Shown piece after piece: positions 1 to 64,000 of a DNA stretch of 64,000 bases. Origin of the DNA: Bolinopsis microptera (lineage: Eukaryota; Ctenophora; Tentaculata; Lobata; Bolinopsidae). The stretch covers positions 9,421,460-9,485,459 of the forward strand of contig NC_087083.1 of the NCBI RefSeq assembly GCF_026151205.1. The letters run 5' to 3'. The notes under the pieces were generated by a model that searched no databases, had not been told where the DNA came from, and saw nothing but the letters and a program-made list of their open reading frames with translations. Positions within the stretch are counted from its first letter, which is position 1, and the number at the start of each line of letters is the position of its first letter. Both the position numbers and the translations under genes were made by a program.

Positions 1-1
1 T

Positions 2-1603
2 CCCGTTGCAGACACGATTGAAATGAGAGGAAACACTCCAACCAGCGATGCTTTCCGACCTGATTCTAGAGTGAGTCCTACCACCACTGCAGTGAACATC
101 AACATGTCCAGGAATGGCAGCCCCGCTCACATCGCTCCAATCACAACTAGTCACGGATTCCACCAATCCTCTGCTTCTACCACACTTTCCTCTGCTACTG
201 ATGCGCTCAAGACTATGGCTAAATTCCAGTCAGAACGAATGGGCCTGCCGGTGTCCTTCGGAAACTCCTTCCATCTAAACAGGAGCGCTGATTCCCACTT
301 TTCCTCGATGTTCCCCGTGATTGTGCCACCTCTGGCTCCCAGATACGATCCCGGCAGAGCTCTACAGATGATCAAAGAAAAAGCTCTCCACGATCAGTTC
401 CCTCCCCCAATCGTCCGGGATATCCTGACCGTCCTAAACTCATGTGTGCCCTTCATCGTGCGTTTCAACAAAGACCACAGCCTCAAGGGACGAGTTTTCA
501 GCTTCGAAGCGATCAGAAAGACGACAGACTACGAGCTGAGGATCTACACCGAATACCCAATCGGGTCCAACAGCGTGTACCAGTCAGCCAGTGGAGCTTC
601 CAGACAGATGTACGGAGAGTACAGGGAAAGGATGAACATCGGCCGCGGCAGAATCGGAGCTTCCAGCAACGGATTCAGAGATCTGGAGTACGAGCGTATT
701 CCTAACAGCGGACAGTGGTTGCTTCTCGGAGAACTTCTCCCCGATCTGGTGAGATACCTGAAAGCCATGCCAGATCCCAGGTATTTACCTCAAGCTGTCA
801 ACTTCCCCAACATGCCCCCTCCTCCTCTGCCTAGGTGTAACACATCTAAATACACCCGGATGAAGCGAGTAAAAGTGGACGAGGAACAGAAGAACGAGAG
901 CAAGAAGATATGTCTGGAAAAGGATCGGCTGAGCTGGACTGGAAGCGAGCTGTGGATGCAGCAACCAATCTTCGGGAACAGACTCCCCCTTCACGCTGAC
1001 GCTTTATCTGTCTACTCGCAACTCAATCTGGCGAACCTGAAAACAGATTCCGCATTCTCACCGACTGCTTCAGCTGCTACAACCACCCCAACAGTTCCAG
1101 CCGTCCAGACCTCAGCCCTAACCACCGCTGCTACTCTCACTTCAAGCGGACTCACCTCAGCGGACTCAATTGCTAGAACGCTCACATCAGCGGACTCAAT
1201 TGCTAGAACGCTCACATCAGCGGACTCAATTGCTAGAACGCTCACATCAGCGGACTCAATTGCCAGGACGCTCGCAGCCGCAGCCACGATGGAGGCGGTT
1301 AAAACCGAACCCAGCACCCCTAAACCCGAAGAAACGACGCCCATCACACTAGGTCCTACTCCAACCTTAACCGAGGATATCCACTGCTTAAACTGTGAAG
1401 GACTCTTGGAAGGATCGGACTTTGTCCAATGTCCCTCGGTGTTCACGCACAAATTCTGCTTCACTTGCACCAGAAAAGCGATCAAGGATATGCTGCCCGG
1501 AGACGTGTGCTGCCCCAGTGGACTCAAGTGTCCCTTGAAAGGAACCACCTCTCCTTGGACTTTTATGAGCGAAGAGATAAAAACTATTTTAGAGAACGAG
1601 TGA
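2..1603 (+). CDS. IRF2BP-family transcriptional co-regulator, 3' part (5' end outside window)
   Basis: Homologue of interferon regulatory factor 2-binding proteins (IRF2BP1/2/L), nuclear co-regulators with an N-terminal zinc finger and a C-terminal C3HC4 RING that binds partner transcription factors. Numbering from the ATG at 23 (526 residues), the RING spans about 455-503 (C455, C458, C470, H476, C479, C482, C496/C497, C503), with the family signatures FVQCPS, HKFCF, CPSG-KCPL and PW-FM. A second conserved block at about 120-260 (VRFNKDHSLKGRVFSFEAI; EYPIGSNSVYQSASG; WLLLGELLPDLVRY) matches the family's middle region. A Ser/Thr/Ala/Pro-rich linker (340-450) contains a 4 x 10-residue repeat. 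The usual N-terminal zinc finger is missing. The frame is open to the window edge, and CAG at 9-11 could be a splice acceptor, so the first exon probably lies upstream. The stop is TGA at 1601-1603. The family call rests on the RING and middle block; the exact exon start is uncertain. Confidence 0.9.
   Translation, partial: PVADTIEMRGNTPTSDAFRPDSRVSPTTTAVNINMSRNGSPAHIAPITTSHGFHQSSASTTLSSATDALKTMAKFQSERMGLPVSFGNSFHLNRSADSHFSSMFPVIVPPLAPRYDPGRALQMIKEKALHDQFPPPIVRDILTVLNSCVPFIVRFNKDHSLKGRVFSFEAIRKTTDYELRIYTEYPIGSNSVYQSASGASRQMYGEYRERMNIGRGRIGASSNGFRDLEYERIPNSGQWLLLGELLPDLVRYLKAMPDPRYLPQAVNFPNMPPPPLPRCNTSKYTRMKRVKVDEEQKNESKKICLEKDRLSWTGSELWMQQPIFGNRLPLHADALSVYSQLNLANLKTDSAFSPTASAATTTPTVPAVQTSALTTAATLTSSGLTSADSIARTLTSADSIARTLTSADSIARTLTSADSIARTLAAAATMEAVKTEPSTPKPEETTPITLGPTPTLTEDIHCLNCEGLLEGSDFVQCPSVFTHKFCFTCTRKAIKDMLPGDVCCPSGLKCPLKGTTSPWTFMSEEIKTILENE
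1151..1270 (+). repeat. In-frame coding minisatellite, 4 x 30 bp
   Basis: Four direct 30-bp units inside the IRF2BP-like CDS encode four copies of a ten-residue motif (LTSADSIART) in the low-complexity linker before the RING. Units differ by one base in the first copy and two in the last, with the middle two identical. That suggests recent expansion and probably length polymorphism. Confidence 0.95.
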
Positions 1604-3540
1604 AGATAGACAGTTCGGGCGATTTATGTGCGCTCTGTAGATTTGAGTCTTGTTTTGGTATTTGTGAGCAGAGAATTTTAGCGACTGACGATTTCAGCGA
1701 TCGTGCGAGTGTATTTGATGAGCAAGAATATTTGAATACTGAGTTTGACAGAAACAGTGAGGTTGTATTAGAAGTTTGAAAACGAAACATAGTGCGATAC
1801 AGTGAAACTTTCGGGAAACTTTTCATAATTGATTGAACAGAAAGAAAATAATGTTGTGAATGTGTTTCTTTGAATAGTAATAGCCGACCAAGGATATTTT
1901 ACTGTATAATTTATTCTAATTGTGATATTACATGAAATTAATTATTGACTTTTATCATTTATAACGGATATAACGCTTATTATTCACTGTCTTACACCCG
2001 AACAAACAATGAATATCAAATATCGAACACAAATTATTTCGAATCCTTCCAAAATCAAACCTGAAACTAGAAATCAGAAAATAACATGAAAATCACTAGA
2101 AATGAAAATGATCTCCAGTATATGACGTTATAACTAAACTCCTTTCAACCGTGTAGGCTAGGACATGGCACCTAAGAAGAACATTAGTACATGAGCTAAT
2201 CATCAGCAGTGATGGTCACGTGGGATGGTCACGTGATAATCCTGGGTCACGTGATATGAATCTAAGTCATCCCGGACAGCCTCCTCTGATTCACAAGTAC
2301 GTTTTAATGTTAGAGTTTTCCGGATAATAATACGGTTTTAGCTTTTCTCTGGATATTAATAGGATTTCCAGTTGCGAGCTGAGTTTTCCAGGTGCGTGCG
2401 AGCTGAGTTTTGCAGAATTCATTGTCGGTCATTCCGTATAACTGCTTCTTCCTATACCGATATTGTCCTCCTATATAAGTCAACTAGAAGAGGTGTAACC
2501 AGGCTTCAATAAGGGGTTTAGTGGTCACGTGATCCACCATGTGATCGGTAATTTTACAGTAAATTCAACGAAACATTATATTTGACGGTAAAGAATATAC
2601 CGCCAATTGTTCGCATTGTCCACGGAAAAACCGTAACTCTTCTTCATAACTCCTCCTCCCTCACTCCCTCCTCCTACTTCCTACCTCCCCGTGTCACGTA
2701 ATTTCAACATTTTTTATCTCTCCCCCTCTAAAATTAAAAATTAACGTAATCGAGTTAAATCCTAACATGCACGCTTATTGGACATTGGCAGTTCCCATTA
2801 TCGAATCAAGGTTTTATCACTATAGAATTATTGAAATATATATTTATATAAAGATCACGTGACCTCTCTTTATATCATATATTTACCTTCTACCTGACTT
2901 AATGAGATTTGTGTGAGAGATTTTGAAAGTTATCAGTAATTTAACCTGAGCAGAATGGGAAAATTCGAGAGATTATTTAGGGTGCGTTTAGAAAAAGTAG
3001 GTGAAACGGAGGTTTGTAGAGTACCGGTTCTGTGTAGAAGTCGCTGTTAAGTTTGTTACATTTCGGAGGAAGTATGAAAATAGAAAGTTGTATTGCAGTG
3101 AAATGTGTGGTTCTCAATCTCATTATAATGAAATATGAGAATAGCTTTGAAGATAAGTATCACGTCATGTATCGACGAAGCTATAGTTTTTATCAATCAA
3201 TCATTTGATAAAGGTCTTGATGAATAGAATTAGAAGCGCATTAATGGAACTAATTTAGTTAACATCTTGGGTCAGATATCTAATTTTGAGAGAACACTTA
3301 GGGGGAATTTCCCATCGATGAAATTTATTGGTTATGACAAAACGGTGCTGTGGAAACTCGCGTGCACAATATTGACACCCTTAGTTCAAATTGGTGTTAA
3401 TAGCCACAAATTACCAAAATTAGTTCTGAAAATGCCGATGTGGAGACAGCAAATCGCACTTTGATTACTTTGAAAACATGCTCAATAACTTCCCAAACAT
3501 GCTTGAGACCAACTTAAAAATCCTGCATAATCTACAATGA
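1604..3540. other. 3' UTR of the IRF2BP-like gene and intergenic DNA
   Basis: AT-rich sequence with no convincing ORF. The 3' UTR must start here, but I see no canonical AATAAA signal close to the stop. Three CACGTG palindromes cluster at 2217, 2230 and 2248, with more at 2526 and 2855. Nothing else is recognisable. Confidence 0.6.
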
Positions 3541-3683
3541 ATTACCGTTAGTTTCTACTTGAAAGGGTGCTAAAATTCCCCCTAACTTACCTCAGTTAGT
3601 ACTTTAGTACAGCTGCAAACAATAATAGATTACATTTTCAACCGTGAAGGGTGCTAAAACTCACCCTAACTTACTTTACTTAC
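3540..3683. repeat. Two direct copies of a short GGGTGCTAAAA motif block
   Basis: The block AGGGTGCTAAAA followed by CCCTAACTTAC occurs at about 3565 and again at about 3650, some 86 bp apart, immediately left of the G/C-tract hairpin. A related GGTGCTACTATTTTAGC lies just right of the hairpin. It may be part of a small fold-back repeat. Confidence 0.5.
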
Positions 3684-3685
3684 AA

Positions 3686-3761
3686 CCCTTAAGGGGGGGG
3701 GGGGGGTTCACCCTGATTTGTAAAAAATCAGGGTGAACCCCCCCCCCCCCCCCCCTTAAGG
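3686..3761. repeat. Long hairpin with a G14 arm and a C18 arm
   Basis: A near-perfect inverted repeat: CCTTAAG, a 14-base G run and TTCACCCTGATTT, then a loop of about 5 nt, then the reverse complement with an 18-base C run and CTTAAGG. The stem is over 30 bp. It could be a fold-back element or a local inversion-duplication seeded at a homopolymer. The unequal run lengths may be sequencing error. Confidence 0.85.
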
Positions 3762-6590
3762 TGCTACTATTTTAGCATTTTCAACCTTGAACCTCATAGT
3801 TTATACAAGTTTCCCTGAATTTTACGGCTTTCTCTAAATCTCTTTATCACACTCGAAAACACACACACACACACACAGAGCCAACAATTAATGTGCGACA
3901 ATCACGGTCGATTTTCAAAAGGAGTAAAAAATTTTGCGTCAAATTTCTTGACAGTTAACTTAGAAATGTCATCACCCCTCGCAGGAGAGGGTGGCATTTC
4001 TTTTAGTGCTGTAACACAGTGAGCGTGAGGGAGGAGGGCCGTTACTTTTCAAAATAGGAGAGAAGAAAGAGATGGGATGCATGACCTGTAAAGCTGTTAG
4101 CAGTTATTGGTAGGATATCTATCGTGTTGAGAATTTCTATTGACAACCATAGAAATTAGAATAGCGTAAAAATAATTCTCACCCGTTCAGTGTGTTGAAT
4201 GACATATTATATTTCCTCTCTCTCCCTCTCCCTCTCTCTCTCTCCCCCCTCTCGTTGGGTTGGAATGTTTGAATCGCAGTGAGGCGTGACCGGGGAGTTT
4301 AGTATTATGTATTATATTAGTAGCATTATGCGGATAAAACTCTAGTAGAATGAGCCAGTTCTGAATAGTTGGAAATGTGACAGCTTAATATGACCTGTCA
4401 ATGTTTCATCCATTGGTGGGGCCGCAATACTTGAGTTCAAAGTAGGTTTGGATGGGATTACAGAGGGTGTTAGCATCTGGATTATATTCCAGTAAGGTCT
4501 GTGGAACACCCCCAGATTTCAAACCCTCACAACAAATAATTGCACTGTGTCGGGTGTTAATTGCGCCGTAACAACGTAAACCTATTGTCTCTATTACTCT
4601 CCTAACTTCTCCTCATATCCCCTCATTTACCCAGCGCAAACTCATCTGCCTTTTGCCGACTTCAGTAACTTTTAGCTCGCAAGAACATCAACTTTAAGAT
4701 AGAATTCATGTCACGTGATCAAATTAACTCGACTTCACTGACGTGTGGGTAACCTCTTGGCGCCCACGTGACCCCTCGTGGCGCCCACGTGACACTCCGT
4801 GGAGGGACAACTTCCGGCTAGTCTGTAAGTGAAAGTCGGAGTTTCGGGAGGTAAAAGTTGGAATTGTCGTTGTTAAGGAGTTAAGGTATGGGATGGAATA
4901 GCAGACAGAATAGCAGTAATAAACAGTAATAACTCTATTTATATTGATAGTTTAGGAACATTTTTTGTGTGTTTTGTCAGAGCAAGAAACATATGTCGAG
5001 GCAAGGTCTTGTCCAGTTATAGTTATTTTGGGAATTTAAACATATGATTTGGGTGAAATCAACAGTGAATGTTAATTGATTAACTACAATACTACTAAAC
5101 TAGGTAATCAGTAATTAACTTATAGGTGTCATGATAACTGTAAAGTGTAAACGTATTCAAACTTAAACTAACCTTACACCACGATTCAAAGTCAACTTTA
5201 TTATTCGAGACATCTTTCAGACGAATAATGGTTAACAGATGATAGCCAATTACCTTAACTTGACATACCACAAAAAATTGCAGATACCACCTGAATATAT
5301 CAGTCTCAACCTGCTATATTTTACTGAGAACCACTGGGAAAATCATCCACAACTAAAACGCAGACTGATTCTTATTTTGATAAATTAAGCGATGTCTGCA
5401 ATTGCCTATCAGAATGAGCCATCGTTTTATAAAGTATGGAACCGATGTTATGATTGTCAGCTGTTAATATTATAACTTAACTTTTGTTGATTTTTGTCTA
5501 AGAAGTGAGATTATGCGGTATCTACATCAACTTAGCCCATAATATCATATCCCAACCAAATTTAAGCTTGGTTTGACGTAGAGAGAAATCTCGATAATAT
5601 TATTTCGAAAATAACCTGAGATATGATTTATAAATGCTTCCCGATCAACTTGTCTGGTCCAAATTAAAAGTTGACGTGGTGTCGTATACTAATTACATAG
5701 TTGTGGTGGCTAGGATCTTTTGCTAGCGATCCATTTGCTCCTTCATAATTATCCTTTTACAATCTACATTATCAAAAACATCCCAACCAGTACCGTCCAA
5801 ATATTACCCAGAAATCCAAATTTGTTAATATAACAAATAATCTAAATTCAAATCATGTCCTCAATTCCGTTCCTATCTTGAGATATAACGACGTAGAAGT
5901 TTTCAGGTTCGAATTATAAGATGACAAGTTTCTAAATGTTGTGGTTAAGATGGTTGAAATGGTATAATCTCTAGTTGAGATGGCTGCACTTTGAAGTTTA
6001 AACCCTTACCTGAATCTCAACCCTCTATAATAAGAAATAAATTCTATTTTCCCTAAAACCACATCAACTTTCCAACCAGATAATCTTCAGAAAATCTAAT
6101 TCCAAACTTTTCCTACACCACTCTCAGAACCGGAACTCAATCTAACCAGAAACAACATTTTCATTGTTTGAAACATTATCACCACCAATCTGGCTCAATT
6201 AAGGTGTCTACCAGACTAAACACCAGCATTATATAGAAAGACAAGCTCCCCAACCATAGCCCCACTCCCCCACTGCACACACTGTTACACAGCACCAATG
6301 ACTGTTACAGCAACCATTGCCAGCACACAGAAAAAGGAGGAGCACCAGGTACTAATGAGTGTCAGAATAAAACGAAACCGGAGCTAGAAAGATTCCGGTA
6401 GCGGTATTAAGTAAACAATACAGGGCTCATGACGGCTTTGTTTGGGGGCTCATGACGGCATCCTGGGGTGTCTGAGTGTCCAACCCGACCGGGTCTGTTT
6501 CGAGAGCAGCTATTCTCTCCATCGGATGAGGAATAGTGGAACGTTAGCCTGCCCCCGCGACAAAGAGTTGTAAAAACTAGAATCTTTACT
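3762..6590. other. Intergenic DNA with microsatellites and CACGTG sites
   Basis: No convincing gene. It contains a CA run (about 3857-3878), a CT-rich run (about 4213-4252), and CACGTG at 4712, 4764 and 4785. The last two each sit in a GGCGCCCACGTGAC context about 20 bp apart. A copy of a dispersed repeat lies at 4436-4600 and is listed separately. Confidence 0.6.
4436..4600 (+). repeat. Dispersed repeat family, copy 1 (related copy at 9463-9630)
   Basis: It shares with 9463-9630 an ordered set of blocks: a TCTGGATataATCCA-like block, CCAGATTTCAAACCCT, a GTTAATTG-CCGTAA block and a TGTCT block, with indels between. The TTTCAAACC core vaguely resembles a pol III B box, so a degraded tRNA-derived SINE is possible but not shown. 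Confidence 0.45.
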
Positions 6591-6599
6591 CTCTCTCTC

Positions 6600-6862
6600 T
6601 CTCCTAAATGTAAAGGTAGTCTAATGTATTAGCCTGCAAGCGATCTGTACCTAAAAACTGGAATCTTTCCCTCTGAATTGTTGTAAGGGAAGCCTAATGT
6701 CTTAGTCTGCAAGCGATCTGTACCTAAAAACTGGAATCTTTCCCTCTGAATTGTTGTTCAGGCCACCAATGTCTTAGTCCACCCAGAGAGCCTTAGATCT
6801 GCACCTAAAAACTGGAATCTTTCCCTCCGAATTGTTGTAAGGGAAGCCTAATGTTTTAGTGT
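6600..6862 (+). repeat. Tandem repeat, about 73-81 bp unit, about 3.5 copies
   Basis: Blocks GATCTGTACCTAAAAACTGG and GAATCTTTCCCTCTGAATTG recur, with the GATCTG anchor at 6642, 6715 and 6796 (spacing 73 and 81 bp). Non-coding; a CT run precedes it. Confidence 0.9.
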
Positions 6863-7099
6863 GTCCCAGAAGGAGCCGCTTAAAGTTAAACCATAGTCTC
6901 CACCCTTTATTTTCAAGAAATATAGACAAACACAAGATCTCTCCCCTTGCTTACAAATCCTCAAGATCTTTCTCTAGAAGGCTACACCCTAAACCACTTG
7001 TCCCAACTCACAAGTACGTCACGTTAAATTTTACCACGCCTCTACCACCATTATTCCGCCTCTTCCACCATTATTCCGACCACTTTATCAAATAAACCC

Positions 7100-7680
7100 C
7101 TTATCTCGCCTTCTCCCCGATAATTCCACCGATTCTAAAACAGTATAACCATCACCCCCAAATGCTCTATTAGAGTTAAACATCGGATTGTTTCCTATAA
7201 TAAGTCAACACTCAACAACAACAAAAACCACCCCGCTCAAATATAGTTTTGTGTCCCAGTCTAGTCTATAGACAAAAAGGAAGCCTGCTTAGAATGGGAG
7301 ATAGCACGTCACATTATTTTAAAACATATTATCCCGCCCACTTTGTAACTCTAATTTAACCCGACAATGCACCATTAGGGCGGGATTGTTTCCTATAATG
7401 AGTCGAACAGCAAACAAAACCCTGTCCACATCTGGTGTGGTGTCTCACCTACCGGGGCAGAACGTCACAGCTTCTAAAATAACACCATTTTAAAGCTTAT
7501 CACACCCGCCCCCAAATTTAGCCCGACAATGCTCCATTAGGGTCCTATTCGGCTGGGATTGTTTCCTATAATGAGTTAAACATGCAACAAAACAGCCTCC
7601 TAAACCATCTGTCCCGGTCTAGTCTGTCAGGACAGAAAGGAATCATGCTTAGAAAGGTAGACCTGGCCCTCTCTGCTTGG
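7100..7680 (+). repeat. Tandem repeat, about 170-200 bp unit, 3 copies
   Basis: The block GGATTGTTTCCTATAATGAG occurs at 7185 (variant), 7383 and 7556. Each is preceded by a CGACAATGC-CCATTAGGG-like block and followed by an ACAACAAAAC-like block and a GTCCCAGTCTAGTCT-like block. Copies are diverged with indels, suggesting an old array. Confidence 0.8.
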
Positions 7681-9100
7681 AATAAGCCAGTCTGGGCTAA
7701 TATATTGCAGTATTTTTACGGTGCTATCTTTACATTAAACAGATGAAAGGAGATGGGGGTGTGACTAATGATGGTTGTTCTAGCACCCTGAATCATTATC
7801 ACGTGACTTAAGAAAGCGTCAGCCCCCTCATGATGTCCAACAAGTCACGTGATCAAAACACCACGTGCATCTTCTCTGCGCGTCTCAGTCTACTGTAAAT
7901 GCTTGTTTAGCTGCTTTTTAATGATCTAATAGCCCGGTAATCTTTCTCTGAGTTTTTTGGGGTGTGCGGACTCTGTCTATTTTAAAACAATGGGGACTGG
8001 TCTGAACTTGTGATGTTGGCACTCTCTCTGCGTGCAGGCTAGAAACCTGATAGTTGGGAGATCCGCTCATTACCGGTCACGTGGGCGCGCGTGACCAATG
8101 AGAAGCACTGCGCGGTATCACGTGGGCGCCCACACGCAGGTGAGGGTTCTAGTGGGGCTGCCCTGGTTAGCTTTTAAACATAGTTTAAAATCGTATTATC
8201 ACAAGTTTTACTCTGACACAGATTGAACTATTATCACCAGGTAAATGAGATGTTAACGGTTGATGATCATGAGGTGTTGTTGAGAGGGAGGATGGTGTTT
8301 AAAATATCGGTCATTAGCTCTCTACCAAAATGAGCCTGCAACAGCGTGCCTAGTTGTGAAATTTTTCCTGTAATCTATCACTATCAGGACGCCCTTTCAA
8401 GTGATGGTCTTTGACGATGACAGCCACTTACAGGTATCTGATCATGGGATCATGGAAGCATTTGTCCTAAAATCTCTCAGTCCATTTCATCGCCAAGCTT
8501 CTATTACCCAGACTAACTTTTGACATCCCTGAAATCACAGATTCTAGACGGGCACATTATTTCTGCTGTACAATGTGAGAAAAGAGCTGTCAGCAATCCT
8601 CCCCACAAAACAGAATCTCTCACTCACTCTCTCACACCCACCTTATTCTGTCACATTAACAGCCAGCCTATTAATCTACAGGGGCCGATTTATTGTGGTT
8701 TTAACACTCGATCCAATCACACTCTGTACTCACCATGCGTTTAAAATGGGGTCAAATGTCCGGGGAAAGAAGGCTTCTTGGCAAGGAGGAGATTAGGGTA
8801 TCAACTGTAAACACTGGAGGTTGATGAGGTGTTAAAGATTGATTGACCATTCAGTTGAGAGAGACTATTAACAAGAGCGAATAATCACGTGATAGTTGGG
8901 AAAGGTCACGTGGTTGCCAAGGTGATGCCTTATTGGTTGGTTCTCACAGGTTTTCGTCACGTGTTGTTGTTAAGGAAGCCGGTTAAAGTGCATGCGATCG
9001 CAAAATAAACTCTGTTTAGAATCCGTAAAACATTTAAAAGGACTTATGGTATTGATTGGATACTTTGCAAGCAGAACTATTGGCTGTGAAAGTGTTTTCT
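7681..9100. other. Intergenic DNA rich in CACGTG palindromes
   Basis: No gene recognised. CACGTG occurs at about 7802, 7846, 7861, 8077, 8119, 8886, 8907 and 8958. Two of these (8077, 8119) are in the extended form TCACGTGGGCGC beside further GCGCG sequence. Short open frames near 8520-8796 overlap each other and look incidental. Confidence 0.6.
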
Positions 9101-9106
9101 TCCACA

Positions 9107-9790
9107 ACAATCTGCATATCTGTTGATTCTTCGTGAGATAGTAAACATGATCATGGGGTTAGAAATCTTAGAGACGACCACAATTATAATTATTACCATA
9201 CAGAGTTAGAAATCAAACCCTTCACTACAAATATATATATTCAAGAGCTTCAGTTTTTATTGTCTCCATATCTAAACAATCTGCATATATGTTGATTCTT
9301 CAAAAAAGAACTGAAAGTCAGAAATCTATTCTGATCACTTTTTATAACACCTGAAATGATAATATTGAACTATATTTATTATATACATCACAACTTCAGA
9401 TTATTTGTTATACAGTAAATCGATTGTTCGTTAGACTCTGAAGAAAAGGGTGGTGGTAGTCAAAAGTAAGTGAAGCTGTTTTGAAGCTGATGGTATCTGG
9501 ATATAATCCAATTAGGAGCCAGATTTCAAACCCTGGCTGCTAATATAATGACATCAGCTTGAGAGTTAGTTGAGAGTTAATTGTCCCGTAATAGCACAAC
9601 CGACTGTGTCTGTAATTCAACAGTTAGCATATCTACTGTCTCTCTTTCTTAATAATTTGCATATCTGTTGATTATTCTTCCTGTGCGAGACCTTGGAAGT
9701 AAACAATAGAATAGGAAAACCCTGATGAAGAGTTCGAGTGCTAATTGTCTCCATTAATTATCTCACTAAAGCACTAATTTGCATATATAT
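9107..9790. promoter_or_regulatory. Cluster of octamer-like TTTGCATAT / TCTGCATAT motifs
   Basis: The phrase CTGCATATCTGTTGATTCTT (with variants) occurs at about 9111, 9279 and 9654, and TTTGCATATATAT at about 9778. The ATTTGCATAT core resembles POU-domain octamer sites. Spacing is irregular, so this is not a simple tandem array. Function is inferred from motif resemblance only. Confidence 0.35.
9463..9630 (+). repeat. Dispersed repeat family, copy 2
   Basis: Related to 4436-4600 (same block order). This copy carries a good stem around the TTTCAAACC core (AGCCAG and CTGGCT), reminiscent of a T-arm. Class unknown. Confidence 0.45.
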
Positions 9791-9880
9791 CTCTATGGTA
9801 ATTAGTAATACCTGTGAACAGGCTTGGAGAGGTTGGTATTAACCAATCAGCTTCCAGCTAGTATCCTGTGTATTTTTTTT

Positions 9881-10008
9881 ATATAGAAGCTGCTTACCAC
9901 TTACACCTGACTTAGGTCCAGGATCATTATAATACATAACGCCGGACTTCTAGGCATGGTGCTTGGTTGTCAGGTTGTGGGACACACTCAACTAAGTAAG
10001 GTTGAGGT
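9881..10008 (+). repeat. Dispersed repeat, about 125 bp, copy 1 (inverted copy at 33972-34100)
   Basis: Starting at ATATAGAAGCTGCTTACC and running through TTAGGTCCAGGATCATTATA and GGTGCTTGGTTG to CTCAACTAAGTAAGGTTGAG, this matches the reverse complement of 33972-34100 almost base for base apart from small indels. A T-rich run precedes it. It is probably a short interspersed element or MITE fragment; no family recognised. Confidence 0.85.
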
Positions 10009-10530
10009 ACCTGAAAACTCCCTAAAGAGATATCAACAGAGTGTGAACCACTGCCTGCGTAACAGTTAGTAACAAAACAGCAACACCGAATATCCGGGTA
10101 ACCAGTGAAAAATACCAAAAATATACGTCTCATTTCGTTGATCGGAGTTGTAAGTTAAACCTCGATTTGATTAAGCATGATATAATATATTATATACCTA
10201 TATTATTTATATACCTAAGCAATTCTACTCAGCCAGTAAATTCCAGGGTCACACATAACCTCGACGAATTTTTATAAAAATATAATTCTATAATTCTGCG
10301 ATCAGTGATGGTTTACTGGTTTTATTAATATTAAACTTTTTGAAAATCAACCACGCTTACTGGTAGCATATGTCGCATTTAAGAGTTCTAACTCTGTAAA
10401 ACTATCGCGTTTTCAATTAACCTGATTAGCTAATTATGAAACTTGTTAATTCGTTAATCCCTCACTCGGAACAACCTCTGCATATTTTCCAGCGACTTTT
10501 AATGAGAATATAAAAACTTACGCTTAACAT
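10009..10530. other. AT-rich intergenic DNA
   Basis: Nothing recognised. The open frame on the minus strand at 9927-10133 overlaps the dispersed repeat and has no recognisable domain. Confidence 0.5.
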
Positions 10531-10535
10531 CAATA

Positions 10536-10548
10536 CCGTCCTCCCTCC

Positions 10549-10579
<31 letters not shown>

Positions 10580-10673
10580 CCTCTCCCTCTCCCTCTCTCC
10601 CTCCCTCCCTCCCTCTTCCTCTCTCGCTCTCTCTCTCTCTCTCTCCCTCCCTCTCTCCCTCGCTCTCTCTCTC
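10536..10673. repeat. CT/CCCT microsatellite
   Basis: About 135 bp of almost pure pyrimidine (CTCTCT and CCCTCCCT). Open frames read from the opposite strand here (Arg/Glu-rich) are an artefact of the repeat. Confidence 0.95.
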
Positions 10674-12087
10674 CGAAAATGAGCAGAGAGTTCTTCAGAA
10701 AATGGACTATGTTCTCCATTCATCCCCACTATGTTCTCCTCCCCAGACTCGTTTCCTAGCCCTGGTTTGTTAAGACTCATTAGGCAGCACTCTAAAAATC
10801 CAAATTATGATTGATAACTTGATAGCTGAGCTAAAAAGTCTGCGGATAATAGCCGGAGTTAAGGGCACAGTCGGAAAACGTCAGTTCTAAGCCAGTAAAT
10901 AGGATAGTAAACCCGGAGAGAGATTGCACGTGTAAATAATAAACCCGGAGAGAGGTTTCACGTGCAAATAGTAAACCCGAACTAGATGCACGTGGTCGGC
11001 AGGTTGGCGATTGAAACAATTCCCTCTCATTCAAAACCTGCTGATTTATTCCAAGCTGTTTTATCCCCAGCCTACCCCCTCCCCCAACCACTACCCTCCA
11101 CTCCCTCCACGTGACACAAACCAGCCACTCACAACCCTCTCTGTGTGTAGACAGTCTCAGACGCCGATCCGATGCAAGATCAAAGAAACTAATTTGTAAC
11201 GATTAGAAAACCGTCTGAAGCTTCAAGTTTAATTGGGTAAATTGGGATTTAATGGCCAGTTCTCAGTACTAGAAACTGTGTGTCAAATAAAGGTGAACCA
11301 GGGTTAACAATCCAACCTTCGTTTACATAACCTGTAAAGCACAGGGAGTATAACTGAGCGAGAAGAATCTCCAGTCATTGTCGGAACTCTCTCCTGCACC
11401 ATCCTGATCTCTCTCTTCTCCTTCTTCTCTGTAATCAGAGCTAATCAGGGGTTATTGATATTGTTGGGAGTGGGAGAGGGAAGGATAATGGTTCAGGGTT
11501 AGTTCACGGGTCATTAGCTTGTGAGGTGTCACGTGATGATTAGGATCAGCAGGTGTTGGGGATCAGGGAGTTTCAGGGAATCAAGTGCTGTATGATCACC
11601 ATGAGACAATGTTACAATGTTTTACAGGGTAAAGTTGTTAATTTGTAACAGTGTTCCAGGGTATTTATTTGATCATGTTGAGCAGATGTGGGGGGGGGGG
11701 GGGGGGGGGGTGGGGGGGGGGGGGGGGCTTCTGAACTTAAGGGAATCAAGTGCTGCATAGTTCAGAGATATTACATATTTTGTCGCTGTTACAATGTTAC
11801 AGTGTAACAGTAACAACTAACAATATAAAAGCAGTAACAGTTTGTTACACCGTGTATTAGCACCCTGGAGCCACCAATATAACAGGTGTTTGGAAGGAGT
11901 GTGGTGAGGGTTTAGTAGCTGTCCCCTTTCTCCCCATGTAGCATGCACCCTAAGAATTGTAAACCCTATTTTCACACAGTCCCCTCAATTTTCACACAGC
12001 TCATTTACATGTATGATTAAAGACAGGGATACTTAATAGAGCGTACACGTGGGTTTGATAGAGTTCTTAACCCCTGTCTTTAGTGTG
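10674..12087. other. Intergenic DNA with CACGTG sites and a G-tract
   Basis: No gene recognised. CACGTG occurs at about 10927, 10960, 10989, 11107 and 11529. The first three sit in a small direct repeat (AAACCCGGAGAGAG followed by a cacgtg-containing phrase, about 33 bp apart). Confidence 0.6.
11690..11727 (+). repeat. Poly-G tract
   Basis: About 37 bases of G broken by a single T. It could form G-quadruplexes, and its true length is likely to be misassembled or polymorphic. Confidence 0.95.
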
Positions 12088-12240
12088 CACGTGGTATTTG
12101 ATAGATAGCACGTGGTATTTGATAGGTAGCACGTGGTATTTGATAGATAGCACGTGGTATTTGATAGATAGCACGTGGTATTTGATAGGTAGCACGTGGT
12201 ATTTGATAGGTAGCACGTGGTATTGGGTAGATAACTCGTG
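12088..12240 (+). repeat. 21-bp minisatellite with one CACGTG per unit, 7 copies plus a degenerate eighth
   Basis: The unit CACGTGGTATTTGATAGRTAG has CACGTG at 12088, 12109, 12130, 12151, 12172, 12193 and 12214, followed by a decayed CTCGTG at 12235. Copies differ mainly at one A/G position. It is a homotypic array of E-box palindromes exactly two helical turns apart. Long minus-strand frames across it (repeated YLSNTTC or YHVLPIK) are repeat artefacts. Confidence 0.95.
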
Positions 12241-12244
12241 GGCA

Positions 12245-13205
12245 CCATTATAACAGCTCACTTGAAAAGTGACTGCCAGTCCGCGTCATCATCACCATCA
12301 CCACTAACTCGCGCCCCCTAATCAAGTAAGCTCAAAACAGTTACAAACTGAGAGCAGTTACAAACTGCAATTTCAGTTCCCTGTTAATTCTCTCAGCGTC
12401 CCTCCTTCTTAATTCAACCTAATGACTTTAATTTTCGTTCTGTTCCGTTAAATCATGTAATATTACAGGTAAATAGATATTTGGCCGAGCGCTTCGCCAA
12501 TCGATTTCTGAAACTATTTCATGGTCGGAACTCCTTTAAATCAGCTAAATTAACGATTCTGGAATAGAAGCTTTGTAAGATGATAATAATTACAGTACTG
12601 CGGTAAATCAGGGTAAAAGATTCTAAATGTTGTTTACCATGAAGGCACATTCAATATTGCTATCAGGAGTTCTAACTCTACCAATATAACCTTGAAAAGG
12701 AGGGGGACTCTGGAGGGGAATGGTTTAATAATATTGCAACTTTGGGGTAAGTGAAGCGGGATAGTGTAATAATGTTGGAAGTTTGGGGAAAGTAATGAGA
12801 AATGTTTCAAGAATACCACTTCCTGTACTGTTCGCCAGCACGTGTGCCACTTGTTAATAACATGTAATATTAGCTTACTTATAAACTCCCAATCTTACTT
12901 CCACCAGGGAGCTAATAAGATTCTCAAAACCCTAATCCTGCGAACGTTAACTTTAAGTTTTATCCTGATCGGTTTCCAACGGAAGAACTCCCCCGACTCC
13001 CAAATTAAACTCTAATTGCTTTTTATTGCTCGTTACAGCTCTGAGAACCAGTGAGATAACGTGCGTTCCCACAGTGCGGGGAGTAACAATAGATCTCACT
13101 ACAATCTGTCCGAATCAGTTTGTAGAGTTGTAATAATAACAGATAACGAGTTCCGATCATCACCGGATATTGCTGGTCGGCGCGTGTTGAGAATTTGTCT
13201 GAAAG
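12245..13205. other. Intergenic DNA, no gene seen
   Basis: AT-rich. One CACGTG at about 12839. Short frames on both strands near 12634-12819 and 13023-13309 lack recognisable domains. Confidence 0.5.
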
Positions 13206-13206
13206 G

Positions 13207-13282
13207 AGCACGTGGGCGCGTGAAAATAGTCACGTGGGCACGTGAAAATAGTCACGTGGGCATTGAAAATAGTCACGTGATA
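13207..13282 (+). repeat. About 22-bp E-box array, 5 CACGTG in 70 bp
   Basis: The phrase CACGTGGGCGCGTGAAAATA and variants repeat about 3.5 times, giving five CACGTG palindromes between 13209 and 13280. Some units convert a GCGCGTG into GGCACGTG, so a second E-box arises inside the unit. Confidence 0.9.
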
Positions 13283-13845
13283 GAGTTGGATGGAGTGAGT
13301 TCAGAATAAAGTCATGTGATGAGGATATTGGGGGTTACTCGAGTTTGGAGGCTTCTAGTTCTTGAGTTAAAGTAGCTGGTTCTGAAGTAGCAAATAATTC
13401 TCAGGGACCTGACTCTGGAAGAGAGGTTCTAGAAGGGAGGTTGCTGAAACTCATATTACCAAAAAACGGGGCATTTTCTGCGGGACTCGCCGGGTGAGCA
13501 GATAGTGATTAATTAATATACTTATCATTGAGCATTATCTTACCTTCCCCTAAACTGGGTATCGATATAGAAATCATTGTGGCTAGACACAACTGGAATT
13601 TAGAAGTGTTAAATCATTGAACGAGTTAAGTTGTTGTTGAGCTATCAAAAATCATTCTGAGTCTTGCGTCGATAAATGGTGCTGCTGGTGTAAATGAAAA
13701 TGTTGATAAGATCGCTGTTAGATTTATTGAGCTGAGAAGTTTTCAAAAGATGGAAGGTATATGTAGGTGTTAATGAAGCCCCTTTTTATATATTGCATCT
13801 GGACACGAAGGGGAACACCTAAATAATGCTTGAAATCTTTGCTTT
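13283..13845. other. Intergenic DNA, no gene seen
   Basis: No ORF or repeat recognised beyond short A/T-rich stretches. Confidence 0.5.
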
Positions 13846-13847
13846 AT

Positions 13848-13921
13848 CCCCGGTTCCCCTGGTTCCCCTGGTTCCCCGGTTCCCCCGGTTACCCTGGTTC
13901 CCCGGTTCCCCGGTTCCCCTG
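13848..13921 (+). repeat. CCCCGGTTCC/CCCTGGTTCC minisatellite
   Basis: About eight copies of a 9-10 bp unit (CCCCGGTTC, CCCTGGTTC). The plus-strand frame rich in PLVPLVPRFP is a translation of this repeat. Confidence 0.9.
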
Positions 13922-13984
13922 ATTTCAGTCGAGTCTACAAATAGTGTATCCGGTTATCAAACTTCCACCACAAAATCACCGCCT

Positions 13985-14402
13985 TGTATTTTCGTAACGG
14001 TTGTCAAGATATTATCATTTATTTAAAATAAGTTTTTTACCACCATTCACCAATACACTTTCCAATTTCCAATCTCACACCAGTAAAATCATGCTTGTAC
14101 AAATCCACCAACATTTTCGTAACGGTTGTCAAGATTTTTTCATTTATTTAAAGTAAGTTCACCATTCACCAATACACTTTTCAATTTTCAATCTCACACC
14201 AGTAAAATCATGCTTGTACAAATCCACCAACATTTTCGTAACGGTTGTCAAGATTTTTTCATTTATTTAAAGTAAGTTCACCATTCACCAATACACTTTC
14301 CAATTTTCAATCTCACACCAGTAAAATCATGCTTGTACAAATCCACCAACATTTTCGTAACGGTTGTCAAGATATTTTCATTTATTTAAAGTTAGTTCAC
14401 CA
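13985..14402 (+). repeat. 119-bp tandem repeat, about 3.5 copies
   Basis: The anchor ATTTTCGTAACGGTTGTCAA occurs at about 13988, 14112, 14231 and 14350. Units include CACCATTCACCAATACACTT and AAAATCATGCTTGTACAAAT and are nearly identical, implying recent amplification. AGAG microsatellite follows at 14429-14452. Confidence 0.95.
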
Positions 14403-14452
14403 GTAACGGCGTGAGTTTCTCTCCCCCAAGAGAGAGAGAGAGAGAGAGAGAG

Positions 14453-15110
14453 GGAGTGAGGGAATATTTGGTTGTCACACCATTACCAATTTCACGTCAA
14501 TTTGTCAGAAAGTGTTGAAAACGGCCCCATTTCAAAACGTGCCTCAGCGACTGTTTTTTCATTTTACTGACACTTACCTCCATATTATATTTTCGGGGGT
14601 GGAAATTCTTGAAATTGCCAACCTCATTTGGGGTATTATTAAAATAGAACTCTCGAGGTAGTGGGGATGGTGGAGTGAGGATTATGGAATTGAATAAATT
14701 TTAGTGAGAGAGAGAAACGGAGAGTTTATTAGAAAATTTTTATATATGTGCAAGGCTGATTCAGGCAATTATAGTCAAATTTGATTAGCGAGTTGTGAGG
14801 TGCACTAAATTAGATTCCAATAAACTGTTCAATTTGAACTTAACCCGGTAAAGATAAGAAATTTGTCAATCAATTGAACGCAATTTATAATTCTTCTCAG
14901 AAAATTTCCTTATCGACTTCACAAATTCTTTCTTCAAAGAATTTAATAACACACTAATTACAACCAAATCTAACTTAACAGATTTTAATCTCCCTCATTC
15001 ACCTATACTTTCACCAAGGCAAAACATGGCTTGAATATATCTGTTACTCTGATTCCAGGGATAATATTTGGTAGAAGAGACTAGGTAAGACAAGTGAAAC
15101 TACTGTTTAG
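14453..15110. other. AT-rich intergenic DNA
   Basis: Nothing recognised and no CACGTG. Confidence 0.5.
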
Positions 15111-15112
15111 TA

Positions 15113-15966
15113 CCGTAGATTGGGGTAAAATCGCCGTGTCGGGGAACTTCGCCACTATTTTTCAAATAATCATTTTACTGTTTTGAATTGTTAGGAGATC
15201 GAGTTTTTGTATAGTATTGTGTTGAACAAATGGTTATAAAGGTATTCCTATTCAAAAATAAACGTTTACTATGTTAATTAAACTCAGGCAACATGAAATA
15301 TTGCTATAAAGTGGCTAAAATTTCCTGCTTGCATATTTCCCATATTTTACAATTATATCCGTAATTAATTCTGTGTGACATCATTAGCATATGTCCTGTT
15401 CATTTAAGGGCAAATTTAGTTAGCCATGATGCACACAACTGATATTATAAAGTTTTCAAATTTGTGTGTGGCGAAGTTACCCTCTTCTGATCCCATCTGT
15501 TCGGCGAAGTTTGGCGCGAAATTCGCGCGCGGCTGGCAAAGTCACGCACGTGTATTGGCGAAGTTCGACTACATTTCTACTTCATCCCGGCGATGTTACC
15601 CGCAGCATGGCGATGTTACCCCGGCGACCAAATTGCCCATTGTAACACGCAGGCTAGAGCTAGATAAGTAAAATTGGCAGGTATATCAAGGAAATAAAAT
15701 TGAGTTTCGAGTGGTATGGTGCTTAGCACCGAATATGGTATAGTTTCAGAATGGCGAAGTTACCCCATATTGCAGGGTAACTTCGCCCTGATTTCAGTGG
15801 CACCAATCTAGCTGACTATTTATGCCTGGCTGATGTGGTTCATACGAAAACATTTGCTTTACCAATCCTGTTCATATGAGCTATAAACTTTTTCAAGTAC
15901 TCGTGTCGTATTTTCTAAATAACATGAAATAGCTGTAAAACATGGCGAAGTTCCCCCATTCTACGG
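15113..15966. mobile_element. Non-autonomous DNA transposon-like element (854 bp, inverted termini, TA flanks)
   Basis: The left terminus CCGTAGATTGGGGTAAAATC and the right terminus (read inward, CCGTAGAATGGGGGAACTTC) are imperfect inverted repeats of about 25-28 bp, each flanked by TA. That fits the TA target duplication of Tc1/mariner-type elements. The phrase GGCGAAGTTACCCC and its reverse complement recur inside (about 15143, 15471, 15502, 15557, 15590-15620, 15752, 15778, 15943), like repeated subterminal transposase sites. No transposase is encoded; an 81-residue frame at 15426-15671 has no recognisable domain. Superfamily is inferred from TA and termini only. Confidence 0.7.
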
Positions 15967-15968
15967 TA

Positions 15969-16890
15969 GGTTATCTTATCATGAGACTGATAAACAGCGA
16001 ACCTCTCCAGGATCTCATCTTTTACTCTGTTAAGCCAGTCCTCACTCTGGCAGTATACTCAATATTCGTAACATAAGCAGGTTGCTTAGTTAAAAACAAA
16101 AGTAAGCATTTTTATTTTTCATCTTGGTTTCAAAAATACCATTTTCAAACCCTTCATCATTTCCATCAGTTCACTTAAACAATTTCGTCAAGAAAAAGTT
16201 AAAACTTTTTACCCTTGTTACACAGGAACACAATTGTTATCATTATTTTGGCCCGGTTAACTTTGCCCAATGCCCATTGTTATACCTATAATTGTATTGT
16301 TTTACTACACTGTCACAGAAACAAGAAAACGTTCAATATTTTTTTTCTCATTTTCTGTTTTAAAATGTACATCGAGATATTTGTTTAAACATTACAGCGG
16401 TTTTCCGTTTCGCTCCTTTCATTTTGGATTCAACAATTTACAATCCCCATGTATCCTCATTGTTCATTAGTTCGAATTTACAACACAAGAAAAAAAGTTA
16501 AAACTCCTCTCCAGCTAACCCAGGGGGAAACAATTGTTATCATTATTTCGGACCGACCAACTTACCCCCGATACCCATTGTCATAGTTTTATTGTTTTAC
16601 TCTACCTTTTTGTTCTAAACGGCTTTACTTTCTTATTGTTTTATTGTCAGTGCTATTCAATTGTTCTCTCTCTTAGAGTCCCGGAATTTAAAGGGCTCGT
16701 GGTTGTAACTTATATCATGTATCAGAAAAGAAAGTGTACAATTCAACACCACCAATAAACTCCCAATGAAATAGGATGGTTCTGGTACGACCTGAAGTTT
16801 AGAATAACATGTGCTAATCGTCCCCAGCTCATTGTCACAAGCGTATATAAGCGGTGCAATTGATTTAAACTTGATTCATATCAGACCTCC
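15969..16890. other. AT-rich DNA with one diverged direct duplication
   Basis: Blocks around 16190-16320 (AAAAAGTTAAAACT, ACAATTGTTATCATTATTT, a CCCATTGTTAT phrase, ATTGTTTTAC) recur in the same order at 16490-16610, a roughly 300-bp spaced direct duplication. Frames at 16270-16470 and 16534-16758 are hydrophobic by composition and not recognisable. Confidence 0.5.
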
Positions 16891-16902
16891 GGTAGAGCGG
16901 AT

Positions 16903-16985
16903 AGAGTAAATAAAGCAGTCTCATTGACTGGTTACTGTCCCGTGGTACTGGTTTGAATAAAGCGTTCTCATTGGCTCCCAGAGAA
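16903..16985 (+). repeat. Outlying copies of the 41-bp CCAAT/E-box repeat
   Basis: Two diverged units with AATAAAGC, TCTCATTGRCT and a GGTTACTGTCCCGTGG variant. They are related to the array at 17448-17692 and probably represent its older edge. Confidence 0.7.
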
Positions 16986-17209
16986 TAAAACTCAATGAGA
17001 GGGTACCAGGTACAAATATTCATTCACAGCATTGCTAAAAGCATTTCACAACATAGCTATATATTTCTTTTTATACTACACATTGTTTTCTAGCCCATAA
17101 CTTAACGACTTAGACAAACCATTTTCAGTTTTCCTCATTAGACCGCAGTACTTAGAACAGGGTTGAACAATTTGCATGATGAGTACTACAATATTCAAAC
17201 CCACAATTA

Positions 17210-17322
17210 TATTTAAACATATAAACAATACATAAATAATCCATAAATAATACATAAACAATACATAAACAAAACATAAACAATACATAAACAATACATA
17301 AACAATTTATAAACAATTTATA
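17210..17322 (+). repeat. ACATAAACAAT minisatellite
   Basis: About ten copies of a 10-bp AT-rich unit (CATAAACAAT, CATAAATAAT). The minus-strand Tyr/Met/Leu-rich frame here is an artefact. Confidence 0.9.
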
Positions 17323-17447
17323 ATCACTCCGGTACGCGCCTCTTTCTGCCGTTACAACATTTTAAAATATCAGCTTAAACTTTTAACGTCTAGTTGTGAG
17401 CTCGTTCAAATTGTGTTCGGAGGATCGTATAGCCCCCCTGTAATCTC

Positions 17448-17692
17448 TTAATTGTTCTCATTGGTCGGTTACTATCACGTGGTGTTATTTAAGCGTTCTC
17501 ATTGGTAGATTACTGTCGCGTAGTGTAAATAAAGCGTTCTCGTTGGCTGGTTACTATCACGTAGTGTAAATAAAGCGTTCTCGTTGGCTGGTTACTATCA
17601 CGTGTTGCAAATAAATCGTTCTCATTGGTCGGTTACTGTCACGTAATGTAAATAAAGCGTTCTCATTGGTCGGTTACTGTCACATGGTGTCA
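17448..17692 (+). repeat. 41-bp minisatellite, 6 units, with ATTGG and CACGT(G/A) in each unit
   Basis: The GTTCTC anchor is at 17454, 17495, 17536, 17577, 17618 and 17659, an exact 41-bp period. Each unit holds AATAAAGCGTTCTC, then YRTTGG (an inverted CCAAT box in most units), GGTTACT and TCACGTG or a one-base variant. It is a non-coding array of paired CCAAT and E-box-like motifs. Regulatory action is inferred only. Confidence 0.92.
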
Positions 17693-19985
17693 AATTGTGT
17701 CCGCAGAATGGTACAGCCCCTCTGTGATATATTAAAAACGGAATCTGTGATCAGACCTACGGCCATAACGACTACTCTAACTATTAGTATTACAAAAAAG
17801 TTTGTTTCAATGATGACAATTGGAGTGATTCTGATCAGTTCTAATTACAGCTGTAAAGTGATATATTGAGATATTTCAAATCTAAACTGTATTCTATATA
17901 TATATTCTATATTCTAATAGATAATAATATTAATATTCTATATTCTAATAGATCGGGGGATTCATTTTAAATCTAGGGTGGATTCCTTTTAAATCTGAGC
18001 TGCAATCTCCACTTTGAATAGAATGATCATTTATCAATGAATGGCTACACGCCGTACCATGCAGAGTTAATAGTGGAATTTAGAGAAGTTCTCCGAGTAT
18101 GTTTCAGGATAAGAATATACCGACAAAGCTGGTTAAGTTGCAGAATGCAGTCATAAAGGCTTTATTCCGTCGAAATTTGGATGGAATATGGTCTAAGATA
18201 ATTTGTTCTTTTAGATCCAAGATCTCTTTAATGACGTAGCAAACTGTGGTTAATAATGTTGTACTAAAACATCCGTGGAACGCCATCATCTTCGTTACAC
18301 TCAGAATTGTAAACTCCGATTGGAACACCTTTGATCCATTATTGGTACGTGTGGCTGATCTGAAATCCAAACTGATGAGAGAGACCAGACTTTATCTCGC
18401 ACACCTTCCAGGGTCGGGTTCAACATGGTTTAGAACAAAGAAATCTATCCAGAGTTTTCATTAAGATGATGACGAAATTGATCAGACTAATACCGAAAAT
18501 TGGTGAAATTGATCAAACGTTCAGTTAGTGTGCCCACTCTCGGTTACCAACGAAATTTTAACGTCAATATTCCAGAGTATATTCCGTGGATGGCGGCAGT
18601 TTCAGTAATTATGTTTTAGCTGAGAATCACAAACATAAGATCACGAATTTGGAGATCAACTTTTATTACGATATTAGATACCCCTTAAAAACTATAAATC
18701 ATAATTCTCTTCATAACATTAGATTAATCTAGAATAGATTATCGGTGGTATCCTTTGATCAACACGCTGGAAAATAGACAATGATAATTATCTAGACGGA
18801 GACAATATAGCCAGGAAGTACACTTCACGCCCTTGTAGTTGTATGTTCAGTTACAATAAGAGTATGTCCGAATAGAAACAAGGCTCAAGCTTGATCAGGA
18901 GATGTGAATACAATTTGGTCCAAATCTTCTGTCACGATATTTTTCTACGCCCCCCTTTGTCTGGGTAGAAAGAGCAAACAATCTAAAGGACCAGTAACAT
19001 GAATATTCGTTCTTTGCTATAAAATAATCTTCTTCGGGTATCACCTCTGAAATTGATGGTTGGTTAGATTCTTAGATTTCTGTTTCATGTTAAAACCAAT
19101 CTAATCTAATCCGTACCAAAAAGGCAAATAATTGTCTACCCCTATCATCCAGGATTAACAAAAGATATTACCTGATGAAATTTCTGTAACTGAAAGTGGA
19201 ACCACATTTAACCTCTCTAGTTGAGTGATGGGTAAAAGATAAACCATTTCCTAATCTTCTAACCATATAACACTCATCTTTATCGACCACCATTAACCGT
19301 CCCACAAGATAAAATATTAAAATACATCTCACCTTCATGATGTCACGTGATTTGCTTTTATCATATCATGGAGGCTCCTTTATAAATCAGGCGATTATCT
19401 TACAAAATCGTCTGCGCAGTATTTTAAAACTTTTTAACTCGAGTTAAACTATTAATTTCTCTTTAACTTTATTCTCGGGACAACCTGATTGATGAATTGG
19501 TGTAGTCTAGTCGGTATATAAACGATTGGTTTGATTTCGGTGATGTTTCAACGAGGAAGCACCACTCTCAACTGGTAGAATCTTATTGTGAAGGAATAAG
19601 AAAGTTGGGGGATTGCAATTGATTAATCTTAAGAATACCGGGAATAAGGAGCCGACTCTTTTAAACACCCTCTCCCCAGTCCCCACCCTCTCTCCCTCCA
19701 AAAATACGATCCCATCAGGCCCTCAAAAACCTTTGTTTCACCCGACTATCATTTGAAATCGCATCCATTTAACCAGAATACTGCAGTTGACTAGACAATA
19801 TGAGGCTATCTAGTTATAGTGATTTGCAGGAGCTCACCGAAAAGGGTTGCCGACTGAATCACTGATACGACATTTTTAGGATTCTCTGTTAATGGGTTTT
19901 CCCGTTTGAATTTTTAAATGTTAGTTAGGTAGTGGAGACGTAAATTAAGTGTTATGAGAGAGCAGGAGTTTTATGACAATTACAG
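17693..19985. other. Intergenic DNA, no convincing gene
   Basis: Both strands are open across 18104-18464. The minus-strand frame follows a pyrimidine-rich CATCAG that could be a splice acceptor, and it contains a hydrophobic stretch. I found no upstream exon that joins cleanly, and no domain. One CACGTG at 19344. Confidence 0.45.
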
Positions 19986-19989
19986 TTGC

Positions 19990-20212
19990 TATCTTAGTAT
20001 CTTAGTAACTAAGCTGCTAGCTTTATAGTAACTAGCTTAGTAAAGAAGTAACTAAGCTGCTAGCTTTATAGTAACTAGATTAGTAAAGTAGTAACTAAGC
20101 TGCTAGCTTTATAGTAACTAGCTTAGTAACTAACCTGCTAGCTTTATAGTAACTAGCTTAGTAACTAAGCTGCTAGCTTAGTAACTAGCTTAGTAACTAA
20201 GCTAGTTACATG
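19990..20212 (+). repeat. AGTAACTAAGCTGCTAGCTT tandem repeat
   Basis: About five to six degenerate units built from GTAACTAAGCTGCTAGCTT, TATAGTAACTAG and CTTAGTAA. The unit is rich in internal palindromes (GCTAGC, AGCT), so the region can also fold back on itself. Confidence 0.9.
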
Positions 20213-23200
20213 AATATCATGATGGTACCCTGGGCTTTTTTATGATATTCTTCCCATAACAAATAACTATTTCAAGCATGAAAGCAAGATTCTGACAATC
20301 CCTCTTATTCAACATTTCAGTCAGCTTATCAGCTCTATCCCGAGCCACAATATTAGTTCACCTATAAGTCCGCTTAGCTATAGATATAAATATTATGCCT
20401 TCAAGATCTCATCTCTTCACCGTCACTGGAAAATAGAGGCTCAGTAATCGTTCAACTTATCAGCTGTATTCCGAGTATCCAAAACGTGTGTATTTTATCA
20501 CTTTATAAGTCCGCTGTAGTTAGATGGCATTATAATTACCCGTAGGGAGCCCGATCCTTAGAGTTATTGCCTACTGGCATTAGAGTATAATGACCCTAAT
20601 TAGTATAATTACCCTAAACACAATTCACTTTGATCCTGCATGACGAATATTTTTCAACCAAAAATTGGGTTAATTTAGAAAACGGCGCGTTATCACGTGG
20701 GCACAACGGCAAGCATGGACCCTCAAAGAATATGTGCGAGCAAGCGTTTTATGTTTTCTTTGTACTCACAAATTGACGGAATTTGCTCCAAAAGTATGCT
20801 TTTATTTAGCCAACTTGCATTCTAAAATCGTTTTAACAAATTGTTTCAAATTTGAGGGTTATTACATTATTAAGGAGAAGAGAGTCGGTGGAATTTTTAT
20901 AAGGTCAGGTTTGTGAGGAAGACCGATGCTTAAATCATTGGGATTGTTTTCAAAATTAAGGTGGGCGTTTCAAGTCACGGTTTTAGGGTGCGGTTACAGA
21001 ATAGCAAATGAATATTTTAAAAAGTTATTAGGCTAGCTTACCTCAAAATCAATGGAATTTCGTAATGTGTTTCTCATCACTAATTTGAATTAGGTTACTA
21101 TTCAGAAACTTATATAAAGAAAGAAGCTGTGCTTGAAATGTGGAGCTACATCATGACAAATCTAAAGTATTTGAAGCTGTTTCATCTTGTACAAGTATAC
21201 AAAGGGAGACATGCAGTGCTCTCCTCATATTGATTTACTTAAAGTTTTGAGCTTATACATTTCGGGATGATAGAATGTTAATAAAATCTTGATATTGTTA
21301 TTAATAACTGTTGAATCAAGCAACATAATATAAATAAATTGTACGTGTTTGTGTGAAACATAAGCTTCCCTCTCTAGGTTCCAGTTTACTTATCAATATC
21401 TCGCATCATTCCTTCACTGGACAACCCCGTAACTTTTCTTTAAAGTAAATCAATATCATATCTAATATTAGCATAGTTAACCAGAAACGTGACCAGCTGC
21501 CTAGAACCCGATAATCGCCTGATTAAAATTTAGATGTTTTCAATTTTCCGACCACATATTCACCAATCTTCTGACGTCACGTAAAATTTATTGCCCCTCT
21601 CTTCAATGGTTCATTGTGTAGGAGTTCCTATTTTTAGTTACAATGTTAATGTTACCGTAAAACAAAGTTTAAAATTGCTGGATTATTTGGGGGGATTGTC
21701 GGAATCTGATGAGGAAAATCTGACCTCTTTCAGGGGACCATGTGACCCCTCTACAGCTCACTGCGCGTGATCACATGGGCTCCCTTTTTAAATGTGTTGT
21801 TGAACTTTGGTAAATCAAACAACCGTTGAATTGTTGAACTGCAAGAGCTATGCAATTTAATCCGCAACATGGTTCTGTGTGTTCACAAAGGTGATGAAGA
21901 GTTTTAATTTTCATAATTCGTGAGAGGTCAATACATGAAAAGTTTAGTTCGCTGGAACGTTCCCTCTTTGCACGGGTTTCTCTTTTGAAGAATTCAACCT
22001 ATGAGGCACAAACATGTACCGGACCTATACTTGATAGAGAACGACAGGGTTGGTACAGGTATCTTTTTCTATTATTATGAATAAGGACATAATCTTCACT
22101 GGCTAAAACTTTGATTGAGAGTTATTCCCGGCTGTGTGTTTTTGACTTTTTGTAATTGGCGTCATTGTCAACAAGTGCTAGACCAGGCGGCGAGCCGCAG
22201 CGTTCTTAAATGTTTTGTAAATATGCTGAGGAATCTCAAAGCCATCCCCGAGGAACTTCTTATTTTTATAAAAAACCATTCAATAAAGTGAGAATCATTA
22301 CGTAAAGGCGGACCGTCCTGTTGGTGAGAATCGTGATGTAAAAGCGGACCATTTCTAGTCCTATTCAGTTTTCATCATCAGAACTTAAAAGGTCCTACAA
22401 CTTACAGAATTATAATTATTTTATTTCTCGCAACTTGAGTGACAATTCTTTGTGGCACTTATCTTAAGCTGCTGATGATGAGCAGTCCCTCTTTTTAACA
22501 TCAAAGAGGACACATTACTCTTTGGAAAAGTGATGGTCTTTACCTTTGTAGCGCAGTTTTTTATTAAAATATCATCACAACACCATAATGTTAGAGATAC
22601 AAGTTTAATGCTAAAACTTTCCGAATGCATTTACTTAAGCAGGGATAATCGCCTATACTTCAGTACCTTATTTTATCATCAAAGACGACAATCTTAGATA
22701 CAAGTTCCGACCCACCTTTCTAGCCCCATTCATTTGAGTTTAAATCACCGAACCTTTGACTCTTTGATTGCGCCATGTTAAACATCTCAAACTCTTTTAC
22801 CAGTGTGAGAAAACAATTAAAAATCATAATTACACGGTCCAAGTTCAGCTCACTGTGCGTGATCACGTGGGCACAAGTTGAGCCGTGTTAGACTGAAAAT
22901 GGTGATTTGTGTGGGGGAGGTCCCATGAGAAAAGGTTGGATCATCAAAACATAGTTAGAATCGGAATGTTTGGTCACCATGTCATCTGTTCATCCTAATT
23001 CCAGAACCTCTGTGCGCGTGGTCACGTGAGCACTGTTTTGTCACCTCTTGTTAAGATCACGTGACTCTTCCTGAACGGTTACAATGTTCATTATCTGCCG
23101 GACCAGCCCCCGAACTGACTTTGAGGGGAGTTCACACGTACCGGTAAACAGTTTAACAGTTCTTAATAAGTGGGAGCTGGTTTAGCAGGGGTTAACCTGT

Positions 23201-23890
23201 AGTTGGGGTATTGCAAAGGTATCTTGATCATCTTCTGACAGCTGATCACGTGACCCAGATAACGAGGTCACGTGACCATGATATCAGCACTGGGGGACCT
23301 GGCTATTGGGGGCTGTCTGAAACATTGAGAACCTGTGTGTCAGGCCCTGAAAGGGACGTGGTTATTTAACGGGGCTGCTGATGGTCCAGGGTGGAATTCT
23401 TTGTCAAAACTTCAACAGATACTCAATAATGAGGTGTTAGAGGGAGACCTGGGTTGTGGGTGTAAATGAATCGGCCTTCTCAGTTGTTGGCCCGTGAACT
23501 AGTGAGATTAGGGGTTCTTGGTGTTGGGCAGATTTCTAAAATGGAAATGGGTGAGCACGTAAATTCCAGCCAAATAGTATGTAAGATTAATGCTGAATAT
23601 TCATTATTGACATTAACTGTTTTGAAAAGATGACACCAAAAGTCTGGTTCCTAAATTTAACGTTCTTTCGAGAACCTGCCTCACAAATCTGCGGCTTTTA
23701 GTATTTCAACTTTTTGATATATCGATGAAAACTTCGTGTACATCTCTCCATACCATTTTCGAACTGTCCTCGGTCTCATACCTGTAATACCGTTTAATGG
23801 TTAAAAGCAGCCCAAAGTAACCACACAGTTTAAACCGTCCCAATTAAGGCCACAACACTCAGAATGCCTAATTGCTCAATGCTCCTCTAA
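20213..23890. other. Intergenic DNA with CACGTG composite motifs
   Basis: No gene recognised. CACGTG occurs at 20693, 22865, 23023, 23058, 23247 and 23269. Several sit in the extended context GCGYGNTCACGTGGGC: 20683-20704, 22852-22874, 23012-23032, and a CACATG variant at 21760-21781. A short near-duplicate (GAATCRT-A-GTAAARGCGGACC) lies at 22290-22350. Confidence 0.55.
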
Positions 23891-23892
23891 AT

Positions 23893-23982
23893 ATCTAAAA
23901 TTTCAGTGAAGAATTAGTCCTAAATCTCTGAAATTTCAGTAAAGGGTTAGTTCTAAATTTCTAAAATTTCAGTGAAGAGTGC
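23893..23982 (+). repeat. About 35-bp tandem repeat, 2.5 copies
   Basis: Units CTAAAATTTCAGTGAAGAAT / CTGAAATTTCAGTAAAGGGT, each followed by TAGTYCTAAAT. Confidence 0.85.
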
Positions 23983-24395
23983 AGTGTCTGAAAACGTGCC
24001 ATGGTCGCTGCACAAAAGTGACAAAGAGAGACAAAAGGTGACCTAGACCATTGGAGACACAGAAGGACACAAAGGGACGGAGAGGGGTACACATAATGAC
24101 GCATACATGCTCACCAGCTATCTTCCAGGTACGATATTCAGTCCAAGAACCGGGTTTTAACATCCCTCTCACAGTTGCATTACAAACACACGGCCCCCAC
24201 TTTCAGGATCATTTCCACAGAGATAATCTGAAGAGCTCCAATATCTAGAAACCCTTTCTATCCGCTGCTGCACCCCAGCCATTTACTGGCCTCTGTTATG
24301 CTAATATGTTAATGTGGTAATGGGGTATTTAGACTACTTTCAACAACAGTATTTCGAGCACCAGTTTCCCCTTCAGAAGTGATTTAAGAGTTTAA
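23983..24395. other. Intergenic DNA
   Basis: Opposite-strand overlapping frames at 23969-24248 have no recognisable domain. Nothing else seen. Confidence 0.45.
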
Positions 24396-24399
24396 GCCG

Positions 24400-24790
24400 G
24401 TACTCTTTCAGGTCTGATTTATAATGAAAACCAGCAGTTTAACCCTGAAAAGTAGTTTGAGAGAGAGAGCACTGTTTCAGTGCTGGTTTATAATGAAAAC
24501 CAGCAGTTGAACCCTGAAAAGTAGTTTGAGAGAGCACTGTTTCAGTGCTGGTTTATAATAAAAAACCAGCAGTTTAACCCTGAAAAGTAGTTTGAGAGAG
24601 AGCACTGTTTCAGTGCTGGTTTGTAATGAAAACCAGCAGTTTAACCCTGAAAAGTAGTTTGAGAGAGAGCACTCTTTCAGGTCTGATTTATAATGAAAAC
24701 CAGCAGTTTAACCCTGAAAAGTAGTTTGAGAGAGAGAGAGAACTGTTTCAGTGCTGGTTTGTAATGAGCACTGTTTCAGGTCTGGTTTTA
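24400..24790 (+). repeat. About 67-bp tandem repeat, 5-6 copies
   Basis: The AACCAGCAGTTTAACCCTG anchor is at about 24429, 24498, 24565, 24631 and 24698. Units also include AAAAGTAGTTTGAGAGAG and CACTGTTTCAGTGCTGGTTT. The CAGCACTG/CAGTGCTG palindrome makes each unit able to form a hairpin. Confidence 0.92.
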
Positions 24791-25527
24791 ATGAGCCCAG
24801 AGTTACTGTTAGGCTCCTCTCTCTGTTCTCTCGCTCTCTCTCGCTCTTCGTTCTTGTTTCTCTTAAGCCACTTGATGTTCTAAACAGAGTACCGCTCATT
24901 GTAATAGACCACTTGAAAACAAAGCCGCTACAAATCCAGCCCTCTAATTGGCTGTTGGGAGATCAAATGCGGAGTGGTGATTGGTGGACGTTTCCTTGTT
25001 AAACAGAAGGGCAAAGGCTTGTTTTCTGAGCAAGCATTAACTTCTCCACTAACCAATCACAAGGAATTTAGATCGTCCCCGTGGTGAGCCGCATCCAACC
25101 ACAACTGCCTTCTCCATAATTCTTAATCAAGAGCAGTAAAGTTTTCGATCAAGCTCGCATCAAAGCTCCCGAAACACAGTTTAAAAAGCGATTTGCCAGA
25201 TATAATCGGTCCATTAGGAGGAGTCAAGATTTTCATTCTAGCGTCACGGTTCATTTTACCTCTCATTAAGTCTACTTAAGCGAACCACTAATTAGTCACG
25301 TGACCACTGAACTGCTTGTTTAAAGAGGATTTAGAAACATGCAAGCCAACTCCCATCGGTCTAATTATTCTGTCAAGTTACGCATTTATCCAGCCAACTG
25401 AAGGTCACGGTTTAAGTCACGTGGGCTGCACGTGGGCTGCACGTGGCCGTTGTTAACCAATCAGATTTTCTCCCCGGGTTAATTCTCCTACAAATCCTGG
25501 TAAATTCGGTTAAGTGAAGAGAAGTGT
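24791..25527. other. Intergenic DNA with a CACGTG cluster
   Basis: CACGTG at 25298, and three more (25417, 25428, 25440) within 30 bp in the phrase CACGTGGGCTG. ATTGG/CCAAT motifs occur nearby (about 24948, 24980, 25051, 25458). No gene recognised. Confidence 0.55.
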
Positions 25528-26632
25528 TGGAGGGTGGGATCCTGTGCAAGTACATAGTGGGTTGTGGTGGGTGGTACCTACCTATACTGGTGTGGGATCC
25601 TGTGCAAGTATCTAGTGGGTAGTGGTGGGTAGTACCCACCTATACTGGTGTGGGATCCTGTGCAAGTATCCAGTGGGTAGTGGTGGGTAGTACCTACCTA
25701 TACTGGTGTGGGATCCTGTGCAAGTATCTAGTGGGTAGTGGTGGGTAGTACCCACCTGTACTGGTGTGGGATCCTGTGCAAGTACCTAGTGGGTAGTGGT
25801 GGGTAGTACCTACCTATACTGGTGTGGGATCCTGTGCAAGTATCTAGTGGGTAGTGGTGGGTAGTACCTACCTATACTGGTGTGGGAACCTGTGCAAGTA
25901 CATAGTGGGTAGTGGTGGGTAGTACCCACCTATACTGGTGTGGGATCCTGTGCAAGTATCTAGTGGGTAGTGGTGGGTAGTACCCACCTATACTGGTGTG
26001 GGATCCTGTGCAAGTATCTAGTGGGTAGTGGTGGGTAGTATCCACCTGTACTGGTGTGGGATCCTGTGCAAGTACCTAGTGGGTAGTGGTGGGTAGTACC
26101 CACCTATACTGGTGTGGGATCCTATGCAAGTATCTAGTGGGTAGTGGTGGGTAGTACCTACCTATACTGGTGTGGGATCCTGTGCAAGTATCTAGTGGGT
26201 AGTGGTGGGTAGTACCTACCTATACTGGACACTGGTGTGGGATCCTGTGCAAGTACATAGTGGGTAGTGGTGGGTAGTACCTACCTATACTGGTGTGGGA
26301 ACCTGTGCAAGTACATAGTGGGTAGTGGTGGGTAGTACCCACCTATACTGGTGTGGGATCCTGTGCAAGTATCTAGTGGGTAGTGGTGGGTAGTACCCAC
26401 CTATACTGGTGTGGGATCCTGTGCAAGTATCTAGTGGGTAGTGGTGGGTAGTACCCACCTGTACTGGTGTGGGATCCTGTGCAAGTACCTAGTGGGTAGT
26501 GGTGGGTAGTACCCACCTATACTGGTGTGGGATCCTATGCAAGTATCTAGTGGGTAGTGGTGGGTAGTACCTACCTATACTGGTGTGGGATCCTGTGCAA
26601 GTACCTAGTGGGTAGTGGTGGGTACCAGTTAC
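25528..26632 (+). repeat. 58-bp minisatellite, about 19 copies, with higher-order structure
   Basis: The unit holds GGTGTGGGATCCTGTGCAAG, TATCTAGTGGGTAGTGGTGG and GTAGTACCTACCTATACT. Variants (TACC-TACC or TACC-CACC, TATCTAG or TACATAG, GGATCC or GGAACC) recur in blocks. The run beginning with GGAACC at about 25886 repeats at about 26299, giving a higher-order duplication of about 0.4 kb. One unit carries an extra 6-bp insertion near 26226. Confidence 0.95.
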
Positions 26633-26639
26633 CACCCAC

Positions 26640-29600
26640 CTCTACTATTAGTATTTAACAGGTTATCACTGTGTGTGTGGGTCTCTAACCTACCTCTATA
26701 GCTCTATAGTAGCCCACACAATGCATCATTTACCTTAATTCTTTAATTCCCCTTGCAACCAGCAACTAATTCTCAGCACAGTTCTTTGCGCGATTAATTT
26801 TCATTTCACCCCCATTTCAGGGCCGTCTGACTAGGGCCCTATTCAAATATCAATTTAAAGGCCCATTGTTAGCCTAGTTGAACCATTTCACCAACCTTGT
26901 TAATATTCATGACTGCTTTCAATTGAGAGGGAAACCAAATGGATTTAATAAGGCTTATAATTAATCATTCAGAGCGAGCAAGCAAGGCTATAACCGGCTA
27001 ACAATAGATTTTTATTCACCGGCCTCTCACTCCTTAACCTTTTATTATATTAATTTGTCCCGGGGGACAAAGGGACGGTCAATTAAGGTTTGAATTTATG
27101 ATAATTTTCAGTAGGAGGGTGAGAGTATGGGCGCCGTGCTTTAACGTGATCTAGTTTACTTGGTAAAAGGAAACTACGTGTAAGATTAACATTAAGTTGG
27201 ATTTCTCCATTGTGGCCTGTCTAGATTTGGTGAGTTTGTAGAGGCAGCTTGGCGGTCAAGGAAACAGGTAAAGAGCAGAATATGTTAATATTGAAAAGGA
27301 ATACTTCAATGTCTCCAGATGTTTATCTCACTCAGGAAAAGATCCCGGTTCAAACTAGGTTCTTAGTTGTAAGCCAGATTGTTGCATGTGCAAATGTAAG
27401 AATTTGAACTGACCATACTCAATACTGTCATGAAGTTCAATCGAAACATTTCTGAATTCTGATTTACCTGCAGATCCGAAAATTACCCGACCAAATCCCA
27501 GACATGACGTCCAAATCTCGACGAGACCGAATATATATCACTATCAGACATGATCATCCGGATTACATCATTCGAAATTTCACCCACAAGCCTGGAAATT
27601 CGTTAATAGCTACCGTTGCTACACCAATGAAAACTTTAACTCTAACGTTTAGAAAAGTAGAAATATCGAATTCTTTCAAGAAATACTGAAAGTCATCCCT
27701 ACTGACAATATGTAGTTCTCATCCTTCTCAGAATCCAAAAATCCCACGCAAAAATAGAAATTAACCATTCACAGTATTCCACAGAAACGTTATAATAGTA
27801 GTCATGGTGAGAAGTTAAGATACGAGCATCATAGCCACTTCAGTGAGATCATAAAGCGACTGTTACTTACACGAGTCATATGCACTCGAGATAACAGTTA
27901 AAATGATACCTTACTTAGTTATTCGAGTTATACCCCGCATGAGAGCAGCTAGTGAGATAGCATCAGGGGATGCCAGTTAGAATTTTACACTGACATCTCC
28001 CGATTACACTGTCACGTGCTGTGTCTAAACTAATCCTCGTTAAGTCGCTCAGCATGCTCATATATTACACTATTACAGAATAACCATTATGTAGTTATTG
28101 TAAGAGCTTTACCGCACATGTCATAAGATACTGGAACTACTAATACTAGGTATTATCACATGACATGATGCCCTTATAAGGACATTTTATCACGTGGTCG
28201 AAGCGGAGTCTCATCTACCCCCAATTACCTAGATATCCTTATCCCATATTGCAGGGTCCGCAATTCCTCTCAACCAGTTCAAATGTTACCCTGCAATTTC
28301 ATACTGCAATTGCTTGTTACTACTTGTTATTCGAGTTACATCCACACATGCGTGATGCGGTAGTATATCGTGGTGAGAGGAGCTTTAGCATGCTCAAACA
28401 TAAAACATACCCGCTGATCAATATTCGAGTCCTACCCACAATCCACACGTGATCATGCCGATAATATCTGGAGATACCAGTTAAAATTATACAGCAACAC
28501 GTCTGTCTTGTGCCGCATTAAGAATGACCATATCCACCGGGGACCATTATCAATTTGTATGATTCCTTAAGCTCGACTGATACTCAAAGTGGTTTCCTGC
28601 CGGCACAATCAAATATAATTTTTTGATTCCTCGACTTACGGCAGAGAACACCTGATTTCCATTAAGACGATCAAACAGATATTTCCTGAGATTTAAGATA
28701 GTTTATAAAGGGAATCTGTTGTCTGGGCAGCATTGAAAAGGGCCTAAGTAACATATAAGCTCATTATAGTAACATATACCACGGTTAGGAACGCTAAGGG
28801 TAAACAAAGACGGTTTATTTGATGAAGGAGTAGATTCCCTAGTCCTGCCACTTTGCCCCCCTTAATGTGGCCAGGCTGATCTAAACCAGATAAAACCAGA
28901 TTTTGTGAGCTTTCTATTCGGCATTATGTTGAGTCACAGGCATTGAGAGATACAATGGGAATATTTATAGATACAATGGCTACTGGGTCCACCCATTTGC
29001 TCTAGCGGGAGAGATATTCTTTGTAGTTCATTTACAATGATATGTTTCCACAGACTTGATTACACTACCACTTTCAATATTTTTCCACAGAATGGATTCC
29101 AGTACCTGCATTTTCAAATGCGTGTTTCCAGAGCTCATACCCCCTTATAACTTATTTACTTGAAATGCAGTGTAATGCCGCGCACTACGTGCACTTGTGA
29201 AACACGTAATTTTGTTAAAATGTCGCGTATTGTAAACTTATAAAGGAGTTAGGAATGGATTTTGTAAATCATACATTTTCTGTCTGGTGCTGCAGAAAAT
29301 AGTTTAAATTTTTGGTAGAAAAGGAAAAAAGGGATAGAATATTATCCCTAGTCATAATTGCCAATGGCTGGTTCGGTATGAATGGATTGAAACGGAATTT
29401 CTGTATATTTTAGATCTGTGAACACATCTTCCCTAGTGTGTATAAAAAAGCGTGGCAATCATTTGGGTGCAAGGGAGAAAATACATTATTATTAGAAAAT
29501 AAAGATATTGGTCTCAGTTCTTGTTTCTATCAAATGAGATAGTTGAAAAGCATAACTGATAACTACAACCTGACAACTACAAAACCTTTCATTTTGAAAC

Positions 29601-29885
29601 ATGTAACCAGTCATTTTGAAACATGTTACCACTTTCTCAACTTCTTCTCATTTAAACTGTTAAACTGTTAAACACTTCGTTTTTAAGTTAAATCTCCAGC
29701 AAGGGTTGGAAGTCTTATAATCAAAATAATAAGCAGCAGTTATTGGGTTGATTCTTTCAAATTTTACAATAAAAATGACAATTTGGTGGTCACCCAGTTG
29801 ACAGGTACGTCATTCCTTCCTACCTGACACTGCAGGTTGAGTGCATCACATACTCAGATATAAACACCATTTTAACTGAACCGAA
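26640..29885. other. Intergenic DNA, no gene seen
   Basis: No recognisable gene. CACGTG at 28015, 28191 and 28446. Short frames at 27504-27689 and 28249-28452 have no domain. Blocks such as TTATTCGAGTTA and AATATTCGAGTCC recur loosely between 27.9 and 28.45 kb, perhaps an old duplication. Confidence 0.5.
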
Positions 29886-29888
29886 ATT

Positions 29889-30125
29889 AAACTAATAAAC
29901 ACCATCTAGTTTGAACTGACATCATGTTTTCAGTACGTATCTTTCAGTTATTTAACTAATAAACACCATCTAGTTTGAACTGACATCATGTTTTCAGTAC
30001 GTATAATATCAACCAGTTATTAATTTGAAACATGTAACCACTTTCTCATTTACACTGTCAAACTGTTATACACTTATAAACACCATCTAGTTTGAACTGA
30101 CATCATGTTTTCAGTACGTATCTCC
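29889..30125 (+). repeat. Three direct copies of a 50-bp block
   Basis: AATAAACACCATCTAGTTTG followed by AACTGACATCATGTTTTCAG and TACGTAT occurs at about 29894, 29955 and 30077 (the third begins ATAAACACC). A flanking GAAACATGTAACCACTTTC phrase is also duplicated. Confidence 0.9.
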
Positions 30126-33100
30126 CAGTTATTTAAGTATCTCAAAAACTGCAATTTTTTGCGGGCTCTCAAATACTAGCGTATAGACGTCTTATAGATA
30201 TAAGTAATCGATTGGTAAAACCCTGATCAAAACCATTGGCAAGGTGTTCAGATAGTCGACGATCACCAGTTTAAATTGTCCTTTGAGAGAACCATGACAT
30301 CTTCTTTAAAAACTCAGTCCAGTAACGGTAACCAAGGTAACAAAGGTTCAACTATTCGGAGCAGGGTCACATGACCAGACTCCCTCATTTTGAAGACAGT
30401 CACGTGACTAAAAGTTTCCCAGCCTACGGGGGTTGAGTTTTAAACAGCTTGAGGATTTTACAATCAGTCTATAATACTGACGTGTGGTACAGCTGGCGGA
30501 GCTTGTCTCAGTGCGTTAAACCAACGCTGGGGAACATCACAGGATGACCTCTCTTTCGGTGGCTGCAATTTCACAAAAACCATTCTTGTGGCACTTATCA
30601 CCAATCGAACCTGTCTAATTTAGGGAAATTGTGAGATAGCAGGGCTTCCCTCGGGGTTGGGAAGCCTCTTCAATCTGATCTTATCCTGCACGTAACCGAA
30701 AAGCATCTTCCCCATTGGCTAAACCGAGCACGTGGGAGCACGTGGACGCCGTGCCGCGCGGTGATTCGCAGATGCCGGAGTACTTCCCGATTGCTGGATT
30801 GTTAGTTGTTACAATTCGATGACAATGGACTGCAGATAATGGTTGCCGTTATCGGGATCCATCCTTTGCTACTCGACCTTAATTCTGTCAAACTACGTGT
30901 TAGCTATTGTGCAGCTAAGGGGATGAGATTATCCTAGCACAATTACACACGGGGTGCGTCCTGTCCAATTCCAGCCTCGATTGTGAGATGATCGGACAGG
31001 GAGTGCTGTAATTCTAGCCTGATTTGAGGGGTGGATACAAAACCACCGGTAGGAAGTACTGAACTTAATCCAGCCAGTGCCCAGTATAACGGCCTGCACG
31101 TGGAGGGAATTGTCACGTGTGAGGGTTGTCACGTGGGAGGGTTGTCATTGTAACAGTTCTGTCAATATATGAATACAAAACAGCTAGTCTCGTAATTAAT
31201 CCTGCTTGGTCGATATAATGGTCAACAACTGGCGGTGGGGTCTCTTTTGAGGGGGTTTGACAGGGTCGAGTATTGACATTTCCTTAACTCGGTGGTTTAT
31301 TGGGTAATGGTCCGGAGATTAGAGTTTTGCCCGTGGGTTGACGGTGCGGCACGTGCTGATATCTTCGTAATATTGTAAAATATAGATATGAGTTTCAAGT
31401 ACGATTCAACTGAACGTTATGGTAAGATCCCCATTAGATCTGAGCAGTCAGCACAACCTATTCTCTCCCATATTAACTGTTGTCAGATTTACAATTTGGT
31501 TTCTGCTATTTACAATCAGTATCACGCCAGTTTCACGTCTGCTGTAATCGTGAAAAGCATGGAGCCTTTATCGACCGCTGAAAGCGAGAATAAAGAATAA
31601 ATATCTTGTCAAAATTTAATTTGAAAGTTGAGATTAAACCGCTGTGTGACGGAAAAAAAGTATTTGACATCTTCTAAATTGAGCTATTATATAGTTGACC
31701 CTTCATACATGTCCCCATCATCCCCGAGCAGACAAAATCATTTCACAATAACTTTGAACTTTTAAAGTATTGAATGATCACGTGGGCATTGCACTCCAAA
31801 AACAAGACTTTTATACCATCTTCGTGACAGGTTGCTGAAACGGGCACAGTTTAATGATTCATCTTTACACAAAGTGGTGATTTTCTTTCACAGCCAGGGT
31901 ACAGCTTCCTTGTTCTCAGTGCCCTATTCTGTGTGGGATTCTGAAAACCATTTCACACGTTGGCGGTATGGTGGGTCAGGTGGGCGGTATGGTGGGCTCT
32001 GATTGGGCCTCTGGAGATTTTAAATGTGATGACATGGTGGTAATTATTTCTTAAAAATCCGTCAAAAATACTGAAAATACTGAACAGATTTGAAATTCAC
32101 ATGTCTAGATCAACATTTCTTATCAAACATGATGAAAGACAGGTCTCCTCTTCATCAGGTTTTTAAATATCCATCAGGACAAAAAGGTAGACTAAATAGA
32201 TAGCTGAAAATTATAATCTCAAAATTAATATGATCTCAGAAACTTCCAACAGGCCTCCAAGAACACTTCATGCCAATTGCCAGGTGACAGTAGCCTTGCA
32301 ACTGTTGCATTAATTTACTGTATTTACCAAGCTTCCACAAATTCTTGATCAAAATTCTGAGCAATAGATTTTCAACCTCGACCATTTCCTGTTGCAAGCT
32401 ATTCTACCAGCTCCATCGGACAAAAATCTAACATTGTTAATTGTTATTACTGTTGAATGTTCGAAATTTCTGGCAATCACGTTGTTTCGACAAAGGAGAA
32501 ACTGCTCTTTTCAGGAGAGGTAATTGTTATCATTACCATAAAAGTTTGGATCAGGATAATTATAAAGTGCCATTAGCGAGCTCATTGGAATCTGTACCCC
32601 AACAATGGGACAAAGAAGGGTGATTATTTTTGGCTTTTGTTTGATTGAGTGAAGCATTTCCGTCTTGGAGCAATTTCGGAATGTTGATTGCGACGAAGGG
32701 CCTTTGTTCTTCATCAGTGTATGATTTACAATACTATTCAGTGTATTAGGAACGTCGTGAACTATCCAATCTTCTACTGTGATAACCAGTCAGTGATCCA
32801 TTCCTAAACTCCTAGTTATAGTGGAGTTTAGATTAATACCGGTTTAGATTAAAATTGAGGGTAAAATGGAATAGGAACGGTAGAAAATCTAAGAGTTTAG
32901 AGTTGTATAGCTGAATGTTGAACATATAATATTCGCAAAGCGACCACTGAGACAATCTACAACTTTTTAATCCATTTCTCTGATCAACTTCACCAGGAAA
33001 TTCCAAAACTCTTAATTATAGTGGCCGTGTATCACAACATTTTAAGATTTTACCCTATTTTTCTGACTCATTTCGCAAAGCTATTCAGGATACCTAAGCT

Positions 33101-33965
33101 TTACCCCCTAAATTATATTGGCCATGTATTTTTCCAGTATCTGTTCTCCCTCTTTTTATGCAAGTAAACCGGTACTGCCACCAGGACTAGAGAGGATGTA
33201 ACCATTGTTCTGAACAACACTCTCCAGAACTACTTACTGGAAACGATTTCCATTCTTGGAAACCGATTAACACACTAGCTGATTACCTTGGAAACAGATT
33301 ATCAATGGGTGTCATTGTCGATAATGTTCTAATGTTAGCCGTTTATATTCAGTGTGGCCTGCAGCTTCCTTGAATGTCGGGAGTTCACAATGCTTCAATG
33401 GTAGGTGCTAGATGTAAGTGGTAACGTCATGTCGCCATTCTCAGAGGCAATGTTTGGAGAAACTAAATGGATTCTCAGAGGTTGGAGAAACTAAATACCA
33501 GGACCAAGGTTGGAGTGATTATGACTATAAGGTTCAATTTTTGTTCCGGAGGAATAGTTAATAGTTCATATTGTTTTCTTTGTGGTCTGAATAAATCTTC
33601 AAATCATCAACAGTAAAAGACTTAGTTGAATGGAGTTGGGTTAGAAACATATAAGAGATACGATGGTTTAACTTGTAGAAGCTTTCTATAAACATGTGTT
33701 AATCGTCGTCAGCTGAAGGTGATGGGGTGAACAGTAAGACTTAGATCTTTAGATATGGTTTTGTGCACGTGATTCAGATTTAAGTTCAAGGAAGAATGGA
33801 ATAGAACTAAAGTTCATGCTTTTTAAACTTATATTTTTACCTTACATTATATTATATTTATTATTTTTACTTTATTCCATTATTTTATCTTATGTTTTAC
33901 CGTTTATCACTATTTAACCTTATACTCGTATACCATTATTATCTATCATATCTCTTTAGGGAGAT
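30126..33965. other. Intergenic DNA with CACGTG and X-box-like sites
   Basis: CACGTG occurs at 30402, 30729, 30739, 31098, 31113, 31125, 31350, 31778 and 33766. A perfect RFX-type X-box (GTAACC-AA-GGTAAC) lies at 30328-30341. Short frames at 30929-31132, 31388-31600 and 32441-32714 are unrecognisable. No gene called. Confidence 0.5.
30328..30341. promoter_or_regulatory. RFX X-box-like palindrome
   Basis: GTAACCAAGGTAAC matches the published RFX consensus GTNRCC-N0-3-RGYAAC on both half-sites. No promoter is recognisable beside it. Confidence 0.35.
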
Positions 33966-33971
33966 TTGAGG

Positions 33972-34100
33972 TCTCTCAACCTTACTTAGTTGAGTGTACT
34001 GTCCCACAACCGTCAACCAAGCACCATGCCTAGAAGTCCGGCGTTATGTATTATAATGATCCTGGACCTAAGTGGCAAGTAGCTCTATATTTTTTTTTAA
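33972..34100 (-). repeat. Dispersed repeat, about 125 bp, copy 2 (inverted relative to 9881-10008)
   Basis: Reverse complement of the 9.9-kb copy, with shared CAAGCACCATGCCTAGAAGT and TATTATAATGATCCTGGACC. It lacks an 11-bp partial duplication seen in the first copy and ends in a TATATTTTTTTTT run. A+T-rich flanks are shared. Confidence 0.85.
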
Positions 34101-36570
34101 CAAAAAAAAATACCATTATTTATCATATTTAACTACGTTACTACTAAGTTTATTGACCGATAAAACCCCAGAGTCAATGTCACATGTCACATCAATAATC
34201 TCTTAAATCATTTACAATTACTAAACGTTATGATAACTGTATGTGCAAGAAACTCCGAGCAGTTTTATAAGACCGATCGAAAATCAACATACTTCACCTG
34301 CTTAACTCAATTTACGTACTTATGTCGTGATGTTTTAGAGGATATGTGATAAATTCTAAGAAAAATTAATAAATACTTCCCTGGTATATGCTAGACACTA
34401 AACCAGTAACCTAACTACGGAACTACGCAAAACTCAAATGATGGAGAGTTAGAGGTTAAGGATGAGCTGACTATTAAGTTATAACAGTATAACAGCTTTA
34501 AGTTGAGTTAACGTTTGAGGCTGAAAATGGATAGAATTTTCTTAGAAATCGTTCACAAATTGTCCAAGCCACTTAAGAGAGAGGCGGGTTTGGGAATACC
34601 CCCAATCATATTAGTTATATAATAATATGTAGAAATCTATTTACACACATCTACTGGATAATATCTCCTAAGCGTGGAGAGATCGATCTTTCTAGGATGC
34701 CATGAACAGTTCATAGTATTAAGATAATACACTAATACATAATCCCAGGCTTAAGACTGGAATTGCAAGGTTTATTTAAACCTTAAGTATAACGGGCTCA
34801 ACGTTTATCCCCATTCCTAAAGAAAGAAAAGTCAGTTTGTGCACGTCGTCCCTACAACTTTGATAATTAGCTGGTTATTTAAGGAACTACCATAATACGC
34901 ATACTCGTCACGTTGTTGATTATAGAGAATGTACCAGATAGACTGAATGCGTTCTTCTGTTTTCTAAAAACACGGTGGAAATATTATTTCTCTGTTAGAT
35001 CCGGTCTCTCTGTCTGTTAGATCTGGCCTGTTGTCTGTTAGATCTGGCCTGTTTCTTACCTATTGCTATATCAAGTAATTGAAGATTTAAATATGGTACA
35101 GATAACGTTACTTTTACTTCTGTTGGAGATGCGAGCCAGAGCCAGAAAACACAAGGATCACGTTGGATCGTATGTGGTTGTAGATTTATAATAGATCATG
35201 GCGCATAATAATTCATCGTCCTTGAAGCTTTGGGGAGATCATGAAACAGATATTTTGTCACCTGTTCGGAATTACCCCTGAATGTTTACACCCCATTATG
35301 ACTGGTGAACGAAACCATTGTCTTAAAAAAAAACAGCCTTTTATGTTTAAAGTAGAGGAAAGAATTTTCTAGATTAAAACTAAAAGAGAAAAAGTACTGA
35401 ATCCAGGTTTTTTAAACATCTTTTTCCATCTCATTCAAAGTAGAGTTCCGAAGAATAGAGTTTCGACCACTTTCCTCTTCTAATTTAAACCATAGAATAT
35501 TCGAGACCCTCTCTGGTAACTGAAAAATGTTGAAAACTATCCCTTTCTTCTTCTAATTTAAATTTCCTCTTCTCTTTGCCCTCAAATTTAAACTCTGAGA
35601 ATATTCCAGACCCTCTCTGTATAACCTGACCACCCCCAAACACCAGGGTGCTCAACCATATCTTACACCGAACCCCTACAACACCCTTTTTTGCGTGTTG
35701 AAAGACGTTTTCATTAGAAGAACAGAGAGAGGGCCACCATGCTCTATTCAGACGTTTGACAGATCCTCCTCGCTGATAAAAAAAACTTCCTGGATAACCC
35801 TCAAAACATCCCGTTTATCTCTCTCTCTTCTCCCCGAGCTATTTTCGCCCCTACCTGACTATGTTTTGACAGCAAGTGTCGACGGAATACGTTCTGGAAC
35901 TCCTCTCAGTATTTGTGCTGTAGACTAGCACTAACAGGGATTGGGCTGTGAACTGTTACTTTTATCTGTTGCTAAACAGCTTCTAATCATGAGATTGGTC
36001 CTCGTGCGTGTCACGGAGTGTGGTAGGGTAAAACAATGCGTTTAAAACCGGAGAACTTCAGAGATGAGCATGTTGATACATTAACTAGCATTTGACGTGG
36101 TAATCAGTATATACTCTCTCTTTACCCTCCTCGCAACTATCAAATAATGTTTTTTCCTTATCAGAGAGGAGTGAATGTGCTCAGCAATGAGGCTTCCCCT
36201 AAAAAATAAATCCCTGATTGCTAAACGAGCATGTTGTGGTTTCCCTGCCAACCAGATGCGAGAATACAGCCCACGTGTCCATCACGTGACTGCCCCCGAC
36301 AACCCGGTACAGTGGGTTTTATCTGATGTTACGCTTGGCGTTATGGTTGCTATGGGTTCGTTCTGTCGCCAGGTGACCTATTGTTTTTGTAAAAAGGAGA
36401 GGCACACCCCGAGCAGTGATCACGTGTGCGATCACAAGTCACGTGACCGAGCTATCACTGAGTCGTCTCTTATCTCATAGTTGTGACAGATAACTCAGAA
36501 CTTAAAACCTTATAGGAACGCGGGTGAGGAGGGAAAATGAGGGATATAGCTTAGTTAGTGGGAGAGGGCC
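34101..36570. other. AT-rich intergenic DNA
   Basis: No gene recognised. CACGTG at 36273, 36283, 36420 and 36438 lies inside an unremarkable 101-codon frame (36175-36480) that I do not accept as a gene. A GTTAGATCTGGCCTG phrase is tandemly repeated near 34995-35050. Confidence 0.5.
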
Positions 36571-36576
36571 GGTAGT

Positions 36577-36800
36577 GGTGGAGTTAGAGTGTAGGGAATC
36601 CTCAGCTTCAGATTGGAGTTGGGAGTCTGATAGATCGCTGGAATCTATCACTACAGATTTTGGTACGGTTCGTTATCAACTACTTCAGCTATTTCAGTAT
36701 GGAAGTTGGCTGGTAAACTGCCAGTTAGAGTGGGTGTAGGGAATCCTCAGCTTCAGATTAGAGTTGGGAATCTGATAGATTTCGGTAAAGTTCGATAACA
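36577..36800 (+). repeat. About 150-bp spaced direct duplication
   Basis: The block GTGTAGGGAATCCTCAGCTT, CAGATTRGAGTTGGGARTCT and GATAGAT occurs at about 36590 and 36735. A weaker third echo (TAGGGAATCTGC-GGGTTGGGAATA) lies near 36930. Confidence 0.85.
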
Positions 36801-36804
36801 ACAA

Positions 36805-39800
36805 GGAACCTAACACTGTTATCAAGTTATCAACCCGTTGTATCATGTACCAGCTTTTATTTTGGGAACGGATTATATATAGTTCATGTCATGGGGTGGC
36901 TAGATTATAGTTAGAGTTGGTAGGGAATCTGCTGGGGTTGGGAATAGTTTGATAATAGTAAGGGTTCTGATACCAATCTAACCCTGCTAGCAATCTATAA
37001 AGCACTGACGCAGACATGGTTCACCTCGATCCCTGGGAAATCTATTGAGGTTTCCAGATTGAAGTTGCGTGGCATTGGTAAAGTAACCATGGTAACCATG
37101 GCAACCATATTTACAGTTGCTAGGGAAACCAGCCGATAAAAGTGGGTTTTAGGAGGGTTTTTTGGATTAGACTTAGTTCAAGACACGTGATGACTTGTTT
37201 ATGAGAGGGGAGTGAGAGTTTATTATACCGAGTTGTTGCTTTCTGAAGTGAAAAGCAAAATATTAAGAATTTGAAAATTTAATTACAGCACATATTTTAG
37301 GGAGACACCCCATATTCATTTGCAATCTGCATCTCAAATCATTTTTAAAATTAAAATTGATGGGCGAGACATGTTAATTGTGAAATATAAAATTAGCTAC
37401 CCAAATTTGTAAAACCCACGTCACATTATAACGCGACACATTTTGTTTACTGTCTCGTTGGCGACAAGGGTCGACAACAAACACTGTAATACTAATAGAC
37501 ATACGCATTTTAGTTAAGAAGTTATGATGTGGGGCTAAAATGAGTGTCACGTGCTACAATTTGAACCAATTTAAGTGTTTCCCTAATTGAGACCTTTCAA
37601 AAACATTGAGTCCTCGGACGTTGATACCGAAAAACTATATGTTTTAGCGTGCATTAGTAAAAACTCATGTCGCCATTTTATACTCAGCGACGCAAATTCT
37701 TCCGAATTTTTGAATATTTAAAATATTCTTCTCATTTCATAAAAATGAACCACTCTTCTCCTTGTAAAAAGTATTTTGATGGAATCATTTCGATCGATCT
37801 GATTTAACTTACAACCTCCTTCATGCCTGTACTCCAGAAAAAGTTAATGAAATTTTGTTTTTCTTGGTAAATACTATGGATGACGTGGTTGTTACAATTT
37901 TTCAAAAATTACAAAACATCTCCGAAATACATTAGAAGCTATTTCATCTCTCTCTCTCTCTCTTTCTCTGATAAAAACTCATGGTTATAATTGCCTTCCG
38001 ATGATACTTACATACCGCGAGCCACGAAATTAAATTCTAAATGCATGTCTCATCCAATGATCTCTCTGAATGATATGAGAAAGTTAGGTTTGGGTCGTGA
38101 TTTAAAACACTTTTTCCAATATACCAGGGTTGTGGGAGGAGGTGAGCTCATGTTCTCAAATCTCCCCTTTAAGGAGTAATGAATAGTGTCATTACTTTTC
38201 TATTAGCCGTGAGAAAAGTTTGAATTAAGATCATGCCTCCTCTCATTCAAAGATTCAATATCTCCTCGTACCAGAAAATAAGAAAGCATGACGATCATTT
38301 CAACTTAAAGAGGGGCACTCTTTCTGAAAACGATTAGACAAAAAAAGGAGAAGGCACTTTGAAAAATCCCTTTGTTTTGGTGAATAAAATCACGCTTTGA
38401 TTCAACAGCCAATCACAACTCGCCCAGTCAGGTGACCACCGAGTCACGTGATCACAGCTCGCAATACATCTGTTTTGAAACCCCCAAAAAGGAACGTTCG
38501 CTCGAACAATAGGCCTCGAGCAAATCGTAATTATCAGACTTCTCAGTCTCTCAGACCTGATTGGACCTGCGATCTGCCTTTATCAGGGAGAAAATTGTTG
38601 AAGAAGCATTTGAGAGGAGTATTTTACGCATCAAAGAAGAAAAATAACGACTCGGAGAGGGGTATTTGGAGGGGACCTTTGTTAGTGTGATTCAAAGAAT
38701 CTGAATCTAGATCAAGGTGGTCACGTTCCTTAGAAAAAAGTAGCTGCAGTTTTTTTAGAAATTGAAAAGAGCTTTGGGATTGTGATTAAAATATCTACTC
38801 ATCTGCGTATCACAAACATGAAATATTATTGCATTTCCCATTTAATTCTAACTGATCGGCCAAGACTTGAATGTTTTTCAACTTATCGGCAAAAGGTTTT
38901 TCTGTTTTGGTCTAGAGTGGAAACAGTGACGTTAATATGAATTATGAAATCAGATAAACCCTGTCGAATGTCGATCCTAAAGGTTCTTCAGTAAACACTC
39001 TATATTTGGCAGACATTCTAGTAATTTCACTTGCAGCTTTACAAAAGACCGGAATACTTTTAGGTCGCAGATTATGCAGCATTGATTGACGAAAGCACTC
39101 AACGCTTTCATTCAGTTTCACTAGAAGGCTTTATATCGCTCTTTTCTATTTCCTCTCTTAAACACTATATATCTTGAGCTGCTTTTTTCTATTTAAAACG
39201 TTTATAAATCGCTGTTTTCTCAATCAGGCCGAACTCAGAACCAGGTAACCCATAATATAGCTTGGAAGGTTTCATTAAACGTTGGTGATCGTCAATAAAT
39301 TAGAAACTGCACGCACTACAATGGTGTCCCGTTTGATATGCTTTTCAAAAACCCCTCTCCACCAACCACAACTCACCACTATAGATTTCCACTAACCTAT
39401 CTGGCGCCCACGTGATGCCCACGTGCTACCATCACGTGGTAAAACGCCACCTCCGCATTTGTCAGAGAGTTTTCAAACGCCTGATATATAGCGTAAAACA
39501 ATTGTATTCATTTACCCTTTTATTGCAGTGATCCCTCTTAAAGGTTGGACATTAACGTTGATGATTGGTTTGGGTTAGATTGGCACCCCTGTCCGGGCAC
39601 TGAGGTATCAAGGTATCACTATTATCGTGAATGGTTTTAAAACAAATGCAGTCAAGAAAACTGATCACGTGATAAAATAGTCATTATAGCTACTACTGGT
39701 CACGTGATATTACTTGAGTACTACTTTAAATGTGATCATGCTGCTGTGTCGACCGTCATTTAAATATAAGGGGTAAATGAATACAAATGTTTTATAACCT

Positions 39801-40700
39801 GTGTTTGAAAACTCTCCGATGAACCATGGTGATCAGGTTTGATTCGAGCACGTGACCTTTGATTTGAGCACGTGACCTTTGAGGCAGATATCATTACCAT
39901 AGTTTAGATCTGGTATTATAACACTGTGCCGACTATTTAAAAGGTAAGTTTGTGCGAGCATGTATTAGTCGTACTAATAGTTAATGGCATATTTATGGGT
40001 TGCAGATAAATGCAGATTTCTGATACGTGGGACAATACTTAAATTACCCTTTATAATTTTAATCATAATTCTAGGTCATGGCTGCATGATCAAAAATGTT
40101 AAATGTTTATCTCCATCCCCAAATTAATGACCTATAGACGGGGTTAAGACCATTCACGTCCTCTCCTGCTAGAATCTCAAGTTCGAGGTTGGCCCAAGCT
40201 TTTCACCAAAAAGTTTCATTTAATTCATCAAAGAGATCCTGGCACTCATCCACACTCAAATCAGTGTTGATTCAGTAGCGTGAACAAAAACTTGCCCTAG
40301 GGACTGACTTGACACGTCAATCATCAGGTGGCAGTCACGTGCATAGTTTGTGCGTGCACGTGGGCAATTTGCACTCTTCCTATTGGCCACATGCCTTGCC
40401 TTCCAATTATCATTGGTTGAAAACTTTATGCCGTATGCACGGTAAATTTGAACTGATTGCTCGCCACAACATGTTGATACCCTGCATGGCCTGAGTGAGT
40501 GTGTTGTCATGGTACTAGTGCTGTTCCACGTGCTCACTGAACCTAGTACGTGTGCACGTGCTCTGAGGATTGTTACAATTTGTTACAATGTGATGAATGA
40601 GCACTTGTTAACCACCATGACCACCATTGTTTAAACAGCTAATGAAAATGTTTATCAGTTAATATTCATAGTGAATTATCATGATGTGACAAGTCTCGTG
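36805..40700. other. Intergenic DNA with dense CACGTG near 39.4-40.6 kb
   Basis: CACGTG at 37184, 37547, 38443, 39410, 39421, 39434, 39666, 39700, 39849, 39869, 40337, 40357, 40527 and 40555. A CT run is at about 37951-37968. Short frames at 37991, 38448 and 40256-40537 lack domains. Confidence 0.5.
37083..37105. promoter_or_regulatory. Two overlapping RFX X-box-like palindromes
   Basis: GTAACCATGGTAAC (37083-37096) and GTAACCATGGCAAC (37092-37105) share a half-site. Both fit the RFX X-box consensus with a 2-bp spacer. One-mismatch versions occur near 41306, 52993 and 62529. Confidence 0.4.
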
Positions 40701-40705
40701 GAAGT

Positions 40706-41069
40706 AATAGTGGCGAGTAAATAGTGGCGAGTAAATAGTGGCGAGTAAGTAGTGATGAGTAAATAGTGGCGAGTAAGTAGTGGCGAGTAAATAGTGGCGA
40801 GTAAATAGTGGCGACTAAGTAGTGGCGAGTAAATAGTGGCGAGTAAATAGTGGCGAGTAAGTAGTGGCGAGTAAATAGTGGCGAGTAAATAGTGGCGAGT
40901 AAGTAGTGGCGAGTAAGTAGTGGCGAGTAAATACTAAATAGTGGCGAGTAAATAGTGGCGAGTAAATAGTGGCGAGTAAATTGTGGCGAGTAAATAGTGG
41001 CGAGTAAATAGTGGCGAGTAAGTAGTGGCGAGTAAATAGTGGCGAGTAAATATTGGCGAGTAAATAGTG
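40706..41069 (+). repeat. 14-bp minisatellite AGTGGCGAGTAAAT, about 26 copies
   Basis: The unit varies at one position (GTAAAT or GTAAGT). Because 14 is not a multiple of three and the unit has no stop on the minus strand, a 137-codon frame with a 14-residue period (SPLLTRHYLLATIY) runs across it. This is an artefact, not a gene. Confidence 0.95.
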
Positions 41070-41342
41070 GGTTACTCATTCTTAGAACAGTCAGCAGAGA
41101 TTACTGATGAGTAAGTACTAAGTATTGGATAACTATTAGTGTTATAATCAGATGATGGTAACGTTTGATAAAGTGATAAGTAAAACACAATCAATATCAC
41201 AGAACAATTAGTAATAATTAGTTAACAAATAAAACTAAAAAGTATCCCAGAGATAAACTCATCTAGATCAAGATACGACCCAAAATCAGAAATTGTGTCG
41301 ACTGTCGTCGCCATGGTTACCACCTAAAATCAGATCCCTGAC
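41070..41342. other. 3' flank of the cysteine-rich gene
   Basis: Sequence downstream of the minus-strand stop. I see no canonical AATAAA on that strand here. GTCGCCATGGTTACC near 41306 is a one-mismatch X-box. Confidence 0.4.
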
Positions 41343-41555
41343 TCAGATCATAGCACAATGGCTGAGACACTGGTTTGCCTTGAAGGAGTCACAATCACTG
41401 TTCTCCTTGCAAGACTGGTACCCCTTACTCCCATCATCCACGTAACACCACTCGGGACACTTCACACAGTTAGTTCCGTCTGCCATTATTATCTTCCAGA
41501 AATCGTTGAAGTTGGAGATACTTCCGCCTTCCTTGATCAGCTTCTTCATCACAAC
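41343..41555 (-). CDS. Exon 3 (terminal) of the cysteine-rich secreted protein
   Basis: 71 codons including the stop, starting in phase 0 directly after a CATGCCAG acceptor (AG at 41556-41557). It encodes an amphipathic lead (VVMKKLIKEGG) and the second cysteine module. Confidence 0.75.
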   Translation of the reverse strand, partial: VVMKKLIKEGGSISNFNDFWKIIMADGTNCVKCPEWCYVDDGSKGYQSCKENSDCDSFKANQCLSHCAMI

Positions 41556-44500
41556 CTGGCATGAGGGATCGGTAATTTAGGACTTATCACATTTGAGTGA
41601 GGGATTGGTAATTTAGGACTTATCACATTTGAGTGAGGGATTGGTAATTTAGGAATAGACTTATCACATTTGAGTGAGGGATTGGTAATTTAGGAATAGA
41701 CTTATCACATTTGAGTGAGGGATTGGTAATTTAGGAATAGACTTATCACATATTTGAGTGAGGGATTGGTAATTTAGGAATAGACTTATCACATTTGAGT
41801 GAGGGATTGGTAATTTAGGAATAGACTTATCACATTTGAGTGAGGGATCGGTAATTTAGGACTTATCACATTTGAGTGAGGGATTGGTAATTTAGGAATA
41901 GACTTATCACATTTGAGTGAGGGATTGGTAATTTAGGAATAGACTTATCACATTTGAGTGAGGGATTGGTAATTTAGGAATAGACTTATCACATTATTTG
42001 AGTGAGGGATTGGTAATTTAGGAATAGACTTATCACATTTGAGTGAGGGATTGGTAATTTAGGAATAGACTTATCACATTTGAGTGAGGGATCGGTAATT
42101 TAGGACTTATCACATTTGAGTGAGGGATTGGTAATTTAGGACTTATCACATTTGAGTGAGGGATCGGTAATTTAGGAATAGACTTATCACATTTGAGTGA
42201 GGGATTGGTAATTTAGGAATAGACTTATCACATTTGAGTGAGGGATCGGTAATTTAGGAATAGACTTATCACATTTGAGTGAGGGATTGGTAATTTAGGA
42301 CTTATCACATTTGAGTGAGGGATCGGTAATTTAGGAATAGACTTATCACATTTGAGTGAGGGATTGGTAATTTAGGAATAGACTTATCACATTTGAGTGA
42401 GGGATCGGTAATTTAGGACTTATCACATTTGAGTGAGGGATCGGTAATTTAGGAATATACTTATCACATTTGAGTGAGGGATTGGTAATTTAGGAATAGA
42501 CTTATCACATTATTTGAGTGAGGGATTGGTAATTTAGGAATAGACTTATCACATTTGAGTGAGGGATCGGTAATTTAGGAATATACTTATCACATTTGAG
42601 TGAGGGATTGGTAATTTAGGACTTATCACATTTGAGTAAGGGATCGGTAATTTAGGAATATACTTATCACATTTGAGTGAGGGATTGGTAATTTAGGAAT
42701 AGACTTATCACATTTGAGTGAGGGATTGGTAATTTAGGAATAGACTTATCACATTTGAGTGAGGGATCGGTAATTTAGGACTTATCACATTTGAGTGAGG
42801 GATTGGTAATTTAGGACTTATCACATTTGAGTGAGGGATTGGTAATTTAGGAATAGACTTATCACATTTGAGTGAGGGATCGGTAATTTAGGAATATACT
42901 TATCACATTTGAGTGAGGGATTGGTAATTTAGGAATAGACTTATCACATTTGAGTGAGGGATTGGTAATTTAGGAATAGACTTATCACATTTGAGTGAGG
43001 GATCGGTAATTTAGGACTTATCACATTTGAGTGAGGGATCGGTAATTTAGGAATATACTTATCACATTTGAGTGAGGGATTGGTAATTTAGGAATAGACT
43101 TATCACATTTGAGTGAGGGATTGGTAATTTAGGAATAGACTTATCACATTTGAGTGAGGGATCGGTAATTTAGGAATATACTTATCACATTTGAGTGAGG
43201 GATTGGTAATTTAGGAATAGACTTATCACATTTGAGTGAGGGATTGGTAATTTAGGAATAGACTTATCACATTTGAGTGAGGGATTGGTAATTTAGGAAT
43301 AGACTTATCACATTTGAGTGAGGGATCGGTAATTTAGGACTTATCACATTTGAGTGAGGGATCGGTAATTTAGGAATATACTTATCACATTTGAGTGAGG
43401 GATTGGTAATTTAGGAATAGACTTATCACATTTGAGTGAGGGATCGGTAATTTAGGACTTATCACATTTGAGTGAGGGATTGGTAATTTAGGACTTATCA
43501 CATTTGAGTGAGGGATCGGTAATTTAGGAATAGACGTATCACATTTGAGTGAGGGATTGGTAATTTAGGAATAGACTTATCACATTTGAGTGAGGGATTG
43601 GTAATTTAGGAATAGACTTATCACATTTGAGTGAGGGATCGGTAATTTAGGACTTATCACATTTTAGTGAGGGATCGGTGATTTAGGAATAGACTTATCA
43701 CATTTGAGTGAGGGATTGGTAATTTAGGAATAGACTTATCACATTTGAGTGAGGGATCGGTAATTTAGGAATATACTTATCACATTTGAGTGAGGGATCG
43801 GTAATTTAGGACTTATCACATTTGAGTGAGGGATTGGTAATTTAGGACTTATCACATTTGAGTGAGGGATCGGTAATTTAGGAATAGACTTATCACATTT
43901 GAGTGAGGGATTGGTAATTTAGGAATAGACTTATCACATTTGAGTGAGGGATTGGTAATTTAGGAATAGACTTATCACATTTGAGTGAGGGATCGGTAAT
44001 TTAGGAATAGACTTATCACATTTGAGTGAGGGATCGGTAATTTAGGAATAGACTTATCACATTTGAGTGAGGGATTGGTAATTTAGGAATAGACTTATCA
44101 CATTTGAGTGAGGGATTGGTAATTTAGGACTTATCACATTTGAGTGAGGGATCGGTAATTTAGGAATATACTTATCACATTTGAGTGAGGGATTGGTAAT
44201 TTAGGAATAGACTTATCACATTATTTGAGTGAGGGATTGGTAATTTAGGAATAGACTTATCACATTTGAGTGAGGGATCGGTAATTTAGGAATATACTTA
44301 TCACATTTGAGTGAGGGATTGGTAATTTAGGACTTATCACATTTGAGTGAGGGATCGGTAATTTAGGAATATACTTATCACATTTGAGTGAGGGATTGGT
44401 AATTTAGGAATAGACTTATCACATTTGAGTGAGGGATTGGTAATTTAGGAATAGACTTATCACATTTGAGTGAGGGATCGGTAATTTAGGACTTATCACA

Positions 44501-47500
44501 TTTGAGTGAGGGATTGGTAATTTAGGACTTATCACATTTGAGTGAGGGATTGGTAATTTAGGAATAGACTTATCACATTTGAGTGAGGGATCGGTAATTT
44601 AGGAATATACTTATCACATTTGAGTGAGGGATTGGTAATTTAGGAATAGACTTATCACATTTGAGTGAGGGATTGGTAATTTAGGAATAGACTTATCACA
44701 TTTGAGTGAGGGATCGGTAATTTAGGACTTATCACATTTGAGTGAGGGATCGGTAATTTAGGAATATACTTATCACATTTGAGTGAGGGATTGGTAATTT
44801 AGGAATAGACTTATCACATTTGAGTGAGGGATTGGTAATTTAGGAATAGACTTATCACATTTGAGTGAGGGATCGGTAATTTAGGAATATACTTATCACA
44901 TTTGAGTGAGGGATTGGTAATTTAGGAATAGACTTATCACATTTGAGTGAGGGATTGGTAATTTAGGAATAGACTTATCACATTTGAGTGAGGGATTGGT
45001 AATTTAGGAATAGACTTATCACATTTGAGTGAGGGATCGGTAATTTAGGACTTATCACATTTGAGTGAGGGATCGGTAATTTAGGAATATACTTATCACA
45101 TTTGAGTGAGGGATTGGTAATTTAGGAATAGACTTATCACATTTGAGTGAGGGATCGGTAATTTAGGACTTATCACATTTGAGTGAGGGATTGGTAATTT
45201 AGGACTTATCACATTTGAGTGAGGGATCGGTAATTTAGGAATAGACGTATCACATTTGAGTGAGGGATTGGTAATTTAGGAATAGACTTATCACATTTGA
45301 GTGAGGGATTGGTAATTTAGGAATAGACTTATCACATTTGAGTGAGGGATCGGTAATTTAGGACTTATCACATTTTAGTGAGGGATCGGTGATTTAGGAA
45401 TAGACTTATCACATTTGAGTGAGGGATTGGTAATTTAGGAATAGACTTATCACATTTGAGTGAGGGATCGGTAATTTAGGAATATACTTATCACATTTGA
45501 GTGAGGGATCGGTAATTTAGGACTTATCACATTTGAGTGAGGGATTGGTAATTTAGGACTTATCACATTTGAGTGAGGGATCGGTAATTTAGGAATAGAC
45601 TTATCACATTTGAGTGAGGGATTGGTAATTTAGGAATAGACTTATCACATTTGAGTGAGGGATTGGTAATTTAGGAATAGACTTATCACATTTGAGTGAG
45701 GGATCGGTAATTTAGGAATAGACTTATCACATTTGAGTGAGGGATTGGTAATTTAGGAATAGACTTATCACATTTGAGTGAGGGATTGGTAATTTAGGAA
45801 TAGACTTATCACATTTGAGTGAGGGATTGGTAATTTAGGAATAGACTTATCACATTTGAGTGAGGGATCGGTAATTTAGGACTTATCACATTTTAGTGAG
45901 GGATCGGTGATTTAGGAATAGACTTATCACATTTGAGTGAGGGATTGGTAATTTAGGAATAGACTTATCACATTTGAGTGAGGGATTGGTAATTTAGGAA
46001 TAGACTTATCACATTTGAGTGAGGGATTGGTAATTTAGGAATAGACTTATCACATTTGAGTGAGGGATTGGTAATTTAGGAATAGACTTATCACATTTGA
46101 GTGAGGGATCGGTAATTTAGGAATAGACTTATCACATTTGAGTGAGGGATTGGTAATTTAGGAATAGACTTATCACATTTGAGTGAGGGATTGGTAATTT
46201 AGGAATAGACTTATCACATTTGAGTGAGGGATTGGTAATTTAGGAATAGACTTATCACATTTGAGTGAGGGATTGGTAATTTAGGAATAGACTTATCACA
46301 TTTGAGTGAGGGATTGGTAATTTAGGAATAGACTTATCACATTTGAGTGAGGGATCGGTAATTTAGGAATAGACTTATCACATTTGAGTGAGGGATTGGT
46401 AATTTAGGAATAGACTTATCACATTTGAGTGAGGGATTGGTAATTTAGGAATAGACTTATCACATTTGAGTGAGGGATCGGTAATTTAGGACTTATCACA
46501 TTTGAGTGAGGGATCGGTAATTTAGGAATAGACTTATCACATTTGAGTGAGGGATTGGTAATTTAGGAATAGACTTATCACATTTGAGTGAGGGATTGGT
46601 AATTTAGGAATAGACTTATCACATTTGAGTGAGGGATCGGTAATTTAGGACTTATCACATTTGAGTGAGGGATCGGTAATTTAGGAATAGACTTATCACA
46701 TTTGAGTGAGGGATTGGTAATTTAGGAATAGACTTATCACATTTGAGTGAGGGATTGGTAATTTAGGAATAGACTTATCACATTTGAGTGAGGGATCGGT
46801 AATTTAGGACTTATCACATTTGAGTGAGGGATTGGTAATTTAGGAATAGACTTATCACATTTGAGTGAGGGATTGGTAATTTAGGAATAGACTTATCACA
46901 TTTGAGTGAGGGATCGGTAATTTAGGAATAGACTTATCACATTTGAGTGAGGGATCGGAAATTTAGGACTTATCACATTTGAGTGAGGGATCGGTAATTT
47001 AGGAATAGACTTATCACATTTGAGTGAGGGATTGGTAATTTAGGAATAGAATTATCACATTTGAGTGAGGGATTGGTAATTTAGGAATAGACTTATCACA
47101 TTTGAGTGAGGGATCGGTAATTTAGGACTTATCACATTTGAGTGAGGGATCGGTAATTTAGAAATAGACTTATCACATTTGAGTGAGGGATCGGTAATTT
47201 AGGAATAGACTTATCACATTTGAGTGAGGGATCGGTAATTTAGGAATAGACTTATCACATTTGAGTGAGGGATCGGTAATTTAGGAATAGACTTATCACA
47301 TTTGAGTGAGGGATCGGTAATTTAGGAATAGACTTATCACATTTGAGTGAGGGATCGGTAATTTAGGAATAGACTTATCACATTTGAGTGAGGGATCGGT
47401 AATTTAGGAATATACTTATCACATTTGAGTGAGGGATCGGTAATTTAGGAATATACTTATCACATTTGAGTGAGGGATCGGTAATTTAGGACTTATCACA

Positions 47501-50500
47501 TTTGAGTGAGGGATCGGTAATTTAGGAATAGACTTATCACATTTGAGTGAGGGATTGGTAATTTAGGAATAGACTTATCACATTTGAGTGAGGGATTGGT
47601 AATTTAGGAATAGACTTATCACATTTGAGTGAGGGATTGGTAATTTAGGAATAGACTTATCACATTTGAGTGAGGGATTGGTAATTTAGGAATAGACTTA
47701 TCACATTTGAGTGAGGGATTGGTAATTTAGAAATAGACTTATCACATTTGAGTGAGGGATTGGTAATTTAGGAATAGACTTATCACATTTGAGTGAGGGA
47801 TTGGTAATTTAGGAATAGACTTATCACATTTGAGTGAGGGATCGGTAATTTAGGAATAGACTTATCACATTTGAGTGAGGGATTGGTAATTTAGGAATAG
47901 ACTTATCACATTTGAGTGAGGGATCGGTAATTTAGGAATAGACTTATCACATTTGAGTGAGGGATTGGTAATTTAGGACTTATCACATTTGAGTGAGGGA
48001 TTGGTAATTTAGGACTTATCACATTTGAGTGAGGGATCGGTAATTTAGGAATAGACTTATCACATTTGAGTGAGGGATTGGTAATTTAGGAATAGACTTA
48101 TCACATTTGAGTGAGGGATTGGTAATTTAGGAATAGACTTATCACATTTGAGTGAGGGATCGGTAATTTAGGAATAGACTTATCACATTTGAGTGAGGGA
48201 TCGGTGATTTAGGAATAGACTTATCACATTTGAGTGAGGGATCGGTGATTTAGGAATAGACTTATCACATTTGAGTGAGGGATCGGTAATTTAGGAATAG
48301 ACTTATCACATTTGAGTGAGGGATTGGTAATTTAGGAATATACTTATCACATTTGAGTGAGGGATCGGTAATTTAGGAATAGACTTATCACATTTGAGTG
48401 AGGGATTGGTAATTTAGGACTTATCACATTTGAGTGAGGGATCGGTAATTTAGGAATAGACTTATCACATTTGAGTGAGGGATTGGTAATTTAGGAATAG
48501 ACTTATCACATTTGAGTGAGGGATTGGTAATTTAGGAATAGACTTATCACATTTGAGTGAGGGATCGGTAATTTAGGAATAGACTTATCACATTTGAGTG
48601 AGGGATCGGTGATTTAGGAATAGACTTATCACATTTGAGTGAGGGATCGGTGATTTAGGAATAGACTTATCACATTTGAGTGAGGGATCGGTAATTTAGG
48701 AATAGACTTATCACATTTGAGTGAGGGATTGGTAATTTAGGACTTATCACATTTGAGTGAGGGATTGGTAATTTAGGACTTATCACATTTGAGTGAGGGA
48801 TCGGTAATTTAGGAATAGACTTATCACATTTGAGTGAGGGATTGGTAATTTAGGAATAGACTTATCACATTTGAGTGAGGGATTGGTAATTTAGGAATAG
48901 ACTTATCACATTTGAGTGAGGGATCGGTAATTTAGGAATAGACTTATCACATTTGAGTGAGGGATCGGTGATTTAGGAATAGACTTATCACATTTGAGTG
49001 AGGGATTGGTAATTTAGGAATAGACTTATCACATTTGAGTGAGGGATTGGTAATTTAGAAATAGACTTATCACATTTGAGTGAGGGATTGGTAATTTAGG
49101 AATAGACTTATCACATTTGAGTGAGGGATTGGTAATTTAGGAATAGACTTATCACATTTGAGTGAGGGATCGGTAATTTAGGAATAGACTTATCACATTT
49201 GAGTGAGGGATTGGTAATTTAGGAATAGACTTATCACATTTGAGTGAGGGATCGGTAATTTAGGAATAGACTTATCACATTTGAGTGAGGGATTGGTAAT
49301 TTAGGACTTATCACATTTGAGTGAGGGATTGGTAATTTAGGAATAGACTTATCACATTTGAGTGAGGGATTGGTAATTTAGGAATAGACTTATCACATTT
49401 GAGTGAGGGATTGGTAATTTAGGAATAGACTTATCACATTTGAGTGAGGGATCGGTAATTTAGGAATAGACTTATCACATTTGAGTGAGGGATCGGTGAT
49501 TTAGGAATAGACTTATCACATTTGAGTGAGGGATCGGTGATTTAGGAATAGACTTATCACATTTGAGTGAGGGATCGGTAATTTAGGAATAGACTTATCA
49601 CATTTGAGTGAGGGATTGGTAATTTAGGACTTATCACATTTGAGTGAGGGATTGGTAATTTAGGACTTATCACATTTGAGTGAGGGATCGGTAATTTAGG
49701 AATAGACTTATCACATTTGAGTGAGGGATTGGTAATTTAGGAATAGACTTATCACATTTGAGTGAGGGATTGGTAATTTAGGAATAGACTTATCACATTT
49801 GAGTGAGGGATCGGTAATTTAGGAATAGACTTATCACATTTGAGTGAGGGATCGGTGATTTAGGAATAGACTTATCACATTTGAGTGAGGGATCGGTGAT
49901 TTAGGAATAGACTTATCACATTTGAGTGAGGGATCGGTAATTTAGGAATAGACTTATCACATTTGAGTGAGGGATTGGTAATTTAGGACTTATCACATTT
50001 GAGTGAGGGATTGGTAATTTAGGACTTATCACATTTGAGTGAGGGATCGGTAATTTAGGAATAGACTTATCACATTTGAGTGAGGGATTGGTAATTTAGG
50101 AATAGACTTATCACATTTGAGTGAGGGATCGGTAATTTAGGACTTATCACATTTGAGTGAGGGATCGGTAATTTAGGAATAGACTTATCACATTATTTAA
50201 GTGAGGGATTGGTAATTTAGGAATAGACTTATCACATTATTTAAGTGAGGGATTGGTGATTTAGGAATAGACTTATCACATTTGAGTGAGGGATCGGTAA
50301 TTTAGGAATATACTTATCACATTTGAGTGAGGGATTGGTAATTTAGGAATAGACTTATCACATTTGAGTGAGGGATCGGTAATTTAGGAATATACTTATC
50401 ACATTTGAGTGAGGGATTGGTAATTTAGGAATATTCTTATCACATTTGAGTGAGGGATTGGTAATTTAGGAATAGACTTATCACATTTGAGTGAGGGATT

Positions 50501-53500
50501 GGTGATTTAGGAATAGACTTATCACATTTGAGTGAGGGATCGGTAATTTAGGAATAGACTTATCACATTTGAGTGAGGGATCGGTGATTTAGGAATAGAC
50601 TTATCACATTTGAGTGAGGGATCGGTAATTTAGGAATATACTTATCACATTTGAGTGAGGGATTGGTAATTTAGGAATATACTTATCACATTTGAGTGAG
50701 GGATCGGTAATTTAGGACTTATCACATTTGAGTGAGGGATCGGTAATTTAGGAATAGACTTATCACATTTGAGTGAGGGATTGGTAATTTAGGAATAGAC
50801 TTATCACATTTGAGTGAGGGATTGGTAATTTAGGAATAGACTTATCACATTTGAGTGAGGGATTGGTGATTTAGGAATAGACTTATCACATTTGAGTGAG
50901 GGATTGGTAATTTAGGAATAGACTTATCACATTTGAGTGAGGGATTGGTGATTTAGGAATAGACTTATCACATTTGAGTGAGGGATTGGTAATTTAGGAC
51001 TTATCACATTTGAGTGAGGGATTGGTAATTTAGGAATAGACTTATCACATTTGAGTGAGGGATCGGTGATTTAGGAATAGACTTATCACATTTGAGTGAG
51101 GGATCGGTAATTTAGGAATAGACTTATCACATTTGAGTGAGGGATTGGTAATTTAGGAATAGACTTATCACATTTGAGTGAGGGATTGGTTATTTAGGAA
51201 TAGACTTATCACATTTGAGTGAGGGATCGGTAATTTAGGACTTATCACATTTGAGTGAGGGATCGGTAATTTAGGACTTATCACATTTGAGTGAGGGATC
51301 GGTGATTTAGGAATAGACTTATCACATTTGAGTGAGGGATTGGTGATTTAGGAATAGACTTATCACATTTGAGTGAGGGATTGGTAATTTAGGAATAGAC
51401 TTATCACATTTGAGTGAGGGATTGGTGATTTAGGAATAGACTTATCACATTTGAGTGAGGGATCGGTGATTTAGGAATAGACTTATCACATTTGAGTGAG
51501 GGATCGGTGATTTAGGAATAGACTTATCACAACCACATTAATCGCTGATCAATAGCGGAAACAAGCTTTAAAACTACATAATTAGTACCTCGCTATAACA
51601 CGGACTTCCTTATAACGCAGTTTTAAAAAACAAATTCATTTTCCCTCATACCAATAAAGCAATAAGAGTAAAGTAATAAAACTGACCTTGATAGCGCAGG
51701 CGCCGTTGCACTGAGACCAACAAAGTCTCTTGTGGCACCCGTAAGTACAGCCTGATTCAGAGTGACAGGGCTCCGCGTCACCCCAGTAACAGTTAGCTGA
51801 AAATAGAGGAATAAAGTGAAATAAAGTGAAATAAAGTGAAATAAAGTGAAATAAAGTGAAATAAAGTGAAATAAAGTGAAATAGCGAAACAGCGAAAGAA
51901 AAATAGATCAATCTGTTTGCTTGAAGCAAAACATTTTTTGAGAATTTTACAATATAATTTGGAACGTCACAGTAAAATGCTATTCAAAAAAGACCTAAGT
52001 GGGTGAATTGTGATTTTGATTGCACAATGTTCTACTGGGTAGTGAGGTATCAAACTTTTGCTGTAAAAAGGGATCAAGCTGTCTCATTTTAAAGCTTTCT
52101 TCGTTATGTAATGTCCTGATATAGCTGTTGAGCATATATTAAAGTATTGAGACAAGGAATGGAAACTGCCATGTCGGGCGCTATAAGCTATTACCACAGT
52201 TTAAAGTTTGTCTGATATCAAGACTGAGATAAAATGATTTGTAGACGGGACAATTTACGAGTAAGCCGAAAGTTATGATATTTCAGGTTTATTTTGTTTT
52301 AATACACCTACTGTATGACAAATAATTAAACAAAAATTTAAACTGGTACACGGTCAGTGCTGATGAAGACTAAAATTGATTTCAGGTTCTTGGGACATAT
52401 CCGCTCAGCATTTATTACAGTATTACCCTTAATTTAAATTACCAATAGTTAATTGATTACTTATAATTAACTCATTACTGCGAAATCTTGCACTGTATAT
52501 CTTAAAAATTGGAATGTACTTATCAAACTTTGGCATTCGCACTGCCGGCAATTTAAGAAAGCAAGCTAAAAAAGCAATTATAACTTTGCTGACCAACATT
52601 GCGTGATCTGATTATTTAATCTTTTAATAAATCGAAACTGGAATAGCATGTTTAGTGTTAAATTAACCTACAGTTTAGTTTTACCGACACCAAGACTTAT
52701 TAAGTTATAACTTAGGAATAACGCGAAAGTTTACCTGTCACCAGACATTATTAAATTAATCAATATAATATTCCGTTAAAGTATAACTGCAAACCATTTC
52801 AATTATTGAGGTTAGCGAGGCACTATATTGAGGCTCAATAAATTGATTTGCTAATCCAAATTCTTCCCGACAGTACAAGGATTATATCTTACGAACAATC
52901 ATTATCTAACATGGTCAATGGTGATTTATGTTAAAAAGTTAAAAACGCGAATGGTAACTGCATGGCGACGACACAATTGCTGCGCTGCGCGCATGGGTAA
53001 CCATGACAACGACACAATTACTGCACTGTAACCTTCAATTAAGTTTTGCTGATATCAAGAGAGTGATTCAATTAAAAAATTGGATCGAACATTTTAATTT
53101 TCTCTTTTGGTTATGTCTGGATACAGCAGCTCATGAACGACAAGCGTTTATACTTTTACAGTAGGAATTGAAACTGTTCAGTTCTAAAGATATTAACTTA
53201 TTGAGATTTTAAGATTGTTATTACATGATGCTTGCACTTAGTTACTGAAATTTGTATAGTCGGACGTGGTAGAAAATTCAGTTCTTAAACGTGACCACTT
53301 TTAGGATTAACCCGAGAGTTTGATGGTCATCCAGCTCAATAACATGACGTGATCAGGTCAACTGACTAACAAATCAAAGACTTTGTACCTGAAATGAGCT
53401 TCGTGACGGGTGTTATTTCTAGTTAATAAACCTATCAGTTTTCTGGTTTGTTGAGAAATTCAAATACACTTCAAATAGCATCTACTGATATCAGACATTT

Positions 53501-53796
53501 TCTGATTGCATTTAGAAATTAAACGATTATTTTAAAAACCGCCATGGCGGCCACCGTAAATGTTCAATGTTTTAAAAAAATTCTGATAGTTGCCTACTAT
53601 TAATAATAACCGATTTCAATAACTTACAATGGTAACTTTCTATAGTGCTTTACTAACTATATTAATCAAGTTTAATAACTTACCAACTAACCTTTACTAT
53701 TTAAAGTAACTAACCTGATCTATCTTCAGGCTGATCCTGAGCGGCTACAAAAGCCAACAAAGCCGTTAAAACAGCGACTGCAACAAACACTCTCAT
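41343..53796 (-). CDS. Small secreted cysteine-rich protein, three exons (join 41343-41555, 51687-51796, 53715-53796)
   Basis: The spliced product is 134 residues. Exon 1 encodes a clear signal peptide (MRVFVAVAVLTALLAFVAA), probably cut before Q20. Exon 2 (residues 28-64) has seven cysteines: C30, C38, C44, C48, C53, C57, C61. Exon 3 (65-134) has another seven: C94, C97, C101, C113, C119, C127, C131. The two exons share the pattern CY-x-x-D ... C-x5-C-x7/8-C-x3-C (C30-C57 and C101-C131), so they look like a duplicated module. Splice sites are GT-AG with matching phases (phase 1, then phase 0), and the joined frame is open to TGA at 41343-41345. Intron 1 is 1,918 bp; intron 2 is 10,131 bp and almost entirely satellite. 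I do not recognise the family. It is presumably an extracellular disulfide-rich protein, function unknown. Confidence 0.75.
41562..51531. repeat. Giant intronic minisatellite, 41-bp and 36-bp units, about 250 copies
   Basis: The 41-bp unit is TTTGAGTGAGGGATTGGTAA plus TTTAGGAATAGACTTATCAC plus A. A 36-bp form lacks AATAG. Recurrent variants are GATTGG/GATCGG, GTAATTT/GTGATTT, ATAGAC/ATATAC and an ATT insertion before TTTGAG. The array fills about 98% of intron 2 of the cysteine-rich gene and ends about 6 bp from the exon 3 acceptor. Each unit carries CTTATCA (TGATAAG on the gene's sense strand), a WGATAR GATA-factor consensus, and GATTGG units also carry an inverted CCAAT. Segments are duplicated at higher order (see 42420-45740). 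True copy number may be collapsed or expanded by assembly. Confidence 0.97.
42420..45740. repeat. Higher-order tandem duplication within the satellite, 1,711-bp offset
   Basis: Rare variants recur at a constant 1,711-bp offset: TATTTGAG after ACAT (42511 and 44222), GACGTATC (43533 and 45244), ATTTTAGTGA (43661 and 45372). The order of T/C and 41/36-bp variants also matches from about 42,420 to 44,030, and the copies diverge near 45,740. Confidence 0.85.
51532..51686. other. Non-satellite edge of intron 2 (5' splice side)
   Basis: The only non-repetitive part of intron 2, about 155 bp, holding the GTCAGT donor at its right end. Confidence 0.6.
51687..51796 (-). CDS. Exon 2 of the cysteine-rich secreted protein
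   Basis: 110 bp, phase 1 in and phase 0 out, flanked by TATTTTCAG and GTCAGT. It encodes the first cysteine module (NCYWGDAEPC ... CNGACAIK). Confidence 0.78.
51808..51885. repeat. 10-bp AATAAAGTGA minisatellite in intron 1
   Basis: About seven copies next to the exon 2 acceptor. On the gene's strand it reads as TTTCACTTTA repeats, i.e. a pyrimidine-rich tract leading into the splice acceptor. Confidence 0.9.
51886..53714. other. Intron 1 of the cysteine-rich gene
   Basis: AT-rich, no CACGTG, and no other gene seen. It contains a small direct repeat near 52965-53025 (GGCGACGACACAATTGCTGC / CAACGACACAATTACTGCAC). Confidence 0.6.
53715..53796 (-). CDS. Exon 1 of the cysteine-rich secreted protein (signal peptide)
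   Basis: 82 bp: 27 codons plus one base, ending TCAG before the donor GTTAGT. The ATG at 53794-53796 is the only in-frame start giving a signal peptide and lies about 50 nt downstream of the predicted transcription start. Confidence 0.8.
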
Positions 53797-53873
53797 TGTT
53801 AACAAGTTAAGACGTGAAACAGACTTTTAAAAAGTAATCGTGGTTTAAGTGAGGAACACGGCTCTACCTTGAT

Positions 53874-53881
53874 CTTATATA
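53874..53881 (-). promoter_or_regulatory. TATA box of the cysteine-rich gene
   Basis: TATATAAG on the minus strand, about 80 bp upstream of the ATG. A start near 53845-53850 would leave a 5' UTR of about 50 nt. Position and spacing fit a TATA-driven, probably highly or tissue-specifically expressed gene (inference). Confidence 0.6.
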
Positions 53882-53885
53882 TTTC

Positions 53886-55210
53886 ATTTAGACTGTTCCA
53901 GCTGCTTGATTGTGTTAGCACAATTGACAACTTTGTATCGCGGGGAACTAAATAGATTTAAGTTTAACTAGGGAGAATTAGCACCTTAAGGGTTTTTAAT
54001 TAGATTCGCAGATTTTAAAGATTGTTTCCAGATGGTAAAGTTTGTAGACCGTGAATTACAACGGGCTTTAATCAAGACGTTTCCAGAATTTGTAAATTTT
54101 AAAGTAAATTTTAAAGTACAGTTACAAGTGAACACTTACAAGGAGGTGGCAGTTACTACATTCTTACGACTTGTTTGTTTACAGGGTTACTGTGTATTTT
54201 GAACTGGTGAAGATTTAGCAACTAAACTTATTTTCAGAAATTGAAATTTTTGAGTGCTAGGAAATCATAGTTTTTTCAATCAATTCCTTATTAATATAAT
54301 TAGGCAATAAAAATGATTCACCATGATAGCTTTCACTTCTTTTCAATACCAACTTTGATCGGAAACCTAAAACTTTGAAAGTTTTACGGTTGATTATTTT
54401 ACCAGCTTGATTTCCCCACAATATTGCTTCATAACCGTCATAATGTTTATAACGATTCCCTAAGTATAATGAAGTTGATAAGTTTGATGATCAAACACAA
54501 TAAAGACTGCTCCGCTATATCAACTGATTACTGGCCACAAACCCTTAGCCCTGGCACACGAAAATCTAGCTTGACAAGGATCTTGCGATTGTTTACAAAT
54601 TAAATCAAACTAGAAGCACGGTCTCGCACGTTAACAAACACCATCCAATCATATTGTCAGATTCACCATGACAACCAACCAGGACTCTTCCTCACAATCA
54701 CGTGACCACAACTTCGCGGGGAGAATTTAGTTTAATTTGCCCTTAGCGTGGGGTAAGATAAAGCTGATCAGGGATAAAGGAAGCAAGTAAAGCCACGTGA
54801 CATGAGTAAAACTAGGCACATGACATGGAGAACTGAGCTGTTCGAAGTAGTGAGGGTAAAACTCAGTGGTGGCAGTCTGTACCAGCTGTCGTGGTCCGAG
54901 GATTAGTGAAATTGACTGCAAGCCTTCCTAAGTTAAGTAGAGTGTGCCGGACATATGAACAAGATACTGACGGTGCGGTGAACCATATTTGCTTCAGAAA
55001 CGTATACTATTGCTATACGGTATAGCAAAGTTAACCGATCAGTCACTGTCACGTGTCAAAACAACACAGTCCACATTCAGAACCCATATCTATAACCGAA
55101 CTGAACGATTACAAAATTTCTATATTGGCGTGTATGAAAATAGATTTTGCTTACGGTGTACGAGGTATCTCTATTAAGGAATGATTCGTAGAGTTCTGGA
55201 ATTTACCGGG
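53886..55210. other. Intergenic DNA upstream of the cysteine-rich gene
   Basis: No gene recognised. CACGTG resumes at 54698, 54794 and 55049 after a gap of about 14 kb across the gene and its satellite. Confidence 0.5.
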
Positions 55211-55214
55211 GAAG

Positions 55215-55975
55215 CTGTAGGTTTGTAAAACTAAAAACATGCTACCTCCCTACCTAAGGTTAAGTGTCTTCTAAATCCTTAAGTCACAATTCTGAAAACG
55301 GAAATGTCAATACTTCAATAGTTTAGCTAAAGCAGTTGATACTTTGATAGTTAGATCAAAAGTAGAGTTAAAAACAGAGATGGGGAATATAATTGGACTG
55401 TGACAACAAGGAATGATCTGACTCCAATAAAATTCAACTGGTATGCAGGCCGGAGGAGGAGGAGGAACGCCTGCGGAGGAGGAACGTGCCAGCAAAACAC
55501 CAGCTCTGTAAAACTTAAATCATGTTTTAAAACAAACACGGTAACTTCTTAGTTTTAAAGCTGAAAACAGATGTCAATGCTTAAGGAATTATGTGAATGA
55601 CATGCTTCATCAGGGAATCAGGGAAATCACTTAAAAACTAGTTCTAAAGCTACCACGCCGCCTTCTGAGCTTACTCTAATGGAATTCTTATTCGATTGAA
55701 AACCTAGAAGTGAAGTGGAGATAACTTACAATAGCAGCTGAAAACGTTTTTTTAAATTCGTAGGCACAAACTTTAAAACATGACGATAGGGGCTTAACTC
55801 AAAACTGATCCTTGTTTGATGTAAAACTGTAACAGAATTGCCGTAAAGAACTGAAATCATGTTTTAACTTTTTAAAACAACACCTTTCTACCCGTAGTTA
55901 AGATTCTTCTAAGTCCTTAAATCACAATACTATAAACGGAAATGTCAATATACTTCAATAGTTTGGCAATATAAA
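55215..55975 (+). repeat. Spaced direct duplication, about 610 bp apart
   Basis: The block TCTAAATCCTTAAGTCACAA, AACGGAAATGTCAATACTTC and AATAGTTT at 55270-55325 recurs at 55910-55965 with a few changes. Flanking AAATCATGTTTTAA phrases recur too. Confidence 0.75.
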
Positions 55976-58189
55976 GATGCTACTACATACAAGAGTTGCG
56001 AAGATCAAAACTTCAAAAGTAAAATTCAGAACTTGAACATGGTGATAGATACATGAATTTAAAAACATACGCTGAAGGTTAAGTCCCGCCTTCCTGTCTT
56101 CCAGTCTGCAGTCCTCAGCTTAGTGGTTCTCCAAAGTGAAAACCTAGATAAGAGGATGACGTTGCTTCAAGTTCGATATTGTGGAGAGTGTAGGCTGTTA
56201 TAGCTGCTGCAAAACTCAAAAGTTTGCTGAGATTCAAAGTACAAAGTTAAGGAAAGGTAAATCTCTAGAAACCTCTTAGTAATCTCTAGAAATCTCTAGA
56301 AACCTCTAGAAATCTCTAAAAATCTTTAGAAACCTGCTTGAAATTTGCCATCTCCACAAGTTGCGTGATATTATTTTGTTATGAACTCATAGTCATACTT
56401 TTGCATAGTCACAGATAATGTGCTGGTCCAAATTTGGATGAAAAAAAAACCTGTGATCTTACTTCGGGCAATTCTTTAATCATTCCTGATTATTATTTTG
56501 AGCATGGGAACGCCATTCTAATCACTGTCTTTAAAATTACCAAATTAGAGACAGGTTGAAAAAAGGGTGACACCACTCGGAAAAGGTCGGACGATATTTA
56601 ATCCAGCTTTGTGATTGGAGGAAGAAGCCCCATTCTGATGTTGGATTGGTTGAGCGTTCAGAAACATTCAGAAAGAGGTTCACGATAATGCTGGGCCGGC
56701 GACATTCAGTCTGAGAACAACAGCGAGAAAATTATGATATAAAATAAAAAACAATCAGAGACTAAAGCATTAGAAATGCCAAATTACAACATATACTGTT
56801 AGTGGGGGTGACACACGCGAAACACGCCTTATCGATTACATTCAGACACTAAAAACATGTTATATGGCAAGGTGAAGTGTTCCATCTAAAGTCTGGTCAG
56901 CTGACAACACGCCGCCAATACGCAATGGGTCCGAGATCACGTGATAGGGTCAAGATCACATGATCAAAGATACAGTTGTCTCGGGTAGACAGCAGTAATT
57001 CATTTTCATTTTCAGACCTTCTCCGACCTGATATCAAATCTTACCATTAATCTGAAGAATCAAATCACAGATTCCTAGCTTTAGCCAATCAGATTCCCTG
57101 TTTTATGAACACGTGACACTTACTTTGATCACGTGACCTGTAGCGTTTAACACATACTCAGGGGATCGTATCGGGGTATCTGACTTTTACTGATTACCGA
57201 ACGATCGAACATGTGAATTGTATCACATTGTGGGGTTATTTTCAGAGGGTAGAAGATTGGGATGTTACAATGTTTACTTTCAGGCTATTATAACTGGGGT
57301 TTTGGGATTTTGAGAATCTTCACGGCGCTGGCTTTGAGATTGACATTGTTTTTAATTTGAATATCTGAAGGCCACATTTACGAAATCTGCTGTGAAAATT
57401 AATGTGAATCGATATTAAATGAAAAATGAAAGTTTATTCACAGAAGAAAGTCTACAAGTCTTCAATGATCATTAAAACTTCAAAAAGAAGTTTCCGGAAT
57501 ATGGAAATATGTCGGACAACTCAAACAATCCACAATTCTTCCGCAGCCAATCCAAAAATTTGATCTCAATTCCGATTCTTTGCACCAAGTTTTAAAATAA
57601 CCATAATATATTATCTGATTTTATTAAAAACTAGCCACACTATTTACGATCTGACATGATAATTGCAAGCTGTAAATCAGACAGGAGCTTTAATACGTCA
57701 GCGTCTGAAAACTTTGAAATTAATTTGACGCGTCGTCCTCCATATCTCCATCATTTTCTGGTTCTACTCAGCGAGTTTTAAATGATATAAAGGGTTTGTT
57801 CAGTACGGAGCATAGCATCTAGTGATTAATTCTGTAGCAATCGATATCGAGATATAGTTAAACGTTGCCGATACAAGCTAAAACACAAGCCATGTCAAAA
57901 CTCAGATGTCAGATATCTTAAAATCACTAATACACGACGACTACCGCGACTGGCGATCTGATTGGACTATTAGAAATAATTCAAAACCAAGGCATCTTTA
58001 AAAGATTTTAAATGTATTAATTATTGATACCAGCAAGCTCCAACGCTAGCAGTTTATAGATCCTATAAAATAACTTCAGACGTGTAATTATTTTAAGCTC
58101 GACGGAAGATAAATGTGTCCCGCAAATTTTCAGACTAATTCGACAGCTTGATTAGGATCATATCAGCATTTATTTTGCTTATCTTACTT
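55976..58189. other. Intergenic DNA, no gene seen
   Basis: It contains a short AATCTCTAGAAACC repeat run (56262-56335) and CACGTG at 56938, 57110 and 57129. No domain-bearing frame. Confidence 0.5.
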
Positions 58190-58202
58190 ATGATCCAGAA
58201 AA
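58190..58202. repeat. Target-site duplication, left copy (3' side of the retroelement)
   Basis: ATGATCCAGAAAA, identical to 62055-62067. Variable-length TSDs are usual for Penelope-like elements. Confidence 0.85.
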
Positions 58203-58204
58203 GG

Positions 58205-58718
58205 TAGGAGAGTTAGAATTAACCCAAATATCAGGGACACGAATGACTACTCCAGGATTTTAAGAAACTAAACTTTCAACACTGAAAACATTCAGATTCT
58301 TGCCAAATATATTTCGATTGTAGTCATCTCCAGTGACATTGAACCTAAAAAATGTTAAAAGGTTAGTGAAACTCAAACCGTTACAAAATTAAGAATCCGA
58401 AAAAGGTAAAAAGATCATATTAAGGTTTATGGAATATAGGTAATCCAAAGGGATTGACAGTATTAAGGCCAAAAGGTCTAAGAGAATTAAGCAAATGTAT
58501 GTAGTTATTTTCTTTTACTTCAAGTGTACTGGGACTGCAATTCTCTAAAATAAAAGTTCTAAAAGTTTCATTAAAATCTGTATGTACTCCTAAACCGTGG
58601 TCAATTAAGTGAACTCCTAGGCTATACTCATCACTAGTAATATCAAATGCTCTACCATCAACGATTTCATAAAATTTGGACCTGTGTCCGTCCATCCTTT
58701 TATGCAAGCTATTAATAG
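58205..58718 (-). repeat. 3' pseudo-LTR of the PLE
   Basis: 514-bp repeat covering the last ~100 codons of the ORF plus the 3' UTR. Identical to 61525-62038. Confidence 0.93.
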
Positions 58719-61491
58719 TCCTACCCACATAGTTTTTCTTACAAATCGAACACTGTACAAGATAGATGATGTTATAGGTCTTGCAACAACCAGGGGCTGA
58801 TTTGATCTTTTTGCCATTTGATGTGATGGAGTCCTTATTCATGATCATTTTACAACACTTGCAGTTTCTTCTGTGACAGGGTTCAGTTTTACCATGTTTA
58901 GCACCTAAGGCAAGCTGTTTAGATGTAACGAGGCGAGATCTAAGCGTAGATCCCGTTTTCTTCACAAACTGAAACAGTTTATTTTTTCCTTTCGGTGCTG
59001 TGGTGGAGTTTGTGGCTTGCTGACTCTCACTTTCACTAAAACTACGAGTTCGTCTCAAGTGACCTTCGTATTTCTGGACAACATTCACCAAGTCATTGTC
59101 ACTTCCATAACTGGAGATGACTCTGATTGGTATGGCTGATAGCGGGGATTGTTCATTAGGCTCGACCGTACTCTTCCTGACTAACACTCTTTCCATGCCA
59201 AGGACTTTGTTAGCTATGTTGTCAGCCATTTTACTAGGGTATCCTGATTCATGAAACGCCCGTTTGAGAATGTTAAGCTGGGTCTCTAATCTCTCCTTTG
59301 AATTGATTATCCTCCTGAGGCGTAAACACTGGGAGTATACAATTCCTGAGAATATGTGATTGGGGTGACTACTGCTGAAATGTAGGTAGGACCTGGAGTC
59401 TGTTTCTTTTACGTATAGATCAGTTTGAAGCTCTCCTTGATGGTCGAAAGTAAACTGTACATCTAGAAAACTGACATATTCAGCTGTATTTTCTGCTTGG
59501 AATTCATCTATTTCAAGGCCATCGGGAGCGATGTTTTCGTTGACCTTCTTTATCCATGCTGAAAACTGTCTGGTAGTACCTGTAAACTGACCTGCTCCGT
59601 CGTCAATGTATCTCTTAACAGATGCTACTTGGTCCATTAGAGTGGGGTTTGAGTAGACTTCCTTGTTAAGGACATAAAACACAGCGATGTTTGCCAGTTG
59701 AACACATAGAGAACCTCCAGTAGGTACACCGTGTATTTGTTTGTACCAAGCATTCTCGAAAAAACCTATAGATGATTTTAGGCTGTGGTTCACCAAGTCA
59801 ATTAGCCAAGCTTTGAAGTTCATAGACCAGTCGGGTCTTAATTGGTCCATGGCAAATTCAAGAGCTTCAATGACAAGGGAGGGGCTGAGTGAGTCGTAAA
59901 GGCCCTTGAAGTCAAAAGTAAACGGTTTATATGTTTTCTTTTCAACTTGGGGCTTATTAGAGTTGATTTCGTCGAGCCAAATTAATGCATCTGTTGTGTC
60001 TGTAAGGAGGTCTTGGCAGAAGTCTTTTTCCAGGGGTCTTAAGTATTTCGTGGCTACAAACACATCACTCTTTTTGCTGATACCTTCTTGAAGTGCTGTA
60101 ATAAGTCTCACTGGCGGTTCAACTCCTGGGATAAGTTGGTCTTTCCTCAGTTTGTGGACTTTCAAGGAGGGGTAAAAGTAGCTCTTTCCCGGTTTATGGT
60201 GGGGAGCTGTACTTGGCCTGTTGGTCGGGCCTGTGCCTGCTTTATTTGTGTTGTCTGAAATACCCATCACAGACTTTGCTTCTTCAGGTGTAATGAAGCC
60301 TCTTGTCTTACCTTCGACCCAAGTGTCAAAAAGTTCACCGTGGAGGGTATGGAGTGGGTCGGAATCAAGTTTCTGGTATAGTTGAGGATTTTCTAGTTTC
60401 TCAAGGGTCTTATTTCTCAGTAACTTGGGATCAACAATAAGGATGCTTCCTCCTTTGTCGGCTGGTGTTATTGCTATTATTCCATCTGATACCTTCTTTT
60501 CGAGCCATTTTAATCCTTCTTGTTCGATTGGTATGAGATTTTCTTTCTTGGGTTTTTGTTTGCGTGGTCCTGATGTGTGGAGGATTTGGTCCAACTCAGA
60601 TTCCATGCTTTGGACTATATCATTGACTGCCCGATCTTCACTAGGTGTTGGGAGGTTGTAGTTCTTCTTTCGGAGTTTTGAAGGGAGTCTGAATTCAGAA
60701 CTGGTTGATTGTTGGTCATCACTAATATCAATTGGAATGTCAGTAGAGCTGTTACTTGATACACTTGACCTTCTAGAAGAGTTTATAATACTGTTGGTGG
60801 TGCGTCTCATGTCAAGTCTTGTTTGGAGAACATCTACTGTAGGAGTAGGGACAAAACCAAGACCTTTACTGAGTACTGAAACTGCTCCTAAAGGTATTTC
60901 ATGTGAATCGATGAGAACTATAACAGAACCACCATCTAATGCTTTTTTAGCCAGTTTTTCAACTTTCCTTCGTCTCTTGTTGTCTCTCCTTTTGAAGTTT
61001 GCAGATTTCTTATCACACAGATTTTTGAGTATATCCTTAGTTTTTCTAGGCCAGGCTTTCCATTTAGTAGGACACTGCATTTTGAGGAATGAAAGCTTAT
61101 TGTCAAAATGTGATTGGAGGGATTTGAAATCCTTTCCAGGGAGTGGTTCAAGGTTAAAATGGGATTTGCTCACTTTCTCTGACAAGATCCTGACGATGTT
61201 GACTTTTCTAGTGATTGCAAGTCCAAGCATTTTACTTTCGAGGTGTGAAAAATAAAGTAACCTCTGAGGATGGGAATTCAGCGCCTGTGAACCCTTAATT
61301 CTAAGGGAAACAGGGGGCCTTTTGAGAGTAGTGCAATTTCTAAGGAAGGTGAGTCTCATTTTCTCAATCTGGAGTTTTCCAAGGTCTGAATATTCCCCGT
61401 AGTGCTTACTTAGTAAACTAGGCGATTTCGTGGGAGGCACACTGGGTTGGGATATACCAGTGTCATCAGAAATATTCATACTTGACATCAT
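58420..61491 (-). CDS. PLE polyprotein: reverse transcriptase plus GIY-YIG endonuclease
   Basis: The ORF is open from a GTG at 61560 (1,046 codons). The first ATG is at 61491 (codon 24), which I take as the start. In 1,046-residue numbering there is a basic, Ser-rich N-terminal region (1-340); an ADKGG motif (367-371) typical of PLE RTs; RT motif A with D550 (FTFDFKGLYDSL); motif B at 611-618 (GVPTGGSL); catalytic YIDD at 651-654; FLDV at 699-702; and a thumb-region HFSSSHPNHIFSG block (727-739). A Cys/His knuckle (CHRRNCKCC, 895-903) precedes a C-terminal GIY-YIG endonuclease (IIYLVQC 931-937, YVGRT 944-948, R955/R956, E1017) ending in the family's LNSLRPFGLN signature. All catalytic residues are present, so it is probably functional. 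It should nick target DNA and prime reverse transcription. The unusual LYDSL motif A and the long N-terminus suggest a divergent PLE lineage. Confidence 0.93.
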   Translation of the reverse strand: MMSSMNISDDTGISQPSVPPTKSPSLLSKHYGEYSDLGKLQIEKMRLTFLRNCTTLKRPPVSLRIKGSQALNSHPQRLLYFSHLESKMLGLAITRKVNIVRILSEKVSKSHFNLEPLPGKDFKSLQSHFDNKLSFLKMQCPTKWKAWPRKTKDILKNLCDKKSANFKRRDNKRRRKVEKLAKKALDGGSVIVLIDSHEIPLGAVSVLSKGLGFVPTPTVDVLQTRLDMRRTTNSIINSSRRSSVSSNSSTDIPIDISDDQQSTSSEFRLPSKLRKKNYNLPTPSEDRAVNDIVQSMESELDQILHTSGPRKQKPKKENLIPIEQEGLKWLEKKVSDGIIAITPADKGGSILIVDPKLLRNKTLEKLENPQLYQKLDSDPLHTLHGELFDTWVEGKTRGFITPEEAKSVMGISDNTNKAGTGPTNRPSTAPHHKPGKSYFYPSLKVHKLRKDQLIPGVEPPVRLITALQEGISKKSDVFVATKYLRPLEKDFCQDLLTDTTDALIWLDEINSNKPQVEKKTYKPFTFDFKGLYDSLSPSLVIEALEFAMDQLRPDWSMNFKAWLIDLVNHSLKSSIGFFENAWYKQIHGVPTGGSLCVQLANIAVFYVLNKEVYSNPTLMDQVASVKRYIDDGAGQFTGTTRQFSAWIKKVNENIAPDGLEIDEFQAENTAEYVSFLDVQFTFDHQGELQTDLYVKETDSRSYLHFSSSHPNHIFSGIVYSQCLRLRRIINSKERLETQLNILKRAFHESGYPSKMADNIANKVLGMERVLVRKSTVEPNEQSPLSAIPIRVISSYGSDNDLVNVVQKYEGHLRRTRSFSESESQQATNSTTAPKGKNKLFQFVKKTGSTLRSRLVTSKQLALGAKHGKTEPCHRRNCKCCKMIMNKDSITSNGKKIKSAPGCCKTYNIIYLVQCSICKKNYVGRTINSLHKRMDGHRSKFYEIVDGRAFDITSDEYSLGVHLIDHGLGVHTDFNETFRTFILENCSPSTLEVKENNYIHLLNSLRPFGLNTVNPFGLPIFHKP

Positions 61492-61524
61492 AAGGTTCCA
61501 TGTAGTTCCGCGAGGGATTAAAGA

Positions 61525-62038
61525 TAGGAGAGTTAGAATTAACCCAAATATCAGGGACACGAATGACTACTCCAGGATTTTAAGAAACTAAACTTTCAAC
61601 ACTGAAAACATTCAGATTCTTGCCAAATATATTTCGATTGTAGTCATCTCCAGTGACATTGAACCTAAAAAATGTTAAAAGGTTAGTGAAACTCAAACCG
61701 TTACAAAATTAAGAATCCGAAAAAGGTAAAAAGATCATATTAAGGTTTATGGAATATAGGTAATCCAAAGGGATTGACAGTATTAAGGCCAAAAGGTCTA
61801 AGAGAATTAAGCAAATGTATGTAGTTATTTTCTTTTACTTCAAGTGTACTGGGACTGCAATTCTCTAAAATAAAAGTTCTAAAAGTTTCATTAAAATCTG
61901 TATGTACTCCTAAACCGTGGTCAATTAAGTGAACTCCTAGGCTATACTCATCACTAGTAATATCAAATGCTCTACCATCAACGATTTCATAAAATTTGGA
62001 CCTGTGTCCGTCCATCCTTTTATGCAAGCTATTAATAG
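61525..62038 (-). repeat. 5' pseudo-LTR of the PLE
   Basis: Identical copy of 58205-58718 lying upstream of the ORF. Since only about 34 bp separate it from the ORF's ATG, any promoter for the element probably lies within this repeat. Confidence 0.92.
61740..62027 (-). pseudogene. C-terminal GIY-YIG fragment of the PLE protein (in the 5' pseudo-LTR)
   Basis: Encodes the last 95 residues of the PLE endonuclease domain, identical to the full ORF's C-terminus. It lacks the IIYLV and YVGRT motifs, so it is not a functional endonuclease and only forms part of the pseudo-LTR. Confidence 0.9.
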
Positions 62039-62054
62039 AAAAGAAAGAAAGAAA

Positions 62055-62067
62055 ATGATCCAGAAAA
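62055..62067. repeat. Target-site duplication, right copy (5' side of the retroelement)
   Basis: ATGATCCAGAAAA, identical to 58190-58202. Confidence 0.85.
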
Positions 62068-63070
62068 ATATTTATGCTGTCTGTCTGTCAATGTCATGTA
62101 TAACATTAATTCTAAGACAAATATGAGCGAGTAAACGGGTGGGTTTGTCCATTTTATAAGTTTTGGCTTTATTAATATTAAGCCCCGATCCCAGATTGCA
62201 ACATTAATTGCGGCCGTGTTACGAAAATATTCGCCGCGCTAACAAAATATTCGCCATGTTATGATTTATTTGCAATGCTACGCGCGATGATGCAAATATT
62301 TCATCTTTTCATAAAGCTATAAAGCTATAAAAGTATTAAGCTGTATTTTCGGTTGTGACTGATATTTTTTCTTTTTTTCTGATGCGATAAAAACTGACTA
62401 TCAAAGAATACTACTAATTTTATCCTTGTTACCACGGGCTTTCTAGTCAATATAATAATTCGAAAATTATTCTGTCTGTCTGTACGACCGCCCACGTGCA
62501 AATTAGGTAAAAAGCAAAAGGTTGCATAATAACCATGGTAACGGTGTTAAAACTCGCACGTGCACGTCCAAAGATTTTATGTCGCTCGCTTTTCCCATTC
62601 ATTCATGGCTTACATGATAATTGTAATAATGAATAAGTTTTGGTTTATGGCATCAATCACACTCGTAAAAATCTCTTGGATTACTTTCAGTTTCGGGCCG
62701 ATACCCAGAACTTTAAAATAAAGGCGGTAGTTAGTGTCCAATAAAGCAATAAGCATCATTTTTAAAAACGGGATTCCAAAATTAATAATTTTAGATATAC
62801 ACAAATTTTTAAATGTTGAATTATGTCCGAATATGCACGTATTTCTTGTGATAAACGTATTTGCAAAGTATGCAAGTACGCCCTGAGCAAGTTGCCAAAG
62901 TACATAAACATAGCTTGTAATCACTTTTTTCATGGAACATTTTATGTTTCTAATCGAACAAACATGACTACCAAGATAAGTTTAATAACGTATGATTATT
63001 TCTAAGTGAAAACTGGCCCATGATTACTAAGGAATCACATATTACGTTAACGCTGCAACCCCATTTATTG
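62068..63070. other. Spacer between the PLE and the (CCCTGA)n array
   Basis: AT-rich. It contains a small direct repeat (AAAATATTCGCC twice near 62225-62265), CACGTG at 62493 and 62557, and opposite-strand frames at 62610-62933 (-) and 62823-63005 (+). The plus frame has a C-x2-C and a later C/H pattern (KRICKVCKYA ... ACNHFFH) faintly like C-terminal knuckles of some transposon proteins, but this is too weak to call. Confidence 0.4.
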
Positions 63071-64000
63071 ACCCTGACCCTGACCCTGACCCTGACCCTG
63101 ACCCTGACCCTGACCCTGACCCTGACCCTGACCCTGACCCTGACCCTGACCCTGACCCTGACCCTGACCCTGACCCTGACCCTGACCCTGACCCTGACCC
63201 TGACCCTGACCCTGACCCTGACCCTGACCCTGACCCTGACCCTGACCCTGACCCTGACCCTGACCCTGACCCTGACCCTGACCCTGACCCTGACCCTGAC
63301 CCTGACCCTGACCCTGACCCTGACCCTGACCCTGACCCTGACCCTGACCCTGACCCTGACCCTGACCCTGACCCTGACCCTGACCCTGACCCTGACCCTG
63401 ACCCTGACCCTGACCCTGACCCTGACCCTGACCCTGACCCTGACCCTGACCCTGACCCTGACCCTGACCCTGACCCTGACCCTGACCCTGACCCTGACCC
63501 TGACCCTGACCCTGACCCTGACCCTGACCCTGACCCTGACCCTGACCCTGACCCTGACCCTGACCCTGACCCTGACCCTGACCCTGACCCTGACCCTGAC
63601 CCTGACCCTGACCCTGACCCTGACCCTGACCCTGACCCTGACCCTGACCCTGACCCTGACCCTGACCCTGACCCTGACCCTGACCCTGACCCTGACCCTG
63701 ACCCTGACCCTGACCCTGACCCTGACCCTGACCCTGACCCTGACCCTGACCCTGACCCTGACCCTGACCCTGACCCTGACCCTGACCCTGACCCTGACCC
63801 TGACCCTGACCCTGACCCTGACCCTGACCCTGACCCTGACCCTGACCCTGACCCTGACCCTGACCCTGACCCTGACCCTGACCCTGACCCTGACCCTGAC
63901 CCTGACCCTGACCCTGACCCTGACCCTGACCCTGACCCTGACCCTGACCCTGACCCTGACCCTGACCCTGACCCTGACCCTGACCCTGACCCTGACCCTG
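63071..64000. repeat. (CCCTGA)n / (TCAGGG)n hexamer array, 155 perfect copies to window end
   Basis: An uninterrupted 930-bp array of a one-base variant of the metazoan telomere hexamer (TTAGGG to TCAGGG). The C-rich strand is on plus, which is the orientation of a left chromosome end, yet it lies at the right edge of the window. It is therefore an internal or satellite array, or a misoriented scaffold joint. No TTAGGG repeats are mixed in. Confidence 0.97.

What the first reader, a model, noticed from the sequence alone, without database searches (positions are those of the whole stretch)
41343..53796. A small secreted cysteine-rich gene split across a 10-kb satellite
Three short exons, none longer than 213 bp, assemble into one signal-peptide protein with consistent GT-AG sites and phases and a TATA box. 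Intron 2 is 10.1 kb and about 98% minisatellite, so the gene would be missed by ORF-length scans. Direct evidence: splice motifs, signal peptide, cysteine spacing. Inference: transcription across the array.
Basis: partly seen in the sequence, partly recalled or inferred. Interest (0 to 1): 0.75.

Follow-up and report, generated by a model that had tools for sequence, protein, structure and literature searches.

The report
Secreted cysteine-rich gene with satellite-filled intron
In what is most likely a comb-jelly genome, a small secreted, cysteine-rich protein gene has its two halves separated by ten kilobases of one short repeat; sister copies elsewhere in the genome show that the halves belong together and to a protein family that I did not find in the public domain libraries searched.

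Summary
Exons 53796-53715, 51796-51687 and 41555-41343 (minus strand) join through GT-AG introns (phases 1 and 0) into a 134-residue protein; 9,951 of the 10,131 bases of intron 2 are one 41-bp minisatellite. Paralogs give independent support. The own-genome search lists 29 places, three of them this gene. In the 22 sources scanned, each of 25 module-1 (exon 2) matches is followed by module 2 (exon 3) on the same strand; in five, one open frame holds both. The nearest paralog, L009, repeats the three-exon plan. One member is the C-terminal domain of an apparently intact papain-type protease. No Pfam, NCBIfam or PDB family matched above cut-off. The satellite seems confined to this intron (211 matches genome-wide, 211 in the window) and runs into the 3' splice site. 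The intron is not at the family's usual position. The genome fits a ctenophore, probably Bolinopsis microptera (inference). No transcript data were available: splicing across the array and function stay inferred. A real gene of a seemingly undescribed family; satellite-filled introns as such have precedent.

The parts
53715..53796 (-). Exon 1, coding part: start codon, signal peptide MRVFVAVAVLTALLAFVAA and QDQPEDRS; ends in phase 1
   Evidence: nearest paralog L009 has an equivalent exon
53874..53881 (-). TATA-like element TATATAAG
   Evidence: read; motif only
51797..53714 (-). Intron 1, 1,918 bases, phase 1, CAG|GTTAGT .. TTTTCAG|C
51687..51796 (-). Exon 2: cysteine module 1 (NCYWGDAEPCHSESGCTYGCHKRLCWSQCNG) plus Cys 7 (AC) and AIK
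41556..51686 (-). Intron 2, 10,131 bases, phase 0, AAG|GTCAGT .. ATGCCAG|G
41581..51531 (-). 41-bp minisatellite, about 248 copies (mainly 41- and 36-bp units); by equal counts (211 and 211 at up to 2 mismatches) found only here in the genome
41556..41580 (-). Last, partial satellite copy, running into the 3' splice site; holds the branch-point-like CTAAAT and a pyrimidine-rich stretch
   Evidence: read; branch-point role is inference
41343..41555 (-). Exon 3: 29 residues before Cys 8 (VVMKK..DGTN) not found in the paralogs, then cysteine module 2 (CVKCPEWCYV..ENSDC..QCLSHCAMI) and stop

Best explanation
It is a working protein-coding gene of a secreted two-module cysteine-rich family. The pre-mRNA probably starts near 53,850 on the minus strand, runs about 12.5 kb through two introns, and is spliced to a short mRNA encoding a signal peptide followed by two disulfide-rich modules with 14 cysteines (probably seven disulfides). 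One disulfide probably links Cys 7 (exon 2) to Cys 9 (exon 3), which would tie both exons into one fold. The protein is exported and probably acts outside the cell as a small binding or accessory module, for example in gut, mucus or tentacle gland secretion. The minisatellite is most likely a passive passenger that grew by slippage and unequal exchange from the 3' end of intron 2. Shown: coordinates, frames, homology, module pairing, confinement of the satellite at the stringency searched. Inferred: transcription, splicing, secretion, disulfides, function.
For: Splice model. Paralogs of both exons. Module 1 followed by module 2 on the same strand in 25 of 25 cases in the 22 sources scanned, five of them in one open frame. 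Phase-1 intron 1 after a hydrophobic exon in the best model of the nine copies (of 15 tried, the window gene included) that gave a usable one. Invariant C, C, GC, CW..C, C, EWC, C, C, C in 12 aligned members. Constraint against L009: 39 of 77 differences at third codon positions over 72 codons, dN 0.33, dS saturated. Cys 7 and Cys 9 both present in 11 and both absent in 6 of 17 rows (read by eye). Fusion to an apparently intact papain-type zymogen in L015 and a decayed second fusion in L042.
Against: No RNA evidence was available. Intron 2 is not at the family's usual place: 11 of the 19 intron-bearing pairs have a phase-1 intron inside the Gly codon of CNG, this gene has phase 0 further on. 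The 29 residues at the start of exon 3 match nothing in the fetched loci above chance-like scores, so the exact acceptor is less sure than the gene; an in-frame downstream acceptor scores lower. No canonical poly(A) signal nearby. Several paralogs are recent duplicates of each other (L010/L011/L016, L013/L014, L020/L021), so the 25 pairs are not independent. Function is a guess from secretion, cysteines and the protease fusion.
Confidence: 0.8

Rival explanations
1. Exons 1-2 and exon 3 were once one gene but the array now blocks productive splicing, so the locus is a recent pseudogene with intact-looking exons.
For: The intron is very large against the inter-module introns of paralogs (109 to 3,209 bases in the best models); no canonical poly(A) signal; the start of exon 3 is private. 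Broken copies exist in the family (L025 minus strand with a TGA between the modules; L042).
Against: All 14 cysteines, the reading frame and the four splice motifs are intact; differences to L009 favour third positions. Introns with megabases of satellite are transcribed in Drosophila kl-3 and kl-5 (PMC6508621, abstract read).
Confidence: 0.12
2. Exon 2 is spliced to a different, undetected module 2, and exon 3 to a different module 1.
For: Intron position and phase differ from most paralogs.
Against: In the window the only module 1 and module 2 matches at E 0.01 are these two, on one strand and in order; frames agree at the junction; both Cys 7 and Cys 9 are present, as the pair pattern asks.
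Confidence: 0.04
3. The satellite is a functional part of the gene: its repeated branch-point-like and pyrimidine tracts or its length tune splicing or timing of expression.
For: The last unit forms the acceptor region; the array appears confined to this intron; the common unit types repeat CCTAAAT and a CCCTC tract.
Against: Nothing shows conservation of or selection on the array; a 1,396-base exact match at a shift of 1,711 bases looks like neutral unequal exchange or an assembly effect.
Confidence: 0.1
4. The protein is a prey-directed or antimicrobial peptide rather than a digestive or mucus accessory protein.
For: Small, secreted, cysteine-rich, multi-copy, divergent between paralogs. Candidate tentacle and colloblast genes of a ctenophore are enriched for signal peptides (PMC6278862, passages).
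Against: The full target has no Pfam match at E up to 10, and 12 members show only three sub-cut-off hits, none a toxin domain (late nodulin 0.019, PHZA_PHZB 0.14, POLO box 0.17, one member each). The protease fusion fits a digestive or accessory role at least as well.
Confidence: 0.3

Closest known systems
Satellite-filled introns of Drosophila kl-3 and kl-5 (intron gigantism; PMC6508621, abstract read)
   Same: Exons kept apart by an intron that is almost wholly tandem repeat; gene expected to be transcribed through it.
   Different: Here 10 kb rather than megabases, a 41-bp unit confined to one intron, and a short secreted protein; no expression data.
Papain-type proteases with a C-terminal cysteine-rich extension, such as the granulin domain of plant proteases (recalled, no call)
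   Same: L015 joins an I29-Peptidase_C1 zymogen to a C-terminal cysteine-rich domain.
   Different: The domain here is the two-module 14-Cys domain; Pfam at E up to 1 reported only protease families for L015. In the sources read, L015 and the decayed L042 are the only copies where I found a protease (not searched for systematically).
Lineage-restricted secreted genes of ctenophore tentacles and colloblasts (PMC6278862, passages)
   Same: Signal peptide, ctenophore genome, no known domain.
   Different: No expression link was tested and no gene of that paper was compared with this one.

Membership tests
Two-module 14-Cys family defined here in this genome | Module 1 followed by module 2 on one strand | tested here: met
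Two-module 14-Cys family defined here in this genome | 14 cysteines, with Cys 7 and Cys 9 both present | tested here: met
   rows without Cys 7 lack Cys 9 too (6 of 17). Counts of other rows run from 10 to 16, partly because some rows are incomplete
Two-module 14-Cys family defined here in this genome | Hydrophobic N-terminus, in many copies followed by a phase-1 intron | tested here: met
   phase 1 in 9 usable models of 15 copies tried (hydrophobicity only, no SignalP)
Two-module 14-Cys family defined here in this genome | Phase-1 intron in the Gly codon of CNG (11 of 19 intron-bearing pairs) | tested here: not met
   phase 0, 17 bases downstream; common but not universal in the family, so taken as an intron change inside it
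WAP, granulin, ShK, EGF and other catalogued cysteine-rich domains | Match to a Pfam profile | tested here: not met
   target, E up to 10: none; 12 members, E up to 1: three weak unrelated names, none of these domains
Phage or bacterial families | Match in PHROGs or NCBIfam | tested here: not met
   one hit, phrog_25003, E 0.11, 27 residues; none
Known solved structures | Sequence or profile match | tested here: not met
   none at E up to 10
Known solved structures | Fold similarity | tested here: inconclusive
   exon 3 alone folded without alignment, mean pLDDT 51.8; no fold search made
Genes with satellite-filled introns | Intron mostly tandem repeat | tested here: met
   9,951 of 10,131 bases
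Genes with satellite-filled introns | Transcribed and spliced across the repeat | not testable with these tools
   no RNA data
Ctenophore (Bolinopsis microptera) genome | 13 chromosome-scale sequences, about 265 Mb | tested here: met
   C1-C13 of 15.2-26.2 Mb sum to 258.07 of 264.65 Mb (97.5%; C14-C18 are 0.1-0.2 Mb); literature 265 Mb, 13, 97.23%. The literature table gives 346 scaffolds, here 232 contigs.
Ctenophore (Bolinopsis microptera) genome | Glutamate receptor closest to ctenophore structures | tested here: inconclusive
   two of 32 receptor places tried: L030 is closest to ML032222a, E 3.4e-28, then 4zdm 3.8e-21, then GluA2-type chains 1.7e-16; but L026 matched GluA2 and delta-1 chains best, with no ML032222a among the 60 rows shown
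Ctenophore (Bolinopsis microptera) genome | Mnemiopsis CPEB1c primer within 2 mismatches | tested here: not met
   0 hits; may be an exon border or divergence between the species

The most novel reading that the evidence does not exclude
Intron 2 is a young intron at a new place: the family's usual phase-1 intron was lost, a new one arose 17 bases downstream together with a private stretch of 29 residues, and its acceptor region was then multiplied about 248-fold, so that a single-locus minisatellite was born from a 3' splice site. If so, this is a datable case of intron birth followed by satellite birth, in an undescribed protein domain family that was also joined to a cathepsin-type protease.
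Probability: 0.2. Interest if true: 0.7.

Novelty: new variant of a known kind. Interest (0 to 1): 0.5.

Why it matters
Gene finders that rely on ORF length or short introns are likely to miss such genes, and the family (25 module pairs in the sources read) matched no Pfam or NCBIfam entry although one member is part of a papain-type protease. The copy in the window lets one ask how a satellite arises next to a splice site and whether splicing tolerates it, because intron-free, short-intron and satellite-intron copies of the same two modules sit in one genome.

Tried and rejected
Structure: exon 3 alone gave mean pLDDT 51.8 and was not used. L009's intron 2 and the other fetched loci hold nothing like the start of exon 3 above chance-like scores (best 37 against 152 for itself), and L009 shares no DNA likeness with the window gene outside exon 3, nor do the other loci with the satellite or with the intron ends. 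A family tree of 17 rows is poorly resolved (1 of 14 inner branches starred), so the order of intron loss and gain could not be settled; L009 is nearest to the window gene by path and identity but that fork is unresolved. Splice-silence of the array (494 GT and 245 AG, best donor 3.4 and best acceptor -5.9 against 8.4 and 3.6 for the real sites) was rejected as evidence because one unit holds only about two GT and one AG. A bacterial promoter scan of the upstream region found nothing and says nothing here. Literature on ctenophores: searches 'ctenophore, cysteine-rich, secreted, colloblast', 'ctenophore, lineage-specific, secreted, cysteine, signal peptide, Mnemiopsis', 'ctenophore, cathepsin, cysteine-rich, domain', 'ctenophore, venom, toxin, colloblast' and 'ctenophore, Bolinopsis, tandem repeats, intron' (no paper) showed no description of this family in their listings (titles and starts of abstracts); most subscription papers are not held.

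Rows dropped before counts: in the tree the window row leaves out 31 residues between Cys 7 and the Asn before Cys 8; in the dN count these, plus three residues of module 1 of the window copy and two of L009 that do not align, are left out. In one search, fifteen copies were tried: nine gave a usable model (window, L009, L012, L013a, L013b, L017, L020, L021, L024), L022, L023, L018a and L011 gave none, and the models printed for L010 (phase 2) and L018b (phase 1) were discarded because a signal peptide lies in the same exon as module 1; L011 and L018a are of that kind too. Places listed but not fetched, so outside the 25-of-25 count: C53:40225, C6:1193093, C6:1200914, C6:16596839, C9:3726317, C10:2222811, C10:2237895. 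The two profiles used were built from 12 of the sequences that they then found; L043's module 1 and the module 2 of L016 and L022 are partial matches. The tree leaves out L011, L014a, L014b, L016, L021, L025 minus strand, L043 and L045.
Full report
What was checked. The three exons are at the stated places on the minus strand. Joined, they give 82 + 110 + 213 nt and a protein of 134 residues. Intron 1 is 1,918 bases and phase 1, intron 2 is 10,131 bases and phase 0. Tandem Repeats Finder gives a 41-bp array from 41581 to 51531, 248 copies, 93% matches. There is a TATATAAG about 80 bases before the ATG.

Is it a gene? A six-frame search of the window's own genome with the 134 residues lists 29 places at E up to 10: three are this gene's own exons, the rest lie on nine other contigs. 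Exon 3 matches C10:7315439 (56%, 4.5e-12), and 1.4 kb upstream on the same strand exon 2 matches C10:7314065 (51%, 6.2e-8). I read 17 regions around the hits and later four more. With profiles of the two modules, made from the 12-member alignment, the 22 sources scanned (L009-L025, L042-L045, window) hold 25 module-1 and 26 module-2 matches; each of the 25 module-1 matches is followed by module 2 on the same strand. The extra module 2 is in L042, a decayed copy. Limits: the profiles were trained on 12 of these sequences, the regions were picked by hits, three matches are partial, and some loci are recent duplicates; but order and strand were not built in. Six pairs have no intron between the modules. 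In five of them (L015, L019, L024, L025 plus strand, and L043, whose module 1 is only partly in the frame) one uninterrupted frame holds both halves; the sixth (L025 minus strand) has a TGA between them. This is the strongest evidence that exons 2 and 3 of the window belong to one protein.

The nearest paralog, L009, repeats the plan: exon 1 MKLAIAVCFVILVAA.., donor GCTT|GTAAGT, phase 1, acceptor ATTTCAG|AC, module 1, an intron of about 1.2 kb, module 2. In one search a search free to choose any phase put intron 1 in phase 1 in the nine copies, of 15 tried, that gave a usable model. Over 72 aligned codons the window gene and L009 differ at 23 first, 15 second and 39 third positions; dN is 0.33 and dS is saturated, which fits selection on the protein.

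What the protein is. Twelve aligned members share invariant C, C, GC, CW..C, C, EWC, C, C and C. Among 17 rows, Cys 7 (just after CNG) and Cys 9 (just before EWC) are both present in 11 and both absent in 6 (my reading of the linkers printed), the absences falling in L010 and in the L013/L019/L025/L044 group, which suggests that they bond. In the window gene Cys 7 is in exon 2 and Cys 9 in exon 3. No Pfam family matches the full target at E up to 10; of 12 members at E up to 1 there are three weak names, one member each (late nodulin 0.019, PHZA_PHZB 0.14, POLO box 0.17). NCBIfam gives none, PHROGs one weak short hit (0.11); no solved structure matches by sequence or profile. In L015 the two modules are the last 75 residues of a frame of 433 codons (first Met at codon 15) with an I29 propeptide (2.9e-11) and a Peptidase_C1 domain (7e-51); the CGSCWAF, GHAV and NSWG segments around the catalytic residues are present (sequence; their role recalled). 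L042 holds remnants of the same protease upstream of the same domain, with stops. So the domain is used both alone and on a protease. A role in extracellular binding, targeting or regulation is the most likely common denominator; that is inference.

The intron. In 11 of 19 intron-bearing pairs the best model puts the inter-module intron in phase 1 inside the Gly codon of CNG (L010, L012, L017, L018a, L018b, L020, L021, L022, L023, L044, L045). L011 and L016 read G|GC there and gave other phase-1 models. L009 gave a weak phase-2 model, L013a, L013b, L014a and L014b phase 2, and the window gene phase 0, 17 bases further on, with the residues that begin exon 3 elsewhere (G-A-C) lying in exon 2. 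The 29 residues after the acceptor match no fetched locus. The simplest reading is that the usual intron was lost and a later one lies at a new place, but the family tree is too weak to order the events, and a shift of splice sites cannot be excluded.

The satellite. The unit with up to 2 mismatches has 211 matches in the whole genome, all forward (only the first places are listed, the count is whole), and 211 in the window, so at that stringency it is confined to this window, where the places shown all lie in the array. Spacings are mainly 41 or 36 bases (187 and 48 of 244), with 22 unit types. A 1,396-base stretch recurs exactly 1,711 bases on (from the window counts), as unequal exchange or an assembly effect would give. 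The last copy, CTAAATTACCGATCCCTCA, is followed directly by TGCCAG and exon 3: the array reaches the 3' splice site and its unit supplies the branch-point-like and pyrimidine-rich stretch. None of 494 GT and 245 AG in the array scores like a splice site, against a mean of 3.7 donors (score 6 or more) and 75 acceptors (1 or more) in 50 base shuffles, but because one unit has only about two GT and one AG this is little more than a single draw.

Organism. Thirteen contigs of 15.2-26.2 Mb make up 258.07 of 264.65 Mb; C14 to C18 are 0.2 Mb or less. Bolinopsis microptera is reported with 265 Mb and 13 chromosomes (PMC11797021, passages) holding 97.23% of the assembly (PMC10232365, passages). One glutamate receptor of this genome (L030) is closest to ML032222a (3.4e-28), ahead of GluA2-type chains (1.7e-16); ML identifiers are those of Mnemiopsis leidyi (PMC10284499, passages). 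Against: another receptor (L026) is closest to GluA2 and delta-1 chains, a Mnemiopsis primer had no hit within two mismatches, and the number of sequences differs (346 against 232). I hold ctenophore at about 0.95 and B. microptera at about 0.85 (inference).

Known or new. Introns of satellite DNA that are transcribed are known (PMC6508621, abstract). Secreted genes without known domains are known from ctenophore tentacles (PMC6278862, passages). In the listings of the five ctenophore searches named under Tried and rejected I saw no description of this domain family. The family, its cathepsin fusion and a single-locus satellite that reaches the acceptor are the new parts.

Noticed in passing
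58420-61566, with repeats at 58200-58718 and 61520-62038: A 1,048-residue open frame on the minus strand that looks like a Penelope-like retroelement (recalled; only a weak GIY-YIG Pfam hit, E 0.035), with 519-bp direct repeats 99.8% identical overlapping its two ends, which suggests a recent insertion.
   Followed up: partly
63069-64000: (TGACCC)n, about 155 perfect copies reaching the end of the window, next to the retroelement.
   Followed up: no
whole window: CACGTG occurs 87 times against a mean of 8.8 (largest 16) in 200 base shuffles, and never in the 41-bp array; it recurs in several minisatellite units. Ctenophore loop-anchor proteins bind a GC-rich motif with two CpGs (PMC12221973, passages); whether this is related was not tested.
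   Followed up: partly
L015:2289-3587 (minus) and L042:2953-4394 (minus): One open and one decayed papain-type protease with the same two-module cysteine-rich C-terminus.
   Followed up: partly
L013 and L014 (C4:7840500-7845500 and C4:7895500-7904000): Two gene pairs of the family on opposite strands about 55 kb apart, each with a (VR)n-coding simple repeat beside one copy.
   Followed up: no
40706-41070: A 14-bp minisatellite (about 27 copies) some 270 bases after the stop codon of the gene; no AATAAA-type signal before or within it.
   Followed up: partly
L025 minus strand (C11:12229957-12230199): A two-module copy with a TGA between the modules, next to an intact copy on the other strand.
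   Followed up: no
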